64,000 nucleotides of DNA from Pedococcus cremeus. Lineage in GTDB: Bacteria > Actinomycetota > Actinomycetes > Actinomycetales > Dermatophilaceae. Below the pieces are notes generated by a model, which was not told where the DNA came from, made no database searches, and saw only the letters and a list, made by a program, of their open reading frames with translations. Shown piece by piece: positions 1 to 64,000 of this stretch. Location: assembly GCF_900111375.1 (NCBI RefSeq), contig NZ_FOHB01000004.1, positions 124,001 to 188,000 of the forward strand. The letters are read 5' to 3'. Every line of letters starts with the position of its first letter. Position 1 is the stretch's first letter. The translations under genes were made by a program, and so were the position numbers.

Positions 1-364
1 AGTCCAGCACGAGGTACTCGGCTGTGAGGCCGGCGGAGCGGCGCGTGGCCTCGGCCACGGCATACGGCGCGATGTCCACCCCGGTGACGGTGAACCCCTG
101 CGCTGCCAGCCAACGGCTGTTGCGCCCGAGCCCGCACCCGACGTCGAGCGCCCGGCGCCCGTCGGCGTCGCGCTCGGCGCCCAACAGACCCTCCTCCTGC
201 CACGTCAACAGGGCCGCGTCGGGGCGGTCGGTGTGGAGCGGGTGGTCCTGCTGCTGCAACAGGCTGTCCCAGAAGGGCGCCGCGTCGTGGCTCGAGCGGT
301 CGGCACCGCCTGCGTAGAGCCCGTCCAGCAGCAGCATCAGGTCCTCGTACGTGGTGATGCGCAC
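1..364 (-). CDS. SAM-dependent methyltransferase (3' end cut by window edge)
   Basis: Class I methyltransferase fold. About 121 residues are visible and the gene runs off the left edge. Glycine-rich motif I (LDVGCGLGRNS, about residues 73-83) and the acidic motif II (VTGVD, about 93-97) form the SAM site. The GTG start at 364 follows a good ribosome site (AGAGGAG). The substrate cannot be told from this part. It is divergent from the exporter gene at 523. Confidence 0.8.
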   Translation of the reverse strand, partial: MRITTYEDLMLLLDGLYAGGADRSSHDAAPFWDSLLQQQDHPLHTDRPDAALLTWQEEGLLGAERDADGRRALDVGCGLGRNSRWLAAQGFTVTGVDIAPYAVAEATRRSAGLTAEYLVLD

Positions 365-522
365 GGCTCTCCTCTGCTCGTCCGGGCCAGCAAGCGTATG
401 CCGGTGAAGGGCGCGGCACGGTCTGCCATGCCATGCCGTGCCATGCAATTGGCATGGCGTCGACCGCGTGAGACCCGTGCGCGCGATGGGCGATTGGCTC
501 GCACCTGCGGCAGGCTGGTGCG

Positions 523-1656
523 GTGACCACGCAGCACGAGACCTCCAGTCCCCACAGCAACGACGTGCACGTCCCGCGCCCGCTGGCGGTGGCCGCGGCG
601 TGGTCGTGGCGGCTGCTGGTCATCATCGCTGCCGTGGCACTGCTGGTGACGGCGCTGCGCACCGCCAGCCTCATCGTGGTGCCGTTGGCCGTGGCCGCCC
701 TCTTCACCGCCCTCCTGGCACCGGCCGCGCTGTGGCTCGCGGCCCGGACGCCGCTGTCGCGCGGGCTGTCCTCTCTCGTCGTGCTCCTCGGCGCGTTCGC
801 CGTCGTGCTGGCGCTCGGCACGGCGGCCGCGGCCCAGCTCGCCAGTGGTGCGGGCAGCATGCGCACGAGTGCGGAGCAGGGCTTCGCGAAGATCACCGAG
901 TGGCTGCGCACCGGTCCGCTGCAGCTCACCAGCGCCCAGCTCGCCGACTACCTCGACAAGGCGCGGGAGTCGCTGAAGGCCAACAGCAGCATGCTGACAT
1001 CGGGGGTGCTCTCGGTCGGCACCTCGGCGGGTCACTTCCTGGCCGGCATGCTGATCTGCCTGATCGCCACCTACTTCTTCCTCGCCGAGGGCGAGCGCAT
1101 CTGGGCCTTCTTCGTGCGGATGCTGCCCCGGCCCGCTCAGGCCCCGACGCACGAGGCCTTCCGGCGCGGGTGGACCAGCCTGGGGCACTACGCCCGCACC
1201 CAGGTCGTGGTCGCCGGTGTCGACGCGATCGGCATCGGCCTCGGCGCGCTCGTCCTCGGCCTGCCGTTCGTCATCCCGCTGACCCTGCTGGTCTTCCTCT
1301 CCTCGTTCATCCCCATCGTCGGCGCCATCCTGTCCGGGGTCGTCGCGGTGCTCATCGCACTGCTCGTCAAGGGGCCCACGGTGGCGCTGCTCATGCTCGC
1401 CGTCGTGCTGCTGGTGCAGCAGGTCGAGACCCATGTGCTGCAGCCGTTCCTGATGGGTCGCGCGGTCGCGCTGCACCCGCTCGCCGTGATCGCGGCCGTG
1501 GCGCTCGGCTCGTTCCTGCTCGGCATCGTGGGTGCACTCTTCGCGGTGCCGGTGCTGGCGGTGGCCAACAGCGTCATCCGTTACTACTTCCGGCAGGAGC
1601 CGGAGCTCGAGGAGCAGCCGGAGCCCGACCCGACCGAGGTCACCGTCCCCGAGTAG
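523..1656 (+). CDS. AI-2E family transporter (UPF0118-like membrane protein)
   Basis: Integral membrane protein of 377 residues. Two long hydrophobic stretches near the N-terminus (about residues 26-75) are followed by a soluble stretch with a Ser/Leu-rich region (about 100-165) and then a run of closely spaced C-terminal helices, the usual layout of the AI-2E/PerM family. Members have been linked to export of small molecules or to Na+/H+ exchange, so the substrate is open. The GTG start at 523 has only a weak ribosome site. It is followed by a pair of palindromes rather than by another gene of the same operon. Confidence 0.8.
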   Translation: MTTQHETSSPHSNDVHVPRPLAVAAAWSWRLLVIIAAVALLVTALRTASLIVVPLAVAALFTALLAPAALWLAARTPLSRGLSSLVVLLGAFAVVLALGTAAAAQLASGAGSMRTSAEQGFAKITEWLRTGPLQLTSAQLADYLDKARESLKANSSMLTSGVLSVGTSAGHFLAGMLICLIATYFFLAEGERIWAFFVRMLPRPAQAPTHEAFRRGWTSLGHYARTQVVVAGVDAIGIGLGALVLGLPFVIPLTLLVFLSSFIPIVGAILSGVVAVLIALLVKGPTVALLMLAVVLLVQQVETHVLQPFLMGRAVALHPLAVIAAVALGSFLLGIVGALFAVPVLAVANSVIRYYFRQEPELEEQPEPDPTEVTVPE

Positions 1657-1685
1657 GCCGCGCCCGGTGGGCCGCACTCCTGTGG

Positions 1686-1742
1686 CCGAAGTCTGGGACT
1701 TCGGCCTTCAGGCCCGCTCATGAACCGAAGTCCCAGACTTCG
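1686..1742. repeat. Pair of near-palindromes in inverted orientation
   Basis: Two elements, CCGAAGTCTGGGACTTCGG (1686-1704) and CCGAAGTCCCAGACTTCG (1725-1742), are reverse complements of each other. Each is also a self-complementary hairpin with an 8-base arm (CCGAAGTC/GACTTCGG; 7-8 bases in copy 2) around a 3-base centre. The DNA can therefore fold as two small hairpins or one large one. It lies just after the exporter gene and could act as a terminator, but there is no T-run. It may be a dispersed intergenic element. Confidence 0.75.
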
Positions 1743-1796
1743 CGGCGGGGCGGTTCACGCCGCGCGGACGTCTGTCGGTGGGCGTCCCTAGACTGG

Positions 1797-1955
1797 GAAC
1801 AGCTCAGGAGAGGCAACGACAAGTACCTGGCTTGTTGCCCGGCAACCTCCACCGCGGAGGTGCCCCAGGGGAAGAGCTGACCGAGCCGGACCCGGCCCGG
1901 TAACAGCGGATCTCCACGGCCGACGCGTCGAGGGGTCCCGTCCCCGTGGAGGCCC
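1797..1955 (+). ncRNA. Candidate SAM-I/IV-type riboswitch with ribosome-site sequestering hairpin
   Basis: The stretch 1834-1869 closely resembles the conserved core of actinobacterial SAM-IV and SAM-I/IV aptamers (CCCGGCAACC ... GGTGCCCC). Helices seen: P1 CAGCTC (1800-1805) with GAGCTG (1874-1879); GGCAAC (1812-1817) with GTTGCC (1834-1839); ACCTCC (1845-1850) with GGAGGT (1856-1861). Downstream, CTCCACGG (1912-1919) pairs with CCGTGGAG (1944-1951) and buries the GGAGG ribosome site of the gene at 1957, so control would be translational. Ligand identity is inferred from similarity only. Confidence 0.68.
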
Positions 1956-1956
1956 C

Positions 1957-2415
1957 ATGTCGTCCCAAGAAGCGTCGTCCCGTTCAGCCGTCGTCGCCCT
2001 GGCCCGCACCAGCCTGTCCTACGCCCACGCCGTCATCGAGGAGGCCGAGCGCGAGCACGGCGACCTTCGCATGGCCCAGGCGTTCGGCATCCTTCTCGCC
2101 CTCCACGCAGCCGACCTGGGGGATGCGCTGCGTGAGTTGGCCGGTCCCGAGCCGCTGCCGGGCAAGAAGCGGCTCGACAACAACCCCTACACCGACCCAC
2201 TCGACGGCCGGTACGGCGACATGGACGCGTGGCGCCGCACGCTCTCCGACGACGAGCTCCGCGAGCACTGCCGGTACTGGAACTGGTCGCGCGAGAACCA
2301 GGTCCACCCGCACGGCCGCTGGTGGTGCTCCAAGGCCCTGTCGGCGAGCCAACGCGAGCTGGCGCGCAGGGGCCTCGACCCGCAGTCCTGGCGCGACGGG
2401 ACGGAGTCGGAGTGA
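1957..2415 (+). CDS. Conserved-looking hypothetical protein under riboswitch
   Basis: Soluble protein of 152 residues that I cannot assign to a family. The N-terminal half is helical (about residues 15-65). The second half is rich in Trp, Tyr and His (about residues 84-130, with WRRTLSDDELREHCRYW and HGRWWC). No signal peptide or membrane segment is seen. It starts 5 bases after a GGAGG site held inside the hairpin at 1912-1951 and overlaps the next gene by GTGA. The SAM-like riboswitch suggests a link to methionine or one-carbon metabolism, but nothing in the protein shows it. Confidence 0.75.
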   Translation: MSSQEASSRSAVVALARTSLSYAHAVIEEAEREHGDLRMAQAFGILLALHAADLGDALRELAGPEPLPGKKRLDNNPYTDPLDGRYGDMDAWRRTLSDDELREHCRYWNWSRENQVHPHGRWWCSKALSASQRELARRGLDPQSWRDGTESE

Positions 2416-2825
2416 GCGGCGGCTGGTGCGACGAGAGACCCGGGCCAGAGCCCCGAGACGGGTCGTGGACACCCCTGGTGGTGCTCGTCGACGACACCCG
2501 CGACTTCAAGGACGGGCGGCCGGCCGTGACGGCCCGGACCTCCGCCGAGGCGGTGGCACTCCTGCAGCGCCTGGACCGGACGACCATCGACGAGCTGTGG
2601 CTGGACTACGACCTCGGCTTCGGCGACACCGCGCAACCGGTGGTCGACCACCTGGTCGCGGCCGCGGCATACGGGACACCGCAGGAGGTGGGCACGATCC
2701 GCGTGCACAGCTCCAACATCCGCCACGGCCAGCGGATCTGCGCCGAGCTGGTTGCCGCCGGCTACCCGGCCCGGCGCAGCTACGGGGCAGGCCTGTTCGT
2801 CAGGGCGCGCTGGTCGCCGGCATGA
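2412..2825 (+). CDS. cREC-type receiver-like protein (cyclic-phosphate processing receiver domain)
   Basis: Protein of 137 residues. The core starts with VVLVDDTRDF and continues TARTSAEAVALL and then the acidic signature IDELWLDYDLG, the pattern of the 'cyclic-phosphate processing Receiver' (cREC) family named from comparative genomics. These are CheY-like folds found beside RNA-end processing and conflict systems; their biochemistry is little known. The GTG start overlaps the upstream stop (GTGA), so the two proteins are translationally coupled and share the riboswitch-like leader. Confidence 0.75.
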   Translation: MSGGWCDERPGPEPRDGSWTPLVVLVDDTRDFKDGRPAVTARTSAEAVALLQRLDRTTIDELWLDYDLGFGDTAQPVVDHLVAAAAYGTPQEVGTIRVHSSNIRHGQRICAELVAAGYPARRSYGAGLFVRARWSPA

Positions 2826-2828
2826 GCC

Positions 2829-2860
2829 GGCCCGGGACGCCCCGTCGAGCGCCCCGGGCC
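2829..2860. terminator. Bidirectional terminator hairpin between convergent genes
   Basis: GGCCCGGG (2829-2836) pairs with CCCGGGCC (2853-2860) around a 16-base interior. It lies between the end of the cREC gene and the end of the sugar ABC operon, which read towards each other. No strong T-run. Confidence 0.55.
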
Positions 2861-2887
2861 ACTCCTCCCACCCGGTCTGCGGATCCG

Positions 2888-3811
2888 CTACTTGCCGATG
2901 CCGTCCGTCAGCCCGCGCAGGAACTGGCGCTGGCCGATGAGGAACAGGACGATCATCGGGATCGCGGCCATCGTCAGGCCGGCGAACTGCACGGGCCAGT
3001 CGGTGAGGAGCCGGCTCTGCATGTCCATCAGGCCCACCGGCAGGGTCTTCAGGTCGCCGTTGCTGATGAACACCAGCGCGAAGACGAACTCGTTCCAGGC
3101 GAACAGCGCCTGCAGGAGCGCCGCCGAGACGAGGATCGGCCGGCACATCGGCAGGATGATCCGCCAGAAGGTCTGCGCCGGTGTGCAGCCGTCGAGCTTG
3201 GCGGCCTCGTCGACCTCGGGTGAGAGGTCGATCATGTAGGCGCGGATGAGGAACGTCGTGAACGGGATGCGGAACGCGGTGTACAGGACGATGAGCGCCC
3301 AGTAGGTGTCGAAGATCCGCAGCTGCTGCAGCAGGTTGAACAGCGGGATCAGGGCCACCGTCGGCGCGAGCATGAGCCCACCGAGCAGCAGGCCGAGCAC
3401 GAGCCCGCCACCGATGATGCGCTGACGCACCAGCCCGTATGCCGCCCACGCGCTGATGAGGACCGTGGTCAGGATCGACGCCGACGTGACGAGCACGCTG
3501 TTGGTGAAGTACCGCACCACACCGGCGCTGCCGGCCTTGGCGAAGTTGCCCCAGCGCAGCTGGCTGGGCAGCCCCCACGGGCTGTCGAAGACCTCGCGGT
3601 TGTCCTTGAAGCTGCTGAACACCATCCACAGCAGCGGGTACAGCACCGCGACGACGAGGGCGGCGAGGCCGACCCAGACGAGCACGGAACCGATGCGGCG
3701 GCCCACACCCGCGAGCGGTAAGCGGCGTGGCCTGGCGCCGGCGCCCGCGCCTGCCGTGGCGGCTGCTGCGGTCGGGGCGTTCGGTTTGGTGTTGGCGGAC
3801 GCGGTCATCAT
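2888..3811 (-). CDS. Sugar ABC transporter permease (MalG/LacG type)
   Basis: Inner-membrane permease of the carbohydrate uptake family CUT1, 307 residues. It has an Ala/Pro-rich cytoplasmic N-terminus, six predicted membrane helices and the EAA loop (EVDEAAKLDGCTPAQTFWRIILPMCRP, given here only as its key part EAAKLDG) that docks the ATPase. The ATG shares one base with the stop of the partner permease (TGATG). It is the last gene of the operon. No ATP-binding subunit is encoded here, so a shared MsmK-type ATPase elsewhere is likely. Confidence 0.9.
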   Translation of the reverse strand: MMTASANTKPNAPTAAAATAGAGAGARPRRLPLAGVGRRIGSVLVWVGLAALVVAVLYPLLWMVFSSFKDNREVFDSPWGLPSQLRWGNFAKAGSAGVVRYFTNSVLVTSASILTTVLISAWAAYGLVRQRIIGGGLVLGLLLGGLMLAPTVALIPLFNLLQQLRIFDTYWALIVLYTAFRIPFTTFLIRAYMIDLSPEVDEAAKLDGCTPAQTFWRIILPMCRPILVSAALLQALFAWNEFVFALVFISNGDLKTLPVGLMDMQSRLLTDWPVQFAGLTMAAIPMIVLFLIGQRQFLRGLTDGIGK

Positions 3812-4695
3812 CACCACTCGATCCTCCGGCGTCGGCTGAGGTAGATCTGGCTCGCCCCGATGAGGAGCGTGATGAAGAAGATGACCGTCGCGATGGCGGA
3901 CGCGTAGCCCATGTCGTCGTTGAGGAAGGCGTTGCGGTAGAGCCACGTCCCGAGCACCTGGCTCGAGTTGGAGGGGCCACCGGCTGTCATGACCATCACC
4001 TCGTTGAAGACGAGGAAGGCGCCGGAGATCGTGAGGATGGTGATGAGGGTCGTCATCTCCCTGACCATTGGCACCGTGATGGCGAAGAAGCTGCGGATCC
4101 TGCCCGCGCCGTCGATCCGGGCCGCCTCGTAGAACTCCCGTGGCACCCGCTGGATGGCGACGACGAAGAGGATCGCCGTGTAGCCGATCGACTGCCACTG
4201 GCTCATCGCGATGATGCTCCACATGGCCGTGCCGGGCTCACCGAGCCACGAGTGCTGCCAGGAGACGAGCCCGAGGGCGCCGAGTGCCCGGTTCAGCAGG
4301 CCGATCTGGGGGTTGTAGAGGAACGAGAAGAGAATGCCGGCCACCGTGATGGAGATGACGGCCGGGATGAAGTAGATCGTCCGCAGGATCCCGCGCAGCC
4401 GCTGGTGGACGAACTCCTCGAGGACCGCCGCCAGCACCAGCGAGAAGCCGACCTGGAAGACCAGCGAGGTCACCGCGAAGACCGTGTTGTTGCGCAGGGC
4501 CCGCCAGAAGATCGGGTCCTCCGCGGCTGTCTTGTAGTTGTCGAGCCCCACGAAGACCGGGTGCGCGGAGAACGCGTTCCACGAGTACAGGCTGAGCCTG
4601 AGGTTCTCGACGATGGGGTAGTAGACGAAGACCAGGAGCAGAGCGAGGGCGGGCAGCACCCAGACCCAGGACCGCCAGCGGTTCAGTACGTGCAT
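3811..4695 (-). CDS. Sugar ABC transporter permease (MalF/LacF type)
   Basis: CUT1 permease of 294 residues with six membrane helices. It starts with a short positive N-terminus (MHVLNRWRSW), and the EAA loop (YEAARIDGAG) lies near residue 185-195. It pairs with the permease encoded directly after it, and the coding regions overlap by one base. It is preceded by a 70-base gap holding a strong hairpin, which may set the level of permease below that of the binding protein. Confidence 0.9.
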   Translation of the reverse strand: MHVLNRWRSWVWVLPALALLLVFVYYPIVENLRLSLYSWNAFSAHPVFVGLDNYKTAAEDPIFWRALRNNTVFAVTSLVFQVGFSLVLAAVLEEFVHQRLRGILRTIYFIPAVISITVAGILFSFLYNPQIGLLNRALGALGLVSWQHSWLGEPGTAMWSIIAMSQWQSIGYTAILFVVAIQRVPREFYEAARIDGAGRIRSFFAITVPMVREMTTLITILTISGAFLVFNEVMVMTAGGPSNSSQVLGTWLYRNAFLNDDMGYASAIATVIFFITLLIGASQIYLSRRRRIEW

Positions 4696-4725
4696 TGTCT
4701 GTTCGCCTCCCTGCCGGAGGGATGA

Positions 4726-4760
4726 GCCGGGGACCCGTCCGCGCGGGACGTGTCCCCGGC
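4726..4760 (-). other. Intercistronic hairpin between binding-protein and permease genes
   Basis: GCCGGGGAC (4726-4734) pairs with GTCCCCGGC (4752-4760), and an inner CGTCC/GGACG stem can extend it. It sits between the stop of the solute-binding protein gene and the start of the first permease gene. Hairpins here, as in mal operons, often stabilise the upstream mRNA or stop part of transcription so that more binding protein than permease is made. This role is an inference. Confidence 0.6.
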
Positions 4761-4765
4761 CACCA

Positions 4766-6109
4766 TCACCCGACCTGCTTCTTGGCCTTCGCGGCGGCGT
4801 CCTGGACGCCCTTGATGACTTGCTGCGGCGTCGTGGCGCCGTTGATGAGGCCCTCGACGCCGGAGAGGTAGGCGTTGGCGACGTCGGCGTTGGTCACCGT
4901 GTCGAGCCAGATGGCGAACTGGCTGGCCTTGCCCATGTCGGTCAGCGCCTCCTGCAGCTGCGGGAACGAGTTGCTGCTCGTCGCGGACCCCTGCACCGGG
5001 CTGAGCCAGCCGATGTCCGCGGTGAGCTTCTGCGCGTTCTGCGCGTTGGTCATGAACTTGAGGAAGTCGACCGCGAGCGCGGCGTTCTCGCTCTGCGCGT
5101 TGACCATGAAGCCGTCCGGCGCACCGGTGAGCGCCTTGGTGTCACCGGGGCTGCTCGAGGAGGCGGGGAGCTTGAAGAACGACCAGTTGTCGGCGAGGTC
5201 CTTCGACGCACCGCCCTTGGTGGTCAGCGCGAGGAACTCCAGCGACTCCAGGTAGTGCATGGCCGCCTTGCCGTTCAGGAAGTTGGCCTGGGCCGCCTCG
5301 TGGGAGAGGCCGTTCGCCTGCGGCGTGGCGCACTGCTTGACGATCGACTGGAACTGGGTCAGCGCCGTGACGTAGCCCGGGTCCGTGAACGCACCGGTGG
5401 CCGGGTTGTAGTCCTTGGACAGCGTGTCCGGCTTCACGGCATACGCGTTGAGCTGGGTCATGTAGTGGATGGCCGGCCAGCCGTACTGGTTGCCGAGCGC
5501 AATCGGCGTGTAACCGGCGGACTTCAGCTTGCCGCAGTCGTCGAGGAGGGTCTCGAGGCTGTCGGGCGGGTTCGCGATGCCCGCCTTCGCGAAGGCCTTC
5601 TTGTTGTAGGCCATGTACTTCGCGTCGAGGTCGATCGGCACGCCGTAGTACTTGCCGTTGGTCTGGAAGGCCTTCAGGGCCGCCGGCGCGAACGTCTTGC
5701 CCCACTCGGTGTCCGGCCCGATGACCGAGGTCAGGTCTGCGGCGAGGTTGGCACGCACGAACTTGTTGGCGAAGTCACCGGCCCACGAGAAGTAGATGTC
5801 CGGCAGCTTCTTCGACGCCGACAGCACGCGGATCTTGTCCTTGTACGGCTGGTCGCCGACCTGCTCGAGCTGGATCTTCACGCCGGGGTTCGCAGCCTCG
5901 TACGCCTTGGTCACGTCGACGAAGTACGGGGCGTACTTCGGGTCGGCGAACTTCGTGACCATCGTCAGCGTGCCCTTCTTCTCCTTGGGCGTGCTGAGGT
6001 TGGCCTGCTTGCCGGACGTGGTGGCGGTCGAGGGCGTCCCACACGCAGCGAGGGCCACGGCTGTGACGACCGCCGCGAGGGAAGCTCCCACACGGGTCAG
6101 GGATCTCAT
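4766..6109 (-). CDS. Extracellular sugar-binding lipoprotein of ABC importer
   Basis: Solute-binding protein of 447 residues, the usual length for CUT1 family 1. It has a signal peptide with a lipobox (VALAACGTP; lipidated Cys about residue 23), then a mature type 1 periplasmic fold beginning KKGTLTMVTKF. It would capture the substrate outside the membrane for the two permeases encoded next. The start ATG overlaps the stop of the kinase gene (ATGA). The operon context suggests a glycated amino acid or other aminosugar conjugate as ligand rather than plain maltose. Confidence 0.9.
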   Translation of the reverse strand: MRSLTRVGASLAAVVTAVALAACGTPSTATTSGKQANLSTPKEKKGTLTMVTKFADPKYAPYFVDVTKAYEAANPGVKIQLEQVGDQPYKDKIRVLSASKKLPDIYFSWAGDFANKFVRANLAADLTSVIGPDTEWGKTFAPAALKAFQTNGKYYGVPIDLDAKYMAYNKKAFAKAGIANPPDSLETLLDDCGKLKSAGYTPIALGNQYGWPAIHYMTQLNAYAVKPDTLSKDYNPATGAFTDPGYVTALTQFQSIVKQCATPQANGLSHEAAQANFLNGKAAMHYLESLEFLALTTKGGASKDLADNWSFFKLPASSSSPGDTKALTGAPDGFMVNAQSENAALAVDFLKFMTNAQNAQKLTADIGWLSPVQGSATSSNSFPQLQEALTDMGKASQFAIWLDTVTNADVANAYLSGVEGLINGATTPQQVIKGVQDAAAKAKKQVG

Positions 6110-6963
6110 GATCGATACGCTCCTTGCTGGTTGGGGTCGAGCGGTGTGCTGGTGGCCTCGATGGCCGTCTCGTAGCCGAACGCGCCGAACGAGGCGCAGG
6201 TGGAGGTGGCGTATGCCGTGGCCTCCTGGGCGAGGTGCTGCAGGTCCTCTTCTGCCGCCACCCCGAGGAGGAGCCGGGCGATGAAGGCGTCGCCGGCCCC
6301 GAGGGTGTCCACCACCGGCGCCGGCTCGGGCCGGGCGTAGGCGAGGCCCCCGCGGTCGAGGAGGACCGCGCCCTCGGCGCCGATCGTGACGGCGACGAAG
6401 GACGGGCCCAGCTCCTGGAGGCGCTTGGCCTCCTCAGCGGCTTCCTCGGGGGTGGCACCGGGGCAGGACCGGATCGCGACCTGCGCGTGCCGGGCGTACT
6501 TCTCGAGGTACGGCCAGGGCCGCTCCGAGAAGTCGAACGAGAGCCGGCGCGCGGCGAGCGCCAGGTCGGCGAGCTGGTCCTCGACCATCGAGCACTCGCC
6601 GGTGTGGGTGATGTCGGCGGCGGCGACCGCCGCGAGGTCGGCCTGCGTGAGGGTGACCCGGGAGACGCCCGGGTCCCCGTGGCCGAAGACGCGGTTTCCC
6701 TCCACGACCCGCACCTCGGCATACGCGTTGGCACCGTCGACCACCCGCACGAGACGGGTGTCGACCCCCTCGGCGACGAGGGCGTCGAGCACGGCCCGGC
6801 CGGCCGCGTCGGTGCCGACCGCACCGACGTAGGCGGACCGGGCGCCGCAGCGACGGGTGTGCACCGCGACGTTGACCGCGTTGCCCCCGGGGTACATGAC
6901 CCCTCGGTCGACGTAGCGGTCGACCACGTTGTCGCCGACGGCGACCAGGCTGGCGCTCACCAC
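6106..6963 (-). CDS. PfkB-family kinase, FrlD (fructoselysine 6-kinase)-like
   Basis: Ribokinase-fold kinase of 285 residues. It starts VAVGDNVVDRYV and then GGNAVNVAV, the arrangement I recall for E. coli FrlD. A VFGHGDPGV stretch is near residue 90 and the C-terminal anion-hole/catalytic motif DTLGAGDAF is near residue 220 (catalytic Asp in GAGD). The predicted reaction is ATP-dependent phosphorylation of the sugar part of an Amadori compound, giving the substrate of the two SIS proteins encoded upstream. The start is GTG at 6963, or GTG at 6960. The substrate is inferred from context. Confidence 0.82.
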   Translation of the reverse strand: MVSASLVAVGDNVVDRYVDRGVMYPGGNAVNVAVHTRRCGARSAYVGAVGTDAAGRAVLDALVAEGVDTRLVRVVDGANAYAEVRVVEGNRVFGHGDPGVSRVTLTQADLAAVAAADITHTGECSMVEDQLADLALAARRLSFDFSERPWPYLEKYARHAQVAIRSCPGATPEEAAEEAKRLQELGPSFVAVTIGAEGAVLLDRGGLAYARPEPAPVVDTLGAGDAFIARLLLGVAAEEDLQHLAQEATAYATSTCASFGAFGYETAIEATSTPLDPNQQGAYRS

Positions 6964-6970
6964 GTCACCG

Positions 6971-7984
6971 TCAGTACGCCACGCGCTTGTAGTAGCGCCG
7001 GGTCGTCAGCGGGTGGTCACGCAGCACCTCGAGGTGGGCACTGAGCCGCTCGAGCAGTGCGGCCAGCACGACCTGGGAGACCAGCGACCGCACCTCCTGG
7101 GTGACCCCGGGCAGGTCCACGTCGGCGCTGTCGAGCACCCACATCTTCTCGGTGTACCCGGGAACGAACTTCTCCACACGCTCGACGAGCAGGCGGGAGG
7201 AGTCCTCCCCCTTGAGGAGGATGACGCTGACCCCTTCCTCGACCAGCTCGAGCGTCCCGTGGAAGAAGTCGGACGCGTGCACCGGTCGGGTGCGGATCCA
7301 CTGCATCTCCTCGAGGATGCACATGCCGTAGTAGAAGGCCTGCGGCCACGTCGCCCCGGCACCGGTGACGATGTGGAACGGCTCGTCCTGGATGCGGGCT
7401 GCATACTCCGCGGCGCGCGGCTCGAAGGCGCGCTTCGCCTCCAGCAGGAGGGCCGGCAGCGACCCGAGCTGGGCCACGGTCTCCGCGTAGCCGTCGTACT
7501 CGCCCCGCAGGTGCATCAGCGAGAGCGCCACGAGCAGCGACTGCAGGTAGAACGACTCGCAGGAGGTGTCGTCGGCGGCCTCGTTGACGAGGCTGACGTC
7601 GGCCTCGTCGGCCAGCGGGACGCCCGCGAACCCGGTCAGGGTGATGACCTTGGCGCCGCGCTCCCGGCACCAGCGGAGGGCCCCGATGCTCTCGGGCGTG
7701 GTGCCCGACAGGGACGGCATCACCACCAACGAGTGCGGGCCGAGGTGCACCGATCCGCGCACCACGAGCTCGGCCGGGATCACCTGGTGCACCGGGAAGG
7801 TCGAGCGCTCCTGGAGCAGCCGAGCCGCCGGCTCCATGAGGATGCCGGCACCGCCGGACCCCACGAAGAAGAGGTTCTGGACCCCTTCACCCAGGGCCCG
7901 GTCGACCTCCTCGTGGATGCGACCGGCGAGGCCCACGGCACCGGACTGGATGCGCAGGTAGCGGTCGTCGTCGAAGTTGAGCAT
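6971..7984 (-). CDS. SIS-domain protein, FrlB-like deglycase (copy 1)
   Basis: Protein of 337 residues with two sugar-isomerase (SIS) domains. The first is marked by FFVGSGGAGILMEPA (about residues 40-54) and SLSGTTPES (about 90-100). The C-terminus TRRYYKRVAY matches the end typical of fructosamine-6-phosphate deglycases (FrlB, GfrE/F, FraB). The predicted reaction is cleavage of a phosphorylated Amadori compound to glucose 6-phosphate and free amine or amino acid. It has a good GGAGGAG ribosome site. It is only partly similar to the second SIS protein, so the two probably act on different conjugates. Confidence 0.83.
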   Translation of the reverse strand: MLNFDDDRYLRIQSGAVGLAGRIHEEVDRALGEGVQNLFFVGSGGAGILMEPAARLLQERSTFPVHQVIPAELVVRGSVHLGPHSLVVMPSLSGTTPESIGALRWCRERGAKVITLTGFAGVPLADEADVSLVNEAADDTSCESFYLQSLLVALSLMHLRGEYDGYAETVAQLGSLPALLLEAKRAFEPRAAEYAARIQDEPFHIVTGAGATWPQAFYYGMCILEEMQWIRTRPVHASDFFHGTLELVEEGVSVILLKGEDSSRLLVERVEKFVPGYTEKMWVLDSADVDLPGVTQEVRSLVSQVVLAALLERLSAHLEVLRDHPLTTRRYYKRVAY

Positions 7985-8010
7985 GGTCAGCTCCTCCTGC
8001 CCCGCAGGGC

Positions 8011-9009
8011 TCAGTAGTCGACCTTGAACATGTAGCGGCGGGTCTCGAGGTCGTGGCCGCGGACCGACTCGTAGTGTTGGGCGAGCCGGTTGGCCAGGGC
8101 GCCCACGACGATCGGCGAGACGTCCTGGCGAAGGGCGGCAGGGATGCCGGGAAGGTCGAGGTCCTTGACGTCGACGTACTGCGCCTTCTTGCAGTAGGTG
8201 TCGAGGAAGGCCTTGCCCCGCTCGGCCATCGGCCGCGAGGCGTCCTCGCCCAGCCACAGCAGCACCGCGGTGTCGTCGTCGACCATCTCGAAGGCGCCCT
8301 GGAAGAACTCGCCGGTGTTGAAGGCGGCGGCGTGCTTCCACTGCATCTCCTGGAGGAAGCACATGGCGAGGCCGTAGGCCCACCCGTAGCTCGGGCCCGA
8401 GCCCAGCACGTAGGTGATGGGCTCGTCCTTGAAGGCGTCGGCGATCTTGGCCAGCTGCGGCTCGGCCTGCTCGATGGCGTGCCGGACGGCCTGCGGGAGG
8501 GCGGTGAGGGCGGCGTCGACCTCGGCGCGGTCGAGGTCGGCACCCGTCGCGGCGAGGAGCTCGAAGGCGACGAGCAGCTCGAAGAGGTCGCTCTTGCCCG
8601 AGAAGGCGGTGTCGGAGGCCTCCGCCAGCGGGCTGCCGGCCTTGGCTGCGGAGATGACCGTGGCACCGGAGGCCTTGGCCGTCTTCGCGGCGGCGACGGT
8701 CTCCTTGGTCGTGCCGGTGTAGGAGGCGAGCACCACCAGCGACCCCTCCCCCATCAGGGCTGGAGTGCTGCAGTTGAGCTCGTCGCTCTGCAGCTGGAAG
8801 ACCGGGAACGAGGCCTTGCGCTGCAGGAGGTAGTGGGCGGGGTAGCTGCAGATGATCGAGCCACCGGCGCCGACGAAGTAGACGTTGCGCAGGCCGCGGG
8901 CGACCACGTCCGCGACGGCCGTGGCAATGGCCTCGCGCTCGCTGACGGTCGCGGCGAGCTTGTCGACGGTGTCGGCGTCGATCGGCTTCAGGGGCAGGGT
9001 GTCCGGCAT
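8011..9009 (-). CDS. SIS-domain protein, FrlB-like deglycase (copy 2, first gene of operon)
   Basis: Protein of 332 residues, again with two SIS domains: YFVGAGGSIICSYPAHY (about 44-60), ASYTGTTKET (about 96-105), a helical linker, and the second domain with GSGPSYGWAYG. It ends TRRYMFKVDY like copy 1. It is the promoter-proximal gene, with ATG at 9009 behind GGAG and the LacI operators 23-62 bases upstream. The Salmonella gfr operon also has two deglycases of this class, for glucoselysine and fructoselysine phosphates. By analogy this pair would split two related conjugates. Confidence 0.83.
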   Translation of the reverse strand: MPDTLPLKPIDADTVDKLAATVSEREAIATAVADVVARGLRNVYFVGAGGSIICSYPAHYLLQRKASFPVFQLQSDELNCSTPALMGEGSLVVLASYTGTTKETVAAAKTAKASGATVISAAKAGSPLAEASDTAFSGKSDLFELLVAFELLAATGADLDRAEVDAALTALPQAVRHAIEQAEPQLAKIADAFKDEPITYVLGSGPSYGWAYGLAMCFLQEMQWKHAAAFNTGEFFQGAFEMVDDDTAVLLWLGEDASRPMAERGKAFLDTYCKKAQYVDVKDLDLPGIPAALRQDVSPIVVGALANRLAQHYESVRGHDLETRRYMFKVDY

Positions 9010-9031
9010 CGGGTTTCTCCGTCTCTGGGTT

Positions 9032-9071
9032 TTGATAACGTTCTCAGTCGAGGTGTTGAGAACGTTCTCAA
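9032..9071. promoter_or_regulatory. Twin LacI-family operators
   Basis: A perfect 16-base palindrome TTGAGAACGTTCTCAA (9056-9071) and a near-copy TTGATAACGTTCTCAG (9032-9047) lie 24 bp apart centre to centre. The central CG and AACGTT core are typical of LacI/GalR operators. They sit in the divergent gap between the SIS/ABC operon and the LacI gene, so the regulator at 9207 is the obvious ligand-released repressor of the operon and perhaps of itself. Confidence 0.88.
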
Positions 9072-9206
9072 GACGGTCACCGGCTGTCAAGGGTTTGGTC
9101 GAAAAATGGTCACCGGCCCTCTGGCGGCGGTGGGGCCGCACACCGCTATGGTCAGGACTCATCGGCTCGGACGACCTCGCCCGGCCGCGAAGCAGGAGGG
9201 CAATCC

Positions 9207-10301
9207 GTGCGCAGGCTGGACGACGGCAGCAGGGGCGTCGCGACGTTGCCGGACGTCGCCGAGCGCGCCGGCGTCTCCACCGCCACCGCGGCCCGGGCCC
9301 TCGGGGGCTACGGGTCCGTGCGCGAGACCACCCGACAGCGGGTGCTCGACGCGGCCGAGGCGCTCGGCTACCGGGCCAACGTGCTCGCGCGCAGCATGGT
9401 CACCGGCTCGTCCCACACCATCGGCGTGGTCATCTCCGACATCGAGAACCCGTTCTTCCGCAAGTCGCTGCGCGGCATCACCGACACGGCCAGGAGCCGA
9501 GGCTTCGAGGTGCTGCTCGCCAACACCGACGAGGAGCTGGAGAAGGAGCGAAGCGCTGTGTCGCTCCTGGAGGAGCGGCGGGTCGACGGCCTGGTCATCT
9601 GCCCCGCCGACGCCGGCGACCGCAAGCACCTCCGAGAGGTCATCGCCGCCGGCACGCCCGTGGTGCTGCTCGACCGACGCGTCGCGGGACTCGCTGCCGA
9701 CACGGTGGGGATCGACAACCGGAAGGCTGCCCGGCTCGCCACCGAACGCCTGCTTGCCCTGGGGCACAAGCGGATTGCCATCGTCACAGGCGGCACACCC
9801 GAGATCCGCGAGCGGCTCGTCCGGCCTGACATGAAGGGCGTCGAGCGGCTGTCTGCAACGACTGTCGGCTCCCGCGCGGCGGGCTACCGAGACGCGATGA
9901 CGGCGGCCGGCCTCACGCTTCGTCCGGAGTACCTGTCCGCCAACGGTTTTCGTCGAGAGGACGCAGTCGACGAGGTGTGCCGGCTCATGGACCTGGCCGA
10001 GCCGCCGACGGCGATCCTGGCGTTCGACTCGATCCAGTCGCTCGGTGCCCTGCAGTGCTTCCGCGAGCGCGGTATTCGCTGCCCCGAGGAGGTGTCGCTG
10101 CTCGGGTTCGACGACGCCGAGTGGGCCGATGTGGTGGAGCCCCCGCTCACGGTGGTGACCCAGCCGATGTACGAGATCGGTGTGGCCGCCTGCGAACGCC
10201 TGCTCGACAGGATCAGCGGGGAGCAGCGGTCACCGGTGCACGACCGCCTCCCCACGGTCTTCATCGAGCGGTCGTCGCTCGCTCCGCCCGCCCGGAGCTG
10301 A
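9207..10301 (+). CDS. LacI-family transcriptional regulator
   Basis: Repressor of 364 residues. N-terminal LacI helix-turn-helix (TLPDVAERAGVSTATAARALGG, key part VAERAGVSTATAARAL, about residues 14-35), then hinge and periplasmic-binding-like sensor domain starting HTIGVVISDIENPFF. The GTG start is at 9207. It is divergent from the aminosugar-conjugate operon, with twin AACGTT palindromes in between; it should repress that operon until the sugar or its phosphate binds. The stop lies in a short imperfect tandem repeat (10291-10343). Confidence 0.9.
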   Translation: MRRLDDGSRGVATLPDVAERAGVSTATAARALGGYGSVRETTRQRVLDAAEALGYRANVLARSMVTGSSHTIGVVISDIENPFFRKSLRGITDTARSRGFEVLLANTDEELEKERSAVSLLEERRVDGLVICPADAGDRKHLREVIAAGTPVVLLDRRVAGLAADTVGIDNRKAARLATERLLALGHKRIAIVTGGTPEIRERLVRPDMKGVERLSATTVGSRAAGYRDAMTAAGLTLRPEYLSANGFRREDAVDEVCRLMDLAEPPTAILAFDSIQSLGALQCFRERGIRCPEEVSLLGFDDAEWADVVEPPLTVVTQPMYEIGVAACERLLDRISGEQRSPVHDRLPTVFIERSSLAPPARS

Positions 10302-10343
10302 CCTGGTTCCGGCCGCCCCGGAGCTGAGCTCGGTTCGGCCGCC
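10291..10343. repeat. Imperfect tandem duplication at lacI 3' end
   Basis: Two adjacent copies of about 26 bases, each running CCCGGAGCTGA ... GGTTC ... GGCCGCC, span the stop codon of the LacI gene and the short convergent gap. They look like a local slippage duplication. No role in termination is evident. Confidence 0.5.
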
Positions 10344-11125
10344 TAGGAAGGGACCAGCGGGGCGACCAGGTCGGCGAGCGCGTCGGGGTGCGTGAAGAGG
10401 TTGTTGTGCGACCCCGGGAGCACCGTGACGTGCGCAGACCCACCCGACGCGGCCGCCACCTGGTCCATCCACGCCTGCGGCGCAAAGGAGTCCGCCTCCC
10501 CCGCCGTCAACGCCAAGGGCACCTGCAGGCCACGCACCCGCTCCTCCGGACGGTCCCGTCGTCCCGACTCGATGATGCTCAAGGGGTCGGTGCGCACCCT
10601 GGCGACGTTCTTCCCCACCACCACGAGCTCTGAGGGCGGGTCCTTGCGGTACGCCGTGGCGGCTGCCCGCAGGATGCCCGACCAGGAACGCTGTTCGGGC
10701 TGGAAGGTCAGACCGGCCAGCACCAGGGACAGGTCGCGGCGGTCGTGCTGCAACTGCAGTGCTGTGCCGAGGGCGGCCTGTGCTCCCGTCGAATGACCCA
10801 GCAGCACAACAGGACCCGCGACCTGCGCCTCGCGCACCCACCTGGCCGCTGCCTCCCCCATCGGCCCGATGCGGGGAGGGACGCGCAGTCGCGGGCGTCG
10901 CCAGGCCAACAGGTCGAGCACCACGCAGCGCAGTCCACGCTCGGCGAGCGCCTCGACCATTGAACGCGTGTAGCGCGGGAGCCCGAGTCCGGGCATCACC
11001 ACCACGGTGCCGCGGGACACTCCGGCTGGGTGCACCTCGATGAATCTCACCCAGGCGGGTCCGACCCTGCTCCAGCTCACCTCGAGCCGCGCGTCGTTGG
11101 CGGCCGGGGGCGTCGAGGAGGTCAC
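10343..11125 (-). CDS. Alpha/beta-hydrolase
   Basis: Cytoplasmic alpha/beta-hydrolase of 260 residues. The oxyanion-side motif VVMPGLGLPRY (about 43-53), the nucleophile elbow GHSTG (about 106-110, Ser nucleophile) and the late catalytic His in LPGSHNNLF (about 242) are all in order, so it should be active. The Asp of the triad is probably in the AGEADSF segment. Substrate unknown. It is divergent from the lipoprotein gene at 11240. Confidence 0.83.
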   Translation of the reverse strand: MTSSTPPAANDARLEVSWSRVGPAWVRFIEVHPAGVSRGTVVVMPGLGLPRYTRSMVEALAERGLRCVVLDLLAWRRPRLRVPPRIGPMGEAAARWVREAQVAGPVVLLGHSTGAQAALGTALQLQHDRRDLSLVLAGLTFQPEQRSWSGILRAAATAYRKDPPSELVVVGKNVARVRTDPLSIIESGRRDRPEERVRGLQVPLALTAGEADSFAPQAWMDQVAAASGGSAHVTVLPGSHNNLFTHPDALADLVAPLVPS

Positions 11126-11239
11126 TTCTGCACCCTACGTGTCATCCCAGCGCGGCACGCGCGGAGCGCCAGCCGCTGCCAGCACGGAAAGAGCCGCTCG
11201 ACCGCGGAACGCACCGCCGCCGCGGGGCGTCCAAGGGGT

Positions 11240-12166
11240 ATGCCGCGCCCGACCACTGCCCTCCTCGCACCAGTGCTGGTCGCCGTCGCGCTGGCTACGG
11301 GATGCGGGTCCGGGACCACCGACACCGAGAGCGACCTCCCTGCCACGCTCTTCCAGCGACGGGCCGAGCAGGTGGCCGATGCCTGGACACGCGGAGACCT
11401 GTTGCGACGATGGCACACCGGCGTTGTGGCCGCGCAGGATCTCACCAACGACCCTGACTGGATGCCGCGCCCCACCCTCAAGGCCTCCTTCTACAACGGC
11501 TGGATCCGCACCGCCACGGCGCTGCCCACCACGCCAGGCAAGGGTACCGTGCGTTACTCCGACGGAACCACGGTTGCGGTCGACACCCTCGGTGCGCAGA
11601 CGGCCTACGACCAGATGGTCAACCCGCGATCCGGGCTGTGCCCCACGGCGGACGACTCCGGCATTGGGTGCGACTGGCTCACGATCACCGGCGCCCGCCG
11701 CGTGACCACCTCGCTCCTGACGGCACGCGGCCCGGCCGAGGTGCCGGCGTGGTCGTTCACCGTGCAGGGCCTGCCTGATCCACTCGTGCGCGTCGCCGTC
11801 GCCGCGGTCGAGCCGGGCGACCTCGAGCCCGTCGACCTTCCGTCCCTTCCCGTTGACGAACGCCAATCCCTGCTCACCGGGCAGGACGTCATCGGCCACA
11901 CTCCGACCTCCCTGACGGTCACCCTCGGCAGCGGAGCCTGCGACACCGACCTGCGTGCGCACGTGCTCGAGACCAACGACGTCGTGGTGGTCGGCGGCAC
12001 GGCCCTCAGCCCACCGTCGGGCCAGATGTGCAACTCCTCGCTGCGCCTCGAGGAGGTCACGGTGCCCCTCGAGGCGGAGCTCGGCGACCGCCCGGTGGTC
12101 GACGCCGCATCGGGTCGCCCGCTCCTGCCCAGGGTCCTCCCCCAAGGGGCAGCACCGCTGAGGTGA
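11240..12166 (+). CDS. Secreted lipoprotein of unknown function
   Basis: Product of 308 residues starting MPRPTTALLAPVLVAVALATGCGSG: a signal peptide with lipobox ATGC (Cys about 22). The mature part has several Cys residues (SGLCPTADDSGIGCDW, GACDTD, GQMCNSS) that could form disulfides. I do not recognise the family. The start ATG overlaps a GTATGCCG octamer, and the ribosome site (AAGGGG) lies unusually close to it. Confidence 0.72.
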   Translation: MPRPTTALLAPVLVAVALATGCGSGTTDTESDLPATLFQRRAEQVADAWTRGDLLRRWHTGVVAAQDLTNDPDWMPRPTLKASFYNGWIRTATALPTTPGKGTVRYSDGTTVAVDTLGAQTAYDQMVNPRSGLCPTADDSGIGCDWLTITGARRVTTSLLTARGPAEVPAWSFTVQGLPDPLVRVAVAAVEPGDLEPVDLPSLPVDERQSLLTGQDVIGHTPTSLTVTLGSGACDTDLRAHVLETNDVVVVGGTALSPPSGQMCNSSLRLEEVTVPLEAELGDRPVVDAASGRPLLPRVLPQGAAPLR

Positions 12167-12187
12167 CCGGCCGAGGGGGACGGGCAG

Positions 12188-12847
12188 TCAGTGGCCGAGG
12201 CCGGCTTCCCGCGCCCGCACGATGGCCTCGGCCCGGTCGGCCACGTGCAGCTTGGCGAAGATGTTGGAGACGTTGTTGCGCACCGTTTTCGGCGACAGGA
12301 ACAGGGTCGAGGCGATCTGGGGGTTCGAGCGTCCGGCCGCCACCAGCTCGAGGATCTCCCGCTCCCGGGCGGTCAGCTGCGGGAACGCCTGCTCGGCCGC
12401 CGACCCTGCCGCGGGAGCCCCGGCGAAGAAGTCGGCGATGCGCCGGGCGATGGCCGGGCCGAAGATCGCCTCTCCACGGGCGACTGCCGTGACGGCGCGG
12501 GTGATCTCCGCCTGGTTGGCGCCTTTGAGCAGGTAGCCGCGCGCCCCTGCCTGCATGGCGGAGAACAGCGTCGCGTCCTCCTCGGCCATCGTCAGCATGA
12601 CCACGCCGATGTGCGGGCTGGCGGTGGTGAGCCGACGGGTGGCCTCGATGCCGTCGAGACCGGGCATCTGCACGTCCATCACGACGACGTCGGGCTGCAG
12701 CTCGGTGGCAAGAGCGACCGCGGCGAGACCGTCCTCGGCGGTTCCCACCACCTCCAGGCCCTCGACCGACGCGAGGAGGGCGGCGAGGCCGTCGCGGTAG
12801 ACCGGGTGGTCGTCAGCGAGCAGCACGCGGATCGGCTCATCGTGCAT
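12188..12847 (-). CDS. NarL/LuxR-type response regulator
   Basis: Response regulator of 219 residues. The receiver domain has DDHP (12-15), the phosphate acceptor Asp at about 58 (VVMDVQMPG) and the late Lys in YLLKG. The C-terminal LuxR helix-turn-helix is TAREREILELVAAGRSNPQIA (key part LTAREREILELVA) followed by SPKTVRNNVSNIFAKL. It overlaps the 3' end of the kinase gene by 11 bases, so it is translationally coupled to it. Confidence 0.92.
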   Translation of the reverse strand: MHDEPIRVLLADDHPVYRDGLAALLASVEGLEVVGTAEDGLAAVALATELQPDVVVMDVQMPGLDGIEATRRLTTASPHIGVVMLTMAEEDATLFSAMQAGARGYLLKGANQAEITRAVTAVARGEAIFGPAIARRIADFFAGAPAAGSAAEQAFPQLTAREREILELVAAGRSNPQIASTLFLSPKTVRNNVSNIFAKLHVADRAEAIVRAREAGLGH

Positions 12848-14993
12848 CGGTGGAAGCTCCCGTCCTCGGAGGGGTCGTCGCAGTCGTGCCGCACGGCAGC
12901 ACCGCCCGCACCAGCGTGCCCCGGCCGGGCGGGCACTCCACTGACACCGTGCCGCCCAGCTCGGCGGCTCGCTCGCGCAGCGACAGCATGCCCACACCTG
13001 CGGCGACGTCCTGAGGTATGCCGCGGCCGTCATCCTCCACCTCGACCACCACTGCGTGGGTCGGGCCCCAGGGACGCGCGTCGGTGAAGGACAGGCGCAC
13101 CGTGCAGCGCCGCGCCCCCGAGTGGCGCACCACGTTGTTGACCGCCTCCGAGGCGATGCGGAACGCCGCCACCTCGACCGCGGCCGGCAGCGCAGCCCCG
13201 TCGACCCCCTCGTCGACCACGGTGATCGTGAGGTCCGGGCTCTCCAGCCGACGCGCCAGCTGGTCGATGGCCCGCACCAGGCCCAGCTCGTCGAGGGCCG
13301 GCGGACGCAGGTCGTGCACCAGGCGCCGCACGTCGGCCAACACCGCCGCCACGTCGGAGGTCGCCTGATCGAGCAGCCGGTCAGCCTCGGCAGGGTTGCG
13401 GGAAGCCAGGTTCCGGGCCGTCTCGATGCGCAGGGTGACCGCCCCGAGGCTCGGCCCGAGGCTGTCGTGCAGGTCGCGCCGCAGCCGCCGTCGTTCCTCC
13501 TCGCGGGCGGTGACGATCTGCTCACGGCTGGCCTGGAGACTGGCGCTGAGCTCGCTCGCCCGGGCGGCCGCAGCAGCCTGGCGCACCACGTCGCCGAGCA
13601 GGCGCTGGTCACGCTCCGACAGCTCGCTGCTCCCCGCGGGGCACAGCGTCAGCTGGCCGACCCGCTCGCCGCGGTAGACCACCGGCAGCTCCACGGCTCG
13701 TCCGGCGGGACTGCCGTGCTCCACCACCTGGCGCTTACCGGACGGCCCGGCGATCTCGACCCGCACGTAGGGCGACCGGAACGCCTCCCCCACCGCCTGG
13801 GCCACCGCCACAAGCTGCTGGTCGGGTGACGACGACACCTCGAGCTGCTCGGCGAGGGCCGACACCACGGCATACGGGTCGTCACGGGAGCCGCGGCGCA
13901 ACCGGCGCACCACGCGCGCCAGCCGGTCGCGCAGCGGCGCGTAGACCGCCGCGACCACGGCGATCGCGACCAGCGCGGAGTCGCGTTGACCCAGAACGGC
14001 TCCCGCGAGCGCGAACACGAGCACGTCGATGAGCACGACCGCCCCGGCGAGCAGCGCGTAGACGAGCGTCGCCGAGATGAGGCGGTCGACGGCATACAGG
14101 TTGTGGCGGTTGACGGCGACCACGATCGCGGCCGACGTGACCCCGACCCCGAGGCAGAGCAGGATGCCGGGCAGCGGGTCGGTGACGTTCATGCCGACCA
14201 CGATCACGATGACGTTGATGACCGCCGCCCAGACCAGCCACCGCAGCTGCGCCCTGCCCACGGCGTCGCCCGCGCGGTAACGACGCACGACCACCGCGAG
14301 CGGCACGAGCAGGCTGAGGAAGACGCCGGCATAGGCGACGGTGAGCAGCACGCGCCAGACGCCCCACGGAAGGGCGATGCTGACCGGGTCGACGTCGAGC
14401 CGGGCGAGCGCGGGGTCGAGCGGGGCACCGGCGAACCGCTCCGCGGTCGTCGACGGCACCACGGCCAGCAGCACCGGCAGCAGCGCCGTGAGCGCGATGC
14501 TGGCCAGCGACAGCCGCCGCCAGAGGGGCTCCTGTGGCAACCGGCCGTGTGGGAACACCAACAGGATCAGCGGGAGGCCGAGCAGCAGCCCGGCCCCGAG
14601 CCGCTGGTAGAGGTAGAAAGCGGCGGACGCGCCGGGCGTGCCGGGCGCGGTGTAGACGGCGTAGGCGGTCCAGCTGCTGCACAGCGAGTCGACCACCCAG
14701 AACAGTCCTGAGCCCACCAGCAGCCAGGCCACCGGGTGACGGGGCAGCTGTCGCAGCAGCAGCGCGCCGGGCACCACCTGCGCCAGGCCCGTGAGGCAGC
14801 CGATCCAGCCGGGGTCGAGGGCGGCGGACGCCGGCACATCGGCTCCCCGGTTGGCGAGGTCGAGCACCACGGTGACGGCGGAGAGCGCGACGGCGAGCGC
14901 GGCCAGGCCCGCACCGACCCGGCTGCCGCGCGCCGCCACGACGGCTGGCGCCACGGGCGCGGGGAGGGAGGTCTGCGACGTCACAGGCGACAT
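12837..14993 (-). CDS. Membrane sensor histidine kinase (HisKA_3 type)
   Basis: Kinase of 718 residues. The N-terminal half has about nine membrane helices (about residues 22-350), then a GAF-like stretch (about 375-480), the HisKA_3 dimer helix with phospho-acceptor His in RRDLHDSLGPSLG (about 530), and a HATPase_c domain (N box EAVNNVVRHS, G box EDDGRGIP). It partners the NarL-type regulator encoded next. The many-helix sensor region suggests that the signal is sensed in the membrane. It starts at ATG 14993, divergent from a small membrane protein gene that may be its target. Confidence 0.9.
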   Translation of the reverse strand: MSPVTSQTSLPAPVAPAVVAARGSRVGAGLAALAVALSAVTVVLDLANRGADVPASAALDPGWIGCLTGLAQVVPGALLLRQLPRHPVAWLLVGSGLFWVVDSLCSSWTAYAVYTAPGTPGASAAFYLYQRLGAGLLLGLPLILLVFPHGRLPQEPLWRRLSLASIALTALLPVLLAVVPSTTAERFAGAPLDPALARLDVDPVSIALPWGVWRVLLTVAYAGVFLSLLVPLAVVVRRYRAGDAVGRAQLRWLVWAAVINVIVIVVGMNVTDPLPGILLCLGVGVTSAAIVVAVNRHNLYAVDRLISATLVYALLAGAVVLIDVLVFALAGAVLGQRDSALVAIAVVAAVYAPLRDRLARVVRRLRRGSRDDPYAVVSALAEQLEVSSSPDQQLVAVAQAVGEAFRSPYVRVEIAGPSGKRQVVEHGSPAGRAVELPVVYRGERVGQLTLCPAGSSELSERDQRLLGDVVRQAAAAARASELSASLQASREQIVTAREEERRRLRRDLHDSLGPSLGAVTLRIETARNLASRNPAEADRLLDQATSDVAAVLADVRRLVHDLRPPALDELGLVRAIDQLARRLESPDLTITVVDEGVDGAALPAAVEVAAFRIASEAVNNVVRHSGARRCTVRLSFTDARPWGPTHAVVVEVEDDGRGIPQDVAAGVGMLSLRERAAELGGTVSVECPPGRGTLVRAVLPCGTTATTPPRTGASTDAR

Positions 14994-15162
14994 GGTCGCA
15001 AGCGGGGTGTCCCGCTGTCCCGAGGATCGGAGTCCCGAGTCACCCGGGACACATCGAGGACGCGACTGCGGACTCCGGCACCTGTGGGCCCGGGACGCGC
15101 GGCCCCGACTGTTGGGGCAAGGCGGTGCACGGGGCACCGCGACTTCACGACAAGGAACCGTC

Positions 15163-15813
15163 ATGAGCGACACCCTCACCACCCAGCCGGCCCTGGCCCG
15201 CACCGACGCGGCACGGCCGCAGCCCACCGTCGGCGACCGGACCGTCGACCCGCGCACCATCCGCCGGATGGGGCTCACCCTGACCGCCGGCACCCTGCTC
15301 TGGTCGGCGTCGCAGTTCGTCTACGGGCCCACCGCCGAGGGCGTCGGAGCCCGGGTCGGCGACCTGACCGGCCTGTGCTTCCAGGTCGGTGTCTTCGCCC
15401 TGCTGACCGCGATGCTCCGCACCGGCGCCACCGGCGTGACCAGGAAGGCCCGCGCCATGATCCGGGTCGAGTACGTCCTGCTCGGCCTCGCCTCGCTCTG
15501 GTCGCTGCTCCACGGCGTGCTCCCGAGCAGCATCGGCGACGGGCCGGTCATGATGCTCGACGCCTTCTGGCCGCTGTCGATGCTCGGCATGTTCGTCATC
15601 GGCATCAAGGTGGCCGTCGCCGGCCGCTGGCAGGGCGTGCTGCGGTTCTGGCCGCTGGTCGCGGAGACCTGGGCCGTCGTGACCGTGCCCTCGTTCCTCC
15701 TCCTCGGGGACGGACCGGCGCGCTGGATCGGGGCCACCCACCTGCTCATCGGGTATGCCGCGCTCGGCCTCCTGCTCGCCCGTCGCCCCGAGCTGACCGG
15801 CGCCGGGCGGTAG
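15163..15813 (+). CDS. Integral membrane protein next to two-component system
   Basis: Protein of 216 residues with about six membrane helices, starting after a 35-residue polar N-terminus (MSDTLTTQPALARTDAA). No named family is recognised. It is divergent from the histidine kinase gene with 169 bases between the starts, a layout common for two-component systems that control a neighbouring membrane gene. Ribosome site AAGGA at 15152-15156. Confidence 0.75.
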   Translation: MSDTLTTQPALARTDAARPQPTVGDRTVDPRTIRRMGLTLTAGTLLWSASQFVYGPTAEGVGARVGDLTGLCFQVGVFALLTAMLRTGATGVTRKARAMIRVEYVLLGLASLWSLLHGVLPSSIGDGPVMMLDAFWPLSMLGMFVIGIKVAVAGRWQGVLRFWPLVAETWAVVTVPSFLLLGDGPARWIGATHLLIGYAALGLLLARRPELTGAGR

Positions 15814-15840
15814 GACCTCCCGCACCACCGACCAGGGGTG

Positions 15841-16599
15841 TCACCGGGTGCTGTTGGCCTCGGTGGCACCCCTCTCGCGTGCCTCCTCGCCGGGCACCTT
15901 CTGGTGGCGGGCGGCGGCATACGCCGGCTCGCGCAGGAAACGCACCACCGGGTACTGCTCCGTGCCCGGCAGCTGGTGGACGACCGGGTCGTGACGGCGT
16001 GGGTCGTCCTGGCCCTCGATACGGGCGCCCACCGCCACCTCGGCGACGGGGACCCAGGGGCCGGTACCCACGGCATACGACAGCGACAGCCGGTCGGGCA
16101 CGCGCAACGACGGCCCGACCTCGCGCACGGTGGAGCCGGGCACCGGCTCGAGCCGCAGCAGCAGCGGACCGGCCGGTGACCGCACCGGCAGCAGCGTCGT
16201 CAGCGGCCCGTCGGAGAGGTCGGAGTGGAGCAGGAGCGTGAACCGGCCCAGCCGCGAGTCGCCCGTGGAGGCGAAGAGCAGGTCAGCCGGTTCCTCGTCG
16301 TAGCCGGCCGTCTGCGGCAGCCGCAGGGCCACGCCGTAGATGTCGGGCAGCCACGGCGGCAGGCCCATCGCGCGCGACACCCGCACCGTGCCGTCGCTGA
16401 CCCCTGCGTCGTCGAGCAGCGGCACGCCGGTGCGGCCGGCGCCCTCCCCCAGCAGGGTGACGCGCAGGGTCACGCCCTGGGGATGCAGGGGCCGGCCGTG
16501 CCGCAGCGCGGCGACCGCCCCGAACACGGCTCCGAGTCCCAGTCCGGCGGCCGCGCCCGTCGCGCGGCCGGCCGCCCGCAGCAGCTGCGTGTAGGGCAT
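15841..16599 (-). CDS. Conserved hypothetical protein (weak catalase-fold resemblance)
   Basis: Protein of 252 residues. After an N-terminal glycine-rich helix it has PLHPQGVTL, then RVSRAMGLPPWLPDIYGVALRLP (key part MGLPPWLPDIYGVALR), then a run of beta strands ending in a basic tail. Actinobacterial proteins of this shape resemble the beta-barrel core of heme catalases but lack clear catalytic residues here. It starts at ATG 16599 behind AGGAGG. Function unknown. Confidence 0.65.
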   Translation of the reverse strand: MPYTQLLRAAGRATGAAAGLGLGAVFGAVAALRHGRPLHPQGVTLRVTLLGEGAGRTGVPLLDDAGVSDGTVRVSRAMGLPPWLPDIYGVALRLPQTAGYDEEPADLLFASTGDSRLGRFTLLLHSDLSDGPLTTLLPVRSPAGPLLLRLEPVPGSTVREVGPSLRVPDRLSLSYAVGTGPWVPVAEVAVGARIEGQDDPRRHDPVVHQLPGTEQYPVVRFLREPAYAAARHQKVPGEEARERGATEANSTR

Positions 16600-16733
16600 G
16601 TGGTCCTCCTCCGACGCCTTCCCCCCAACCATGCCCCGGATCCGGCGGAAGCGCCCGCACTCCCGAACCGACTGGCCGCGGGACGGCTCCGGGAGCGGCG
16701 TCGTGAGGCGTGGCCGGTGCCAAACTGTGGGCC

Positions 16734-17738
16734 ATGAGCAACCTGGAGACCCGCCCGGTCGAGACCGAGTGCGAGCACACCGCGGTCCCGGAGTCCGGCG
16801 GACGACCCGTGGTCGAGGTGCTCGAGGCGCGGGAGGTGCCACTCGGGGGCCCGCGGGCCATGACGGTGCGGCGCACCATCCCCCAGCGGCAGCGGTCGCT
16901 CATCGGCGCCTGGTGCTTCGCCGACCACTACGGCCCCGACGACGTGAGCACCTCGGGGGGCATGGACGTCCCGCCCCACCCGCACACCGGGCTGCAGACG
17001 GTGAGCTGGCTGTTCTCCGGGGAGATCGAGCACCGCGACAGCGGCGGCAACCACGCCATGGTGCGGCCCGGCGAGATGAACCTGATGACCGGCGGCCACG
17101 GCATCGCCCACTCGGAGGTCTCCACGCCCGCCACCACGGTCCTGCACGGCGTGCAGCTGTGGGTGGCGCTTCCCGACGACGCCCGCGACGAGCCGCGCAT
17201 GTTCCAACACCACGTCCCGCCGCCCGTGCACGTCACCGGGGCGGTGGTGCGGGTCTTCCTCGGCTCGCTGCTCGGCCAGACCTCGCCGGTGCGCACCTTC
17301 ACCCCGCTGCTCGGGGCCGAGGTCGTGCTCGACCCGGGCGCCCACCTCGTGGTCGCCGTCGACGAGGGCTTCGAGCACGGGGTGCTCGCCGACACCGACG
17401 GTGTCAGCCTCGAGGGCGTCGCCGCGGCGCGCGGAGCGATGGGCTTCATCGGCCCCGGACTCCACTCGCTCACCCTCGCCAACGACAGCGACGCACCGGC
17501 TCGGCTGGTGCTCCTCGGCGGCACGCCGTTCGAGGAGGACATCCTCATGTGGTGGAACTTCGTCGGCCGCTCGCACGAGGAGATCGAGCAGTTCCGCCGC
17601 GAGTGGCAGGAAGAGGGCGACCGTTTCGGCGCCGTGGTCGGCTACCAGGGACGGGTGGCGCGCCTGCCCGCTCCTGAGCTGCCGCCGGTGCGGATCCGGC
17701 CGCGGCAGAACCCGCCGCCGCCCACCAGCCCCGCATGA
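16734..17738 (+). CDS. Pirin family protein
   Basis: Bicupin of 334 residues. The N-terminal cupin has the pirin metal motif: PHPHTGLQTVSWLFSG (two His, about residues 81-83) with a following EIEHRDS, and GGHGIAHSE near residue 120. The C-terminal cupin ends GGTPFEEDILMWWNFV. Pirins bind Fe and some show quercetinase activity; the natural role here is unknown. Its stop overlaps the start of the next gene (ATGA). Confidence 0.9.
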   Translation: MSNLETRPVETECEHTAVPESGGRPVVEVLEAREVPLGGPRAMTVRRTIPQRQRSLIGAWCFADHYGPDDVSTSGGMDVPPHPHTGLQTVSWLFSGEIEHRDSGGNHAMVRPGEMNLMTGGHGIAHSEVSTPATTVLHGVQLWVALPDDARDEPRMFQHHVPPPVHVTGAVVRVFLGSLLGQTSPVRTFTPLLGAEVVLDPGAHLVVAVDEGFEHGVLADTDGVSLEGVAAARGAMGFIGPGLHSLTLANDSDAPARLVLLGGTPFEEDILMWWNFVGRSHEEIEQFRREWQEEGDRFGAVVGYQGRVARLPAPELPPVRIRPRQNPPPPTSPA

Positions 17739-18985
17739 CGGGTGCGCGACAGTCGCCGGTGGCAGCAGGGTCCCGCCCGGCGCTGGCGTGTGCCGGGCTC
17801 GGGCTCGTCCTCGTCGTGGTGGGCGCAGTGCTGCCCGTCCCGGTGCTCTACGTGGTGGGCGTGGTGCTCGGCGGCGTCGGCCTCACCCTCGCCCTGCGCT
17901 CCCGGGCCCCCGTCGTCGTCGCGGTGCTGGCCGGGGTGGCGGTGGCCGGCGCCGCTGTCGCGCTGCCCCTGCTGGCGCGGCCGCGCACCAGTGGGCTGGC
18001 GGGTCAGTGGGAGGCACCTGCCATCGACGGCGACGTGCTCAGTGGTCGCGCGCTGGTCAGTGCCGACAACACCTCGGTCGACCTGCGCACCGGCAAGACC
18101 GTGCACCTCGGCTCGGTCACCGGTGGCTCCCGCTGGGTCGCCGACGACCGCATGCTCGTGGTCCGTGACGACCGGGTCGACTCGGTGCGGCTCGACGCCA
18201 GCGCCCGTTGGACGTGGCGTCCGCGTGGCCCGCAGGGGATCAGGCCCCTGGCCGCGGCCGACGGCATGACCGTGCTGAGGACCTGCCCGACCTCGACGTC
18301 CGGCGGATCGTGCGCCCTCGTGGGCGTCGACGCGCGAGGCCACCTGGCGTGGACCACCGACGCCCCGGGGCAGCGGAGCGGGTCTCCCACCGTCACCGGC
18401 CCGGTCGGTTCGCTCCCCAGGGTGGCGGTGCTGCCGGTGCGGGGCAGCGGCGGCAGCTTCCTCGTCGACCCCGCGACCGGGCGGCGCACCCTCGTGCCCG
18501 ACGCGGCCACCCTCGCCGTCGCGGACGGCCCGGTGGTCGTGACCACCGTGAGCGGCGGACGCTGCGTCACCAGCCTGTATGCCGGCCTCTCGCCGGCGTG
18601 GACCAGCGTGAGCCCGCAGGTGTGCCCGACGGCGCTGCCGTCGCGGTGGTTCACCGCCGAGGGGAACCTGTGGGTGGAGCGCGCGGGGGCCTGGGAGCGC
18701 TACACCCTGGCCGGCGGGTCGCGCGAGCAGGTCTCCGCCGAGGACGTTCCGGAACCGGGAGCACCGGGAGGCTGGACCGTGTCGGTGCAACGACTTTCCT
18801 TGTGGCCGAACCCCTTTCGCGGAAACGACCACGCGTTCGTCCTGACCCTGCGTAACCCGGAGTCCGGGGAGGAGTCGGCCCGGCTGGTCACCGACCGCCG
18901 GCCCGACCTCCTGCTCGCCGCGCGGGGTGGTGTCGTCGTCCGCGAGGATGGCCGGGTCACCCGGTACGCCCTCGACCACACCTGA
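17735..18985 (+). CDS. Membrane-anchored beta-propeller-like protein
   Basis: Protein of 416 residues. Three N-terminal hydrophobic segments (about 15-80) are followed by a long extracytoplasmic region with repeated short strands of PQQ/beta-propeller type (VSADNTSVDLRTGKTV, LVGVDARGHLAWTTD, FLVDPATGRRTL). Cys pairs (RTCPTSTSGGSC, GRCV, VCPT) could form disulfides. Coupled to the pirin gene by a four-base overlap. Function unknown. Confidence 0.7.
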   Translation: MTGARQSPVAAGSRPALACAGLGLVLVVVGAVLPVPVLYVVGVVLGGVGLTLALRSRAPVVVAVLAGVAVAGAAVALPLLARPRTSGLAGQWEAPAIDGDVLSGRALVSADNTSVDLRTGKTVHLGSVTGGSRWVADDRMLVVRDDRVDSVRLDASARWTWRPRGPQGIRPLAAADGMTVLRTCPTSTSGGSCALVGVDARGHLAWTTDAPGQRSGSPTVTGPVGSLPRVAVLPVRGSGGSFLVDPATGRRTLVPDAATLAVADGPVVVTTVSGGRCVTSLYAGLSPAWTSVSPQVCPTALPSRWFTAEGNLWVERAGAWERYTLAGGSREQVSAEDVPEPGAPGGWTVSVQRLSLWPNPFRGNDHAFVLTLRNPESGEESARLVTDRRPDLLLAARGGVVVREDGRVTRYALDHT

Positions 18986-18997
18986 CAGGATCGGCCC

Positions 18998-20206
18998 ATG
19001 AGCCTCGACGTCGCCGCGCTCCGAGCCCACTTCCCCGCCCTCGCCGAGGGCGCCGCCCACTTCGACGGGCCGGGCGGGTCCCAGGTGCCAGACGTCGTCG
19101 CGACGGCCGTCGCCGAGACCATGACGTCCGCGATCGCCAACCGTGGCACCGTCACCCGGGCGGAGCGGCGCGCCGAGCAGGTCGTGCAGGACGCGCGCGC
19201 GGCGATGGGCGACCTGCTGGGCACCGCTCCGGGCGGGGTGGTGTTCGGGCGCAGCATGACGGCGCTCACCTACGACATGGCCCGCACCCTGTCGCGCACC
19301 TGGTCGGCTGGCGACGAGGTGGTGGTCACCCGACTCGACCACGACGCCAACATCCGCCCGTGGGTGCAGGCTGCCGAGCGGGTCGGTGCCGTCGTCCGCT
19401 GGGCCGACTTCGACCCCGCCACGGGGGAGCTGCCGCCCGAGGCGGTCGGTGACCTGCTCTCCGACCGCACCCGCCTCGTGGCGGTCACGGCGGCCTCCAA
19501 CCTGATCGGCACGCGGCCCGACGTCGCGGCCATCGCCGACCTGGTGCACGGGACGCCCGGCCTGCTGTACGTCGACGGCGTCCACTACACGCCCCACGTC
19601 GGCGTCGACGTCAAGGCGATGGGGGCGGACTTCTTCGCCTGCTCGCCGTACAAGTTCATGGGGCCGCACTGCGGGGTCGTCGCGGCGAGCCCCGAGCTGC
19701 TGGAGACGCTCCAGCCGGAGAAGCTGCTGCCGTCCTCCAACGCCGTGCCCGAGCGGTTCGAGCTCGGCACGCTGCCCTACGAGCTCCTGGCCGGCACCAC
19801 CGCCGCCGTGGACTTCATCGCGTCCCTCTCGCCTCTGGGCGGTGCCGGTGACCGCCGCACGCGGGTGCTGAGCGCCATGCAGTCGCTCGAGGAGCACGAG
19901 GACCGGCTGCGCGAGCGCATCGAGAAGGGCATCTCCGCCCTGCCGGGCGCGGTGCTCTACTCGCAGGCCGACCGACGCACCCCCACCCTGCTCGTGCGCT
20001 TCGAGGGCCACGACTCCCAGGACGTGCGGGCCGCCCTCGCCGAGCGCAACGTCAACGCCCCTGCCGCCTGCTTCTACGCGATCGAGGCCTCGCGCGTGCT
20101 GGGGCTGGGCGACACCGGCGCGCTGCGCATCGGGCTGGCGCCGTACAACGACGAGGACGACGCGGACCGGCTGGTGCAGGGCCTGGCGGAGGTCGTCGGC
20201 GGCTGA
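18998..20206 (+). CDS. Class V aminotransferase / cysteine desulfurase-like protein
   Basis: PLP-dependent fold type I enzyme of 402 residues. It has HFDGPGGSQVP at the N-terminus, the region DGVHYTPHVGVDVKAMGADFFACSPYKFMGPH (key part ACSPYKFMGPH, with the Schiff-base Lys in YKF), and FELGTLPYE. No flexible loop Cys of a classical IscS/SufS desulfurase is seen in its usual place, so desulfurase activity is not certain. Members are often annotated as cysteine desulfurase-like. Confidence 0.82.
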   Translation: MSLDVAALRAHFPALAEGAAHFDGPGGSQVPDVVATAVAETMTSAIANRGTVTRAERRAEQVVQDARAAMGDLLGTAPGGVVFGRSMTALTYDMARTLSRTWSAGDEVVVTRLDHDANIRPWVQAAERVGAVVRWADFDPATGELPPEAVGDLLSDRTRLVAVTAASNLIGTRPDVAAIADLVHGTPGLLYVDGVHYTPHVGVDVKAMGADFFACSPYKFMGPHCGVVAASPELLETLQPEKLLPSSNAVPERFELGTLPYELLAGTTAAVDFIASLSPLGGAGDRRTRVLSAMQSLEEHEDRLRERIEKGISALPGAVLYSQADRRTPTLLVRFEGHDSQDVRAALAERNVNAPAACFYAIEASRVLGLGDTGALRIGLAPYNDEDDADRLVQGLAEVVGG

Positions 20207-20287
20207 GGCCGTGCCCGGTCGGGGACCTTCGGCCCGACCCCTCCTGTCTCACCGGCCCCAGTGTGGGAGGTGACACGAGGAGGAACC

Positions 20288-21109
20288 ATGACCCAGCTCG
20301 AGCAGAGCGTCCACAACACCGTCACCCCATCCACTGGCCGGCTGGCAGGAGCCCGGAAGGCCTTGCGGATCAGCCGTTCGATCGCCGTGTCGATCGGAGG
20401 GCCGCCGGTGCTGGCAGCGGCCAGCGCGCTCGCCCCGGTGGCTGCCGTGCGCCGGTGGCCGTCGCGGGCTCCCTCCCCCGCGGGTCGCGCGGCTGCCTGC
20501 GGCGCGACCGGGTTCTTCCTGGCCCTGCCGGTGGTCTACGGCGGGATCGTGCGCCCCTGGCTCCAGAACTGGGGCTCGACCGCCTCGGAGCGGGCGGCGT
20601 GGTACCCCGGGGACGACCCCGTCGGGCCGGAGCCCGGCATCAAGATCACGAGGGCCGTGACGGTCGAGGCGCCTGCCGACGCGGTGTGGCCGTGGATCGC
20701 CCAGATCGGCCAGGCCAGGGGCGGGTTCTACACCTACGACTGGCTCGAGAACCTCGCCGGGTGCCAGATCCACAGCGCCGACCGGGTGCACCCGGAGTGG
20801 CAGGACGTGCACGTGGGGACGCCGATCGGCATGGCACCCGACTTCGGCACCGACGTCGAGGCCGTGGTGCCCGGCCGCGCCCTGGTGGTCAGGAACTGGG
20901 GCAGCTACGTCGTCGAACCCGCAGGCGAGCACCGCAGCCGGCTCATCGCGCGCGCCACGCAGCCGAAGGGCTTGCCATCCCTCTTCTACGCCCTGGTCGT
21001 CGAGCTGCCGCACGCGGTGATGGAGCGGCGCATGCTCCTCGGCATCAAGGAGCGTGCCGAGGCCGCGGCGGCCACCTCGGGAGCGCCGGCCCATCCGCAC
21101 GCTGCCTGA
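20288..21109 (+). CDS. SRPBCC-like membrane-anchored protein
   Basis: Protein of 273 residues. Two hydrophobic segments (about 37-55 and 70-90) precede a START/SRPBCC-like domain starting KITRAVTVEAPADAVWPWIAQIGQARGG (key part VEAPADAVWPWIAQIGQ) and continuing FYTYDWLENLAG. This fold binds hydrophobic ligands; similar proteins are annotated as polyketide cyclase/dehydrase-like. It has a good GAGGAGGAA ribosome site. Confidence 0.75.
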   Translation: MTQLEQSVHNTVTPSTGRLAGARKALRISRSIAVSIGGPPVLAAASALAPVAAVRRWPSRAPSPAGRAAACGATGFFLALPVVYGGIVRPWLQNWGSTASERAAWYPGDDPVGPEPGIKITRAVTVEAPADAVWPWIAQIGQARGGFYTYDWLENLAGCQIHSADRVHPEWQDVHVGTPIGMAPDFGTDVEAVVPGRALVVRNWGSYVVEPAGEHRSRLIARATQPKGLPSLFYALVVELPHAVMERRMLLGIKERAEAAAATSGAPAHPHAA

Positions 21110-21168
21110 CTGGGCAGACACACCGAACGAGCCGCGCGACCGGTCGGGCGATGCGCGACACTGACGCC

Positions 21169-22014
21169 ATGCGCGCCACCTCGCTCGACCCCGTCCTCAT
21201 CACCGGCTGCTCGTCCGGCATCGGCAAGGCCGCCGCGGACCTGCTCGTCAAGGCCGGCCACACCGTCTACGCGACGGCCCGTCGCCCCGAGACCCTGGCC
21301 GACCTCGAGGAGGCGGGGGCCCGCGTCATGGCACTGGACGTGACGTCCGAGGAGTCCATGACCGCGGCGGTCCAGCGCATCGAGACCGAGCACGGCCGGG
21401 TCGGCACGCTGGTCAACAATGCCGGCTACGGCGAGTACGGCACCGTCGAGGAGGCCGACCTCGACAAGGTGCGCACCATGTTCGAGACCAACGTCTTCGG
21501 GCTCGCGCGCATGACCCAGCTGGTGCTGCCGGGCATGCGCCGCGCCGGCCGGGGCCGGATCATCAACATCAGCTCGATGGGTGGCCGGATCACCTTCCCG
21601 GTCGGCGGCTACTACCACGCGACGAAGCACGCGGTGGAGGCCATCAGCGACGCCCTGCGCAGCGAGGTGCGCGGGTTCGGCATCGACGTCGTCGTGGTCG
21701 AGCCCGGCATCACCCGCACCGGCTTCGAGGACACCGTGCACGCCTCTGTGGCGAATGGCGCTGGCGCGCAGCCTGATTCGCCCTACGCCACACTCATCGC
21801 ACAGAACGTGCAGAACACCTCGAGCGGGTACTCCAACCCGTTGCTCGCCGTCGGTCCCGAGAGCGTGGCCCGCACGATCCTCAAGGCCGTCGAGGCGGAC
21901 CGGCCGAAGACCCGCTACCTGCTCACCCCTGCCGCCAAGGCCCTGGTGGCCGCGCGGACCCTCGGTGGCGACCGGGTGTGGGACACGCTCGTCAAGCAGC
22001 AGTTCAAGCACTAG
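21169..22014 (+). CDS. Short-chain dehydrogenase/reductase
   Basis: NAD(P)-dependent oxidoreductase of 281 residues. The cofactor motif is TGCSSGIGKA (about 11-20), NNAGYG follows (about 83-88), and the catalytic Ser (INISSMGG) and YYHATKHA with Tyr and Lys are all present. It belongs to the classical SDR group of the YbbO/retinol-dehydrogenase-like type. ATG 21169 puts the first strand at the usual distance; an in-frame ATG at 21151 is possible. Confidence 0.88.
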   Translation: MRATSLDPVLITGCSSGIGKAAADLLVKAGHTVYATARRPETLADLEEAGARVMALDVTSEESMTAAVQRIETEHGRVGTLVNNAGYGEYGTVEEADLDKVRTMFETNVFGLARMTQLVLPGMRRAGRGRIINISSMGGRITFPVGGYYHATKHAVEAISDALRSEVRGFGIDVVVVEPGITRTGFEDTVHASVANGAGAQPDSPYATLIAQNVQNTSSGYSNPLLAVGPESVARTILKAVEADRPKTRYLLTPAAKALVAARTLGGDRVWDTLVKQQFKH

Positions 22015-22021
22015 GCCGCCC

Positions 22022-23080
22022 GTGGTCACGCCCATCGCCCCACTCGAGGCGCCGGTCGAGCCGGCCGACGCCCTGCGCCGCATCGCCTTCCTGCTCGAGC
22101 GCGACCGCGCCGGCACCTACCGCGTCGAGGCGTTCCGGCGCGCCGTCACCGTGGTGCGCGCGACCGACCCCGCCGAGCTGACCACCCGGACGGAGGCCGG
22201 CACGCTCCAGGAGCTGAACGGCATCGGGAAGTCCACCGCCGGCGTGGTGGCGGAGGCCGTGCGAGGTGAGCTGCCGGCATACCTGAAGTCGTTGCAGGAC
22301 AAGGCGACCGACAGCCTTGCCGACGGCGGCGACGACCTGCGAGCCGCCCTCAGGGGCGACTGCCACTCGCACTCGGACTGGTCCGACGGGGGCAGTCCCA
22401 TCGACGAGATGGTGCTGACCGCGGTCGAGCTCGGGCACGACTACCTCGTGCTGACCGACCACTCCCCGCGGCTGAAGGTCGCCAACGGCCTGTCGAGCGA
22501 GCGCCTCACGCGCCAGCTGGGGGTCGTCGACCAGGTGAACGCCTCCCTGGGCGGAGACTTCCGGCTGTTGAAGGGCATCGAGGTCGACATCCTCGACGAC
22601 GGCAGCCTCGACCAGACGCCCGAGATGCTCGACCGCCTCGACGTCGTCGTCGCGAGCGTGCACTCGAAGCTGAAGATGAACGCCGCCCCGATGACCCGCC
22701 GCATGGTCGCCGCGGTGCAGAACCCGCGGGTGAACGTCCTCGGCCACTGCACGGGGCGGCTGGTCACGGGCGGACGGGGCACCCGGCCGCAGTCCGAGTT
22801 CGACGCCAGGGCGGTGTTCGAGGCGTGCGCGGAGAATGACGTCGCCGTGGAGATCAACAGCCGGCCCGAGCGACAGGACCCGCCCGACGAGCTGCTCGAA
22901 CTCGCCCTCGAGATCGGGTGCCTCTTCTCGATCGACTCCGACGCGCACGCCCCGGGCCAGCTCGACTTCAAGGCGCTGGGCTGCGAGCGGGCCGAGCGGC
23001 TCGGTGTTCCCGCCGAGCGCATCGTCAACACCTGGGACGCCGACCGGCTCGTGGATTGGGCTCGCGGGGGTGCGGCATGA
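22022..23080 (+). CDS. PHP-domain phosphoesterase with N-terminal helix-hairpin-helix region
   Basis: Protein of 352 residues. Residues 12-95 carry a PolX-like helical segment with a helix-hairpin-helix (LQELNGIGKSTA). From residue 114 follows a full PHP domain: CHSHSDWSDG, LTDHSP, KGIEVDI, VVVASVHSK, VLGHCTGRL, EINSRP, FSIDSDAHAP, which supplies the metal-binding His/Asp set. The layout resembles DNA polymerase X with the polymerase palm removed, so it may be a DNA-end nuclease or phosphatase. It starts at GTG 22022 right after the SDR gene and overlaps the next gene by ATGA. Confidence 0.82.
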   Translation: MVTPIAPLEAPVEPADALRRIAFLLERDRAGTYRVEAFRRAVTVVRATDPAELTTRTEAGTLQELNGIGKSTAGVVAEAVRGELPAYLKSLQDKATDSLADGGDDLRAALRGDCHSHSDWSDGGSPIDEMVLTAVELGHDYLVLTDHSPRLKVANGLSSERLTRQLGVVDQVNASLGGDFRLLKGIEVDILDDGSLDQTPEMLDRLDVVVASVHSKLKMNAAPMTRRMVAAVQNPRVNVLGHCTGRLVTGGRGTRPQSEFDARAVFEACAENDVAVEINSRPERQDPPDELLELALEIGCLFSIDSDAHAPGQLDFKALGCERAERLGVPAERIVNTWDADRLVDWARGGAA

Positions 23081-23451
23081 CGCTGCCCGCCCTGTCCGTC
23101 GACCAGCACGGGTCGGTGGCGCCGTTCGAGCAGATCCGCGCCCAGCTGGCGGTGCTCATCGAGTCCGGCGCCTTGGCCGAGGGCGAGCGGCTGCCGACCG
23201 TGCGCGGCCTGGCCGCCGACCTCGGGGTCGCCGTCAACACCGTGGCCCGTGCCTACCGCGAGCTCGAGGCCGAGGGCCTGGTGGCCACGGCGAGCCGTGC
23301 CGGCACCGTGGTGGCACCCGGTGCGCAGCGTGACGAGGTGGCGCTGCAGCGTGCGGCAGCCGCGTTCGCCGAGCGCGCGGCCCGGTCGCGGGTGACCGAG
23401 GAGGAGGCGGTGGCGCTGGTCCGGAAGGCCCTCCAGAACCTGCGCGGCTGA
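23077..23451 (+). CDS. GntR-family regulator (YtrA subgroup)
   Basis: Short regulator of 124 residues with only a winged helix and a helical tail. The motif APFEQIRAQLAVLIESGAL and LPTVRGLAADLGVAVNTVARAYRELEAEGLV (key part LAADLGVAVNTVARAY) is typical of GntR/YtrA proteins, which normally control ABC transporters. No transporter is next to it; it is coupled to the PHP gene instead (ATGA). Confidence 0.85.
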   Translation: MTLPALSVDQHGSVAPFEQIRAQLAVLIESGALAEGERLPTVRGLAADLGVAVNTVARAYRELEAEGLVATASRAGTVVAPGAQRDEVALQRAAAAFAERAARSRVTEEEAVALVRKALQNLRG

Positions 23452-23467
23452 CCCCGGAGAGCCCGTT

Positions 23468-23497
23468 TTGGAGTATTCGCCGTCCGACCCGTATGCT
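23468..23497 (+). promoter_or_regulatory. Promoter of the tRNA-Glu/tRNA-Asp pair
   Basis: A -35 like TTGGAG (23468-23473) and a -10 like TATGCT (23492-23497) are 18 bases apart and lie about 60 bases before the tRNA-Glu gene. This is a housekeeping sigma-type arrangement. Confidence 0.5.
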
Positions 23498-23557
23498 TTC
23501 CGAGTCCTCGACGGATCCGAGCCCTGCTGGCTGGGCGCGAGGGTTCGGCGAGAGCCG

Positions 23558-23630
23558 GTCCCCATCGTCTAGCGGCCTAGGACCCCGCCCTTTCACGGCG
23601 GTAGCACGGGTTCGAATCCCGTTGGGGATA
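23558..23630 (+). tRNA. tRNA-Glu (anticodon TTC)
   Basis: Cloverleaf of 73 bases. Acceptor arms GTCCCCA and TGGGGAT pair with one G-T, the anticodon loop is CTTTCAC with TTC, the T-arm carries GGTTCGAATCC, and the discriminator is A. CCA is not encoded. It is followed at 22 bases by tRNA-Asp, and the two probably form one transcript. Confidence 0.95.
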
Positions 23631-23652
23631 CAGCACCACAGGCCTTAACCAA

Positions 23653-23726
23653 GGCCCCGTAGCGCAGTTGGTTAGCGCGCCGCCCTGTCACGGCGGAGGT
23701 CGCGGGTTCGAGTCCCGTCGGGGTCG
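23653..23726 (+). tRNA. tRNA-Asp (anticodon GTC)
   Basis: Cloverleaf of 74 bases. Acceptor arms GGCCCCG and CGGGGTC, anticodon loop CTGTCAC with GTC, T-arm GGGTTCGAGTCCC, discriminator G. CCA is not encoded. A strong hairpin follows at 23735. Confidence 0.95.
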
Positions 23727-23734
23727 CTTCGCAT

Positions 23735-23766
23735 GAGAGGCGCCGCTCAGGAGAGCGGCGCCTCTC
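23735..23766 (+). terminator. Terminator hairpin after tRNA-Asp
   Basis: GAGAGGCGCCGCTC (23735-23748) and GAGCGGCGCCTCTC (23753-23766) form a perfect 14-bp stem with a 4-base loop. The tail is poor in T, as is common in high-GC actinobacteria. Confidence 0.8.
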
Positions 23767-23860
23767 GCGTTGTCCCAGCACACCGGACCGGGGTCCGCCG
23801 CCGTTGCAGGCAACCTCGATGGACCGTGCATCCCCGGTGCGGTCGTGGGTACAGGCAGGT

Positions 23861-24541
23861 ATGACGTCCAACCCCGACCACGCCGCCCTGCCCGATGTCC
23901 CGCACCCCACGCCGACCGGTGGGTCGCCGCTCGTGCAGGCGGTGCAGGCGCTGGAGGGGACCGCGGCCCTCGACACCGTCGGCGCCGTGCTGTCGCGGCT
24001 CAGCACCCCCGTCACCCGCTCGCCGGGCCTGCGCGGGCTGCTCCAGGGCCGCGGGGTGGGTCACGCCATCCACCCGCCGCTGACCGACGTGCCCGTCGGC
24101 CTGTGGACCTCTGCCGTCGTCCTCGACCTCATCGGAGGCGTGGGCTCTCGTGAGGCGGCGCGGAAGCTTCTCGGCGCCGGTCTGCTCGCGGCGGTGCCGA
24201 CCGCCGCCACCGGGTTCGCCGAGTGGCACGACACGGGTAACCCCGAGCGCCGGGTCGGGTCGGCGCACGCGCTCCTGAACACGGCTGCCCTGGGCCTGCT
24301 CGGCAGCTCGTGGGTCTCGCGGGGCCGTGGCCGGCACGGCGTCGGCGTCGCCAGTGCGCTGGCCGGCATGGCCGTCGCCACCGCGTCGGCCTTCCTGGGC
24401 GGCCACCTCGCCACAGCCCGCAAGGTCGGCACCCGTGACGCGGCCTTCGGCCGCGACGGCGTCGGGCCGACCCTCTCCAGGCCGGCACCGACCACCGGCG
24501 TCGGAGTCACACCGGGAAGCGACGACCCGGTCACCGACTGA
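23861..24541 (+). CDS. DUF2231-type membrane protein
   Basis: Protein of 226 residues. After a polar N-terminus there is GVGHAIHPPLTDVPVGLWTSAVVLDL (key part GHAIHPPLTDVPVGLW) and four hydrophobic segments with GFAEWHDT and SAHALLNT, the conserved His-rich pattern of DUF2231 membrane proteins. These are heme-like or redox-linked candidates of unknown role. ATG 23861 is preferred because the 19 residues before it lack the family pattern. Confidence 0.8.
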   Translation: MTSNPDHAALPDVPHPTPTGGSPLVQAVQALEGTAALDTVGAVLSRLSTPVTRSPGLRGLLQGRGVGHAIHPPLTDVPVGLWTSAVVLDLIGGVGSREAARKLLGAGLLAAVPTAATGFAEWHDTGNPERRVGSAHALLNTAALGLLGSSWVSRGRGRHGVGVASALAGMAVATASAFLGGHLATARKVGTRDAAFGRDGVGPTLSRPAPTTGVGVTPGSDDPVTD

Positions 24542-24568
24542 ACGATCGGAGGGTGACCACACCAGACC

Positions 24569-24606
24569 GGTATGCCGCGTGCGCAACGGCGCGCACGCGG
24601 CATACC
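24569..24606. terminator. Bidirectional terminator built from inverted CGGCATAC octamers
   Basis: A 16-bp perfect stem: 24569-24584 (GGTATGCCGCGTGCGC) pairs with 24591-24606 (GCGCACGCGGCATACC), with a 6-base loop. It separates convergent genes. The outer part of each arm is the octamer that is over-represented throughout the window. Confidence 0.85.
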
Positions 24607-24611
24607 CGCTG

Positions 24612-25535
24612 CTAGCTGCTGACCTCGATGGCGATCTTGCCGCGGACGTGTCCGCCCTGGCTGACGCGGAACGCCTCGGCCGTCTTCTCGAGCGGGAAGA
24701 CCTCGGTGACCGGGACGGTGAGGAGGCCCTGGTCGGCGAGGTCGGCAAGCGCCTGCAGGTCGGCCGCGTTGGGTCGGACCCACGCGTAGAGGCCGCCCTT
24801 CTCGGCGACCTCGCCCTCGACGATGGAGCCGTGGCGGCCGCCCTCCTTCAGCACCGCGAGGGTGTCGTCGAGCACGCCACCGACGAAGTCGACGACCACG
24901 TCGACGCCGTCGGGCGCCAGCTCACGCACTCGCTCCGGCAGGCCCTCGCCGTAGGCGACGGGCTCGGCGCCAAGCTCACGCAGGGCGTCGTGGTTGGCCT
25001 CGGAGGCAGTGCCGATGACCCGGGCGCCGGTGGCCTTCGCGATCTGCACCGCGAGGCTGCCGACGCCACCCGCGGCCGCGTGGACGAGCACCGTCTCACC
25101 CTTGGCGAGACCGAGGCGGCTGAGCAGCTGGTAGGCCGAGAGGCCGGCGAGCGGCAGGCCGGCGGCCTGGTTCCAGTCCAGCGCCTTGGGCTTGCGGGCG
25201 ACCGCACGCACCGGCACCGTCACGAGCTCGGCGAAGGTGCCGCCGTGCACCCAGTCCTTGCGGGCGTAGGCGATGACCTCGTCGCCGGGCTGGAACTCGG
25301 GGGTGTCGAGGCCGACGCGCTCCACCACACCGGCGACGTCCCAGCCGGGGATCGCGGGGAAGGTGATGTTCATCAGCGGGTCCAGGCCGCCGGCAGCCAC
25401 CTTCCAGTCCACCGGGTTCACCGAGGCGCTGCGGACCCGGATCAGGACCTCCGCTGGGCCGACCTTCGGGCCGGGGACGTCGGAAAGGGTCAGGTTGTCG
25501 GGGTCGCCGTACTGGTCATAGGTGATGGCACGCAT
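24612..25535 (-). CDS. NADP-dependent quinone oxidoreductase (zinc-free MDR type)
   Basis: Medium-chain reductase of 307 residues. It starts MRAITYDQYGDPDNL, with SVNPVDWK and GWDVAGVVERVG in the GroES-like half and the NADPH motif HAAAGGVGSLAVQIAKATGARVIG (key part AAAGGVGSLAVQ) in the Rossmann half. No Cys/His zinc site is seen, as expected for quinone oxidoreductase-like members. ATG at 25535; the open frame continues upstream through the tRNA-Phe region but has no family similarity there. Confidence 0.88.
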   Translation of the reverse strand: MRAITYDQYGDPDNLTLSDVPGPKVGPAEVLIRVRSASVNPVDWKVAAGGLDPLMNITFPAIPGWDVAGVVERVGLDTPEFQPGDEVIAYARKDWVHGGTFAELVTVPVRAVARKPKALDWNQAAGLPLAGLSAYQLLSRLGLAKGETVLVHAAAGGVGSLAVQIAKATGARVIGTASEANHDALRELGAEPVAYGEGLPERVRELAPDGVDVVVDFVGGVLDDTLAVLKEGGRHGSIVEGEVAEKGGLYAWVRPNAADLQALADLADQGLLTVPVTEVFPLEKTAEAFRVSQGGHVRGKIAIEVSS

Positions 25536-25595
25536 GGCGGGTCCAACGGGGCTTCGCGGGGCTGCTATTCCACGGAGGTGCCCGCCGGCAGCCGG

Positions 25596-25626
25596 TTGGG
25601 AGCGGGGGCCGGACGTCCGGTATAGT
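25596..25626 (+). promoter_or_regulatory. Promoter of tRNA-Phe
   Basis: A -10 TATAGT (25621-25626) with a -35 like TTGGGA (25596-25601), spacing 19, lies about 40 bases before the tRNA. Confidence 0.45.
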
Positions 25627-25664
25627 CGCGACCGCGCCAGCCTCGGCTGGCAGTTTGTTGTCAC

Positions 25665-25741
25665 GGCCAGGTAGCTCAGTTGGTACGAGCGTCCGACTGA
25701 AAATCGGAAGGTCGGCGGTTCGACCCCGCCCCTGGCCACCA
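25665..25741 (+). tRNA. tRNA-Phe (anticodon GAA), CCA encoded
   Basis: Acceptor arms GGCCAGG and CCTGGCC, anticodon stem-loop GACTGAAAATC with GAA, T-arm GGTTCGACCCC, discriminator A, then CCA at 25739-25741 in the DNA. Unlike it, the Glu and Asp genes nearby lack an encoded CCA. A terminator follows directly. Confidence 0.95.
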
Positions 25742-25747
25742 CACAAG

Positions 25748-25787
25748 ACCGCAGGTCATCCACTGGATGGCCTGCGGTTTCGTTTTT
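25748..25787 (+). terminator. Rho-independent terminator after tRNA-Phe
   Basis: ACCGCAGGTCATC pairs with GATGGCCTGCGGT (one T-G pair), with loop CACTG, followed by TTCGTTTTT. It is one of the few terminators here with a clear T-run. Confidence 0.85.
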
Positions 25788-25984
25788 CCGGACCAGAGCC
25801 CGGCGCGCCTGCGCGCACATCGCCCCTGTTGGGTTGTCTGCCTGGGCATGTGACTGCTGACGTGAGGCCATGGACCCGGACGGGCAGGTCGTAAGGCGCT
25901 ACTCGAAGGCGCACCAGACCCGTTTGATGGAAAGCCTCAACCACGAGGCTGCCCTCAGCCTCCACGACAAGACGGAGACGTGAG

Positions 25985-26257
25985 ATGTCGAGAAGTAGTC
26001 GTCACTTCAGCGGGCCCACCCGCATGGGACTTCTCACTGCGATGGCCGTGGCCGTGGTGGGCCTGAGCGTCGCAGCCCCTGCAAACGCCAGCACCGACAA
26101 CTTCGGCCAGGCGGTGTATGGCTGTGCAGGCGTGATGCTGCCCTACACCATCAGCTCGCGCGGCAGCATCACCATGACCATGCCGGATGGGTCAGTCATG
26201 TACTGGCGCACCTTCGGTGACATGGTGAACTCCATGCGGACACACGACATGTGCTGA
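25985..26257 (+). CDS. Small secreted protein, unknown function
   Basis: Product of 90 residues. A signal peptide (basic N-terminus, hydrophobic core AMAVAVVGLSVAA, cleavage probably after ANA) leaves about 55 mature residues with two Cys (VYGCAGVM and the C-terminal HDMC), which could form one disulfide. No family is recognised. It stands alone between the tRNA-Phe terminator and a remnant region. Confidence 0.6.
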   Translation: MSRSSRHFSGPTRMGLLTAMAVAVVGLSVAAPANASTDNFGQAVYGCAGVMLPYTISSRGSITMTMPDGSVMYWRTFGDMVNSMRTHDMC

Positions 26258-26422
26258 TCGTGTCGCCCTTTGCCACGCCCCACTCCCCCGCCCTTCCCTG
26301 CTGAGGCCTGCCCACTGGTCGGCCGCCCCTGGCGACCACAGAGCGTTACCGAAGCTGGTGCGGAGCGATGTGACGGCGAACGCGCACCGCCAGCTACCCC
26401 GGCGTCGACATCAAGGGCGGGT

Positions 26423-26763
26423 TCACCAGCTCGCGCGCTGGCACACCATCAGCGGGTTGCCGTCCGGATCTTCGAACTGCACGAAGAACACACTGCCGAT
26501 GTCCTCGACCTCAGACGTGATGCGAACGTCGAGTCCCTGGAGGTGCTCGACGGTTGCAGCCAGGTCATCGGTCCAGAAGAAGAACCTCGGCGGTCCGTCG
26601 GCGGTGAACTGCGGGCGGTTGGCGTCCAGCGCCAACCGCGGTCCGTCCTCGACGGGAATGTCGAGGATGGTGTCCTCATGGGAGAACCGGTCGGGATCGA
26701 AGGCCAGAACCCTTGCATACCAACGCGCGGAGCGTTCAAGGTCGCTGACCGGGCACCTGCCAT
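26423..26763 (-). pseudogene. VOC/glyoxalase-family gene lacking its start
   Basis: Read from 26763 down to a stop at 26423, this frame gives PVSDLERSARWYARVLAFDPDRF and ends DPDGNPLMVCQRASW: almost a complete vicinal-oxygen-chelate domain (glyoxalase/bleomycin-resistance type). The usual first strand and start codon are missing. Upstream in this frame there is no ATG, GTG or TTG before an in-frame stop at 26908. The only TTG, at 26635, would leave half a domain. The missing front is replaced by the 5' end of another gene. Confidence 0.7.
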
Positions 26764-26909
26764 CCAGCCAGGGCCAAGGCGCGCATGGGCAGCTGCAGGC
26801 CCGGGAGGTCGACCGAGTACCCGCTACCGGGCAGAACGAGCACGCGCCGTCCCGGATCTGCCTCTGGCAGGCTGCCCTGCCAGAGCGCGACCTCGGCCCA
26901 CGTGGTCAT
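26736..26909 (-). pseudogene. 5' fragment of an alpha/beta-hydrolase gene
   Basis: Starting at ATG 26909, the product MTTWAEVALWQGS... continues RRVLVLPGSGYSVDLPG and MRALALAGWQV, the first strands of an alpha/beta-hydrolase. It stops after 57 residues (PGQRP, stop at 26736). There is no nucleophile elbow or triad. It breaks off exactly where the VOC fragment begins in another frame, so one deletion probably joined the front of this gene to the back of the VOC gene. Confidence 0.65.
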
Positions 26910-27091
26910 GACACGTCCGGCTCTCGCGCAATCCTGACCTGCACGAGCGTCGAGTTCGTCATGGAGGCAGCCTCCCATCGACGACCGGCTGAGTGCCGAC
27001 AGTCGGCTCCGCCCTTGCGCGGGCGAGGAGCGGCGATGAGTATCGGCCACGTCAAGGGTCTCACCACCGACACCCCAACATAGGAGGACGC

Positions 27092-27736
27092 GTGCCCCAG
27101 CTCGTCAGAGTGCAGAACTTCACGGTCTCGCGTGATGGCATCGCAGCCGGTGAGGACCAGTCCTTGGAGCGCCCCTTCGGCCACGTCGACCCGGAGAGGC
27201 TCTTCTCGTGGGCCGGGGCCACCGCCAGCTGGCCCATGCGCACGGACCCCGGCGGAAGCCGTGGACTGGACGACTACTTCACGCGCGACTTCGCGTGCAA
27301 CATCGGGGCGGAGATCATGGGCCGCAACAAGTTCAGCCCGTATCGCGGACCCTGGGAGGACCACGAGTGGAACGGGTGGTGGGGCGACGAGCCTCCGTTC
27401 CACACTCCGGTCTTCGTCATGACCCACCACGAGCGAGCCCCTCTGACGCTGTCGGACACGACGTTCCACTTCGTCGACGCGGACCCGGCAACAGTGCTGG
27501 CCCAGGCCCGTGACGCGGCGCAGGGCAAGGACGTCAGGCTGGGAGGTGGGGTCAGCACGATCCGGCAGTTCCTCGAGGCCGACCTCGTCGACACCCTGCA
27601 CGTGGTGGTGTCACCGGTCGAGCTCGGGTCCGGGCTGCGCCTCTGGGACTCGCCGGACGACCTCCTCGACCGGTACCACCTGGACGTCGTACCCAGCTCG
27701 AGCGGCGTGACCCACCACCTCTTCTGGCGGAAGTGA
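27092..27736 (+). CDS. Dihydrofolate reductase-like protein (RibD C-terminal domain family)
   Basis: Protein of 214 residues: VRVQNFTVSRDGIAAG at the start, then NIGAEIMGRNKFSP, TPVFVMTHHER, and DVRLGGGVSTIRQFLEADLVDTLHVVVSP (key part GGGVSTIRQFL), the NADPH-binding fold of the YyaP/YwjB-type RibD_C family. These proteins reduce unknown small substrates. GTG 27092 is chosen for its strong AGGAGG; the upstream extension has no similarity. Confidence 0.82.
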   Translation: MPQLVRVQNFTVSRDGIAAGEDQSLERPFGHVDPERLFSWAGATASWPMRTDPGGSRGLDDYFTRDFACNIGAEIMGRNKFSPYRGPWEDHEWNGWWGDEPPFHTPVFVMTHHERAPLTLSDTTFHFVDADPATVLAQARDAAQGKDVRLGGGVSTIRQFLEADLVDTLHVVVSPVELGSGLRLWDSPDDLLDRYHLDVVPSSSGVTHHLFWRK

Positions 27737-27756
27737 CGGAGGGTGGGTCGACCGGC

Positions 27757-28425
27757 TCAGGGCGTCGGCAGCATGGTCGTCACCGTCGGGACCAGCACGT
27801 CCATCGCCGTGATCACCACATCGGCCTCGGCCAGGGCCGCGCGTGGGGTCAGCCCGGCGAAGCCGACGACCGGCATGCCGGCGGCTCGAGCCGCCGCGAC
27901 GCCCGAGGGGCTGTCCTCGACGACGACGCACTGGTCAGGGGCAGCGCCCAGGTCGCGAGCCGCGTGGAGGAACAGGTCGGGGGCTGGCTTGCCTCGAGCG
28001 ACGTCGTCAGCGCTGTAGACGCGGCCCTCGAACAGCGCGCGCAACCCGGTCACCCCCAGGGTCAGACGCATACGGGCGTGCGACCCCGACGACGCGACGC
28101 ACGTCTGCCACCCGGCCGCCTGCAGCTCGCACACGGCGGACCTCACGCCCGGCACCTCGACGAGTGAGCTCCGAAACGCCTCCGCATAGGCAGCATCGCG
28201 CACGGCGTGGAAGTCGGTGGGCAGGGCTCGACCGAGGTGTCGCTCGATGTTGGCCGCGACCTCGGCCGAGGTCCGCCCCATGTGCTGGCTGAGGATCTCC
28301 TCACGCGTGATGGGCCACCCCAGCTCCGCGATCATGGCCATGTCGACCTCTTGGATCAGCCGCTCGCTGTCGACGAGCACCCCGTCACAGTCGAAGATCA
28401 CCGTTCGTGCGTCATCCACGGCCAC
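27757..28425 (-). CDS. HAD-superfamily hydrolase (phosphoglucomutase/phosphatase-like)
   Basis: Protein of 222 residues with the HAD motifs in order: FDCDGVLVDSE (nucleophile Asp about 11, acid Asp about 13), SSGSHARM (motif II), KPAPDLF (Lys, motif III) and VVEDSPSGVAAA (motif IV). A helical cap lies between motifs I and II. Candidate activities are sugar-phosphate phosphatase or beta-phosphoglucomutase. GTG at 28425. Confidence 0.87.
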   Translation of the reverse strand: MAVDDARTVIFDCDGVLVDSERLIQEVDMAMIAELGWPITREEILSQHMGRTSAEVAANIERHLGRALPTDFHAVRDAAYAEAFRSSLVEVPGVRSAVCELQAAGWQTCVASSGSHARMRLTLGVTGLRALFEGRVYSADDVARGKPAPDLFLHAARDLGAAPDQCVVVEDSPSGVAAARAAGMPVVGFAGLTPRAALAEADVVITAMDVLVPTVTTMLPTP

Positions 28426-28609
28426 ACCATCTCAAGCCTTCGGCGCCCCGGCACTCCGATCCAACTCACCGGGCCGCGGACCCAGGGCATGCGACCTGGT
28501 CAACGCAAGGTGTCTGGCTCGTCATCCTGGTCTTCCGGCAGCGTGGTCGGCGCACTCGCATGGTGGTTCTTCGGTCGCCCACAGCGGTCCGACCAGGCGT
28601 GAGCCCGGC

Positions 28610-28954
28610 CTACCTGCCCCGTAGCGCGGCCAGGACGCACGGAAGGCACGACGTCGCCGAGGGCCGTCGTCGCAGCCGCTCAGGCGCGATCGGACCGGCA
28701 CACTCGACACAGACGCCGTGGAGACCGGCTGCCAGCCGGTCCTGCGCCAGACGGATCTGCTGAAGCGCCCGAACGACGCTGTCCCGGTATGCCGCGGCAA
28801 CGGTGCCGCCGCGGTCATGGGCGACCGCCGTGAGCTGGCGCCGTCGCACGGCGGCCAGCCGGGCCAGCTCGGCGTGGACCTGTGGTGGGTCCGCTGGGCT
28901 GCCAACAGGTCTGAGGTTCGTCGAACGCGGGTCGTGAAGTGGGCGTGCTGCCAT
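28610..28954 (-). CDS. DksA/TraR-type zinc-finger protein
   Basis: Small protein of 114 residues. A helical region with RDSVVRALQQIRLAQDRLAAG leads into a four-Cys zinc site, HGVCVECAGPIAPERLRRRP and SCLPCVLAA, as in TraR/DksA C4 zinc fingers. Such proteins insert a coiled-coil into the RNA polymerase channel or act in stress response, but the acidic tip of DksA is not visible. ATG 28954 follows GGAGG. Confidence 0.78.
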   Translation of the reverse strand: MAARPLHDPRSTNLRPVGSPADPPQVHAELARLAAVRRRQLTAVAHDRGGTVAAAYRDSVVRALQQIRLAQDRLAAGLHGVCVECAGPIAPERLRRRPSATSCLPCVLAALRGR

Positions 28955-29050
28955 GGCCTGTCCTCCGGACACGCGCGCGCGGCATACCGTCCGGCGCGCA
29001 AGGGGAAGCGGGGGCTCGCGCGAGGCGCGAGCGCCCACGGGGATGTCAGG

Positions 29051-29227
29051 TCAGGGCAGTCGGGGCGGAGCGCGGTCGACGCTGCGACGCAGCACGTCGA
29101 GACCGCGTATGCCGCGGGCCTCGCGGCTCAGCTCCAGCGCCAGGAGCGCGGGTCCGGACGGCACGTGCGACGGCAGGTGCTCACGGTCGCCGACGAGCGA
29201 CCGGCCTGCGACCACCACCGCCTCCAT
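29051..29227 (-). CDS. Possible 58-residue small protein
   Basis: An open frame of 58 residues (MEAVVVAGRSLVGDRE ... SVDRAPPRLP) lies in an otherwise empty 309-base gap. Codon third positions are GC-rich and it contains a CGGCATAC octamer read as codons. It has no clear ribosome site and no known similarity. It could be a real small protein or a chance frame. Confidence 0.3.
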   Translation of the reverse strand: MEAVVVAGRSLVGDREHLPSHVPSGPALLALELSREARGIRGLDVLRRSVDRAPPRLP

Positions 29228-29263
29228 GCCGCCGGACCATAGCAGCGCCGGCCGGCCTGTGCC

Positions 29264-29884
29264 TCAGGCCATCTCGGGCACGTGCAGGTGCGCGAGCGCG
29301 AGCTCCATCTCGGCGACGTCGTCGATCATGGCGCCCATCTCCGTGCCCGTGGCCTCGCGCATCATCCTGGCCGCCTCCCGGGTCGACTCGAGCTGCGCCC
29401 GGGTCTCGAGGACGAGCGTGCCCACGGCCCGGCCGGTGTCACGGTTCACCATGAGCGTGGCGCTGCAGAAGCCGGCCATCTCCTGCAGCCGCGGCAGGAT
29501 GGTCATGCGGTAGAAGTCCGTGACCTGTTCGGCGCTCGGGATGCCGCTCAGCCACGTGACCCTGGCGAAGGCGCCCTCCGGCGACGCGTGGTCGCGGTGC
29601 GCCACGGCGAGCTCCCACGCCTCGACGCTGCTCCCGCTGGCTCCGAGAGATTGCTCCGCGCCCTCGCGCAGGGACCTGACCCTCTCCGCCGAGGCGGACA
29701 TGGCCGCCTCCGACTCCCACGCAGTGGTGGCGATGCAGCGACCGGACTCCCGGTCGACGAGCAGCGACATGCCGATGCACCCGTCCATCGCCGTGACGAC
29801 GGGGAACACCTCGTCGCGCGTGTGGGCGATGCCGGCATCGACCTGGCCCGGGTTTCCCTGGATGGTGGTGGTGCGTGCGAACAC
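29264..29884 (-). CDS. Putative antibiotic-biosynthesis-monooxygenase-fold (dimeric ferredoxin-like) protein
   Basis: Protein of 206 residues made of two similar halves: the first with TTIQGNPGQVDAGIAHTRDEV and CIATTAWESEAAM, the second with VTWLSGIPSAEQVTDFYRM and AVGTLVLETRAQLEST. Each looks like an ABM/EthD-type alpha+beta barrel, so the two halves may make an internal dimer. Role unknown. GTG 29884 follows GAAGGAG; a longer frame upstream has no support. Confidence 0.68.
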   Translation of the reverse strand: MFARTTTIQGNPGQVDAGIAHTRDEVFPVVTAMDGCIGMSLLVDRESGRCIATTAWESEAAMSASAERVRSLREGAEQSLGASGSSVEAWELAVAHRDHASPEGAFARVTWLSGIPSAEQVTDFYRMTILPRLQEMAGFCSATLMVNRDTGRAVGTLVLETRAQLESTREAARMMREATGTEMGAMIDDVAEMELALAHLHVPEMA

Positions 29885-30113
29885 GGGTGCTCCTTCGGTT
29901 GGGGCAGCGCCCGGACGGCGCGGCCGTCGCGACCCACGCTTCTCGCACCACCGGGGCCGGGCAATAGTCACCTCGGGCTCGTCACGCGCCAGAGCATCCA
30001 CGAGCCAAACGTCAGCACATGGTCAAGAAACCTGCCAAACGGCGGCAGTGCGCCCTACTCTGCACCCGGCCCGTGGCACGGGTCGGTGGCTCGGTGAGGA
30101 GGGCTTGCGGCAG

Positions 30114-30752
30114 ATGGACGACGTCGGCTGCGCCGAAGAACAAGCGACGAGCGAGGACTCCGAGGGACTTCTCGACGGCACCGTGCGCGCCGCGGTCGAC
30201 GGCGACGGCGACGCCTTCGGACGCCTGTGGACCGCCCTCTCCCCCTCGGTGGCCGCCTACTTCAGGGCCCATGCGGTCGACGACGCCGACGACCTCACCA
30301 GCGAGGTGTTCCTGGCGGCGTTCCGCGCCCTGTCCCGCAACACTGAGAGCTTCGCGCAGTTCAAGGGCCTGGTCTTCCGGATCGCCCACCGCCGCTACGT
30401 CGACTGGGTGCGCCGCAGCGTGCGGCGCAGGGGCTCGGTCCCGTACGACCCCGCGATCGACGAGCGTTGCACCGCTTCGGCCGAGGAGTGTGCGGCCGAG
30501 CTGCTGGGAAGCCAGCGCGCCCTGGCTCTGCTCGACGTGCTGACGCCCGACCAGCGCCAGGTGGTCACGTTGCGCGTCTTCGGCGACCTGAGCCTGCAGC
30601 AGACGGCGGAGGTGCTGGGCCGCGACGTGGGCACGGTCAAGTCCCTGCAGCACCGAGGGTTGGCCCGCCTGCGTCGTCGGGTCGAGGAGGAAATTTCCGG
30701 CAAGCCGTATCCCGAGCGCCCGCTGCTGCGATGGAAGGCACGTCATGTCTGA
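30114..30752 (+). CDS. ECF-type RNA polymerase sigma factor
   Basis: Sigma-70 family protein of 212 residues. Region 2 has DADDLTSEVFLAAFRAL (about 60-76) and FKGLVFRIAHRRYVDWVRR; region 4 has LDVLTPDQRQVVTLRVFGDLSLQQTAEVLGRDVGTVKSLQHRGLARLRR (key part LSLQQTAEVLGRDVGTVKS). The -10 and -35 recognition helices are both present. It overlaps by 8 bases the gene for a one-pass membrane protein that is its likely anti-sigma factor. ATG 30114 lies 12 bases after GAGGAGGG. Confidence 0.88.
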   Translation: MDDVGCAEEQATSEDSEGLLDGTVRAAVDGDGDAFGRLWTALSPSVAAYFRAHAVDDADDLTSEVFLAAFRALSRNTESFAQFKGLVFRIAHRRYVDWVRRSVRRRGSVPYDPAIDERCTASAEECAAELLGSQRALALLDVLTPDQRQVVTLRVFGDLSLQQTAEVLGRDVGTVKSLQHRGLARLRRRVEEEISGKPYPERPLLRWKARHV

Positions 30753-31587
30753 GAACCACCGCGAGCCTGAGGGCCACCCCGAGCCGTCGTTCCTCTCCGA
30801 GCTGGGGAGCCACGACCACGCTGCCGACGCGCTGCGTGAGGTGGCCGGGCTTCGGCGTGAGCAGCCGCCGGCGCCCAGCCCGGCGCTGGCGGCGTTCATG
30901 GTGCACCCGGACACGACCGCCCCCTCCCTGAACCACGAGCAGCGAAGGACCTCCCTCATGAAGGTGATCCACCTCAAGGCAGCACGCATCCGCCGCGCCG
31001 CCGCGGCCGCTGGCGCGGCCGTCGCCCTGGCCACGGTCGGCGCCGCAGCCATGGCCGCGACCAGCGACCCGGTCAACACCTCGGTCGTCCAGGCCGACCC
31101 GACCGACACCACCAGCACCACCACCGAGGCGACCGAGACCGAGACCGCCGAGCCCACCGAGACCGAGACGGCAGAGCCCACGGAGACCGAGACCGCGGAG
31201 CCGACCGAGACCGAGACCGCCGAGCCCACCGAGACCGAGACCGCCGAGCCCACGGAGACCTCGGACCCGACCGAGACCCAGGCCCCCGCGCCGGCGACCA
31301 CCGTGAACCCGCGCGCCTACGCCAACCACCACGACGGCAAGGGCGCGGACGACGAGCACGCCGACGTCCGCGGTGGCGGCTCGGTCGACCACCGTGCCGA
31401 GCACCAGGGCACCAAGCACGCTGACCAGAAGAGCACCGAGCAGGGTGACGACGCCCAGGAGCAGGAGGGCGCCGACCAGCAGAAGCAGTCGAGCGAGGAC
31501 TCCGGCGACCACGAGGACGCCGACCAGCAGAGCGGCTCCGACGAGGGCTCGCGCTCCGGTGGCGACAGCCACAAGAGCCGCCACTGA
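30745..31587 (+). CDS. Anti-sigma-like single-pass membrane protein with Glu/Thr repeats
   Basis: Protein of 280 residues. A cytosolic part of about 80 residues (SFLSELGSHDHAADALREVAGL) is followed by one hydrophobic segment (about 84-106, Ala-rich) and an outside region with five copies of ETETAEPT and then a polar, His/Asp/Gln-rich tail. No HxxxCxxC zinc anti-sigma motif is present. The overlap with the sigma gene suggests an anti-sigma or sensor partner. An internal ATG at 30958 (MKVIHLKAARIRR) could also start a shorter, signal-peptide-bearing form. Confidence 0.65.
   Translation: MSENHREPEGHPEPSFLSELGSHDHAADALREVAGLRREQPPAPSPALAAFMVHPDTTAPSLNHEQRRTSLMKVIHLKAARIRRAAAAAGAAVALATVGAAAMAATSDPVNTSVVQADPTDTTSTTTEATETETAEPTETETAEPTETETAEPTETETAEPTETETAEPTETSDPTETQAPAPATTVNPRAYANHHDGKGADDEHADVRGGGSVDHRAEHQGTKHADQKSTEQGDDAQEQEGADQQKQSSEDSGDHEDADQQSGSDEGSRSGGDSHKSRH
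31135..31254 (+). repeat. Five 24-bp tandem repeats coding for ETETAEPT
   Basis: Five head-to-tail units of 24 bases, differing only at third codon positions, encode five identical octapeptides in the extracytoplasmic part of the putative anti-sigma protein. Copy number could vary by slippage without breaking the frame. Confidence 0.9.
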
Positions 31588-31635
31588 ACCGCTCCCCCGC
31601 TCGGCCCGGCCTGACGGGCTGACGGGCTGATGACA

Positions 31636-31672
31636 CAGAGGGCCCGACCTCCCAGCGAGGTCGGGCCCTCTG
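31636..31672 (+). terminator. Terminator hairpin after sigma/anti-sigma operon
   Basis: CAGAGGGCCCGACCT (31636-31650) pairs with AGGTCGGGCCCTCTG (31658-31672), a perfect 15-bp stem with a 7-base loop. No T-run. Confidence 0.8.
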
Positions 31673-31805
31673 CGGTCTGGACGGGCTGGGTCCGGCGATG
31701 TGGACCCGGCCGGCCTGGCCTGCGGTTGCCAACACAGGGCGGCGAGGCGAGGCTGAGGGAGGCCGTGCACGGCATACGACTGACCACGATCGAAGGAGCA
31801 CTTGG

Positions 31806-32234
31806 ATGGCAACCACCCGCACCGCTTCAGCCCACTGGGAAGGCTCCCTCATGGAGGGAGCCGGCAAGGTCACGCTGGACTCGTCGGGGCTCGGCGCCTA
31901 CGACGTGACGTGGGCCTCGCGGGCGGAGGAGCCGAACGGCCGCACCAGCCCCGAGGAGCTCATCGCCGCGGCCCACTCGACCTGCTTCTCGATGGCCCTC
32001 TCCCACGCGCTGGCCCAGGCGGGCACCCCGCCGACGACGATCGACACCAACGCCGAGGTGACCTTCCAGCCCGGCACCGGCATCACCGGCATCGTGCTGA
32101 AGGTGACCGGCGCGGTCCCCGGCATCACCGCCGAGCAGTTCCAGGAGGCCGCCGAGGGCGCCAAGGAGGGTTGCCCGGTCAGCCAGGCCCTCAAGGCCGT
32201 GCCGATCACGCTCGAGGCCACCTTCGCCGAGTAG
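31806..32234 (+). CDS. OsmC-family peroxiredoxin
   Basis: Protein of 142 residues. The two redox Cys are present: AAHSTCFSMALSHAL (about residue 58) and KEGCPVSQAL (about 121), in the setting typical of OsmC/Ohr. TSPEELIAAAHS is also conserved. It should reduce organic hydroperoxides; the OsmC subgroup is favoured over Ohr by the SPEELIAAAH form. Ribosome site AAGGAG. Confidence 0.9.
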   Translation: MATTRTASAHWEGSLMEGAGKVTLDSSGLGAYDVTWASRAEEPNGRTSPEELIAAAHSTCFSMALSHALAQAGTPPTTIDTNAEVTFQPGTGITGIVLKVTGAVPGITAEQFQEAAEGAKEGCPVSQALKAVPITLEATFAE

Positions 32235-32251
32235 GCACCCTCAGCCCGGTG

Positions 32252-33952
32252 TCACGCGGTCGCTGCCGTCCCCTCCGGGGACAGCAGCGACTCGCGCACC
32301 TGGCGGTGCAGCACCTTGCCGATCAGCGAGCGGGGCAGCTCCTCGACGATGACGACCCGGTGGGGCACCTTGTAGCCGGTGAGGTACTCGCGGCTGGCTG
32401 CCCGCACCCCCTCGGCGTCCAGTCGGGACCCCGGCTCGAGGACGACGGCCGCCACCACCTCCTCGCCGCCGGACTCCGTGGGCAGGCCGACCACGGCGAC
32501 GTCGGCGACGCCGTCGATCTGGCGCAGCGCCGTCTCCACCTCGGAGGGGTAGACGTTGAAGCCACCGGTGATGATGAGCTCCTTGATCCGGTCGACCACG
32601 GTCACGAAGCCGTCGGCGGCCATCTCGACGATGTCCCCGGTCCGCAGCCAGCCGCCCGGCAGGAGCACGCCAGCCGTCGCCTCGGGCTGGCGCCAGTAGC
32701 CGGAGAACACCTGCGGCCCGCGCAGCAACAGCTCGCCCCGCTCGCCCGGTCCCCGGTCGACGCTCGGGTCGTCGGGGTCGACGATCCGGATCTCCGTGGA
32801 GGGGAACGGCACGCCGACGGTTCCGACCCGGCGGGCCTGCGAGACCGGGTTGCCCAGGGCGACCGGCGAGGTCTCGGTCATCCCGTAGCCCTCCACGAGG
32901 AGCCCGCCGCTCTCCCGCTCCCAGAGGTCGGCGACCTCGCGCGGCAGGGCCATGGCCCCGGAGATGCCGAAGCGCACCGACGTCAGGTCGACCCCGCGCT
33001 CGCGAGCCGTCGTCGCCAGGCGCTGGTAGATCGGTGGGACGGCCGGCAGGAAGGTCGCCGCCCGTCGCTTCATGGCCTCCAGCACCTGGTCGACGTCGAA
33101 CCGCGGGAACAGGACCAGCGTCGCGCCGATGCTCATGGCGAACGTGAGGCACAGCGTCAGCCCGTAGGCGTGGAACAGCGGCAGGACCGCGTAGATGGTC
33201 TCCTCGCCGTCGACCAGCCCCGGCACCCAGGCACGCCCCTGGAGGGCGTTGGCCCGCAGGTTGCGGTGCGTGAGGATCGCCCCCTTGGGCGTCCCGGTGG
33301 TGCCGCCGGTGTACTGCAGCAGCGCGACGTCGCCGCTGCTGGGCCGGGGGTGATCCGGGTCGAGCGGTGGCGACTGGCTGACCAGTCGTTCCCACCGCGC
33401 CGCCCCCGGCGCGGGCCCGGTCATCGCAGCGCGGGCGGCACGAGCCTTGGCAATCGGCAGCCGCAGCATGAGCCGCTTGGCCAGGGGAAGAGCGGCGGTG
33501 AGGTCGACCGCGACCACCGTCTGCAGGGAGGTCTGCGGAGCGACCTCCTGCACCGTGGGGACGACCTTGTCCCAGACGACCGCGACCTCCGCGCCGTGGT
33601 CCGCCAGCTGGTGCCTCAGCTCTCCCGCCGTGTAGAGCGGGTTGTGCTCGACGACGATGCCACCGAGCCGCAGGACCGCGTAGAAGGCGACCACGTGCTG
33701 GGGGCAGTTCGGCAGGACGAGGGCGACCCGGTCGCCCTTCTCGACGCCGAGGCGCCGCAGCGCCTCGGCGGCCTGGACGACCTGGTCCGCCAACGCGGCA
33801 TACGTCGTCGTGCTGCCGTAGAAGTCGAGCGCCACCTGCGGCGCGAAGCGGGCAGCGGAGTGCTCCATCATGTCGAACAGGGACTCGTCGGGCACGTCCA
33901 CCGTCGCCGGCACGCCCGGCGCGTAGCTGCTCAGCCACTGCTGCTCGGCCAC
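32252..33952 (-). CDS. Long-chain fatty-acid CoA ligase (AMP-binding)
   Basis: Adenylate-forming enzyme of 566 residues, full length. The A3 motif YTGGTTGTPKGA, A5 GYGMTETSP, A7 GWLRTGDI, and the A8 hinge DRIKELIITGGFNVYP are present, and the A10 Lys is in LPRSLIGKVLHR. It would activate fatty acids with ATP and CoA for lipid synthesis or beta-oxidation. GTG 33952. It lies divergent from an acyltransferase gene that could use its product. Confidence 0.92.
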   Translation of the reverse strand: MAEQQWLSSYAPGVPATVDVPDESLFDMMEHSAARFAPQVALDFYGSTTTYAALADQVVQAAEALRRLGVEKGDRVALVLPNCPQHVVAFYAVLRLGGIVVEHNPLYTAGELRHQLADHGAEVAVVWDKVVPTVQEVAPQTSLQTVVAVDLTAALPLAKRLMLRLPIAKARAARAAMTGPAPGAARWERLVSQSPPLDPDHPRPSSGDVALLQYTGGTTGTPKGAILTHRNLRANALQGRAWVPGLVDGEETIYAVLPLFHAYGLTLCLTFAMSIGATLVLFPRFDVDQVLEAMKRRAATFLPAVPPIYQRLATTARERGVDLTSVRFGISGAMALPREVADLWERESGGLLVEGYGMTETSPVALGNPVSQARRVGTVGVPFPSTEIRIVDPDDPSVDRGPGERGELLLRGPQVFSGYWRQPEATAGVLLPGGWLRTGDIVEMAADGFVTVVDRIKELIITGGFNVYPSEVETALRQIDGVADVAVVGLPTESGGEEVVAAVVLEPGSRLDAEGVRAASREYLTGYKVPHRVVIVEELPRSLIGKVLHRQVRESLLSPEGTAATA

Positions 33953-34150
33953 GTCCGACCACCGCCCTCCAGTCGGCTGCGGCGCCGACCCTCCAGCGCT
34001 GTGCGGGCTGCACAGCCCAGCACTTCGACACTAGCCGTCAGCCGCGTAGGTTGTAACCGCGGGCGCGGCGATGGCCGTGGCCCTGCCAGGAGTCACGAAG
34101 CCTCGGCCGACACGACCGCCCCGTCACCCCACCGCCTCAGGAGTCCGTGC

Positions 34151-34720
34151 ATGAGAAGCCGTCTCGCGTCCCTGGTGTTGCGTGCTGCCCGTTGGACCCC
34201 GGTGGGAGAGGTGCCACGGACAGGAGTCCTGGTGGGAGCCCCACACACGTCCAACTGGGACTTCGTGATGATGCTGCTCATCATGTGGCGCGGCGGCGTC
34301 ACGCCCCGGGTGCTCATCAAGAAGGAGCTCTTCCGCGGCCCGCTGGGGTGGTTGCTGCACCGGCTCGGCGGCGTTCCCCTCGACCGGGAGAACCCCGGCA
34401 GTGTCGTGCGCGAGCTGGTCCACGAGGCCCGCAGCGGCGAGCCGTTCCTGCTGGTCCTCGCCGCCGAGGGGACGCGCAAGAAGGGCGACTACTGGAAGTC
34501 GGGGTTCTGGCGACTCGCTCGCGCGGCGAAGCTCCCCATAGCCCTCGCGTTCATCGACGGGCCTTCCCGCACCGCAGGCTTCGGACCGACCATCACCGCC
34601 ACGTCCGACGTCGTGGCCGACATGGACCAGATCCGCGAGTTCTACCGCGACAAGCGCGGCATCCACCCCGAGCTGCGCACCGAGCCCCGGCTCCGCGAGG
34701 AGCTGCGGACCGGGCGCTGA
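34151..34720 (+). CDS. 1-acyl-glycerol-3-phosphate acyltransferase-like protein
   Basis: PlsC-type acyltransferase of 189 residues, shorter than typical PlsC. It has the catalytic HTSNWDF (HX4D, about residues 32-37), the phosphate-binding LAAEGTRKKGD (about 103-113), and GGVPLDRENP. It resembles the short 'glycerol acyltransferase' group without an N-terminal membrane helix. It would transfer an acyl chain from acyl-CoA or acyl-ACP to a lysolipid. Confidence 0.85.
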   Translation: MRSRLASLVLRAARWTPVGEVPRTGVLVGAPHTSNWDFVMMLLIMWRGGVTPRVLIKKELFRGPLGWLLHRLGGVPLDRENPGSVVRELVHEARSGEPFLLVLAAEGTRKKGDYWKSGFWRLARAAKLPIALAFIDGPSRTAGFGPTITATSDVVADMDQIREFYRDKRGIHPELRTEPRLREELRTGR

Positions 34721-34724
34721 ACCG

Positions 34725-35117
34725 TCAGCCGACCTGCTCGCGCGGGGCCACCAGCGACAGCCACGCGCTCGATCCCGTGGTGATGTAGTTGCCGGCACTC
34801 GCGCCGAGGGCGAGCCGGCGCCGCAGCTCGCGCATCAGCTCCTCGTTGCTGGTGTCGACGAGGCTCGCGCCCGGGCCCTCCTCGTCGACGGACAGGCCGC
34901 ACGCCTCGGCGGCCCGCAGCACCAGCTCGCGCGCCGGCACGTGCAGGGCACGAGCGACGGCGTCGATGACCTGCGAGCTCGGCCAGTCGGCCAGCCAGTC
35001 ACGGGTGAGGATCGGCATCAGGTCGCTCTCGTCGAGCCCAGCGGCCTTGGTGAGGTCCGTCAGTGTCCAGCCGCGCCAGTCCATCTCGGCCTGTACGTAG
35101 GCCCCGAGTCGGTTCAT
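34725..35117 (-). CDS. XRE-like DNA-binding protein
   Basis: Protein of 130 residues. The N-terminal half looks like a Cro/CI helix-turn-helix (MDWRGWTLTDLTKAAGLDESDLMPIL, key part LTDLTKAAGLDESDL), followed by a helical part with VARALHVPARELVLRAAEACG and an RRRLALGASAGN segment. The ATG at 35117 follows GGAGAGGGAG. It ends 4 bases after the convergent acyltransferase stop. Targets unknown. Confidence 0.65.
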   Translation of the reverse strand: MNRLGAYVQAEMDWRGWTLTDLTKAAGLDESDLMPILTRDWLADWPSSQVIDAVARALHVPARELVLRAAEACGLSVDEEGPGASLVDTSNEELMRELRRRLALGASAGNYITTGSSAWLSLVAPREQVG

Positions 35118-35622
35118 CGCACTCCCTCTCCTCGTCCGCCTGCCCCGTCGCCGGCGAAGGTGCTCCGACCCGCGGCCCGGTGGGCCCGGCATCCAGTGCA
35201 CCTAGACGCATTCAACGGAAGCAAACGCACGCTAGAAACGTTCTTTACTGTCCCTTGACCTGAGGGTGACCGTCCCTTTGCAGAGGCTCCTCCGTACGGT
35301 GGAGCGGGCCACCCGGCCGAACGGCGCCTCGGCATCGTCCCTTGCGTGGCCTCCGGGAGGGACCGGAGGGAGCGTCGCGGGGCGGCGTTGGGTGGGGGTG
35401 GGCACCGCCCCGCGACAGCTGTGAAACGCAGCGCCTCGGTGACGACGGCGAGGCTGCCTGCTCGCTCAAGCTGCCCCCCGCGTTCACCACCTCAGCGGCT
35501 GTACCCTCGACGATCCTCGCGCCGCCCCACCACGGCCAGCCTTTTGGTCCTTTCTTGACGATTCCTGCCCCCAATGGTGACCGTGCCGCGATCGGCGGCA
35601 GACGACACGCGATGATGCGCTC
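35118..35622. other. 505-base intergenic region without a supported gene
   Basis: This divergent gap between the XRE-like gene and the UbiB kinase gene has a relatively AT-rich patch at 35205-35255 (including TAGAAACGTTCTTTACTG) and a TTGACC at 35255 that could be promoter parts. Short frames, including one of 94 codons entering the kinase gene, show no protein-like character. No repeat or RNA structure was recognised. Confidence 0.5.
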
Positions 35623-37305
35623 ATGACCCCGCCGCTCAACCCTGTCCTCGCGGGCCGGTATGCCGCCCTCGCCCGCCTCCTCGTCCGCCACGGCCGCTCT
35701 GACGTCGTCTCCGGCGCCGGCTTCGACGAGTTCCTCGTCGAGCAGGAGCGCCCCACCGGCGACGTGGAGTCCGCCGAGGAGCTGGCCGACGACCTCGAGC
35801 GCATGGGACCGACCTACATCAAGCTGGGCCAGCTGCTCTCCACCCGCGTCGACCTGCTCCCGCCCGCCTACACCGAGGCCCTGGCGCGGCTGCAGGACCG
35901 GGTGGAGCCGTTCCCCTTCGAGCAGGCGCGGGAGATCGTCGAGGAGGAGCTGGGGGTCTCGATCCGCAACGCGTTCGCCGAGTTCGACGAGACGCCGCTG
36001 GCCGCCGCCTCGCTGGGCCAGGTGCACCGGGCCACCCTCCGCAGCGGTCGCGAGGTCGTGGTGAAGGTGCAGCGCCCGGGCATCCGCGAGACCGTGCGCG
36101 ACGACATGCAGGCCCTGACGAAGCTGGCCGAGTTCGCCGACAACCACACCGACGTCGGCCGCCGCTACGGCTTCGGGCAGCTGCTCGCGCAGTTCCGCCG
36201 CTCGCTCGCCGCCGAGCTCGACTACCAGCGAGAGGCCGCGAACCTCCTGCGCCTGCGCACGCTCATCCGCGACCACCCGCACCTGCACGTGCCGGAGCCC
36301 GTCGCCGACTACACGAGCAGCCGGGTGCTGACCATGGACTTCGTGCCCGGCCGCAAGGTCACCGACGTCGGGCCTCTCGGCCTGCTCGACGTCGACGGCG
36401 AACCCCTGGTGCGCGACCTGTTCAACGCCTACCTGCACATGATCCTCGTCGACGGGTTCCTCCACGCCGACCCCCACCCGGGCAACGTCCTGCTGACCCC
36501 TGACGGGCGGCTCGCCCTCCTCGACCTGGGCATGGTGGCCACGGTGCCCCCACGCATGCAGGACAGCCTGGTCAAGCTGCTGCTCGCCATCGGGGACGGT
36601 GACGGCGACGAGGCCGCCACGGTGCTCGCGACGATGGGCTCCCCGCTCGAGGGCTACGACGCCGCCCGGTTCCGCGAGGACGTCGCGGCCCTGGTGACCC
36701 GTTCGGTGTCCATGGGCGGCGACGTCCAGGCCGGTGCCGTGCTCGTGGAGCTGAGCCGGCTCTCCGGCACCCACGGGCTGCGCCCCCCCGCCGAGATGGC
36801 CATGGTCGGCAAGGCGCTGCTCAACCTCGACCAGGTGACCCAGCACCTCGACCCCGCCTTCGCACCCGCCGAGGCCATCCGCGAGAGCGTCGCCGACATC
36901 ATGAGCAGCGGCATGCGGGTCTCCCCGAGCGGCATCATGGCCGCAGCGATCGACGCGAAGGAGTTCACCGCGAACTTCCCGCGCCGCGCCAACAAGGTCA
37001 TGCAGAGCCTGGCGGAGGGAACCTTCTCGGTGCGCGTCGACGCCGTCGACGAGGCCCGCCTGCTGCACGTGCTGCAGCGCCTGGCGAACCGGCTCACCAC
37101 CGGCGTCGTGCTCGCCGCCCTGGTCGTGGGCGCGGCCCTCATGATGCAGGTACCCACGAGCTCCCGGATCCTCGGCTACCCCGCCATCGCCATGGTCTTC
37201 TTCCTCCTCGCGGCCGTCGGCGGAGCGGCCCTCGTCGCCTCCATCCTCGTCACCGACCGCAAGATCGCCCGCCAGGAGGGACGCGCGCGCGACCCGCGCC
37301 TCTGA
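35623..37305 (+). CDS. ABC1/UbiB (AarF) family atypical kinase
   Basis: Protein of 560 residues. The family's KxGQ motif is in GPTYIKLGQLLSTRVDLLP (about residues 64-82), the Ala-rich loop is AAASLGQVHRA, the ATP-site Lys is in VVKVQRPG, and the catalytic/metal motif is LHADPHPGN with a following LDLGMVA. Two C-terminal membrane helices (about 493-540) anchor it. Such proteins are ATPases needed for isoprenoid-quinone or other lipid metabolism; menaquinone is the likely context in this organism. Confidence 0.9.
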   Translation: MTPPLNPVLAGRYAALARLLVRHGRSDVVSGAGFDEFLVEQERPTGDVESAEELADDLERMGPTYIKLGQLLSTRVDLLPPAYTEALARLQDRVEPFPFEQAREIVEEELGVSIRNAFAEFDETPLAAASLGQVHRATLRSGREVVVKVQRPGIRETVRDDMQALTKLAEFADNHTDVGRRYGFGQLLAQFRRSLAAELDYQREAANLLRLRTLIRDHPHLHVPEPVADYTSSRVLTMDFVPGRKVTDVGPLGLLDVDGEPLVRDLFNAYLHMILVDGFLHADPHPGNVLLTPDGRLALLDLGMVATVPPRMQDSLVKLLLAIGDGDGDEAATVLATMGSPLEGYDAARFREDVAALVTRSVSMGGDVQAGAVLVELSRLSGTHGLRPPAEMAMVGKALLNLDQVTQHLDPAFAPAEAIRESVADIMSSGMRVSPSGIMAAAIDAKEFTANFPRRANKVMQSLAEGTFSVRVDAVDEARLLHVLQRLANRLTTGVVLAALVVGAALMMQVPTSSRILGYPAIAMVFFLLAAVGGAALVASILVTDRKIARQEGRARDPRL

Positions 37306-37342
37306 ACCCGCCCCCTCCGCGCCCCGGCGCGCCACCGGCGCT

Positions 37343-37771
37343 ATGGTCACGGCCGTGACCAGCAGAAACGCGAGGCGGTATGCCGCGTGGCCCGCCACCT
37401 GCGCCCTGCTCGCCCTGACGGGGTGCGCAGGCCAGGGATCGGTCGAGGACCGCCCCGCCGCCGACGCCGCCGAACACTTCGCCCGTGACGTCGGGTCGGA
37501 CCCGTCAGCCGCCTGCGGGCTGCTCGCGCCCCAGACCCGGGTCAAGCTCGAGGACGAGCACGGCCCCTGCGTGCAGGCGCTGCCCGGCAGCAAGGTTCCC
37601 CACGACGCCGGGTCGGTGCGCGAGGTGAAGGTCTACGGCAAGGACGCCGTGGCCCACCTCGAGCGCGACACCGTCTTCCTGGCCCGGTTCGACGACGGGT
37701 GGCGGGTCACCGCCGCCGGGTGCACCCCGAACGGCGACCGTCCCTACGACTGCGACGTGGAGGGGAGCTGA
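37343..37771 (+). CDS. Small putative lipoprotein
   Basis: Product of 142 residues. A signal peptide ends in the lipobox LALTGCAGQ (Cys about 28), and the mature part has three more Cys pairs or singles (AACGLL, GPCVQ, AGCTPN ... YDCDVEG). An alternative GTG start at 37355 gives a more usual signal length. Two bases after its stop comes the start of a 27-residue membrane peptide, so these genes form an operon with the DUF6766 gene. Function unknown. Confidence 0.72.
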   Translation: MVTAVTSRNARRYAAWPATCALLALTGCAGQGSVEDRPAADAAEHFARDVGSDPSAACGLLAPQTRVKLEDEHGPCVQALPGSKVPHDAGSVREVKVYGKDAVAHLERDTVFLARFDDGWRVTAAGCTPNGDRPYDCDVEGS

Positions 37772-37773
37772 CG

Positions 37774-37857
37774 ATGCGACCCATGTTCACGGCATACCTG
37801 GTCTTCATCGCCGCCGGCCTGGCGTACTGCATCACCATGGGGGTGCTGGCCCGATGA
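37774..37857 (+). CDS. 27-residue membrane peptide
   Basis: ATG 37774 to TGA 37857 encodes 27 residues: MRPMFTAYLVFIAAGLAYC followed by ITMGVLAR, a single membrane helix. It has GGAGG directly upstream (AGGGGAGCTG) and its stop overlaps the start of the DUF6766 gene (ATGA), so it is translated and coupled. It is too short for usual gene finders. It could be a subunit or translational leader of the next protein. Confidence 0.7.
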   Translation: MRPMFTAYLVFIAAGLAYCITMGVLAR

Positions 37858-38558
37858 CGCGGCGGCAGGGACGGGTGGGCCCGACGAGGCCGCGCCTGCG
37901 CGAGAACGGGCTCAGCCTCTTCTTCGGCGCCATCCTGCTCCTCTCCCTGGTGGGGCAGGCCTTCACCGGCCAGGCGGGCTACAACGATCAGGCGCTCGAC
38001 TCGGGGCTGCCGACCTTCACCCTGGTCGAGTACGTCACGTCGTCGCAGTTCGCCGTCGACGTCGCGGAGAACTGGCAGTCGGAGTACCTGCAGTTCCTGC
38101 TCTTCATCCTGCTGACCATCTACCTCTTCCAGAAGGGCTCGACAGAGTCCAAGCCGCTGGACAAGAGGGGGCGCGAGTCCGACGAGGACCAGAAGGTGGC
38201 CGAGCACGCGCAGCCGGACTCACCGGCCTGGGCCAAGGTGCGCGGCTGGCGGTTGAGCCTGTACTCGCACTCGCTCGGCCTCACGATGGGCCTCATCTTC
38301 GTGCTGTCCTGGCTGGCGCAGTTCGTCGCCGGGCACAGCGCGTACAACGCCGAGCAGATCCAGCAGCTCAGCGACCCGCTCGGCTGGACCGACTACCTGC
38401 TGGCGCCGGACTTCTGGAACCGCACGCTGCAGAACTGGCAGTCGGAGTTCCTCGCCGTCGGCAGCATGGTGGTGCTCAGCATCTACCTGCGCGAGCGCGG
38501 GTCACCGGAGTCCAAGCCTGTCGGTGAGCCGCACGGGTCGACCGGCAGCCAGGGCTGA
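37854..38558 (+). CDS. DUF6766 family membrane protein (internally duplicated)
   Basis: Protein of 234 residues built from two alike halves. Half 1 has NGLSLFFGAILLLSLVGQ, GQAGYN, YVTSSQFAVDVAENWQSEYLQF and the basic end KGSTESKP. Half 2 has SLGLTMGLIFVLSWLAQ, GHSAYN, FWNRTLQNWQSEFLAV and RGSPESKP. Each half has two membrane helices and a conserved ENWQSE-type motif. Function unknown. It is translationally coupled to a 27-residue peptide gene. Confidence 0.8.
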   Translation: MTRRQGRVGPTRPRLRENGLSLFFGAILLLSLVGQAFTGQAGYNDQALDSGLPTFTLVEYVTSSQFAVDVAENWQSEYLQFLLFILLTIYLFQKGSTESKPLDKRGRESDEDQKVAEHAQPDSPAWAKVRGWRLSLYSHSLGLTMGLIFVLSWLAQFVAGHSAYNAEQIQQLSDPLGWTDYLLAPDFWNRTLQNWQSEFLAVGSMVVLSIYLRERGSPESKPVGEPHGSTGSQG

Positions 38559-38693
38559 CGGTCAGCGGGTGACGGCCAGCGAGTGATGACGAGGGGTCGT
38601 CCACCCGGCCGGCTGGCGCTGGTCCCCTGCGTCCAGCAGCCAGCCGTGGTCCGGTGGAAGACCTGGTGGAGGAACCGGCGGTGCGTCGCGACG

Positions 38694-38882
38694 TCAGAGG
38701 ACGTCGGAGAGCAGCGCGCGGACCTCGGCCTCGCGGTAGCGGCGGTGGCCACCCAGGGTGCGGATGGAGTTCAGCTTTCCAGCCTTGGCCCAGCGGGTCA
38801 CCGTCTTCGGGTCGACGCGGAAAAGCGAGGCCACCTCGGCAGGGGTGAGCAGCTTCTCGGCCTCAGTGGGGCGAGCGACCAT
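38694..38882 (-). CDS. bldC: BldC-type MerR-family DNA-binding protein
   Basis: Protein of 62 residues, the full length of BldC: LLTPAEVASLFRVDPKTVTRWAKAGKL, then SIRTLGGHRRYREAEVRALL. It is a one-domain winged helix that binds direct repeats and governs development in Streptomyces. Its neighbours (amino-acid dehydrogenase, DUF3073, purM, purF) match the Streptomyces bldC locus as I recall it, which supports the name. It is divergent from the dehydrogenase gene. Confidence 0.93.
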   Translation of the reverse strand: MVARPTEAEKLLTPAEVASLFRVDPKTVTRWAKAGKLNSIRTLGGHRRYREAEVRALLSDVL

Positions 38883-39075
38883 GATTTCTCCTCAGGGGTA
38901 GTGCAGACCTCAATAATCGGACAACCGCCGCACATACGGAACAACCCACACGGGTGGTCGTTAATAGCCCAAAGGGACTAGTCCGACTAAGCCACTGCTG
39001 TCGGGAATACGCTGTGACTGGCGCGCGACCCGCGCCACGTCCACCGCGCACCACCGAGCTCTAGGAGTCACCACC

Positions 39076-40242
39076 GTGACCACGTCCTCGTCGTCCTCGT
39101 CGCCGTCTGCCACGTCGCCGTCCAGCACAGCGCCGTCCGCCACCTCCCCTTCGTCGTCGCCCTCCACCGCGACCGCCTCTCTCTCCCAGCACGAGCAGGT
39201 CGTGTTCTGCCACGACAAGGCCACCGGGCTGCGAGCCATCATCGGCATCTACAGCACGGCGCTCGGGCCGGCCCTGGGCGGGACGCGGTTCTACCCGTAC
39301 GCCTCCGAGGAGGCGGCGCTCGACGACGTGCTGCGGCTGTCGAAGGGCATGGCCTACAAGAACGCCGTCGCCGGGCTCGAGCTCGGTGGAGGCAAGGCGG
39401 TCATCATCGGCGACCCCGCCACGGACAAGAGCCCTGAGCTGCTGCGCGCCTACGGACGCTTCGTCGAGAGCCTGAACGGCCGCTACGTCACCGCCTGCGA
39501 CGTGGGCACCTACGTCGCCGACATGGACGTCGTGAGCGAGACCACCCGGTGGGCGACCGGCCGCTCCGAGGCCAACGGCGGCGCCGGCGACAGCTCGGTG
39601 CTCACGGCATACGGCGTCTTCCAGGGGCAGCGCGCCTGCGCGCAGCACCTCTGGGGCGACCCCACCCTCAAGGGACGCACCGTCGGCATCGCCGGCGTGG
39701 GCAAGGTGGGCCGGCTGCTGACCGGGCACCTCGTCGAGGACGGCGCCACGGTGGTGGTGACCGACGTCAACGAGCAGGCGCTGGCCGACCTGACGGCGAA
39801 GTACCCGCAGGTCGAGGTCGTCGCCGACGCGGCGGCCCTCGTGCGCGCCGACCTCGACGTCTACGCGCCGTGCGCCCTCGGCGGCGCCCTCGACGACGCC
39901 ACCGTGGAGGCGCTGACCGCCAAGGTCGTCTGCGGAGGCGCCAACAACCAGCTGGTCGACGAGGGCGAGGGCGGCACCGCCGACCGGCTCGCCGCCCGCG
40001 GCATCACCTACGCCCCCGACTTCCTCGTCAACGCCGGCGGCGTCATCCAGGTGAGCGACGAGCTCCACGGCTTCGACTTCGAGCGGGCCAAGAAGGGCGC
40101 CACCGCGATCTTCGACCACACCCTCGAGGTGCTCCGCACGGCCGACGAGCGTGGCATCACCCCTGCCGCGGCCGCCGACCACATCGCCGAGCAGCGGATG
40201 GCCGCCGCCGGCCGCGGCGGCATCTGGCTGCCCGCTCGCTGA
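39076..40242 (+). CDS. Glu/Leu/Phe/Val dehydrogenase (valine dehydrogenase-like)
   Basis: NAD-dependent amino-acid dehydrogenase of 388 residues. The substrate/catalytic region is [13 protein letters not shown], then [23 protein letters not shown] (key part [18 protein letters not shown], catalytic Lys); the NAD motif is [10 protein letters not shown], and APCALGGA and GGANNQL follow. It would deaminate branched-chain amino acids. Oddly, residues 3-35 are a low-complexity Ser/Thr/Pro tract absent from typical members. The GTG start at 39076 has a GGAG-like site; initiation at a later codon cannot be excluded. Confidence 0.9.
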
Positions 40243-40263
40243 GGGGCTCCCGGCTCGGCCACC

Positions 40264-40298
40264 TGTCTCGACGCGCGGCGTGCCCGCGCGTCGAGACA
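40264..40298 (+). terminator. Terminator hairpin after amino-acid dehydrogenase gene
   Basis: TGTCTCGACGCGCGG (40264-40278) pairs with CCGCGCGTCGAGACA (40284-40298), a perfect 15-bp stem with a 5-base loop. Confidence 0.75.
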
Positions 40299-40353
40299 CC
40301 CGTCCGCCTGGTGGGCGGCAGGCGGCGACGAAACGCCGTCCGCCAGACAGGAC

Positions 40354-40378
40354 CAGCGACGCGAAACTTGCGTCGCTG
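40354..40378 (+). terminator. Second hairpin upstream of the DUF3073 transcript
   Basis: CAGCGACGC (40354-40362) and GCGTCGCTG (40370-40378) form a 9-bp stem around GAAACTT. It may be a second terminator or an operator; it lies just before the -10 like TATACA at 40401. Confidence 0.5.
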
Positions 40379-40400
40379 ATGTAGCGTTAGCACCACGACA

Positions 40401-40496
40401 TATACACGATTCCCGGGACCGCTCCGTGGAGTCGAAGGACTGTAGGTCCTCCGACTGGGCGATGCCGTCCCGGCAGACGCATGAGGGGGTCACGCC
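40401..40496 (+). ncRNA. Structured 5' leader of the DUF3073 gene
   Basis: A -10 like TATACA (40401-40406) is followed at the expected start site by a compact fold. CCGGGAC (40413-40419) closes with GTCCCGG (40467-40473). Inside, AGTCG-A-AGGAC (40430-40440) pairs with GTCCT-C-CGACT (40446-40456) around a 5-base loop, and short GCTCC/GGAG and GGC/GCC hairpins flank it. The ribosome site GAGGGGG lies after the fold. It looks like a regulatory multibranch RNA; ligand and class unknown. Confidence 0.6.
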
Positions 40497-40694
40497 ATGG
40501 GGCGCGGCCGGGCCAAAGCCAAGCAGACGAAGGTCGCTCGGGAGCTGAAGTACTTCTCTCCGAACACCGATCTCAGCGCGCTTGAGCGAGAACTACACGG
40601 CGGTTCGTACAAGCAGCCGGAGCGAGCCTCCGACGACCTCGACGAGACCGACGACTACGACGACTACGGGAAGTGGACGTCGAGCCAGGCTTGA
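40497..40694 (+). CDS. DUF3073 family protein
   Basis: Small protein of 65 residues: a very basic start (MGRGRAKAKQTKVARELKY, nucleic-acid-binding look), then FSPNTDLSALERELHG, and an acidic Asp-rich end (DDLDETDDYDDYGKW). This is the conserved actinobacterial DUF3073 family that lies near purM and bldC. Function unknown; a role in translation or RNA handling would fit the basic/acidic split but is a guess. Confidence 0.88.
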   Translation: MGRGRAKAKQTKVARELKYFSPNTDLSALERELHGGSYKQPERASDDLDETDDYDDYGKWTSSQA

Positions 40695-40896
40695 CCTGGT
40701 TCACCACCCATCGTCACCTCATGCTCGGGCCTGAGCCCGTGTGAGCTCGTCGGGCGCTGCGGTGCACGCAGGTCGTGCGCCGCAGCGCTCCGCTGAGGAC
40801 GGTCGCCTGCGCAGGTGTCATGCTGCGCGCTCACCCCGCACGCCCCCACGAGTGTCGTGCTGCGCGCGCAACCGGACGGTCTGGCACGCTGCGGCC

Positions 40897-42390
40897 ATGA
40901 GCACCAGTTCCGTCCTGAGTGACCGCGAGCGCCGGCTGGTCGAGACCAACGGCATCGAGGTCATCGCGGAGTCCGAGCGCACCGGCCGGGCACGCGACCT
41001 GTTCTGGCCGTGGTTCGCGGCCAACGTGTCCGTGTTCGGCCTCAGCTGGGGCGCCTTCGTCCTCGACTTCGGCATCTCCTTCTGGCAGGCGGTGCTGGTC
41101 GGCGTCGTCGGCGTCGTGCTGTCGTTCGCCGTGTGCGGTGTCATCGCCATCGCGGGCAAGCGCAGCTCCACCCCCACGATGGTCCTCAGCCGTGCCGCGT
41201 TCGGCGTCCGGGGCCAGAAGGTGCCCGGCGTCGTCTCGTGGCTGCTGTCGATCGGCTGGGAGACCGTGCTGGCCATCCTGGCCACGCTGGCCACCGCCAC
41301 GGTGCTCACCCGCCTCGGCTGGGGCGGCGGGACCACCACCAAGGTGCTGGCGGCCGTCGTCGTCGCGGCGCTGGTCGTGGCCGCCTCCGTCATGGGCTAC
41401 CACGTGATCATGCGCCTGCAGTCGGTGCTCACCTGGGTGACCGGGGCCCTGTCGGTGCTGTACATCCTCTTCACCCTCGACGAGGTGCGCTGGTCGACGG
41501 TCAGCGCCCTGCCGGGCGGGTCCGCGACGGCGGTGCTCGGCGCGTTCGTCATGGTCATGACCGGGTTCGGCCTGGGCTGGGTCAACATCGCCTCCGACTG
41601 GTCGCGGTACCTGCCGCGCCAGACCCCCGGCTCGCAGGTCGTCGTCTGGAACACGGTCGGTGGCTCGCTGGCTCCGGTCATCCTCGTCGTCTTCGGGCTG
41701 CTGCTGGCCGGCTCCTCCCCCGACCTGAAGAAGTCCATCGCGGCCGACCCCATCGGGGCGCTGGCAGCGGCCCTGCCCACGTGGTTCCTGCTGCCGTTCC
41801 TCGTCGTCGCCGTCCTGGGCCTGGTGAGCGGGGCCGTGCTGGGCATCTACTCCTCGGGGCTCACGCTCCTCTCGCTCGGGCTGCCGGTCCCCCGCCCGGC
41901 TGCCGCGGCCGTCGACGGCGTGCTGCTGACGCTCGGCACGTTCTACGTCGTGTTTGTGGCGAGTGAGACGTTCCTGACGCAGTTCCAGGGCTTCCTCATC
42001 ACCCTCGGCGTCCCGATCGCCGCCTGGGCGGGGATCGTGATGGCCGACATCGTGCTGCGCCGGCGCGACTACGACGAGCCCGCCCTCTTCGACAGCCGTG
42101 GCCGGTACGGCGACGTCAGCTGGTTCGCGGTGGGGCTCATGCTGCTGTGCTCGCTCGTCGGCTGGGGCCTGGTCACCAACACCAGCGCAGGCTGGCTCCA
42201 GTGGCAGGGCTACCTCCTGGGTCCCCTCGGTCTCGGCGGCAAGGAGGGCGACTGGGCGTATGCCGGGCTCGGAGTCCTCGTCTCCCTCGTCCTGGCGTTC
42301 GTGGCGTATGCCGCGCTGCGCCGGGGCACCGTGCGGCGCCAGGAGGACCTCGCGGTGGAGGACGTCAGGGCGGCGCAGGAGGTCTCCTGA
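40897..42390 (+). CDS. NCS1 family cytosine/purine/allantoin permease
   Basis: Membrane transporter of 497 residues with 12 predicted helices. It starts with IEVIAESERTGRARDLFWPWFAANVSVFGLSWG (key part RDLFWPWFAANVSVFG), the typical helix 1 of cytosine permease-like proteins, and has WVNIASDWSRYLP in helix 6. It imports nucleobases or related compounds. It overlaps by one base the gene of an isochorismatase-fold hydrolase, so both may serve one catabolic path for an imported amide or ureide. Confidence 0.88.
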   Translation: MSTSSVLSDRERRLVETNGIEVIAESERTGRARDLFWPWFAANVSVFGLSWGAFVLDFGISFWQAVLVGVVGVVLSFAVCGVIAIAGKRSSTPTMVLSRAAFGVRGQKVPGVVSWLLSIGWETVLAILATLATATVLTRLGWGGGTTTKVLAAVVVAALVVAASVMGYHVIMRLQSVLTWVTGALSVLYILFTLDEVRWSTVSALPGGSATAVLGAFVMVMTGFGLGWVNIASDWSRYLPRQTPGSQVVVWNTVGGSLAPVILVVFGLLLAGSSPDLKKSIAADPIGALAAALPTWFLLPFLVVAVLGLVSGAVLGIYSSGLTLLSLGLPVPRPAAAAVDGVLLTLGTFYVVFVASETFLTQFQGFLITLGVPIAAWAGIVMADIVLRRRDYDEPALFDSRGRYGDVSWFAVGLMLLCSLVGWGLVTNTSAGWLQWQGYLLGPLGLGGKEGDWAYAGLGVLVSLVLAFVAYAALRRGTVRRQEDLAVEDVRAAQEVS

Positions 42391-42947
42391 TGAGCAGGCC
42401 GTGGCTGGTCGTCATCGACATGCAGAACGTCTTCGGCGACCCCGACAGCGGGTGGGTGACCCCGCGGTTCCACGAGGCGGCTCGCCGGATCGCCCGGCTG
42501 GTCGAGGCCCACGGCAGCGACCGCACCGTCTTCACCCGCTTCGTGGCGCCGCTGGAGCCGACCGGCGCGTGGAGGGGCTACTACGAGACGTTCGGCTGGG
42601 CCCTGCAGCCGGCGTCCGACCCGCTCTACCGGATCACCGAGGACCTGCGGCCGCTCGTCGAGCACAGCGTCGAGGCGCACACCTTCGGCAAGTGGAACCA
42701 CGACCTCGTCGCCATCACAGGTCCCGAGCCCGAGCTGTTGGTCTGTGGGGTGGCCACCGACTGCTGCGTGCTGTCGACGGTGCTGCCGGCTGCCGACGCC
42801 GGCGCGTCGGTGACCGTCGTGACCGACGCCTGCGCCGGCTCCACCGACGGTGCCCACCAGAAGGCGCTCGACGTCATGGCGCTCTACCAGCCGCTGGTCT
42901 CGTTCACGACGACCGAGGAGCTCGTCGCCGCCAGCGTCGGCCACTGA
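42390..42947 (+). CDS. Isochorismatase-fold cysteine hydrolase
   Basis: Protein of 185 residues with the triad of the family: Asp in VVIDMQNVF (about 10), Lys in FGKWNHDL (about 94) and Cys in GVATDCCVLSTVLPA (about 128). Such enzymes hydrolyse amides (nicotinamidase, ureidoacrylate or N-carbamoyl substrates). Coupling with an NCS1 permease gene (TGATG) suggests breakdown of an imported nucleobase derivative. Confidence 0.87.
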   Translation: MSRPWLVVIDMQNVFGDPDSGWVTPRFHEAARRIARLVEAHGSDRTVFTRFVAPLEPTGAWRGYYETFGWALQPASDPLYRITEDLRPLVEHSVEAHTFGKWNHDLVAITGPEPELLVCGVATDCCVLSTVLPAADAGASVTVVTDACAGSTDGAHQKALDVMALYQPLVSFTTTEELVAASVGH

Positions 42948-42958
42948 CGGCCGGCCAG

Positions 42959-43360
42959 TCAGTAGGTGAGCGCGAGCCAGGTCACCGCGGCCCCGGCGGC
43001 CCATCCCAGCAGGCCTGAGCCGCTGCCCACCAGCCAGGCGGGAGCGGCCGAGCCCCGTGCACCGGAGAGCACCCAGGCGCAGCCCAGGGCTGCCAGCAGG
43101 CAGGTGGCCATCGCTGTCAAGGCCAGGGCCAACACCCAGCCCGAGGGGTCGGCGCTGGCGAGCTCAGGGGTGAAGACGGCAGTGAGCGCCAACACGAACC
43201 GCAGCCCCATGTCGAGGAAGAGTGCTGCCGGCACCACGGCCAGGGCACCCACCCAGGCCACGCCTGCCGCCCAGAGCATCACGTCGTGGCGGTGGCGCCG
43301 TTCGGCGGCCGAGCTGGTCCTCACCCGAGCAGTGTCGGCGCCCCGCGGCGGCCGCCGCAT
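42959..43360 (-). CDS. Small integral membrane protein
   Basis: Protein of 133 residues with a basic N-terminus of about 27 residues and four membrane helices (about 28-45, 50-70, 78-100, 108-130). No family is recognised. It lies 68 bases after purM on the same strand and may be co-transcribed with it. Confidence 0.6.
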   Translation of the reverse strand: MRRPPRGADTARVRTSSAAERRHRHDVMLWAAGVAWVGALAVVPAALFLDMGLRFVLALTAVFTPELASADPSGWVLALALTAMATCLLAALGCAWVLSGARGSAAPAWLVGSGSGLLGWAAGAAVTWLALTY

Positions 43361-43428
43361 GGGGCGGCATACTCAAAAGCGCTGACCGCCTCGGTGGGCC
43401 GTCCCGGCGGCCCGCTCCGGGGGCCGGC

Positions 43429-44544
43429 TCAGGCGAGCGGGTGCTCGCCCACCACCTGCACCGCGCCGCCCTCGACGCCCTTGGCGCCGTGCACGACCTC
43501 GACGCCGTCCTCGACCGGCGCACCCTCGAGGTCGGTGACCTCACCGAGCACCCACGACGGTATGCCGCGGGCCTCCAGGGTGCGCAGGCCCAGGTCGGCC
43601 TGCTCGCGGGGCAGCAGCGCGACGAAGCCGATGCCCATGTTGAGGGTGCGCTCGAGGTCGGCGCGCGGCACCCGGCCGAGCTCAGCGACGGTGGTGAAGA
43701 CGGGCGGCGGGGTCCAGGTCGACCGGTCGAGGCGGGCGAAGACGCCCTGCGGCAGGACCCGGGCGAGGTTGGCGGCCAGCCCGCCGCCGGTCACGTGCGA
43801 GAGCGCGTGCAGGTCGACGCCGTCGGTGCGGATGAGGTGGAGCAGGTCGGCGGAGTAGACCCGGGTGGGGGTGAGCAGCTCCTCGCCGAGGGTGCGGCCG
43901 AACTCGGGGACCTCGCGGTCGAGCGCCCAGCCGGCCGCTTCGACGACGCGGCGCACGAGCGAGTAGCCGTTGGAGTGCAGCCCGGAGGAGCCGAGCGCCA
44001 GCACGACGTCGCCGGCGACCACCCGCTGTGGGCCCAGGACGTCGTCGAACTCGACCACGCCGGTCGCCGCGCCGGCCACGTCGTACTCCTCGGGGTCGAG
44101 CAGGCCCGGGTGCTCGGCGGTCTCGCCGCCGACGAGGGCCACGCCGGCCTGCTCGCAGGCGGCCGCGATGCCCGAGACGATCGCGGCGATGCGCTCGGGG
44201 ACGACCTTGCCGGTCGCGATGTAGTCGGTCATGAACAGCGGCTCGGCGCCACAGACCACGATGTCGTCGACCACCATGCCGACGAGGTCGAACCCGATGG
44301 TGTCGTGCCGGTCGAGCGCCTGGGCGATGGCGACCTTGGTGCCCACCCCGTCGGTCGAGGTGGCGAGCACCGGCCGGGTCATGCCCGCCAGAGCGGAGGC
44401 GTCGAACATGCCGGCGAAGCCACCGAGGCCACCGAGGACCTCCGGCCTGGTGGCCCGGCGCACCGAGGCCTTCATCAGCTCGACGGCCCGGTCACCCGCC
44501 TCGACGTCGACTCCGGCGGCGGCATACGTGATGGGCTCGCTCAC
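43429..44544 (-). CDS. purM: Phosphoribosylformylglycinamidine cyclo-ligase (AIR synthetase)
   Basis: Fifth step of purine synthesis: FGAM plus ATP gives AIR. 371 residues, full length. Motifs: ITYAAAGVDVEAGD at the start, STDGVGTKVAIA, MVVDDIVVCGAEPLFMTDYIA (key part VVCGAEPLFMTD), LVGGETAEHPG, and HVTGGGLAANL. GTG 44544. In many actinobacteria it follows purF directly; here a DUF559 gene and an opposite-strand membrane gene lie between. Confidence 0.96.
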   Translation of the reverse strand: MSEPITYAAAGVDVEAGDRAVELMKASVRRATRPEVLGGLGGFAGMFDASALAGMTRPVLATSTDGVGTKVAIAQALDRHDTIGFDLVGMVVDDIVVCGAEPLFMTDYIATGKVVPERIAAIVSGIAAACEQAGVALVGGETAEHPGLLDPEEYDVAGAATGVVEFDDVLGPQRVVAGDVVLALGSSGLHSNGYSLVRRVVEAAGWALDREVPEFGRTLGEELLTPTRVYSADLLHLIRTDGVDLHALSHVTGGGLAANLARVLPQGVFARLDRSTWTPPPVFTTVAELGRVPRADLERTLNMGIGFVALLPREQADLGLRTLEARGIPSWVLGEVTDLEGAPVEDGVEVVHGAKGVEGGAVQVVGEHPLA

Positions 44545-44663
44545 GGCTCCAGCGTAGTGGGCTCCCGGCACCGGCCGACCGCCGCGTGCACCGTGTGGAC
44601 AGCCGGCAGGAAGGGTCGTATACCTGCGGTGACAGGCGTTCGCCCGCGGTTGAGGGGGCTGAC

Positions 44664-45614
44664 ATGGCGACGGGCATGGTGACACGGCAGGCGGGCAGCG
44701 TCCTCAGCACCTACCGGTACCTGCGCGTCGGCATGGTGCTCCTCGTGCTGTTGCTCGCGGCCGCCGTCACGCTGCAGGTCTTCAGCCCAGACCCCGACTG
44801 CTGGCAGCGCTCGGTCAGCGCCTACTACTACACACCGGCCCGGGCCGTCTTCGTGGCGAGCCTGTGCGCCATCGGCGCCTGCCTCATCGTCTACCGCGGC
44901 AACACCGACGGCGAGGACATCGCGCTGAACGCCTCGGGCCTGCTCGCGTTCGTGGTGGCCTTCGTGCCGACCCAGGTCGACGCCACCTGCCCGGCGAGCA
45001 ACGTGCCGTCACCGGCGGAGCTCGACGCCGCCGTCACCAACAACGTGTGGGCGCTGTATGCCGCCGGCATCGCCCTGACCGCCGTGTCGTGGTTCCTGCG
45101 CTCCCGCACCGCCCCCCGCGGGCGCGGCGGCGGCCTGTCGGTCTGGCCACTGGTGTTCTCCAGCGTGGCCGTCGTGGTCTTCCCGTTCGTGTTCGTCACC
45201 TGGCACGACGCGGTGCGCGACCACGGGCACGACGTGGCGGCCATCGCCCTCTTCGCGGGCATCGTGGTCGTGGTCGGCATGAATGCCCTCGGCCTGGCCA
45301 CCCACTCCGGCGCGGATGTGCGCCACGAGTCGGGCAGGCCGTCCGTCCGCCGGGCGGCCAACCGCTACACGGCCGTCGGGCTGGCCATGCTCGGCACCTT
45401 CGTCGGGGTGCTCGTGGCCCACTGGGCGGTGCCGGGCTTCGTGCAGTGGCTCTTCTGGCTCGAGGCGCTGCTCATCGCCGAGTTCGCCGTCTACTGGGTG
45501 CTGCAGACCATCGAGCTGTGGCACGTGGTCGACCGCAGCGAGTCTCCGAGCCCCTCCCCCAACGCCGTCACCCCGGCCCCGCCTCCGACGACCCCTGATC
45601 CCCGGTCGAGGTAA
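44664..45614 (+). CDS. Integral membrane protein
   Basis: Protein of 316 residues with about seven membrane helices and two extracellular Cys (PDPDCWQ, DATCPAS). It contains SVSAYYYTPARAVFVASL, a pattern seen in DUF998-like proteins, but the match is weak. The C-terminus is Pro/Ser-rich, and its TAA stop (45612-45614) lies inside the palindromic element at 45600. It is opposite in strand to purM and purF and interrupts them. Confidence 0.72.
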   Translation: MATGMVTRQAGSVLSTYRYLRVGMVLLVLLLAAAVTLQVFSPDPDCWQRSVSAYYYTPARAVFVASLCAIGACLIVYRGNTDGEDIALNASGLLAFVVAFVPTQVDATCPASNVPSPAELDAAVTNNVWALYAAGIALTAVSWFLRSRTAPRGRGGGLSVWPLVFSSVAVVVFPFVFVTWHDAVRDHGHDVAAIALFAGIVVVVGMNALGLATHSGADVRHESGRPSVRRAANRYTAVGLAMLGTFVGVLVAHWAVPGFVQWLFWLEALLIAEFAVYWVLQTIELWHVVDRSESPSPSPNAVTPAPPPTTPDPRSR

Positions 45615-45654
45615 GAACGCCGGGGATCACCGGCGCGTTTACCTCGACCGGGGA
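45600..45654. repeat. Nested palindromic element, copy A
   Basis: Outer arms CCCGGTCGAGGTAA (45601-45614) and TTACCTCGACCGGG (45639-45652) are perfectly complementary. Inner arms CGCCGG (45618-45623) and CCGGCG (45630-45635) enclose GGATCA. The element contains the stop codon of the upstream membrane-protein gene and can act as a terminator for both flanking convergent genes. A second copy in the same orientation lies 1.04 kb away at 46645. Confidence 0.85.
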
Positions 45655-45668
45655 GGCGCAACAGGGGT

Positions 45669-46586
45669 TCAGCGGCGACGGAACCGGGCGTGCGCCTCGC
45701 AGACCTGGTCCATGAAGGCCTCAGGAGCCAGCCGCAGACCGACGAGCGTCATCCGGAGCACCCGGTCCCCGCGGAGCACGACGGCGTTCTGCCTGAACTG
45801 GTCGTCCGTGGCGGCCAGGCCCCACAGGTGCTGGGCTCCGTCGATCTCGATGACGAGGTCGGCCTCGTCCCACCTGACATCGAGGTAGACCCGGCCCTGG
45901 GCTCCCCGGCGGACCACCTGTCTGCTCGGTTCCGGCAGGCCCCGCAGTCGGCACAGCGAGGCGAAGTCGAGCTCGCCGAGCGACTGTGCACCGTCGGCGA
46001 TGTCGCGCGCCAGCTGCGGGATGAGCCGTCTCCGGGTGCGGCCCCGGACCCTCTGGGTCGCTTCCACGAGCTGCACACCTGTCACCAGGCGCTGCTGCAC
46101 CGGCATGACGAGCAGCAGAGCTGCCTGCCGGTCACTCAGGGCCCAGTGAGCGGCTCGGACGGCCGCCACCGCGGGCTTCGTCCGCGGTAACCCCAGCAAC
46201 TCGAGCTCTCCCGCCACGCGTCGGATCACCTTGTGAACCCGTACCCCGTCGATGTCCTCGACGGTATGGGTGTGCTTGACGGAGACGTGGACCTGGTCGT
46301 CACTGAACCCGGTCATGCCGGCCGCGTGCAGTGCGCTCACCCCGTCGAGCGCGGCGACACGCTCCCCGGCCTCCCAGACGGCGCGCCAGCGCCCGGCCTC
46401 CTCGCCGAGCGTCGAGGTGTGCAGCGCCACGGTCTGCCGTCCGTGGCAAGCCCAGCGGTCGGCCGCGACCTGGCGGCCCACGGCATCCCGGTCCCACCCG
46501 TGCTCACGGAGCTCGGCACGGGACAACACACCGTCGTGGGCAAGCTCGCGCAGGGCCGCACGCGGCATACGGATGGGCTTCCTCAT
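45669..46586 (-). CDS. DUF559 (Vsr-like endonuclease) domain protein
   Basis: Protein of 305 residues. The N-terminal part (about 1-100) resembles the winged-helix of AbiEi-type antitoxin/regulator proteins (LRELAHDGVLSRAELREHGWDRDAV in part). The C-terminal part has the nuclease-like strand pattern RVYLDVRWDEADLVIEIDGAQHLW, given by key residues LDVRW and VIEIDG. ATG 46586 (or 46568). It sits between two copies of a nested palindrome inside the purF-purM interval, which suggests that it arrived as a unit. DNase activity is unproven. Confidence 0.75.
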   Translation of the reverse strand: MRKPIRMPRAALRELAHDGVLSRAELREHGWDRDAVGRQVAADRWACHGRQTVALHTSTLGEEAGRWRAVWEAGERVAALDGVSALHAAGMTGFSDDQVHVSVKHTHTVEDIDGVRVHKVIRRVAGELELLGLPRTKPAVAAVRAAHWALSDRQAALLLVMPVQQRLVTGVQLVEATQRVRGRTRRRLIPQLARDIADGAQSLGELDFASLCRLRGLPEPSRQVVRRGAQGRVYLDVRWDEADLVIEIDGAQHLWGLAATDDQFRQNAVVLRGDRVLRMTLVGLRLAPEAFMDQVCEAHARFRRR

Positions 46587-46644
46587 CCCACGACGGTGGC
46601 GTGAACAGGGATCCGGCCCGCGGCGTCGTCCACAGCCCCTCTGT

Positions 46645-46688
46645 GTCGAGGTAAACACGCCGGGAATCACCGGCGTTTTTACCTCGAC
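46645..46688. repeat. Nested palindromic element, copy B
   Basis: Outer arms GTCGAGGTAAA (46645-46655) and TTTACCTCGAC (46678-46688), inner arms ACGCCGG (46657-46663) and CCGGCGT (46670-46676). It matches copy A at about 44 of 52 aligned positions, including the shared GGAGGC after the 3' arm. It lies 19 bases after the purF stop and probably terminates purF. Confidence 0.85.
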
Positions 46689-46707
46689 CGGGAGGCAGAC
46701 GGAGGAA

Positions 46708-48246
46708 CTACGGGCGGGTGAGGGCGTCGCCGGCGCCGCCGTTGACGCCGGTCGGCACGCCCTCGACGTCGAGCGGAAGCGGCTCGAACAGGTTCTTGCC
46801 GAGCTGGCTCTCGTCGGGCAGCGGGATCGGGTAGTCGCCGGTGAAGCACGCCGTGCACAGGGCCGAGCGCGGCTGGTCCGTGGCGGCGACCATGCCGTCC
46901 TCGCTGATGTAGCCGAGGCTGTCGGCGCCGATGCTGTTGCGCACCTCCTCGACCCCGATGCCGGTGGCGATCAGCTCGGCCCGGGTGGCGAAGTCGATGC
47001 CGTAGAAGCAGGGCCAGCGCACGGGCGGCGACGAGATCCGCACGTGCACCTCGGCGGCGCCGGCCTCGCGCAGCATCCGCACGAGCGCGCGCTGGGTGTT
47101 GCCGCGCACGATCGAGTCGTCGACCACGACGAGCCGCTTGCCGCGGATGACCTCGCGCAGCGGGTTGAGCTTGAGCCGGATGCCGAGCTGGCGGATGGTC
47201 TGCGACGGTGCGATGAAGGTGCGCCCGACGTAGGAGTTCTTCACCAGGCCCTGGCCGTAGGGGATGCCGGACTCCTGGGCGAAGCCGATGGCCGCCGGGG
47301 TGCCCGACTCCGGCGTCGGCATCACCATGTCGGCCTCGACCGGGTGCTCGCGCGCCAGCGTGCGACCCATCTCGACGCGGGCCTCGTGCACCCCGCGTCC
47401 GTTGATCGTGGTGTCGGGGCGGGCGAGGTAGACGTACTCGAAGACGCAGCCCTTGCGCTCGGTCTCGGCGAACCGCTGCGAGCGCAGGCCCACCTCGTCG
47501 ATGGCGATGAGCTCGCCCGGCTCGACCTCGCGGATGAAGGAGGCGCCCACGATGTCGAGCGCGGCCGTCTCGGAGGCCACCACCCAGCCGCGCTCGAGGC
47601 GACCGAGCACCAGCGGGCGGATCCCCTGCGGGTCGCGCGCGGCATACAGGGTCTGCTCGTCCATGAAGACGAAGGAGAAGGCACCGCGCAACCGCGGCAG
47701 CACGTCGAGGGCCGCGGCCTCGACCGAGCGGTCGGGGTCGTCGGCCAGCAGGGCCGTGACGAGCGCGGTGTCGGTGGTGTTGCCGCGGCTCAGCTCCCCC
47801 TTGGCGACCTCGAAGCCCGACTCCGCCCGCGAGGCGACCAGGTCGCGCAGCTCGGCGGAGTTGATGAGGTTGCCGTTGTGGGCCAGGGCGACGGTGCTCT
47901 GGTCGTGCCCCCCGAGCGTCGGCTGGGCGTTCTCCCAGGTGGAGCCGCCGGTCGTGGAGTAGCGGCAGTGGCCGACCGCCAGGTGCCCCTTCAGGGAGCC
48001 CAGCGACCGCTCGTCGAAGACCTGCGAGACCAGGCCCATGTCCTTGTAGACGAGGATGCTGCGTCCGTCGGAGGTCGCGATGCCGGCCGACTCCTGCCCG
48101 CGGTGCTGCAGGGCATAGAGGCCGTAGTAGGCGAGCTTCGAGACGTCCTCGCCGGGTGCCCAGACGCCGAAGACGCCGCAGGCGTCCTGCGGGCCCTTCT
48201 CGCCAGGGAGGAGGTCGTGGGTGAGCCGTCCGTCTCCGCGTGCCAC
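46708..48246 (-). CDS. purF: Amidophosphoribosyltransferase
   Basis: First committed step of purine synthesis: PRPP plus glutamine gives phosphoribosylamine. 512 residues. A 22-residue propeptide precedes the Ntn-hydrolase Cys (DACGVFGVWAPG, Cys 23), as in Bacillus-type enzymes that are processed and carry an Fe-S cluster. Later come YALQHRGQESAGIA, GHCRYSTTG, and the PRPP loop VVVDDSIVRGNT. The C-terminal Cys residues (RWPCFYG, ALCTACFTGDYP) fit cluster ligands. GTG 48246. Confidence 0.96.
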   Translation of the reverse strand: MARGDGRLTHDLLPGEKGPQDACGVFGVWAPGEDVSKLAYYGLYALQHRGQESAGIATSDGRSILVYKDMGLVSQVFDERSLGSLKGHLAVGHCRYSTTGGSTWENAQPTLGGHDQSTVALAHNGNLINSAELRDLVASRAESGFEVAKGELSRGNTTDTALVTALLADDPDRSVEAAALDVLPRLRGAFSFVFMDEQTLYAARDPQGIRPLVLGRLERGWVVASETAALDIVGASFIREVEPGELIAIDEVGLRSQRFAETERKGCVFEYVYLARPDTTINGRGVHEARVEMGRTLAREHPVEADMVMPTPESGTPAAIGFAQESGIPYGQGLVKNSYVGRTFIAPSQTIRQLGIRLKLNPLREVIRGKRLVVVDDSIVRGNTQRALVRMLREAGAAEVHVRISSPPVRWPCFYGIDFATRAELIATGIGVEEVRNSIGADSLGYISEDGMVAATDQPRSALCTACFTGDYPIPLPDESQLGKNLFEPLPLDVEGVPTGVNGGAGDALTRP

Positions 48247-48277
48247 GTGCTCCAGTGTCCCACACGTGGCGGGGGCG

Positions 48278-48490
48278 TCAGCCTCGTCGTTCGAACGCCA
48301 CCGCGACGAGGGCGCCGAGCACGGCACCGATGGCGGCGCCGAACACCCCGATGTAGAACATCGCGCTGGTCTCGGACAGGCCGGGGGCCCGCTCGGTGAA
48401 GAGGGTCGCGACGGCACCGACCACGAAGCCCAGGATGGCGCCGGTCGCGATGAACCGGGTGAAGTTGGGCGTGCGGCGAGGGGCGTTCAC
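48278..48490 (-). CDS. Small two-helix membrane protein
   Basis: Protein of 70 residues from GTG 48490 (the frame stays open to 48544). It has FIATGAILGFVVGAVATLF and a second helix YIGVFGAAIGAVLGALVAVAF, both glycine-rich, and a short basic tail. Small proteins of this kind beside purF are common in actinobacteria; function unknown. It lies 31 bases upstream of purF on the same strand. Confidence 0.7.
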   Translation of the reverse strand: MNAPRRTPNFTRFIATGAILGFVVGAVATLFTERAPGLSETSAMFYIGVFGAAIGAVLGALVAVAFERRG

Positions 48491-48540
48491 GAGGGGGAAT
48501 CTACCGGCGCCCGCACCGGCCGCCCCCTGGTGGGGGGTGC

Positions 48541-48567
48541 CCATCCGGGGCGTTCGGGGCTACGAAT
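48541..48567 (+). promoter_or_regulatory. Predicted SigK promoter of the molybdopterin oxidoreductase gene
   Basis: CCATCC (48541-48546), a 15-base spacer, and ACGAAT (48562-48567) match the -35 CCATCC and -10 CCGAAT recalled for mycobacterial SigK. The ATG is only 9 bases after the -10, so the transcript would start at or next to the start codon (leaderless). Confidence 0.6.
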
Positions 48568-48575
48568 GACTTGAC

Positions 48576-50153
48576 ATGCAGACCACCAGCAGCGCACCGC
48601 GCTGGCCGTATGCCGTGTCCGGCGCCCTCGCGGCGACCGCGGGCACCGCGGCCGGCCACCTGGTCGCTGCCGCGGTCAACCCGGGCGCCTCCCCGGTGGT
48701 CGCCGTCGGCGCCACCGTGGTCGACGCCACCCCCACCCCGGTCAAGGACTGGGCCGTCTCCACGCTGGGCACGGCCGACAAGCCGGTGCTGCTGGCATCG
48801 GTGGCCGTCGTCACGCTGCTGGCGTCCGCGGGGATCGGTCTGCTCGCCCGGCGACACCGCACGCTCGCCCTGGTGCTGCTCGGAGTGCTGACGGTGCTCG
48901 CCGCGGCGGCTGCCCTGGCCCGGCCCACCAGCACGCCCGTCGACGCCCTTCCGGCCCTGGCCGCAGCCGCCGTCGGCGTGACGGTCCTCCACCTGCTCTG
49001 CGGGGCAGCCGACCGCACGGGCCAGCCAGCGAAGCGGCCGGCGGCGAGCCCCTTGGACGGCACGGCACACGAGGCGGGCGCGCAGCCGACGCCGGCACGG
49101 CGCACCTTCCTGGTCGGCGCGGCGGGCACCGCCGCGGCGGCGGCCGGCGGCCTCGCGCTCGGCCAGAAGCTGGGGGCCAACCCACCCCTGCCGACGGCTG
49201 CCGACCTGCCGAAGCCCACCAACACGCTGCCCGCCCTGCCCACAGGCCTGGACGGGAAGGTGCCCGGCATCAGCCCCTTCCGCACACCGGTGGGGTCCTT
49301 CTACCGGGTCGACACCTCACTCATCGTGCCGCGCGTCAACGCCGACGACTGGGCGCTGGAGATCGACGGGAACGTCGCGAACCCGTTCCGGCTCACCTAC
49401 GCCGAGCTGCTCGCCCTGCCGATGGTCGAGCGCGACATCACCATGACCTGCGTCAGCAACGAGGTCGGCGGCGGCTACGTCTCCTCGGCCCGCTGGCTCG
49501 GCGTGCGCGTGCGCGACCTCCTCGCGCGGGCGCAGATCAAGGGTGGGGTCGACCAGATCCTCAGCACCTCGACCACCGGCTTCACCATCTCCACCCCGGT
49601 GCAGGCCCTGACCGACGACCGCGACGCCCTGGTGGCCGTCGCCATGGACGGCCAGCCCCTGCCCGCCCAGCACGGGTTCCCCGCCCGGCTCGTCACGCCG
49701 GGCCTCTACGGGTTCGTCGGCTCCACCAAGTGGCTCGCGCGGCTGACTGCGACGACCTACGCCAAGGAGCAGGCCTACTGGACCGAGCGCGGCTGGGCCA
49801 CCAACGCCCCGGTGCTCACCCAGTCGCGCATCGACACGCCGCGCGGGCTCGACACCGTGAAGGCGGGGGGCGCGGTCCCCATCGGCGGCGTCGCCTGGGC
49901 GCAGGGCCGCGGCATACGCAAGGTCGAGGTGCGCGTCGACGACGGTGAGTGGATGACCGCGACCCTGGGTCCCGATGCCGGCATCGACTACTGGCGCCAG
50001 TGGTACGTGAAGTGGACGCCCTCGGGCTCCGGCCGGCACAACCTCACCGTGCGCGCGACCGACAACGACGGCCAGCTGCAGCCCCGGGCCAAGACCGACC
50101 CCTTCCCCAAGGGCGCGACCGGGTGGCACTCGGTCGTCGTCTTCGTGGCGTGA
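48576..50153 (+). CDS. Membrane-anchored molybdopterin-dependent oxidoreductase (sulfite oxidase family)
   Basis: Protein of 525 residues. Four N-terminal membrane helices (about 10-150) and a twin-Arg-like segment (PARRTFLVGAAG, about 172) precede the catalytic domain. There, MTCVSNEVGGGYVSSARWLGV (key part TCVSNEVGG) supplies the Mo-ligand Cys, and the C-terminal Ig-like dimer domain (VRVDDGEWMTATL) follows. It would face the outside and repair or oxidise an unknown substrate. It is the first gene of the SigK regulon and has no ribosome site, in keeping with a leaderless start. Confidence 0.87.
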   Translation: MQTTSSAPRWPYAVSGALAATAGTAAGHLVAAAVNPGASPVVAVGATVVDATPTPVKDWAVSTLGTADKPVLLASVAVVTLLASAGIGLLARRHRTLALVLLGVLTVLAAAAALARPTSTPVDALPALAAAAVGVTVLHLLCGAADRTGQPAKRPAASPLDGTAHEAGAQPTPARRTFLVGAAGTAAAAAGGLALGQKLGANPPLPTAADLPKPTNTLPALPTGLDGKVPGISPFRTPVGSFYRVDTSLIVPRVNADDWALEIDGNVANPFRLTYAELLALPMVERDITMTCVSNEVGGGYVSSARWLGVRVRDLLARAQIKGGVDQILSTSTTGFTISTPVQALTDDRDALVAVAMDGQPLPAQHGFPARLVTPGLYGFVGSTKWLARLTATTYAKEQAYWTERGWATNAPVLTQSRIDTPRGLDTVKAGGAVPIGGVAWAQGRGIRKVEVRVDDGEWMTATLGPDAGIDYWRQWYVKWTPSGSGRHNLTVRATDNDGQLQPRAKTDPFPKGATGWHSVVVFVA

Positions 50154-50226
50154 GGCGGCGCGACGTGACGTGCGCAGCTGCCTCCGAGAAGACGTCCGAA
50201 TATGCGAAAAATGTTGCGGCACAAGG

Positions 50227-50253
50227 CAATCCGTTCGACAGGGAGTTCCGAAC
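50227..50253 (+). promoter_or_regulatory. Predicted SigK promoter of the fasciclin gene
   Basis: CAATCC (50227-50232), a 15-base spacer, and CCGAAC (50248-50253) repeat the layout seen at 48541. The ATG is 38 bases after the -10. It probably also drives sigK and rskA. Confidence 0.55.
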
Positions 50254-50291
50254 CACTGGTGTCAGACCAACCAGCAGCAGGGAGTCCCACC

Positions 50292-50936
50292 ATGAACCGC
50301 ACCCGACGCAGCGCCGTTGCTGCCATCGCCCTCTCGTTCCCCCTCGCCCTCGCGGCGTGTGGCGGCAACGCCGAGTCCTCCGAGACCGGCTCGATGGCGA
50401 GCAGCAGCAGCTCGAGCTCGGCACCGAGCAGCAGCACGACCGAGGCCATGGGCGACATGGCTGCCAAGCCGTTCGGTGCGGGCTGTGCCGCGGTGCCGGC
50501 GGACGGCAAGGGCTCCTTCGCGGGCATGGCCACCGACCCGGTCGCGACCGCCGCCAGCAACAACCCGGTGCTCTCGACCCTCGTGACGGCCGTCGGCAAG
50601 GCCGGCCTGGCGGACACCTTGAACACCGCGAAGGACATCACCGTCTTCGCCCCGACGAACGACGCCTTCGCGGCGGTGCCCAAGGCGACCCTCGACGGTG
50701 CCATGGCCGACCCGAAGGGCCTGCTCACCAAGGTGCTCACCAACCACGTCGTCCAGGGCCGGCTCAGCCCGGACCAGCTCGCCGGCGACCACAAGACGCT
50801 CGCGGGCACGACGATCACCGTGGAGGGCTCCGGTGAGAACTTCACCGTCGGCAAGGCCAAGGTCGTCTGCGGCAACGTCCAGACCGCCAACGCGACGGTT
50901 TACATCATCGACGGCGTGCTCCTTCCGGCGCAGTGA
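50292..50936 (+). CDS. Fasciclin-domain lipoprotein (MPT83/MPB70-like)
   Basis: Secreted protein of 214 residues. The lipobox is ALAACGGN (Cys about 23), followed by a Ser-rich linker, then one FAS1 domain (VGKAGLADTLNTAKDITVFAPTNDAF, key part ITVFAPTNDAFAAVP; H-box NHVVQGRLSPDQL). It is related to the mycobacterial MPT70/MPT83 antigens, which are the classic SigK targets; its place before sigK fits this. Confidence 0.9.
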   Translation: MNRTRRSAVAAIALSFPLALAACGGNAESSETGSMASSSSSSSAPSSSTTEAMGDMAAKPFGAGCAAVPADGKGSFAGMATDPVATAASNNPVLSTLVTAVGKAGLADTLNTAKDITVFAPTNDAFAAVPKATLDGAMADPKGLLTKVLTNHVVQGRLSPDQLAGDHKTLAGTTITVEGSGENFTVGKAKVVCGNVQTANATVYIIDGVLLPAQ

Positions 50937-50954
50937 GGCGCGGGATCGGTCATC

Positions 50955-51563
50955 ATGGTTCTCATGTCGGCGTTCTCCCCGGGCAGCCCAGCTCCTGGGG
51001 AGAGCGCTGCCCCTCGCCAGCCCGACCTCTCGGAGCTGCTCCGGGCCTCGGCTCGTGGTGACGAGCGGGCCTTCGCCGCGCTGTACGACGCCACGTCGCG
51101 GCGCCTCTACGGCCTGGTGCTGCGGGTCGTGCGCGACCCGGCCCAGGCCGAGGAGGTGGCCCAGGAGGCCTTCCTCGAGATCTGGCGCACCAGCGCCCGT
51201 TTCGACCCCGACAGGGGCAGCGCGATGAGCTGGATGATGACCATCGCCCACCGCAAGGCCGTCGACCGCGTGCGGTCCGCCGAGGCGGCCAGCCGCCGCG
51301 ACGACACCTGGGAGGCGACGACGCAGGACCGCGCCTACGACATCACCGCCGAGGAGGTCGAGCGCTCCCTCGACGCCCAGCGTGTGCGGCAGGCCCTGGC
51401 CTCGCTGACCGAGACGCAGCGCGGGGCGGTCCAGCTGGCCTACTTCGGGGGGTACACGCACAACGAGGTCGCCGCCCTGCTGGGCATCCCGCTCGGCACG
51501 GCGAAGACCAGGATCAGGGACGGGCTCATCCGTCTCCGCGACACCTTGGGAATGCAGTCATGA
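50955..51563 (+). CDS. sigK: ECF sigma factor SigK
   Basis: ECF sigma factor of 202 residues. Region 2: ERAFAALYDATSRRLYGLVLRVVRDPAQAEEVAQEAFLEIWR (key part AEEVAQEAFLEIW), SAMSWMMTIAHRKAVDRVR. Region 4: LASLTETQRGAVQLAYFGGYTHNEVAALLGIPLGTAKTRIRDGL (key part YTHNEVAALLGIPLGTAKTR). The name rests on the linked RskA-type anti-sigma gene (ATGA overlap) and the fasciclin neighbour. ATG 50955 or 50964. Confidence 0.9.
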   Translation: MVLMSAFSPGSPAPGESAAPRQPDLSELLRASARGDERAFAALYDATSRRLYGLVLRVVRDPAQAEEVAQEAFLEIWRTSARFDPDRGSAMSWMMTIAHRKAVDRVRSAEAASRRDDTWEATTQDRAYDITAEEVERSLDAQRVRQALASLTETQRGAVQLAYFGGYTHNEVAALLGIPLGTAKTRIRDGLIRLRDTLGMQS

Positions 51564-52351
51564 ACGCCGACATCCACGGGCTCAGCGGCGCCTACGCCGT
51601 CGACGCGCTCGACGACGTCGAGCGTGCCGAGTTCGAGCGCCACCTCGGGCAGTGCCCCGAGTGCCAGGACGAGGTCGCGAGCCTGCGCGCCGCAGCAGTC
51701 GAGCTGACCCATGCCAGCGTGGCGACCCCTCCGGCCGCACTGCGCGAGAGCGTGCTGCAGCAGATCGCCACGGTGCGACCGCTTCCTCCGCTCACCGGAC
51801 GACCCGGACAGGCCTCGCCGGCCGAGCCGCAGCCGCCCGCGGGCGGCCCCCTGGCACCTCCGACGGTGACCTCGCTGGAGAGCCGTCGGCGCAGGATCGC
51901 TCCTGTGACCTGGCTGGTGGCTGCCGCGGCCGCGGCGGCGCTCGTCATCGGTGGCATCGCGTGGAGCCCGTGGAACAACCAGGGATCCACCCAGCAGCCT
52001 CCGCTCTCCATCACCGAGCAGGTCATCCGGGCCAAGGACGCCCAGCGCTACGAGAAGGACATCGACGGCGCCAGGGCGACCATCGTGCGGAGCAAGTCGC
52101 TCGGCCGGGCCGTGATCATCGCCGACAACATGCCGGCGGCCCCCGCGGGCAAGGACTACCAGATCTGGTTCCAGGACCCGAAGGGCGCGATGCACAGCGC
52201 CGGGGTGATGCCGCACGAGGCCAAGCCGACCCTCAGCATGCTGCTGAACGGGGACGCGTCGAGGTACAACGGCGTCGGCATCACCGTGGAGCCCCTCGGT
52301 GGTTCGCAGGAGCCGACCAGCGCGCCGATCGCGCTGATCGCCTTCAGCTGA
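51560..52351 (+). CDS. rskA: Anti-sigma-K factor RskA
   Basis: Protein of 263 residues. The N-terminal anti-sigma part has SGAYAVDALDDVERAEFERHLGQCPECQDEVASL (key part HLGQCPECQ). One membrane helix (about 116-135) follows a Pro-rich linker, and the outer RskA domain carries SLGRAVIIADNMPAAPAGKDYQIWF. In M. tuberculosis RskA holds SigK until regulated proteolysis under reducing conditions. Its last 8 bases overlap the convergent LLM gene. Confidence 0.9.
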   Translation: MNADIHGLSGAYAVDALDDVERAEFERHLGQCPECQDEVASLRAAAVELTHASVATPPAALRESVLQQIATVRPLPPLTGRPGQASPAEPQPPAGGPLAPPTVTSLESRRRRIAPVTWLVAAAAAAALVIGGIAWSPWNNQGSTQQPPLSITEQVIRAKDAQRYEKDIDGARATIVRSKSLGRAVIIADNMPAAPAGKDYQIWFQDPKGAMHSAGVMPHEAKPTLSMLLNGDASRYNGVGITVEPLGGSQEPTSAPIALIAFS

Positions 52352-53213
52352 GGTGGGGGAGGCGCGAGGCGACCTCCTCGAGCACCCGCACGTCACCGGC
52401 ATACACGCCCTCCGGCCGCGGCCAGTGGGTGATGACGTCGGTGAAGCCGAGCGCGGCCGCCAGGCCGGTCATCTCCTCGAAGCGGTCGACGCTCTCCAGG
52501 GAGAAGACCGGTGAGCTGTCGAGCAGCAGGTAGCGGTCGACCTCCCCGGTCGGCCGCTCCTGCTCGGCGAGCGCCTCGTCGAACCGCTCGGCCAGGCGCG
52601 CCACGGCCCCCCACCAGTCCTCCAGGGTCTCGCCGCCCTTCCCGCCAGTGGTGACCCAGCCCTGGCCCAGCCGGGCCGCCAGCCGCAGCGAGCGGGGACC
52701 GTTGGCGGCGATGACGAACGGGATGCGCGGCTGCTGCACAGGCCCGGGGAGCGTGCGGGCGTCCACGGCGCGGTAGTACGGGCCGTCGTGGTCGACGTGG
52801 TCCTCGCGCAGCAGCCGGTCGAGCAGCTCGGTGAACTCGTGGAAGCGGTCGACCCGCTCCCGCACCGGCTGCTCCTCCCCGAGCAGCCGGGAGTCGCGGT
52901 CGCCGCCGGTGCCGAGGCCGCACAGCAGACGGCCGCCCGAGACGTCGTCGAGCGCCAGCAGGTCGCGCATGAACGTGACGGGGTGGCGGTAGTTCGGCGA
53001 GGAGACGAGGGTCCCGAGCCGGATCCGCTCGGTCACCATCGCGGCCGCCGTCAGGGTCGGCGTGGTGCCGAACCACGGCGCGTCGGGCAGCCCCGCCCAG
53101 ACGAGGTGGTCGTAGGTCCACGCGTGGTCGAACCCGAGCTCCTCGGCCCGCCGCCACAACGGCGCCGCCTCGGGCCACCGGTGCTCCGGGAGGATGGTGA
53201 TGCCGAACCGCAT
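52344..53213 (-). CDS. F420-dependent luciferase-like (LLM) oxidoreductase
   Basis: TIM-barrel oxidoreductase of 289 residues: MRFGITILPEHRW at the start, AEELGFDHAWTYDHL, RIRLGTLVSSPNYRHPVTFMRDLLALDDVSGGRLLCGLGTGG (key part NYRHPVTFMRDLLALD), and IPFVIAANGPRSLRLAAR. Of the F420-binding class in actinobacteria; substrate unknown. ATG 53213. It is convergent with rskA, with an 8-base overlap. Confidence 0.88.
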   Translation of the reverse strand: MRFGITILPEHRWPEAAPLWRRAEELGFDHAWTYDHLVWAGLPDAPWFGTTPTLTAAAMVTERIRLGTLVSSPNYRHPVTFMRDLLALDDVSGGRLLCGLGTGGDRDSRLLGEEQPVRERVDRFHEFTELLDRLLREDHVDHDGPYYRAVDARTLPGPVQQPRIPFVIAANGPRSLRLAARLGQGWVTTGGKGGETLEDWWGAVARLAERFDEALAEQERPTGEVDRYLLLDSSPVFSLESVDRFEEMTGLAAALGFTDVITHWPRPEGVYAGDVRVLEEVASRLPHLS

Positions 53214-53270
53214 GGGCACAGAGCGTATGCCGTGGCGCCAGTTCCGAGCACCCGTGTCAGGCTTGCACCC

Positions 53271-54317
53271 ATGAAGGCGACGATCCTGCACGGCACCCGA
53301 GACGTCCGCGTCGAGGAGGTCGACGACCCAACGATCCAGCGACCCACCGACGCACTGGTGCGCGTCACTGCAGCGTGCGTCTGCGGCAGCGACCTGTGGC
53401 CCTACCGCGGCATCAACGAGGTGAAGGAGCCCCGACGGATCGGGCACGAGTTCGTCGGCATCGTCGAGGAGGTCGGGTCCGGGGTGCGCAGCCTGCGCCC
53501 CGGCGACTTCGTGATCGCGCCCTTCCTCTTCTCCGACAACACCTGCCCGCACTGCCAGGTCGGCATGCAGAGCGCCTGCCAGCACGGCGGGGGCTACGGC
53601 GGCCCTGACACAGAAGGGATCATGGTCGACGGCGGTCAGGGCGAGTACGTCCGCGTCCCGCTCGCCGACGGCACGCTGGTGGCCACCCGCGAGGTGCCGG
53701 ACGACTCGCTGGTGCCGTCACTGCTGACCCTCTCCGACGTGATGGGCACCGGCTGGCACGCCGCCGTCGCTGCCGGCGTCCGGAAGGGCGACACCGTGGT
53801 GGTGGTCGGCGACGGCGCCGTCGGCCTGTGCGGTGTGATCGCCGCCGCCCGGATGGGCGCCGAGCGCGTGGTGGCGATGTCGCGGCACGAGTCGCGCCAG
53901 AAGCTGGCCACCCATTTCGGGGCCACCGACATCGTGGCCGCCCGCGGCGAGGAGGGTGAGGCCGCGGTGATGGACCTGACCGACGGCGTGGGTGCCGACG
54001 CGGTGCTCGAGTGCGTCGGCACCGGCGAGGCGATGACCACCGCCATTGCCGTCGCGCGGCCCGGCGCCACCGTCGGCTACGTCGGCGTGCCCCACGGCGT
54101 CGAGCTCCCCATCGGCACCATGTTCCGCCGCAACATCGGGGTGGGGGGCGGCGTCGCCCCGGTGCGCCAGTACCTGCCCCAGCTGCGCGACGACGTGCTC
54201 TCCGGCGCGATCGACCCCGGTGCCGTGTTCGACCTCGAGCTGCCGCTGTCGGAGGTGGCCGAGGCGTATGCCGCCATGGACGAGCGCCGCGCGATCAAGT
54301 CGCTCGTCCGTCCCTGA
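53271..54317 (+). CDS. Zinc-dependent alcohol dehydrogenase-like protein
   Basis: Medium-chain dehydrogenase of 348 residues. The catalytic zinc site is CVCGSD (Cys about 38) with GHEFVGIVEEVG (His about 62). The structural-zinc loop is CPHCQVGMQSACQHGG, with three Cys and a His instead of four Cys. The NAD site is VVVVGDGAVGLCGVIAA. It belongs to the threonine-dehydrogenase/FDH-like group. Substrate unknown. Confidence 0.88.
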   Translation: MKATILHGTRDVRVEEVDDPTIQRPTDALVRVTAACVCGSDLWPYRGINEVKEPRRIGHEFVGIVEEVGSGVRSLRPGDFVIAPFLFSDNTCPHCQVGMQSACQHGGGYGGPDTEGIMVDGGQGEYVRVPLADGTLVATREVPDDSLVPSLLTLSDVMGTGWHAAVAAGVRKGDTVVVVGDGAVGLCGVIAAARMGAERVVAMSRHESRQKLATHFGATDIVAARGEEGEAAVMDLTDGVGADAVLECVGTGEAMTTAIAVARPGATVGYVGVPHGVELPIGTMFRRNIGVGGGVAPVRQYLPQLRDDVLSGAIDPGAVFDLELPLSEVAEAYAAMDERRAIKSLVRP

Positions 54318-54360
54318 CCGGTCCGCCGCCGAGCCAGCCACCCGGACCCCGGACGAGCGC

Positions 54361-55176
54361 GTGGACCAGCCCGATCGCACCGCACCGGAGTTCGTGCCGG
54401 ACGGCCACGGCGGCGTCGTGGTGGTGGTCGACGACCAGCCACAGTCGCACGTCGACCTCGCCGACCCCGGTCACCTGCTCTTCGAGTACGTCCTGCACTT
54501 CGGGCTGGTCCTGGACACCCTGCCGGAGGGGCAGCTGGCGGTCACCCACGTCGGCGGCGCGGGCCTGACCCTGGCCCGCTACCTGCAGCACACGCGTCCC
54601 GGCTCGCCCCAGGTCGTCCTGGAGCCCGACGCCGCGCTGACCGAGGCGGTGCGCCGCGAGCTCCCGCTGCCGCGGGGCCACCGGATCCGGGTGCGCCCGG
54701 TCGACGGCCGCACCGGCATCGCCGCGCTGCGGGACGCGAGCGCCGACGTCGTCGTGCTCGACGCCTACGCCGGCGGGCGGATGCCGGCCGAGCTCTCCAC
54801 CCGCGAGTTCCTCACCGACGTGCGTCGCGTGCTGCGCCCCGGCGGGGTTCTCCTGGCCAACGTCAGCGACGAACCCGCCCGCGACCACCTGCGGCGGTGG
54901 CACGCCACCGCGGCCGAGGTCTTCCCGTGGACCTCGGCCATCGCGCTCGCCGAGGTCTGGAAGCGCAGGCGGTTCGGCAACTACGTCGTCATGGCCTCCA
55001 CCCACCCGCTCGACGAGCTCCGGCTCACCAGGGCCGTCGCCGGCTGCCCGTTCCCCAGCTCGCTGCGCAGTCGCACCGAGCTCGAGCGGCTGCTCGCCGG
55101 CGGCCGGGCCTACACCGACGACGCCACGGCCGAGTCGCCGTCACCCCCACCACGGGACCGCTGGCGCCTGCGCTGA
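54361..55176 (+). CDS. Spermidine synthase-like methyltransferase-fold protein
   Basis: Protein of 271 residues. It has VVVDDQPQSHVDLADPGHLLFEYV, then the nucleotide motif VTHVGGAGLTLARYL, VVLEPD as the acidic loop, and DVVVLDAYAGGRMPAEL as the post-motif. This is the spermidine synthase (PABMT) fold often seen in actinobacteria without polyamine partners, so the reaction is uncertain. GTG 54361 is the likely start; an open frame continues upstream into the dehydrogenase gene. Confidence 0.8.
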   Translation: MDQPDRTAPEFVPDGHGGVVVVVDDQPQSHVDLADPGHLLFEYVLHFGLVLDTLPEGQLAVTHVGGAGLTLARYLQHTRPGSPQVVLEPDAALTEAVRRELPLPRGHRIRVRPVDGRTGIAALRDASADVVVLDAYAGGRMPAELSTREFLTDVRRVLRPGGVLLANVSDEPARDHLRRWHATAAEVFPWTSAIALAEVWKRRRFGNYVVMASTHPLDELRLTRAVAGCPFPSSLRSRTELERLLAGGRAYTDDATAESPSPPPRDRWRLR

Positions 55177-55218
55177 GCACGCGGTGCAGCCACCGTCCTC
55201 GCGCGGCAGGATGGAGCC

Positions 55219-56250
55219 ATGCCCGAGCAGACCCTGCCCGCACCCCGCACGCCCGACCCCATGGAGGCGCCGCCGGTGCGCTGGGGGATCCTCGGCCCCG
55301 GGAACATCGCCCACTCCTTCGCGACCGCCCTGCGAGAGGGCACCCGCCAGGAGGTCGTCGCCGTCGGCTCGCGCAGCGCGAAGCGCGCCCGTGACTTCGC
55401 CGACGAGTTCGGGGTGCCCGCGGCATACGGGTCCTATGAGGAGCTGGTGGCCGACGAGGCGGTCGACGTCGTCTACGTCGCCTCGCCGCACTCGGAGCAC
55501 CACGAGCACGCGATGCTCGTGCTCGAGGCAGGCAAGCCGGTGCTGGTGGAGAAGGCGTTCACGCGCAACGCCGCCGAGGCCCGCGAGGTGCTCGACACCG
55601 CACGCGGGCGCGGCCTCTTCGCCATGGAGGCCATGTGGACGCGTTTCCTGCCGCACATCGACGTGGTGCGCCAGGCGGTCGAGTCGGGGCTGCTCGGTGA
55701 CGTGCTGACGGTGATGGCCGACCACGGCCAGACCCTGCACCCGAACGGCCCGGAGCGTCTCTCGTCGCCCGACCTGGCGGGCGGGTCGCTGCTCGACCTC
55801 GGTGTCTACCCCCTGTCGTTCACCTCGATGGTGCTCGGGCCGTTCGAGTCGGTCACCGCGGTCGGCCACCTGACCGACGAGGGCGTCGACGCCCAGCTGT
55901 CGGTGACCGTGACCGGTCGGGAGCAGGCGCTCGGCCTGGTCGGGTCGTCGATGGTGACCAAGACGCCGACCACCGCGGTCGTCGTCGGGCGCGACGCCCG
56001 CATCGAGATCGGCGGTGACTTCTTCGTGCCCCAACCGGTGCGACTGCTGACGCCACTGGGCGAGGAGCTCGACCGCTACGAGCCGGAGGTCCGCGAGCAC
56101 GGCTTCCGCTACGAGGCCGCGGAGGTGGCCCGCTGCCTGAACGACGGGGCGCTCGAGTCGCCGTTGATGCCGCACGCCGAGACGCTGCGGGTCATGGAGG
56201 CCATGGACGACGTCCGCCGTCAGGTGGGGGTGCGGTACCCCGGGGAGTGA
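55219..56250 (+). CDS. Gfo/Idh/MocA family oxidoreductase
   Basis: NAD(P)-dependent sugar or diol dehydrogenase of 343 residues. The Rossmann motif is WGILGPGNIAHSF (about 19-31), the family signature is VLVEKAFTRNAAEA (EKA in place of EKP), and the C-terminal domain has LLDLGVYPLSF. This form resembles trans-1,2-dihydrobenzenediol dehydrogenase-like members. Substrate unknown. ATG 55219. Confidence 0.9.
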   Translation: MPEQTLPAPRTPDPMEAPPVRWGILGPGNIAHSFATALREGTRQEVVAVGSRSAKRARDFADEFGVPAAYGSYEELVADEAVDVVYVASPHSEHHEHAMLVLEAGKPVLVEKAFTRNAAEAREVLDTARGRGLFAMEAMWTRFLPHIDVVRQAVESGLLGDVLTVMADHGQTLHPNGPERLSSPDLAGGSLLDLGVYPLSFTSMVLGPFESVTAVGHLTDEGVDAQLSVTVTGREQALGLVGSSMVTKTPTTAVVVGRDARIEIGGDFFVPQPVRLLTPLGEELDRYEPEVREHGFRYEAAEVARCLNDGALESPLMPHAETLRVMEAMDDVRRQVGVRYPGE

Positions 56251-56259
56251 CCCCGTCGG

Positions 56260-57447
56260 TCAGTCGCGGTCGGGCAGCACGAACCACGCGCTCGTGCCGC
56301 CGTCGGTCGAGGCGTCGAGGCCGATGCGCCCGCCGTGTGCGTCGATGATGCGCCGGCACGTGCTGAGGCCGATGCCGGCACCCTCCTCGGCTACCGCTGA
56401 ACCGCGCTCGAGGAGGCCGAACACCTTCTCGCGCAGGTGTTCCGGCACCCCGGGTCCCGCGTCGTCGACGGCGACCCGCCAGCCACTGGCGACCCGTACC
56501 GCGCCGACCCTGATCCGAGCGGGCTGGTCGTCGCGGCGGAACTTCAGGGCGTTGGCCACGAGGTTCTGGAGCACCGCCTGCACCTGCACCCGGTCTGCGG
56601 TCACCGTCGGCAGCGCGTCGACCTCCACCGTGGCGCCCGTGCGGGCCACCCGGGCGCTGAGGTCCTCGAGCACGTCCGCGCACACCGCGGCGAGGTCGAC
56701 GCGCTCGAGCCGCAGGCGGCCGCCGAGGCGCGCGTAGTCGAGCAGGTCGTCGACCAGCAGCCGCATGCGGTCGGCCGACTGGGCGGCCCGCCCGAGGTAG
56801 GGCCCGGCGACCGGGTCCTGGGTCACCGCCGGCTGCTCACCGACGACCTCGAGGAAGCCGGTCAGGGCGGTCAGCGGGTTGAGCAGGTCGTGGCTGACCT
56901 GCCCGGCGAAGTGGGCGAGCTCGTCGTTCGACCGGCGCAGCTCGCGGCTGGTGCGGAGCAGCTCGAGGACGTCGACCACCTGCCGGGCCAGGATGTCGAG
57001 CGACCGGCGCTGCTGGGCGGTCAGCTCACGGGGCTCCTCGTCGAACACGCAGAGCGTGCCGATCACCACCCCGGCCGGCGTGCGCAGCTGGCTGGCGGCG
57101 TAGAACCGCACCCGGGCGATCGCCCCGGTCACGAACGGGTTGCTCGCGAACCGGCTGTCCTCCCGGGCGTCGCGCACGTGCACCGGGCCGGGGCTGCTGA
57201 GGATCGTGGCGCACATGGAGTCCTCGGTCGAGCAGACCGACGGCTCGAGCCCAACGGTGGCAACCTGGTGCTGCTCGCGGTGGTCGATGAGGTTGATCGC
57301 GGCCTGCGGCACCCCGCACACCTGCGCGGCGATCTCGACGAGCCCCTGGAGGTCCTCGTCGAACCCACCACCCGTGTCCCGCCCGGTCCCGATGACGCCG
57401 TAGTCGGCGATGGCCTCGGTGCGTGCGACCCCCTGCAGATCCGTCAC
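56260..57447 (-). CDS. GAF-domain sensor histidine kinase (soluble)
   Basis: Protein of 395 residues without membrane segments. A GAF domain (about 30-165) has CSTEDSMCATIL and IGTLCVFDEEPREL, as in light- or redox-sensing phosphotransfer kinases. It is followed by a HisKA dimer helix with FAGQVSHDLLNPLTALTGF (phospho-His about 190) and a HATPase_c domain (N box VLQNLVANALKF; DDAGPGVP; GAGIGLSTCRRI). No response regulator gene is next to it. It is convergent with the Gfo/Idh gene. Confidence 0.9.
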   Translation of the reverse strand: MTDLQGVARTEAIADYGVIGTGRDTGGGFDEDLQGLVEIAAQVCGVPQAAINLIDHREQHQVATVGLEPSVCSTEDSMCATILSSPGPVHVRDAREDSRFASNPFVTGAIARVRFYAASQLRTPAGVVIGTLCVFDEEPRELTAQQRRSLDILARQVVDVLELLRTSRELRRSNDELAHFAGQVSHDLLNPLTALTGFLEVVGEQPAVTQDPVAGPYLGRAAQSADRMRLLVDDLLDYARLGGRLRLERVDLAAVCADVLEDLSARVARTGATVEVDALPTVTADRVQVQAVLQNLVANALKFRRDDQPARIRVGAVRVASGWRVAVDDAGPGVPEHLREKVFGLLERGSAVAEEGAGIGLSTCRRIIDAHGGRIGLDASTDGGTSAWFVLPDRD

Positions 57448-57465
57448 AGGAGCAGAGGGTAGTGG

Positions 57466-57828
57466 TCAGACCAGGGGCAGGTAGGGCGCGAGGTCGGCGC
57501 GGTGCCCGCTCACGCGCAGGCTCCCCGACTGCCACGCCTGCTCCCACCCGAGCTGGCCGACGACGAGGGCGAGCCAGGTCGTCGCGTCGGTCTCGATGAC
57601 GTTGGGCGGGGTGCCCCGGGTGTGCGTCTGCCCGGCGATGCACTGCACCGCCCCGAACGGCGGCACCCGCACCTCCACGCTGCGGCCGGGCGCCTGCTGC
57701 GCGAGCTCCTCCAGCGAGTAGCGCACCGCGGTGGCGGTCGTCTCCCGGTCGGCGAGGTCGGGGTCGTGCTGCCAGGCGAGCACGGCGGCGCGGCCGGCGG
57801 CGGCGGGCACCCGGCGGCGCGGCGGCAT
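57466..57828 (-). CDS. Sterol carrier protein (SCP2)-like protein
   Basis: Protein of 120 residues: AVRYSLEELAQQAPGRSVEVRVPPFGAVQCI (key part SVEVRVPPFGAVQC) and TWLALVVGQLGWEQAWQSGSLRVSGHRADLAPYLPL. This is the short bacterial SCP2-like family often encoded next to purL in actinobacteria. It may bind a hydrophobic ligand; function unknown. It starts 13 bases after purL. Confidence 0.82.
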   Translation of the reverse strand: MPPRRRVPAAAGRAAVLAWQHDPDLADRETTATAVRYSLEELAQQAPGRSVEVRVPPFGAVQCIAGQTHTRGTPPNVIETDATTWLALVVGQLGWEQAWQSGSLRVSGHRADLAPYLPLV

Positions 57829-57841
57829 ACCGTCGTGCCCC

Positions 57842-60160
57842 TTACTCGCCGAAGACGGCCGGCAGCGTCCGGGTGTGCGCCTCGCGCAGCTCGTCGAGCG
57901 TGACGGCGAACTGGCCCTGGACGTCGATGCCGTCGGTCTGGTCGTCGACGACGCCGATGCGCGCGTGGACCTGGCCGCGCGCCGTGCACATGTCGGTGAA
58001 GCGGACCTCCTCCGAGCGCGGCACCGCGACGACGACGCGAGCGGTCGACTCGCTGAAGAGCGCCGTGAAGGCGTCGATGCCGTCGCGCTCACAGACCGCG
58101 TCGAGCCAGACCCGGGCGCCGACGCCGTTGCGCATCGTCGCCTCCGCGAGGGCGACCGCCAGGCCGCCGTCGGAGAGGTCGTGCGCGGCGTCGACGAGGC
58201 CGTCACGGCTGGCGTTGACCAGGATCTCGCCGAGCAGCCGCTCGGCGGCGAGGTCGACCTTCGGCGGGCGGCCGCCGAGGTGGCCGTGCCTCACGTGCGC
58301 CCACTCGCCGCCGTCGAGCTCGTCGCGGGTGGTGCCGAGCAGGTAGATGACCTGGCCCGGCGTCTTCCAGCCGCTCGGGGTGCGGCGGGCCACGTCATCC
58401 ATGACGCCGAGCACGCCGATGACCGGGGTCGGGTGGATCGCGACGTCGCCGGTCTGGTTGTAGAACGACACGTTGCCGCCGGTGACCGGCACGCCGAGCT
58501 CGCGGCAGCCCTCGGCGATGCCCATGACCGCCTGCTCGAACTGCCACATGACGCCCGTGTCCTCCGGGGAGCCGAAGTTGAGACAGTCGGTGATCGCGAG
58601 CGGGGTGGCGCCGACGGTGGCCACGTTGCGGTAGGCCTCGGCGAGCGCGAGCTGCGCGCCGGCATACGGGTCGAGCTTGGCGAACCGCCCGTTGCAGTCG
58701 GTGCTGACCGCGACGCCGCGCCCGGTCTCCTCGTCGACACGCACGACACCGGAGTCGTCGGGCATCGCGAGGGCGGTGTTGCCGAGCACGTAGCGGTCGT
58801 ACTGGTCGGTGACCCAAGACTTGTCGCACAGGTTCGGCGAGGCGAGCAGGGTGAGCAGGTCGGCCTTCAGCTCGTCACCCGTGGTGGGCTTGGCCAGCGA
58901 GCCGGTTGCGTTCTCCTGCAACGAATCGAGGTATGCCGGCCGCTCCAGCGGGCGGTGGTAGACCGGGCCGTCGTGGGCCACCGAGCGCGGCGGCACGTCG
59001 ACGATGACCTCGCCGTGCCAGGTGATGACCAGGTGGTCGCCCTCGGTCACCTCGCCGATGACGGTCGCCTCGACGTCCCAGCGGCGGCAGATCTCCATGA
59101 ACTCGTCGAGCTTCGCCGGCTCGACCACGGCCATCATGCGCTCCTGGCTCTCCGACATGAGGATCTCCTCAGGGCGGAGGGAGGCGTCGCGCAGCGGCAC
59201 GAGGTCGAGCTCGACCTGCATGCCGCCGTCGCCGTTCGACGCGAGCTCGCTGGTGGCACAGGAGAGCCCGGCACCACCGAGGTCCTGGATGCCGTCGACG
59301 ACCTTGGCCTTGTAGAGGTCGAGGCAGCACTCGATGAGCACCTTCTCGGCGAACGGGTCGCCGACCTGCACGGCCGGGCGCTTGGCCGGGCCGCCCTCCT
59401 CGAACGTCTCGGACGCGAGGACGGAGACGCCGCCGATGCCGTCGCCGCCGGTCTTGGCGCCGAACAGGATCACCTTGTTGCCGGCACCGGAGGCCTTGGC
59501 GAGGTGGATGTCCTCGCGGCGCATCGCACCGACGCAGAGGGCGTTGACGAGCGGGTTGCCCTGGTAGCAGTCGTCGAACACGACCTCGCCACCGATGTTG
59601 GGCAGGCCCAGGCAGTTGCCGTAACCACCGACGCCGGCAACCACGCCGGGCAGGACGCGCTGGGTGTCGGGGTGGTTCAGGTTGCCGAAGCGGAGCGGGT
59701 CCATCACGGCGATCGGGCGGGCGCCCATCGACATGATGTCGCGGACGATGCCGCCGACCCCGGTGGCCGCACCCTGGTAGGGCTCGACGTAGGACGGGTG
59801 GTTGTGCGACTCGACCTTGAAGGTCACCGCCCAGCCGTCGCCGATGTCGACGACGCCGGCGTTCTCACCGATGCCGACCAGCAGCTTCTCGCGCATCTCC
59901 TCGGTGGTGTTGTCGGCGAAGTGCTTGAAGTGCACCTTGCTCGACTTGTACGAGCAGTGCTCGGACCACATGACCGAGTACATCGCCAGCTCGGCGCTGG
60001 TGGGACGGCGGTCGAGGATGTCGCGGATGCGCTGGTACTCGTCCTCCTTGAGGCCGAGCTCGAGCCAGGGCTGCTCGTGGTCGGGGGTCGCCCCGGCGTT
60101 GCCGACGGTGTCGACGTGGGGGACGTGCCCGGTGCTGCTCGATGCGGTGCTGGTGCTCAT
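57842..60160 (-). CDS. purL: Phosphoribosylformylglycinamidine synthase subunit PurL (small-type)
   Basis: ATP-dependent subunit of FGAM synthase, 772 residues, the length of the small PurL that works with PurS and PurQ. Motifs: [12 protein letters not shown] near the start, [31 protein letters not shown], the second repeat with [20 protein letters not shown], and [13 protein letters not shown]. Its ATG overlaps the purQ stop (ATGA). Confidence 0.97.
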
Positions 60161-60840
60161 GCGTTGACAACCTGCTTGAGGATCGAGGTGAAGAAGGGCA
60201 GTCCGTCGAGGCTCGGGCCGTAACCCTCCTCGACGCAGTGCTCGGGGTGCGGCATGAGGCCGACGACGTTGCCGCGCTCGTTCGTGATGCCGGCGATGTG
60301 GCGGTAGGAGCCGTTGGGGTTGCGGCCGCCCTCGGGCACGACGTACCGGAACACCACACGGCCCTCCCCCTCGAGCTCGTCGAGGGTGCGCTCGTCGGCG
60401 ACGAAGCCGCCCTCGCCGTTCTTGAGGACGATGGTGATCTCCTGGCCCTGCTCGAAGTCGGAGGTCCAGGCGGTCTGCGCGTTCTCGACCCGCAGGCGGG
60501 TGTCGACGCAGTTGAACTTGCGGTGGTCGTTGCGGATCAGCGCACCCGGCAGCAGGTGCGACTCGGTGAGCACCTGGAAGCCGTTGCAGATGCCGAGCAC
60601 GGGCAGGCCGCCCTTCGCGGCCGGCACGAGCTGGTCCATCACCGGCGCGAAGCGGGCGATGGCGCCGCAGCGCAGGTAGTCGCCGTAGGAGAACCCGCCC
60701 GGGAGGATGACGGCGTCGACCCCACGCAGGTCGGCGTCGCCGTGCCAGAGGCTGACCGGCTCGCCGCCGACGGCGCGCACCGCACGAGCGGCGTCGCGGT
60801 CGTCGAGCGACCCCGGAAACGTGACGACCCCGACCTTCAC
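60157..60840 (-). CDS. purQ: Phosphoribosylformylglycinamidine synthase subunit PurQ
   Basis: Glutaminase subunit of 227 residues. Class I amidotransferase triad: Cys in [13 protein letters not shown] (about 87), His and Glu in [11 protein letters not shown] (about 200-204). [14 protein letters not shown] near the N-terminus is characteristic. It delivers ammonia to PurL. It overlaps purS (GTGA region at 60837-60840) and purL. Confidence 0.97.
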
Positions 60841-61133
60841 CGGCCGGGGTCCTTCTCGTCCTGCTCTGCGCGGCTCGCGTCGACGTCCTGCTCCGCCCGG
60901 ACCGACACCACGTCCTCGATGACGGGGTTCGACAGGAGCGTCTCGGCGGCCTTGCGGGCGGCCTCGAGCACCTCGTCGGTGACCTCGCCGTCGACGGTGA
61001 GGAGGAAGCGCTTGCCCTGCCTCACGTCGGTGAACTGGTCGAAACCGAGCCGGGGAAGGGCGCCGTTCACGGCCTGTCCCTGCGGGTCGAGGATCTCTGG
61101 CTTCAGCATCACGTCAATGACGACGTTGCCCAT
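60837..61133 (-). CDS. purS: Phosphoribosylformylglycinamidine synthase subunit PurS
   Basis: Small structural subunit of 98 residues: [39 protein letters not shown], and [11 protein letters not shown]. It bridges PurL and PurQ. The tail of about 20 residues is acidic and longer than usual. First gene of the purS-purQ-purL operon, ATG 61133. Confidence 0.95.
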
Positions 61134-61325
61134 GCGGGGTCTCCTGGGGAGCAATGGGGAGGGAGCGCGGCCAGTCTAGCCGGGCCCGGGGGCCGCCCCC
61201 GCCGCCCGCCCACGGCCCGGACTCGCGCGACGTCCTCGACGTCACCCCTTCCCCGCCAACCTCCCTGGTGGGACGCTGGTGGTTCCACCGGGGGCGGCGG
61301 CGAAGCAGGCCACGGGAGGCGCGAG

Positions 61326-61778
61326 ATGAGCACCCAGCAGAGCACCGTCAGGCACCGCATGATGCACACCGGCAACAGGCTGGGCGTCAGCCTCTACCGG
61401 CACTCGGGCGGCCGCATCGGGGGCCACGGCACCGGTGGCGTGCGGGTCATCCTGGTCACCGTGCCGGGGCGGCGCACCGGGCTTCCTCGGACCACGCCCG
61501 TTGGGGCGTTCCCGTACCAGGGTGGCCTCCTCGTGGTCGGGTCCGGCAGCGCGTCGCCGCAGGAGCCGGACTGGTTCCGCAACCTCCGCAAGGCCGCCCG
61601 GGCGGAGGTACAGGTCGGCAAGGAGACGTATGCCGCCGGCATACGGGTGCTGACGGGGGCGGAGCGGGACTCCGCCTTCCACGACGTCGTGGTCGCGCAG
61701 GTCCCGCGGTACGGCACGTACGAGGCGAAGTGCGGTCGACCGATGCCGCTCGCCGTGCTCACCCGGCTGCCCTCCTGA
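61326..61778 (+). CDS. F420H2-dependent quinone reductase-like (DDN/nitroreductase) protein
   Basis: Protein of 150 residues in the split-barrel deazaflavin-dependent family: VILVTVPGRRTGLPRTTPVGAFPYQGGLLVVGS (key part VPGRRTGLPRTTPV), PDWFRNLRKAARAEVQVG, and YEAKCGRPMPLAVLTRL. These enzymes use reduced F420 to reduce quinones or nitro compounds. It contains adjacent octamers in inverted orientation at 61627 and 61637. Confidence 0.88.
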   Translation: MSTQQSTVRHRMMHTGNRLGVSLYRHSGGRIGGHGTGGVRVILVTVPGRRTGLPRTTPVGAFPYQGGLLVVGSGSASPQEPDWFRNLRKAARAEVQVGKETYAAGIRVLTGAERDSAFHDVVVAQVPRYGTYEAKCGRPMPLAVLTRLPS

Positions 61779-61812
61779 CGGTCGACCAGCGGACGCCTCC
61801 GCCAAAAGACGG

Positions 61813-64000
61813 ATGCCGCACCGGCCCGAACCACCTCACACTCGGGACGTGCTCCTCGAACGGGAGTCGTTCCTGACCACCTTGGGCGAGTACGCCGCGG
61901 AGGCGTCGGCCGGACAGGGCCGCTTCGTGCTGGTCGCCGGTGAGGCCGGCATCGGCAAGACCAGCCTGCTCGAGCGGTTCCGCGACAGCCACCCCGAGCT
62001 CCGGTGGCTGTGGGGCGCCTGCGACGGCGCGTTGACCCCACGCCCGCTGGGCCCGCTGCACGACATCGCCGCCGACATCGGCGACGGGATCCGCGACCTG
62101 TTGGGCACCGCCTCGGACCGGTCGCTGCTCTTCACCGGGTTCCTCGACCTGCTCAGGCACTCGGCGACCCCACCCGCCGTCGTCGTCGAGGACCTGCACT
62201 GGTCCGACGAGGCGACGGCGGACTGGCTCGCCCACCTCGCCCGGCGGCTCACCTCGGTGCCCGCTCTCGTCGTGGTGACCTACCGCGACGGCGAGCTCGA
62301 GCCGGGCAACCCGCTGCGGTCCGCCCTAGCGGCCATCGCCACCCAGCGGGGCACTCGGCGGATGACCCTGCCGGCACTGAGCGAGGGGGCGGTCGCCCAC
62401 CTGGCCCACAGCCGGGGTCACCGCGACCCGGGCGCGGTCTACGCCCTGACCGGTGGCAACCCGTTCTACGTCGACGAGGTCCTGAGCTCGCCCTCGGCCT
62501 CCGTCCCCGCGAACGTCTCCGACGTCATCCTGGCCCGCGTCGGACGGCTGGGCGACGACGCCCTGCAGCTGCTGTGGGCGGCGGCGGTGCTCGCCCGACC
62601 GGCACGGGCGGAGCGGATCGCGGAGGTCGCCGGGTGCGACGCGTCGCACCTCGATGCCTGTGTGGCAGTGGGGCTCCTGGCCGGCGAGGGCGGCACCTTC
62701 GGGTTCCGGCACGAGCTCGCCCGGCTCGCGGTGGAGGACGCCGCGCCGTCCTACCGCCGCACCCAGCTGCACGCGGCGGCATACACGGCACTGTCCCGGG
62801 GTGACGACCTCGACCACGCCCGGCTCGCCCACCACGCCGACCGGGCGGGGCTGTCCGCGCAGGCACTGCAGCACGCGACGCTGGCGGCGCAGGAGGCGAG
62901 CGCGCTCTCGTCGACGCAGGAGGCCTGCCTCCAGTACGAGCGGGCGCTGCGCCACGCCGGCGCCGCACCGGCCGAGGTGCGGGCCGAGCTCAACGCCGGA
63001 CTGGCGAGCTCCCTGTCGTTGATGGACCGGTGGGACGAGGCCCGCGCCCCTCGCGAGGCCGCGGTGGCGCACTACCGCAGCACCGGACACCGCGAGGAGC
63101 TGAGCGCCAACCTGCGCGCCCTGTCGGTCACGCTGTGGCGGCTCTGCGAAGGGGAGGAGTCCGCGCGGTGCGCTGAGGAGGTCTACGTCCTGATGCGGGA
63201 CGCCCCACCCTCGGAGGAGAAGGTGTGGGCGCTCAACCTGCACGGGACCCGCCTGGTCGACGCCGGCAGGCCGGAGGGTCGGACGCTGATGGAGGACGCC
63301 CTGGCGCTGGCGGAAAGGATCGGGTCGCTGGAGGCCACAGCGGCGATGCTCCAGAACATCGGGTGGAACGAGATCTACGCCGGGCGTGACGGCTGGGGGC
63401 AGATGCGCGAGGCCCTGCGGCTGTCGCGGGAGGCCGGCTTCCAGCGCGACGCCGCCCGTGGCTACACGAACCTCTACCAGGCGGCCGTCGACCACCTGCG
63501 GATCGCGGAGTACGAGTGGTGCTTCCAGGAGGGGGACGCCTACAACCAGGAGTGCGAGATGCCGACGTTCACGTGGTGCCTGCGGGCATCGCGTGGGACC
63601 GCCCTGCTGCGGCTGGGCCGGCTCGCCGAAGCGGCTCGCTACTGCGAGGGCCTGCTGGGCGAGCACATCTCCCCCGTCAACCGCCTGCACGTCCTGACCG
63701 CCCACGTGGCGACGCTCGTCCGCCTGGGCGACCCCTCGGCCGATGCCCGGATGGCCGAGCTCCGCGCCTTGGCCCACGGCAACGGCGAGGCCTACTGGAA
63801 CATCCTCGCCCTCGACGCGGCGCTGCAGCGGGCGTGGCTGGCCGGGAGCGAGTTCGACGACTGGGACTGGGCGACCGAGGTCTGGCAGCGCTCGTCCGGC
63901 GAGTCCGCCTGGGTGCGTGGCGAGCTCGCCGTCTGGATGACGCGGTGCGGACGGCCCGCCCCGGTGGACGACGCGCCCGACCACTTGGGTCTCGAGCTGG
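61813..64000 (+). CDS. Large AAA-ATPase transcriptional regulator, LuxR/MalT-like (3' end beyond window)
   Basis: At least 729 residues; the frame is open to the right edge. The N-terminal STAND/AAA domain has Walker A GEAGIGKTSLLERF (about 38-51) and Walker B AVVVEDLHWSDEAT. It is followed by a winged-helix part and a long series of TPR-like helical repeats. Proteins of this design usually end in a LuxR helix-turn-helix, which would lie past 64000. ATG 61813, or GTG 61849 twelve codons later. Confidence 0.82.
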   Translation, partial: MPHRPEPPHTRDVLLERESFLTTLGEYAAEASAGQGRFVLVAGEAGIGKTSLLERFRDSHPELRWLWGACDGALTPRPLGPLHDIAADIGDGIRDLLGTASDRSLLFTGFLDLLRHSATPPAVVVEDLHWSDEATADWLAHLARRLTSVPALVVVTYRDGELEPGNPLRSALAAIATQRGTRRMTLPALSEGAVAHLAHSRGHRDPGAVYALTGGNPFYVDEVLSSPSASVPANVSDVILARVGRLGDDALQLLWAAAVLARPARAERIAEVAGCDASHLDACVAVGLLAGEGGTFGFRHELARLAVEDAAPSYRRTQLHAAAYTALSRGDDLDHARLAHHADRAGLSAQALQHATLAAQEASALSSTQEACLQYERALRHAGAAPAEVRAELNAGLASSLSLMDRWDEARAPREAAVAHYRSTGHREELSANLRALSVTLWRLCEGEESARCAEEVYVLMRDAPPSEEKVWALNLHGTRLVDAGRPEGRTLMEDALALAERIGSLEATAAMLQNIGWNEIYAGRDGWGQMREALRLSREAGFQRDAARGYTNLYQAAVDHLRIAEYEWCFQEGDAYNQECEMPTFTWCLRASRGTALLRLGRLAEAARYCEGLLGEHISPVNRLHVLTAHVATLVRLGDPSADARMAELRALAHGNGEAYWNILALDAALQRAWLAGSEFDDWDWATEVWQRSSGESAWVRGELAVWMTRCGRPAPVDDAPDHLGLEL

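Follow-up and report, generated by a model that had tools for sequence, protein, structure and literature searches.

Ribosomal proteins lower their own translation by binding to the leaders of their mRNAs, and in the autogenous leaders of the S15, S6:S18 and L20 types a hairpin lies near the ribosome site of the gene for a small basic protein. Some riboswitches, in turn, sequester the ribosome site. We describe here the leader of a DUF3073 gene located in the window (by which we mean the whole 64,000-nucleotide stretch of Pedococcus cremeus DNA that was analyzed) and a conserved hairpin within it, referred to as P1. Like the S15, S6:S18 and L20 leaders, P1 is a short hairpin with internal loops situated just 5' of the ribosome site of a gene coding for a small basic protein; unlike them, the DUF3073 product is not a known ribosomal protein, its binding is only proposed, and no Rfam leader family matches. 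The DUF3073 leader resembles the ribosome-site-sequestering riboswitches in having competing pairings near the ribosome site, but P1 is found convincingly at one gene only, is variable in length, and has no sign of a ligand core. Finally, P1 is a GC-rich hairpin in a leader, as intrinsic terminators and attenuators are, but it has no T run of the kind that follows an attenuator hairpin, and no intrinsic terminator was found in 40200-40900.

Searches against Rfam (release 15) gave no family at the gathering threshold in the leader and none in eight loci with DUF3073, in agreement with the preliminary description, which had recognized no named riboswitch class; none of the five sub-threshold matches in 40200-40900 overlaps 40413-40473. 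The literature searched, in partial form and with subscription journals mostly outside its coverage, contained no description of this leader and no function for DUF3073. We regard P1 as a candidate for a new family among the cis-regulatory structured RNAs, a kind already known, with a function that we infer.

The DUF3073 gene and the layout of its leader

Both the sequence and a low-confidence structure model point to a DUF3073 protein whose N-terminal helix is basic and whose tail is acidic. The model (pTM only 0.30) predicts helices at residues 3-19, 26-35 and 56-62, the first 20 residues contain a median of 7 lysines and arginines across 182 proteins, and a sequence search found no relative in the PDB. 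The named loci nearest to that of the window are from Phycicoccus and Knoellia. The gene is present in 75 of 78 near genomes (one of the three lacking it is a 98% complete genome) and in all 148 genomes of a class survey; a survey of the phylum found it in 5 of 60 genomes, all five inside the class, with no occurrence among the 55 genomes that lie outside it. DUF3073 is reported to be essential in three species, C. diphtheriae, C. glutamicum and M. tuberculosis (PMC10166564), and another study lists Rv0810c, the M. tuberculosis homologue, as an association hit for rifampicin and rifabutin (PMC9363015). A conserved leader would offer a regulatory handle on DUF3073. The features of the locus and its neighbors are collected in Table 1; the MerR/HTH_17 regulator is one that we take to be BldC-like.

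Table 1. Features of the DUF3073 locus of the window
Feature	Position	Strand	Basis or detail
MerR/HTH_17 regulator	38694-38882	-	
Leucine/valine-type dehydrogenase	39076-40242	+	
Probable extended -10 box TG-TAGCGT	40380-40387 (TAGCGT 40382-40387)	+	Sequence reading; many relatives have TGTACCGT or TAGCGT in the same place
Probable mRNA 5' end (A40392 or A40395) and A/C-rich segment	40392-40412	+	Inferred from distance to the -10 box
Conserved hairpin P1	40413-40473	+	Covariation in A1 and A4; R1 match of 37.8 bits
P1 outer stem, 7 bp, CCGGGAC/GTCCCGG	40413-40419/40467-40473	+	
P1 C.C mismatch	C40420/C40466	+	
P1 2-bp step GC/GC	40421-40422/40464-40465	+	Followed by a 2x2 loop
P1 CGT/GCG pairs inside the 2x2 loop	40425-40427/40459-40461	+	
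Lineage-variable apical arm AGTCG/CGACT and AGGACT/GGTCCT	40430-40456	+	Leader fold; RNAalifold on A1
Ribosome binding site AGGGGGTC	40484-40491	+	GGGGG at most 18 nt from the start in 173 of 174 unique leaders
DUF3073 gene	40497-40694	+	65 aa; PF11273, E 2.8e-25, 89.2 bits
Cytosine/purine-type permease	within 40741-42390	+	
AIR synthase-type gene, purM	43429-44685	-	

Three further observations concern the gene and its surroundings. A sequence labelled 'Bacteriophage sp.' (MT835825.1, L217; unverified, from human faeces) carries the dehydrogenase, a DUF3073 region (83% identity across 69% of the query) and the permease in the same order as in the window, and looks like a mislabelled piece of bacterial chromosome; none of 18 pattern-matched stretches in viral contigs encodes a relative. 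At the start of the gene (40500-40508 and homologues) the glycine 2 codon is GGG in 132 of 175 unique genes, whereas that of residue 4 is GGC in 168 of 175, which suggests a constraint at the nucleotide level. Lastly, a perfect 13-bp inverted repeat without a T run (40265-40297) lies 3' of the dehydrogenase stop codon and is a possible terminator.

Leaders could be read by pattern for 196 of 198 DUF3073 loci, all but L068, which was read separately, and the mistaken locus L179. Many of them share a common order: TGTACCGT or a TAGCGT-like box, CACGA or CAGGA, a hairpin, GAGGGGGTC and the start codon. The hairpin recurs in the form CGGGGC-C-GCC...GGC-C-GCCCCG, mostly at a spacing of 11-14 nt from GAGGGGGTC. 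A consensus scan found no sigma-70 site at the DUF3073 leader. In the window CACGA is at 40394-40398, its CACG being nearly invariant among 30 family leaders, and in many families either CACGA or CAGGA recurs close to where transcription is expected to begin. The hairpin segment is probably transcribed. The sole leader among the 174 unique ones without GGGGG near the start (L187, from a small Bifidobacterium-like genome) has AAGGAGG.

The fold had been described as starting at the predicted transcription start. The interval marked out for it, however, opens at a palindrome (CAGCGACGC/GCGTCGCTG, 40354-40378) that lies immediately 5' of the probable -10 box, so its first part is probably not transcribed. 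Among the 196 loci the palindrome is present only in the window and in L006, and it is a possible operator of a small clade.

Comparison of leader structures

The leader had also been described as a multibranch fold closed by a 7-bp stem. Such a fold is indeed the minimum-energy structure of the isolated leader (40392-40496; -41.2 kcal/mol, closed by GATTCCC/GGGGGTC), with a stability not above chance (z -0.87; 40 of 200 shuffles as good), and the whole interval gives a z of -1.01 (19 of 100 shuffles as good). With 24 coding bases added, the minimum-energy fold of the window's leader loses both the closing stem and P1. Stability becomes informative when averaged over 178 leaders: the mean z is -1.27 for -80 to -17, whereas a coding stretch gives -0.56 and the region upstream -0.18. 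A single fold decides nothing here, and we therefore turned to comparison with relatives.

Alignment A1 contains 30 of the 44 same-family leaders and was made with plain MAFFT, without fitting to structure. The P1 pairs are formed in 94.4% of its cells and 5 of the 12 pairs show two-sided change, a number reached in 1 of 500 shuffles (at least 5; kinship ignored). The covariation score of 0.205 is reached in none of 500 shuffles (0.139, sd 0.012), and the best version obtained by sliding the structure scores 0.094. RNAalifold, unaided, recovers 9 of the 12 P1 pairs from A1 and keeps three apical pairs, in which 7, 2 and 3 of the 30 sequences have two-sided changes. The closing stem fares differently as a candidate for a conserved fold: none of its seven pairs changes on both sides in the 30 family leaders, and it competes with P1, two of its C residues being shared. 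It is 88% paired in the family, and its outermost G-C forms in 13 of 29. We reject it as the conserved fold, while allowing that some species may form it.

Two further alignments cover leaders of other families. In A3, which comprises 38 such leaders picked for short hairpins, 4 of 9 pairs show two-sided change (at least 4 in 18 of 500 shuffles) and the covariation score is 0.170 against 0.077 in shuffles, none of 500 of which reach it. In A4, a model-fitted alignment of 103 distinct model matches that includes chance rows, two-sided change is seen in 6 of 9 pairs (2 of 500 shuffles) and in 28 cells (0 of 500). The arms vary together by lineage: Mycobacterium has GGAGC/GCTCC, the window and its nearest relatives have GGGAC/GTCCC, Kineococcus (L139) has GGGGTC/GACCCC, L053 has CGGGTC/GACCCG and L049 has CCAGGGC/GCCCTGG. 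On this comparative evidence P1 is above chance, its paired arms carrying the compensatory changes characteristic of a cis-regulatory structured RNA (as judged against shuffle nulls that ignore kinship), and the conserved unit is the one hairpin lying inside the fold first proposed, not the multibranch architecture. The central proposal of the preliminary description, a structured leader in front of a conserved and uncharacterized actinobacterial gene, DUF3073, is borne out by these changes, which were found by the comparison of homologous leaders that it had suggested.

The long arm with an opposed single-base irregularity, also noted at the outset, corresponds to the C.C mismatch of P1. Five pairs, a C.C mismatch and two further pairs are present in 57 of 172 unique leaders, compared with 2.4% of 3440 shuffles, and this strict pattern is absent from the other 115. 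C is found on both sides of the mismatch in 73 of 134 detected hairpins; C.C with GCCGC in both arms is kept in two Corynebacterium leaders of lower GC content (L114 and L120) and not in a third (L140), and by eye P1 is not evident in L140 or in the Bifidobacterium-like L187. The 3' end of P1 is 11 nt ahead of the GGGGG of the ribosome site in the window, and 77 of the 134 hairpins end 11-14 nt from it. The length between the arms ranges from 9 to 58 among the hairpins detected, a set that may include spurious ones.

These features bear on whether the repeat acts as RNA at all. An inverted repeat near a promoter could be a DNA operator for a dimeric regulator, but the spacing of the arms varies widely, the both-sided changes track pairing, and a mismatch with C at both of its top-strand positions, as in the 73 hairpins above, is not palindromic; we consider an operator very improbable. 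A separate explanation for the mismatch, in which the GCCGC arms pair with GCGGC in the first codons, was rejected, because two GCCGC motifs are commoner where the early GCGGC is missing (15 of 24 leaders, compared with 31 of 151 others).

Occurrence of the hairpin

A model, R1, was built from 38 leaders of other families, with no same-family leader in its training. It finds the window's leader at 37.8 bits, the next match in the same genome scoring 18.5 bits (E 0.147), and at E<=0.001 it detects 26 of the 44 same-family leaders, including that of the window. By eye, 16 of the 18 that it misses fold as P1-like hairpins (among them L002, L022 and L032), and no P1-like fold was seen in single folds of L013 and L028, the stretch for L028 being short. 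For eleven leaders of the Leekyejoonella/Luteipulveratus type we relied on single folds, because MAFFT misaligned their arms.

In the class survey R1 has a match somewhere in 78 of 148 genomes and none in 70 (E<=0.01, strict filters). At E<1e-4 there are 33 matches in the 148 genomes, 31 of which are, by eye, directly 5' of DUF3073, many of them being training leaders. Such a fixed position upstream of homologous genes is expected of a cis-regulatory structured RNA. The two E<1e-4 matches away from DUF3073, a terminator-like hairpin and an apparent coding sequence, look like chance, and apart from these two the matches elsewhere are weaker. Four of the matches away from DUF3073 were inspected by eye as candidate members of a regulon and set aside, those in G203 and G195 being terminator-like hairpins and those in G137 and G107 apparent coding sequence. 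In the genome of the window and the 148 genomes, with four matches away from DUF3073 inspected, the element is found convincingly at DUF3073 only. Second copies of DUF3073 have the AAGGGAGT ribosome site in 4 of 6 cases and a GCCGC-type P1 in none of 6, some having another GC hairpin by eye.

This restriction to one gene speaks to two further explanations. The leader is structured, and the nearby purM and leucine dehydrogenase genes would make a purine or an amino acid the conceivable ligand of a metabolite riboswitch. The element is small, however, its interarm length runs from 9 to 58, it has no Rfam match, and neither the genome of the window (next match 18.5 bits) nor, convincingly, the 148 genomes have it at a second gene; riboswitches usually, though not always, recur at several genes belonging to one pathway, a pattern not seen for P1. 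We think a metabolite riboswitch highly unlikely. A hairpin with a conserved mismatch and a 2x2 loop at a single gene could equally be the site of some other trans-acting factor, such as a ribosomal protein, an RNase, a cold-shock protein or a global RNA binder, but if such a factor also served elsewhere, further sites in each genome might be expected, and none stands out; this too we consider very improbable. With one site, always at DUF3073, autogenous control fits better than a metabolite regulon.

Possible modes of action

Among active models the simplest is autogenous control of translation, and among passive ones it is a hairpin holding the ribosome site open. We tentatively prefer the former, in which P1 would act in cis on the translation of DUF3073, probably through binding of the DUF3073 protein to its own mRNA. 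P1 would form as the mRNA is made, with about 11 nt separating its end from the ribosome site, and the two recurring GC-C-GC arms with their C.C mismatch would constitute the recognition site. Excess DUF3073 protein, which is small and has a strongly basic N-terminal helix, would then bind P1 and lower its own translation. If control is autogenous, the leader also provides a direct test of RNA binding by DUF3073.

The passive model dispenses with a ligand, the hairpin insulating the ribosome site and protecting the mRNA from decay or misfolding. The pyrimidine-rich 3' arm would pair with GGGGG unless held by the purine-rich 5' arm, so that P1 would keep the site open, and the ribosome site is on average somewhat more unpaired in native leaders than when the sequence preceding it is shuffled (0.33 and 0.26; native higher in 119 of 179). 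The model also sits well with the lack of a convincing second gene carrying the element. The gain in accessibility is small, however, and the count ignores relatedness; moreover, the recurrent C.C with GCCGC in both arms, kept in Corynebacterium L114 and L120 although not in L140, is more than a passive hairpin would require. A passive role is possible, if on the unlikely side.

A different pairing emerges from A3, on which RNAalifold chooses no P1 pair and instead pairs the 3' arm with the ribosome site, the five pairs being present in 37, 38, 38, 38 and 37 of the 38 sequences. The leader could accordingly be a two-state switch, in which GCCCC of the 3' arm pairs either with GGGGC of the 5' arm (open) or with GGGGU of the ribosome site (closed), a factor or condition shifting the balance. 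Changes in the outer arms tend to keep purines on the 5' side and pyrimidines on the 3' side, with 4 of 4 such pairs in 31 of 110 distinct best hairpins against 8% of shuffles (descent ignored), and the opposite orientation is about as frequent as in shuffles (7 of 110 and 4.9%). Yet the closed pairing has no two-sided change, given how little the ribosome site varies, the stem of 3' arm and ribosome site has fewer pairs than P1, and the Propionibacterium/Tessaracoccus leaders L159 and L178 have CGCGG/CCGCG arms that are unable to close the site. A switch of this general kind seems to us improbable.

Autogenous control and the closed pairing can be combined in a switch widespread in actinobacteria, with DUF3073 binding the C.C hairpin and the released 3' arm closing the ribosome site. 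We offer this fuller scheme as a rather doubtful extension of the preferred reading; if true, DUF3073 would be added to the RNA-binding proteins, and the hairpin would help to find the RNA that it naturally targets.

Elsewhere in the window there is a SAM-IV riboswitch (1802-1912, 89.9 bits), and tRNA genes are located at 23558-23630, 23653-23726 and 25665-25738.
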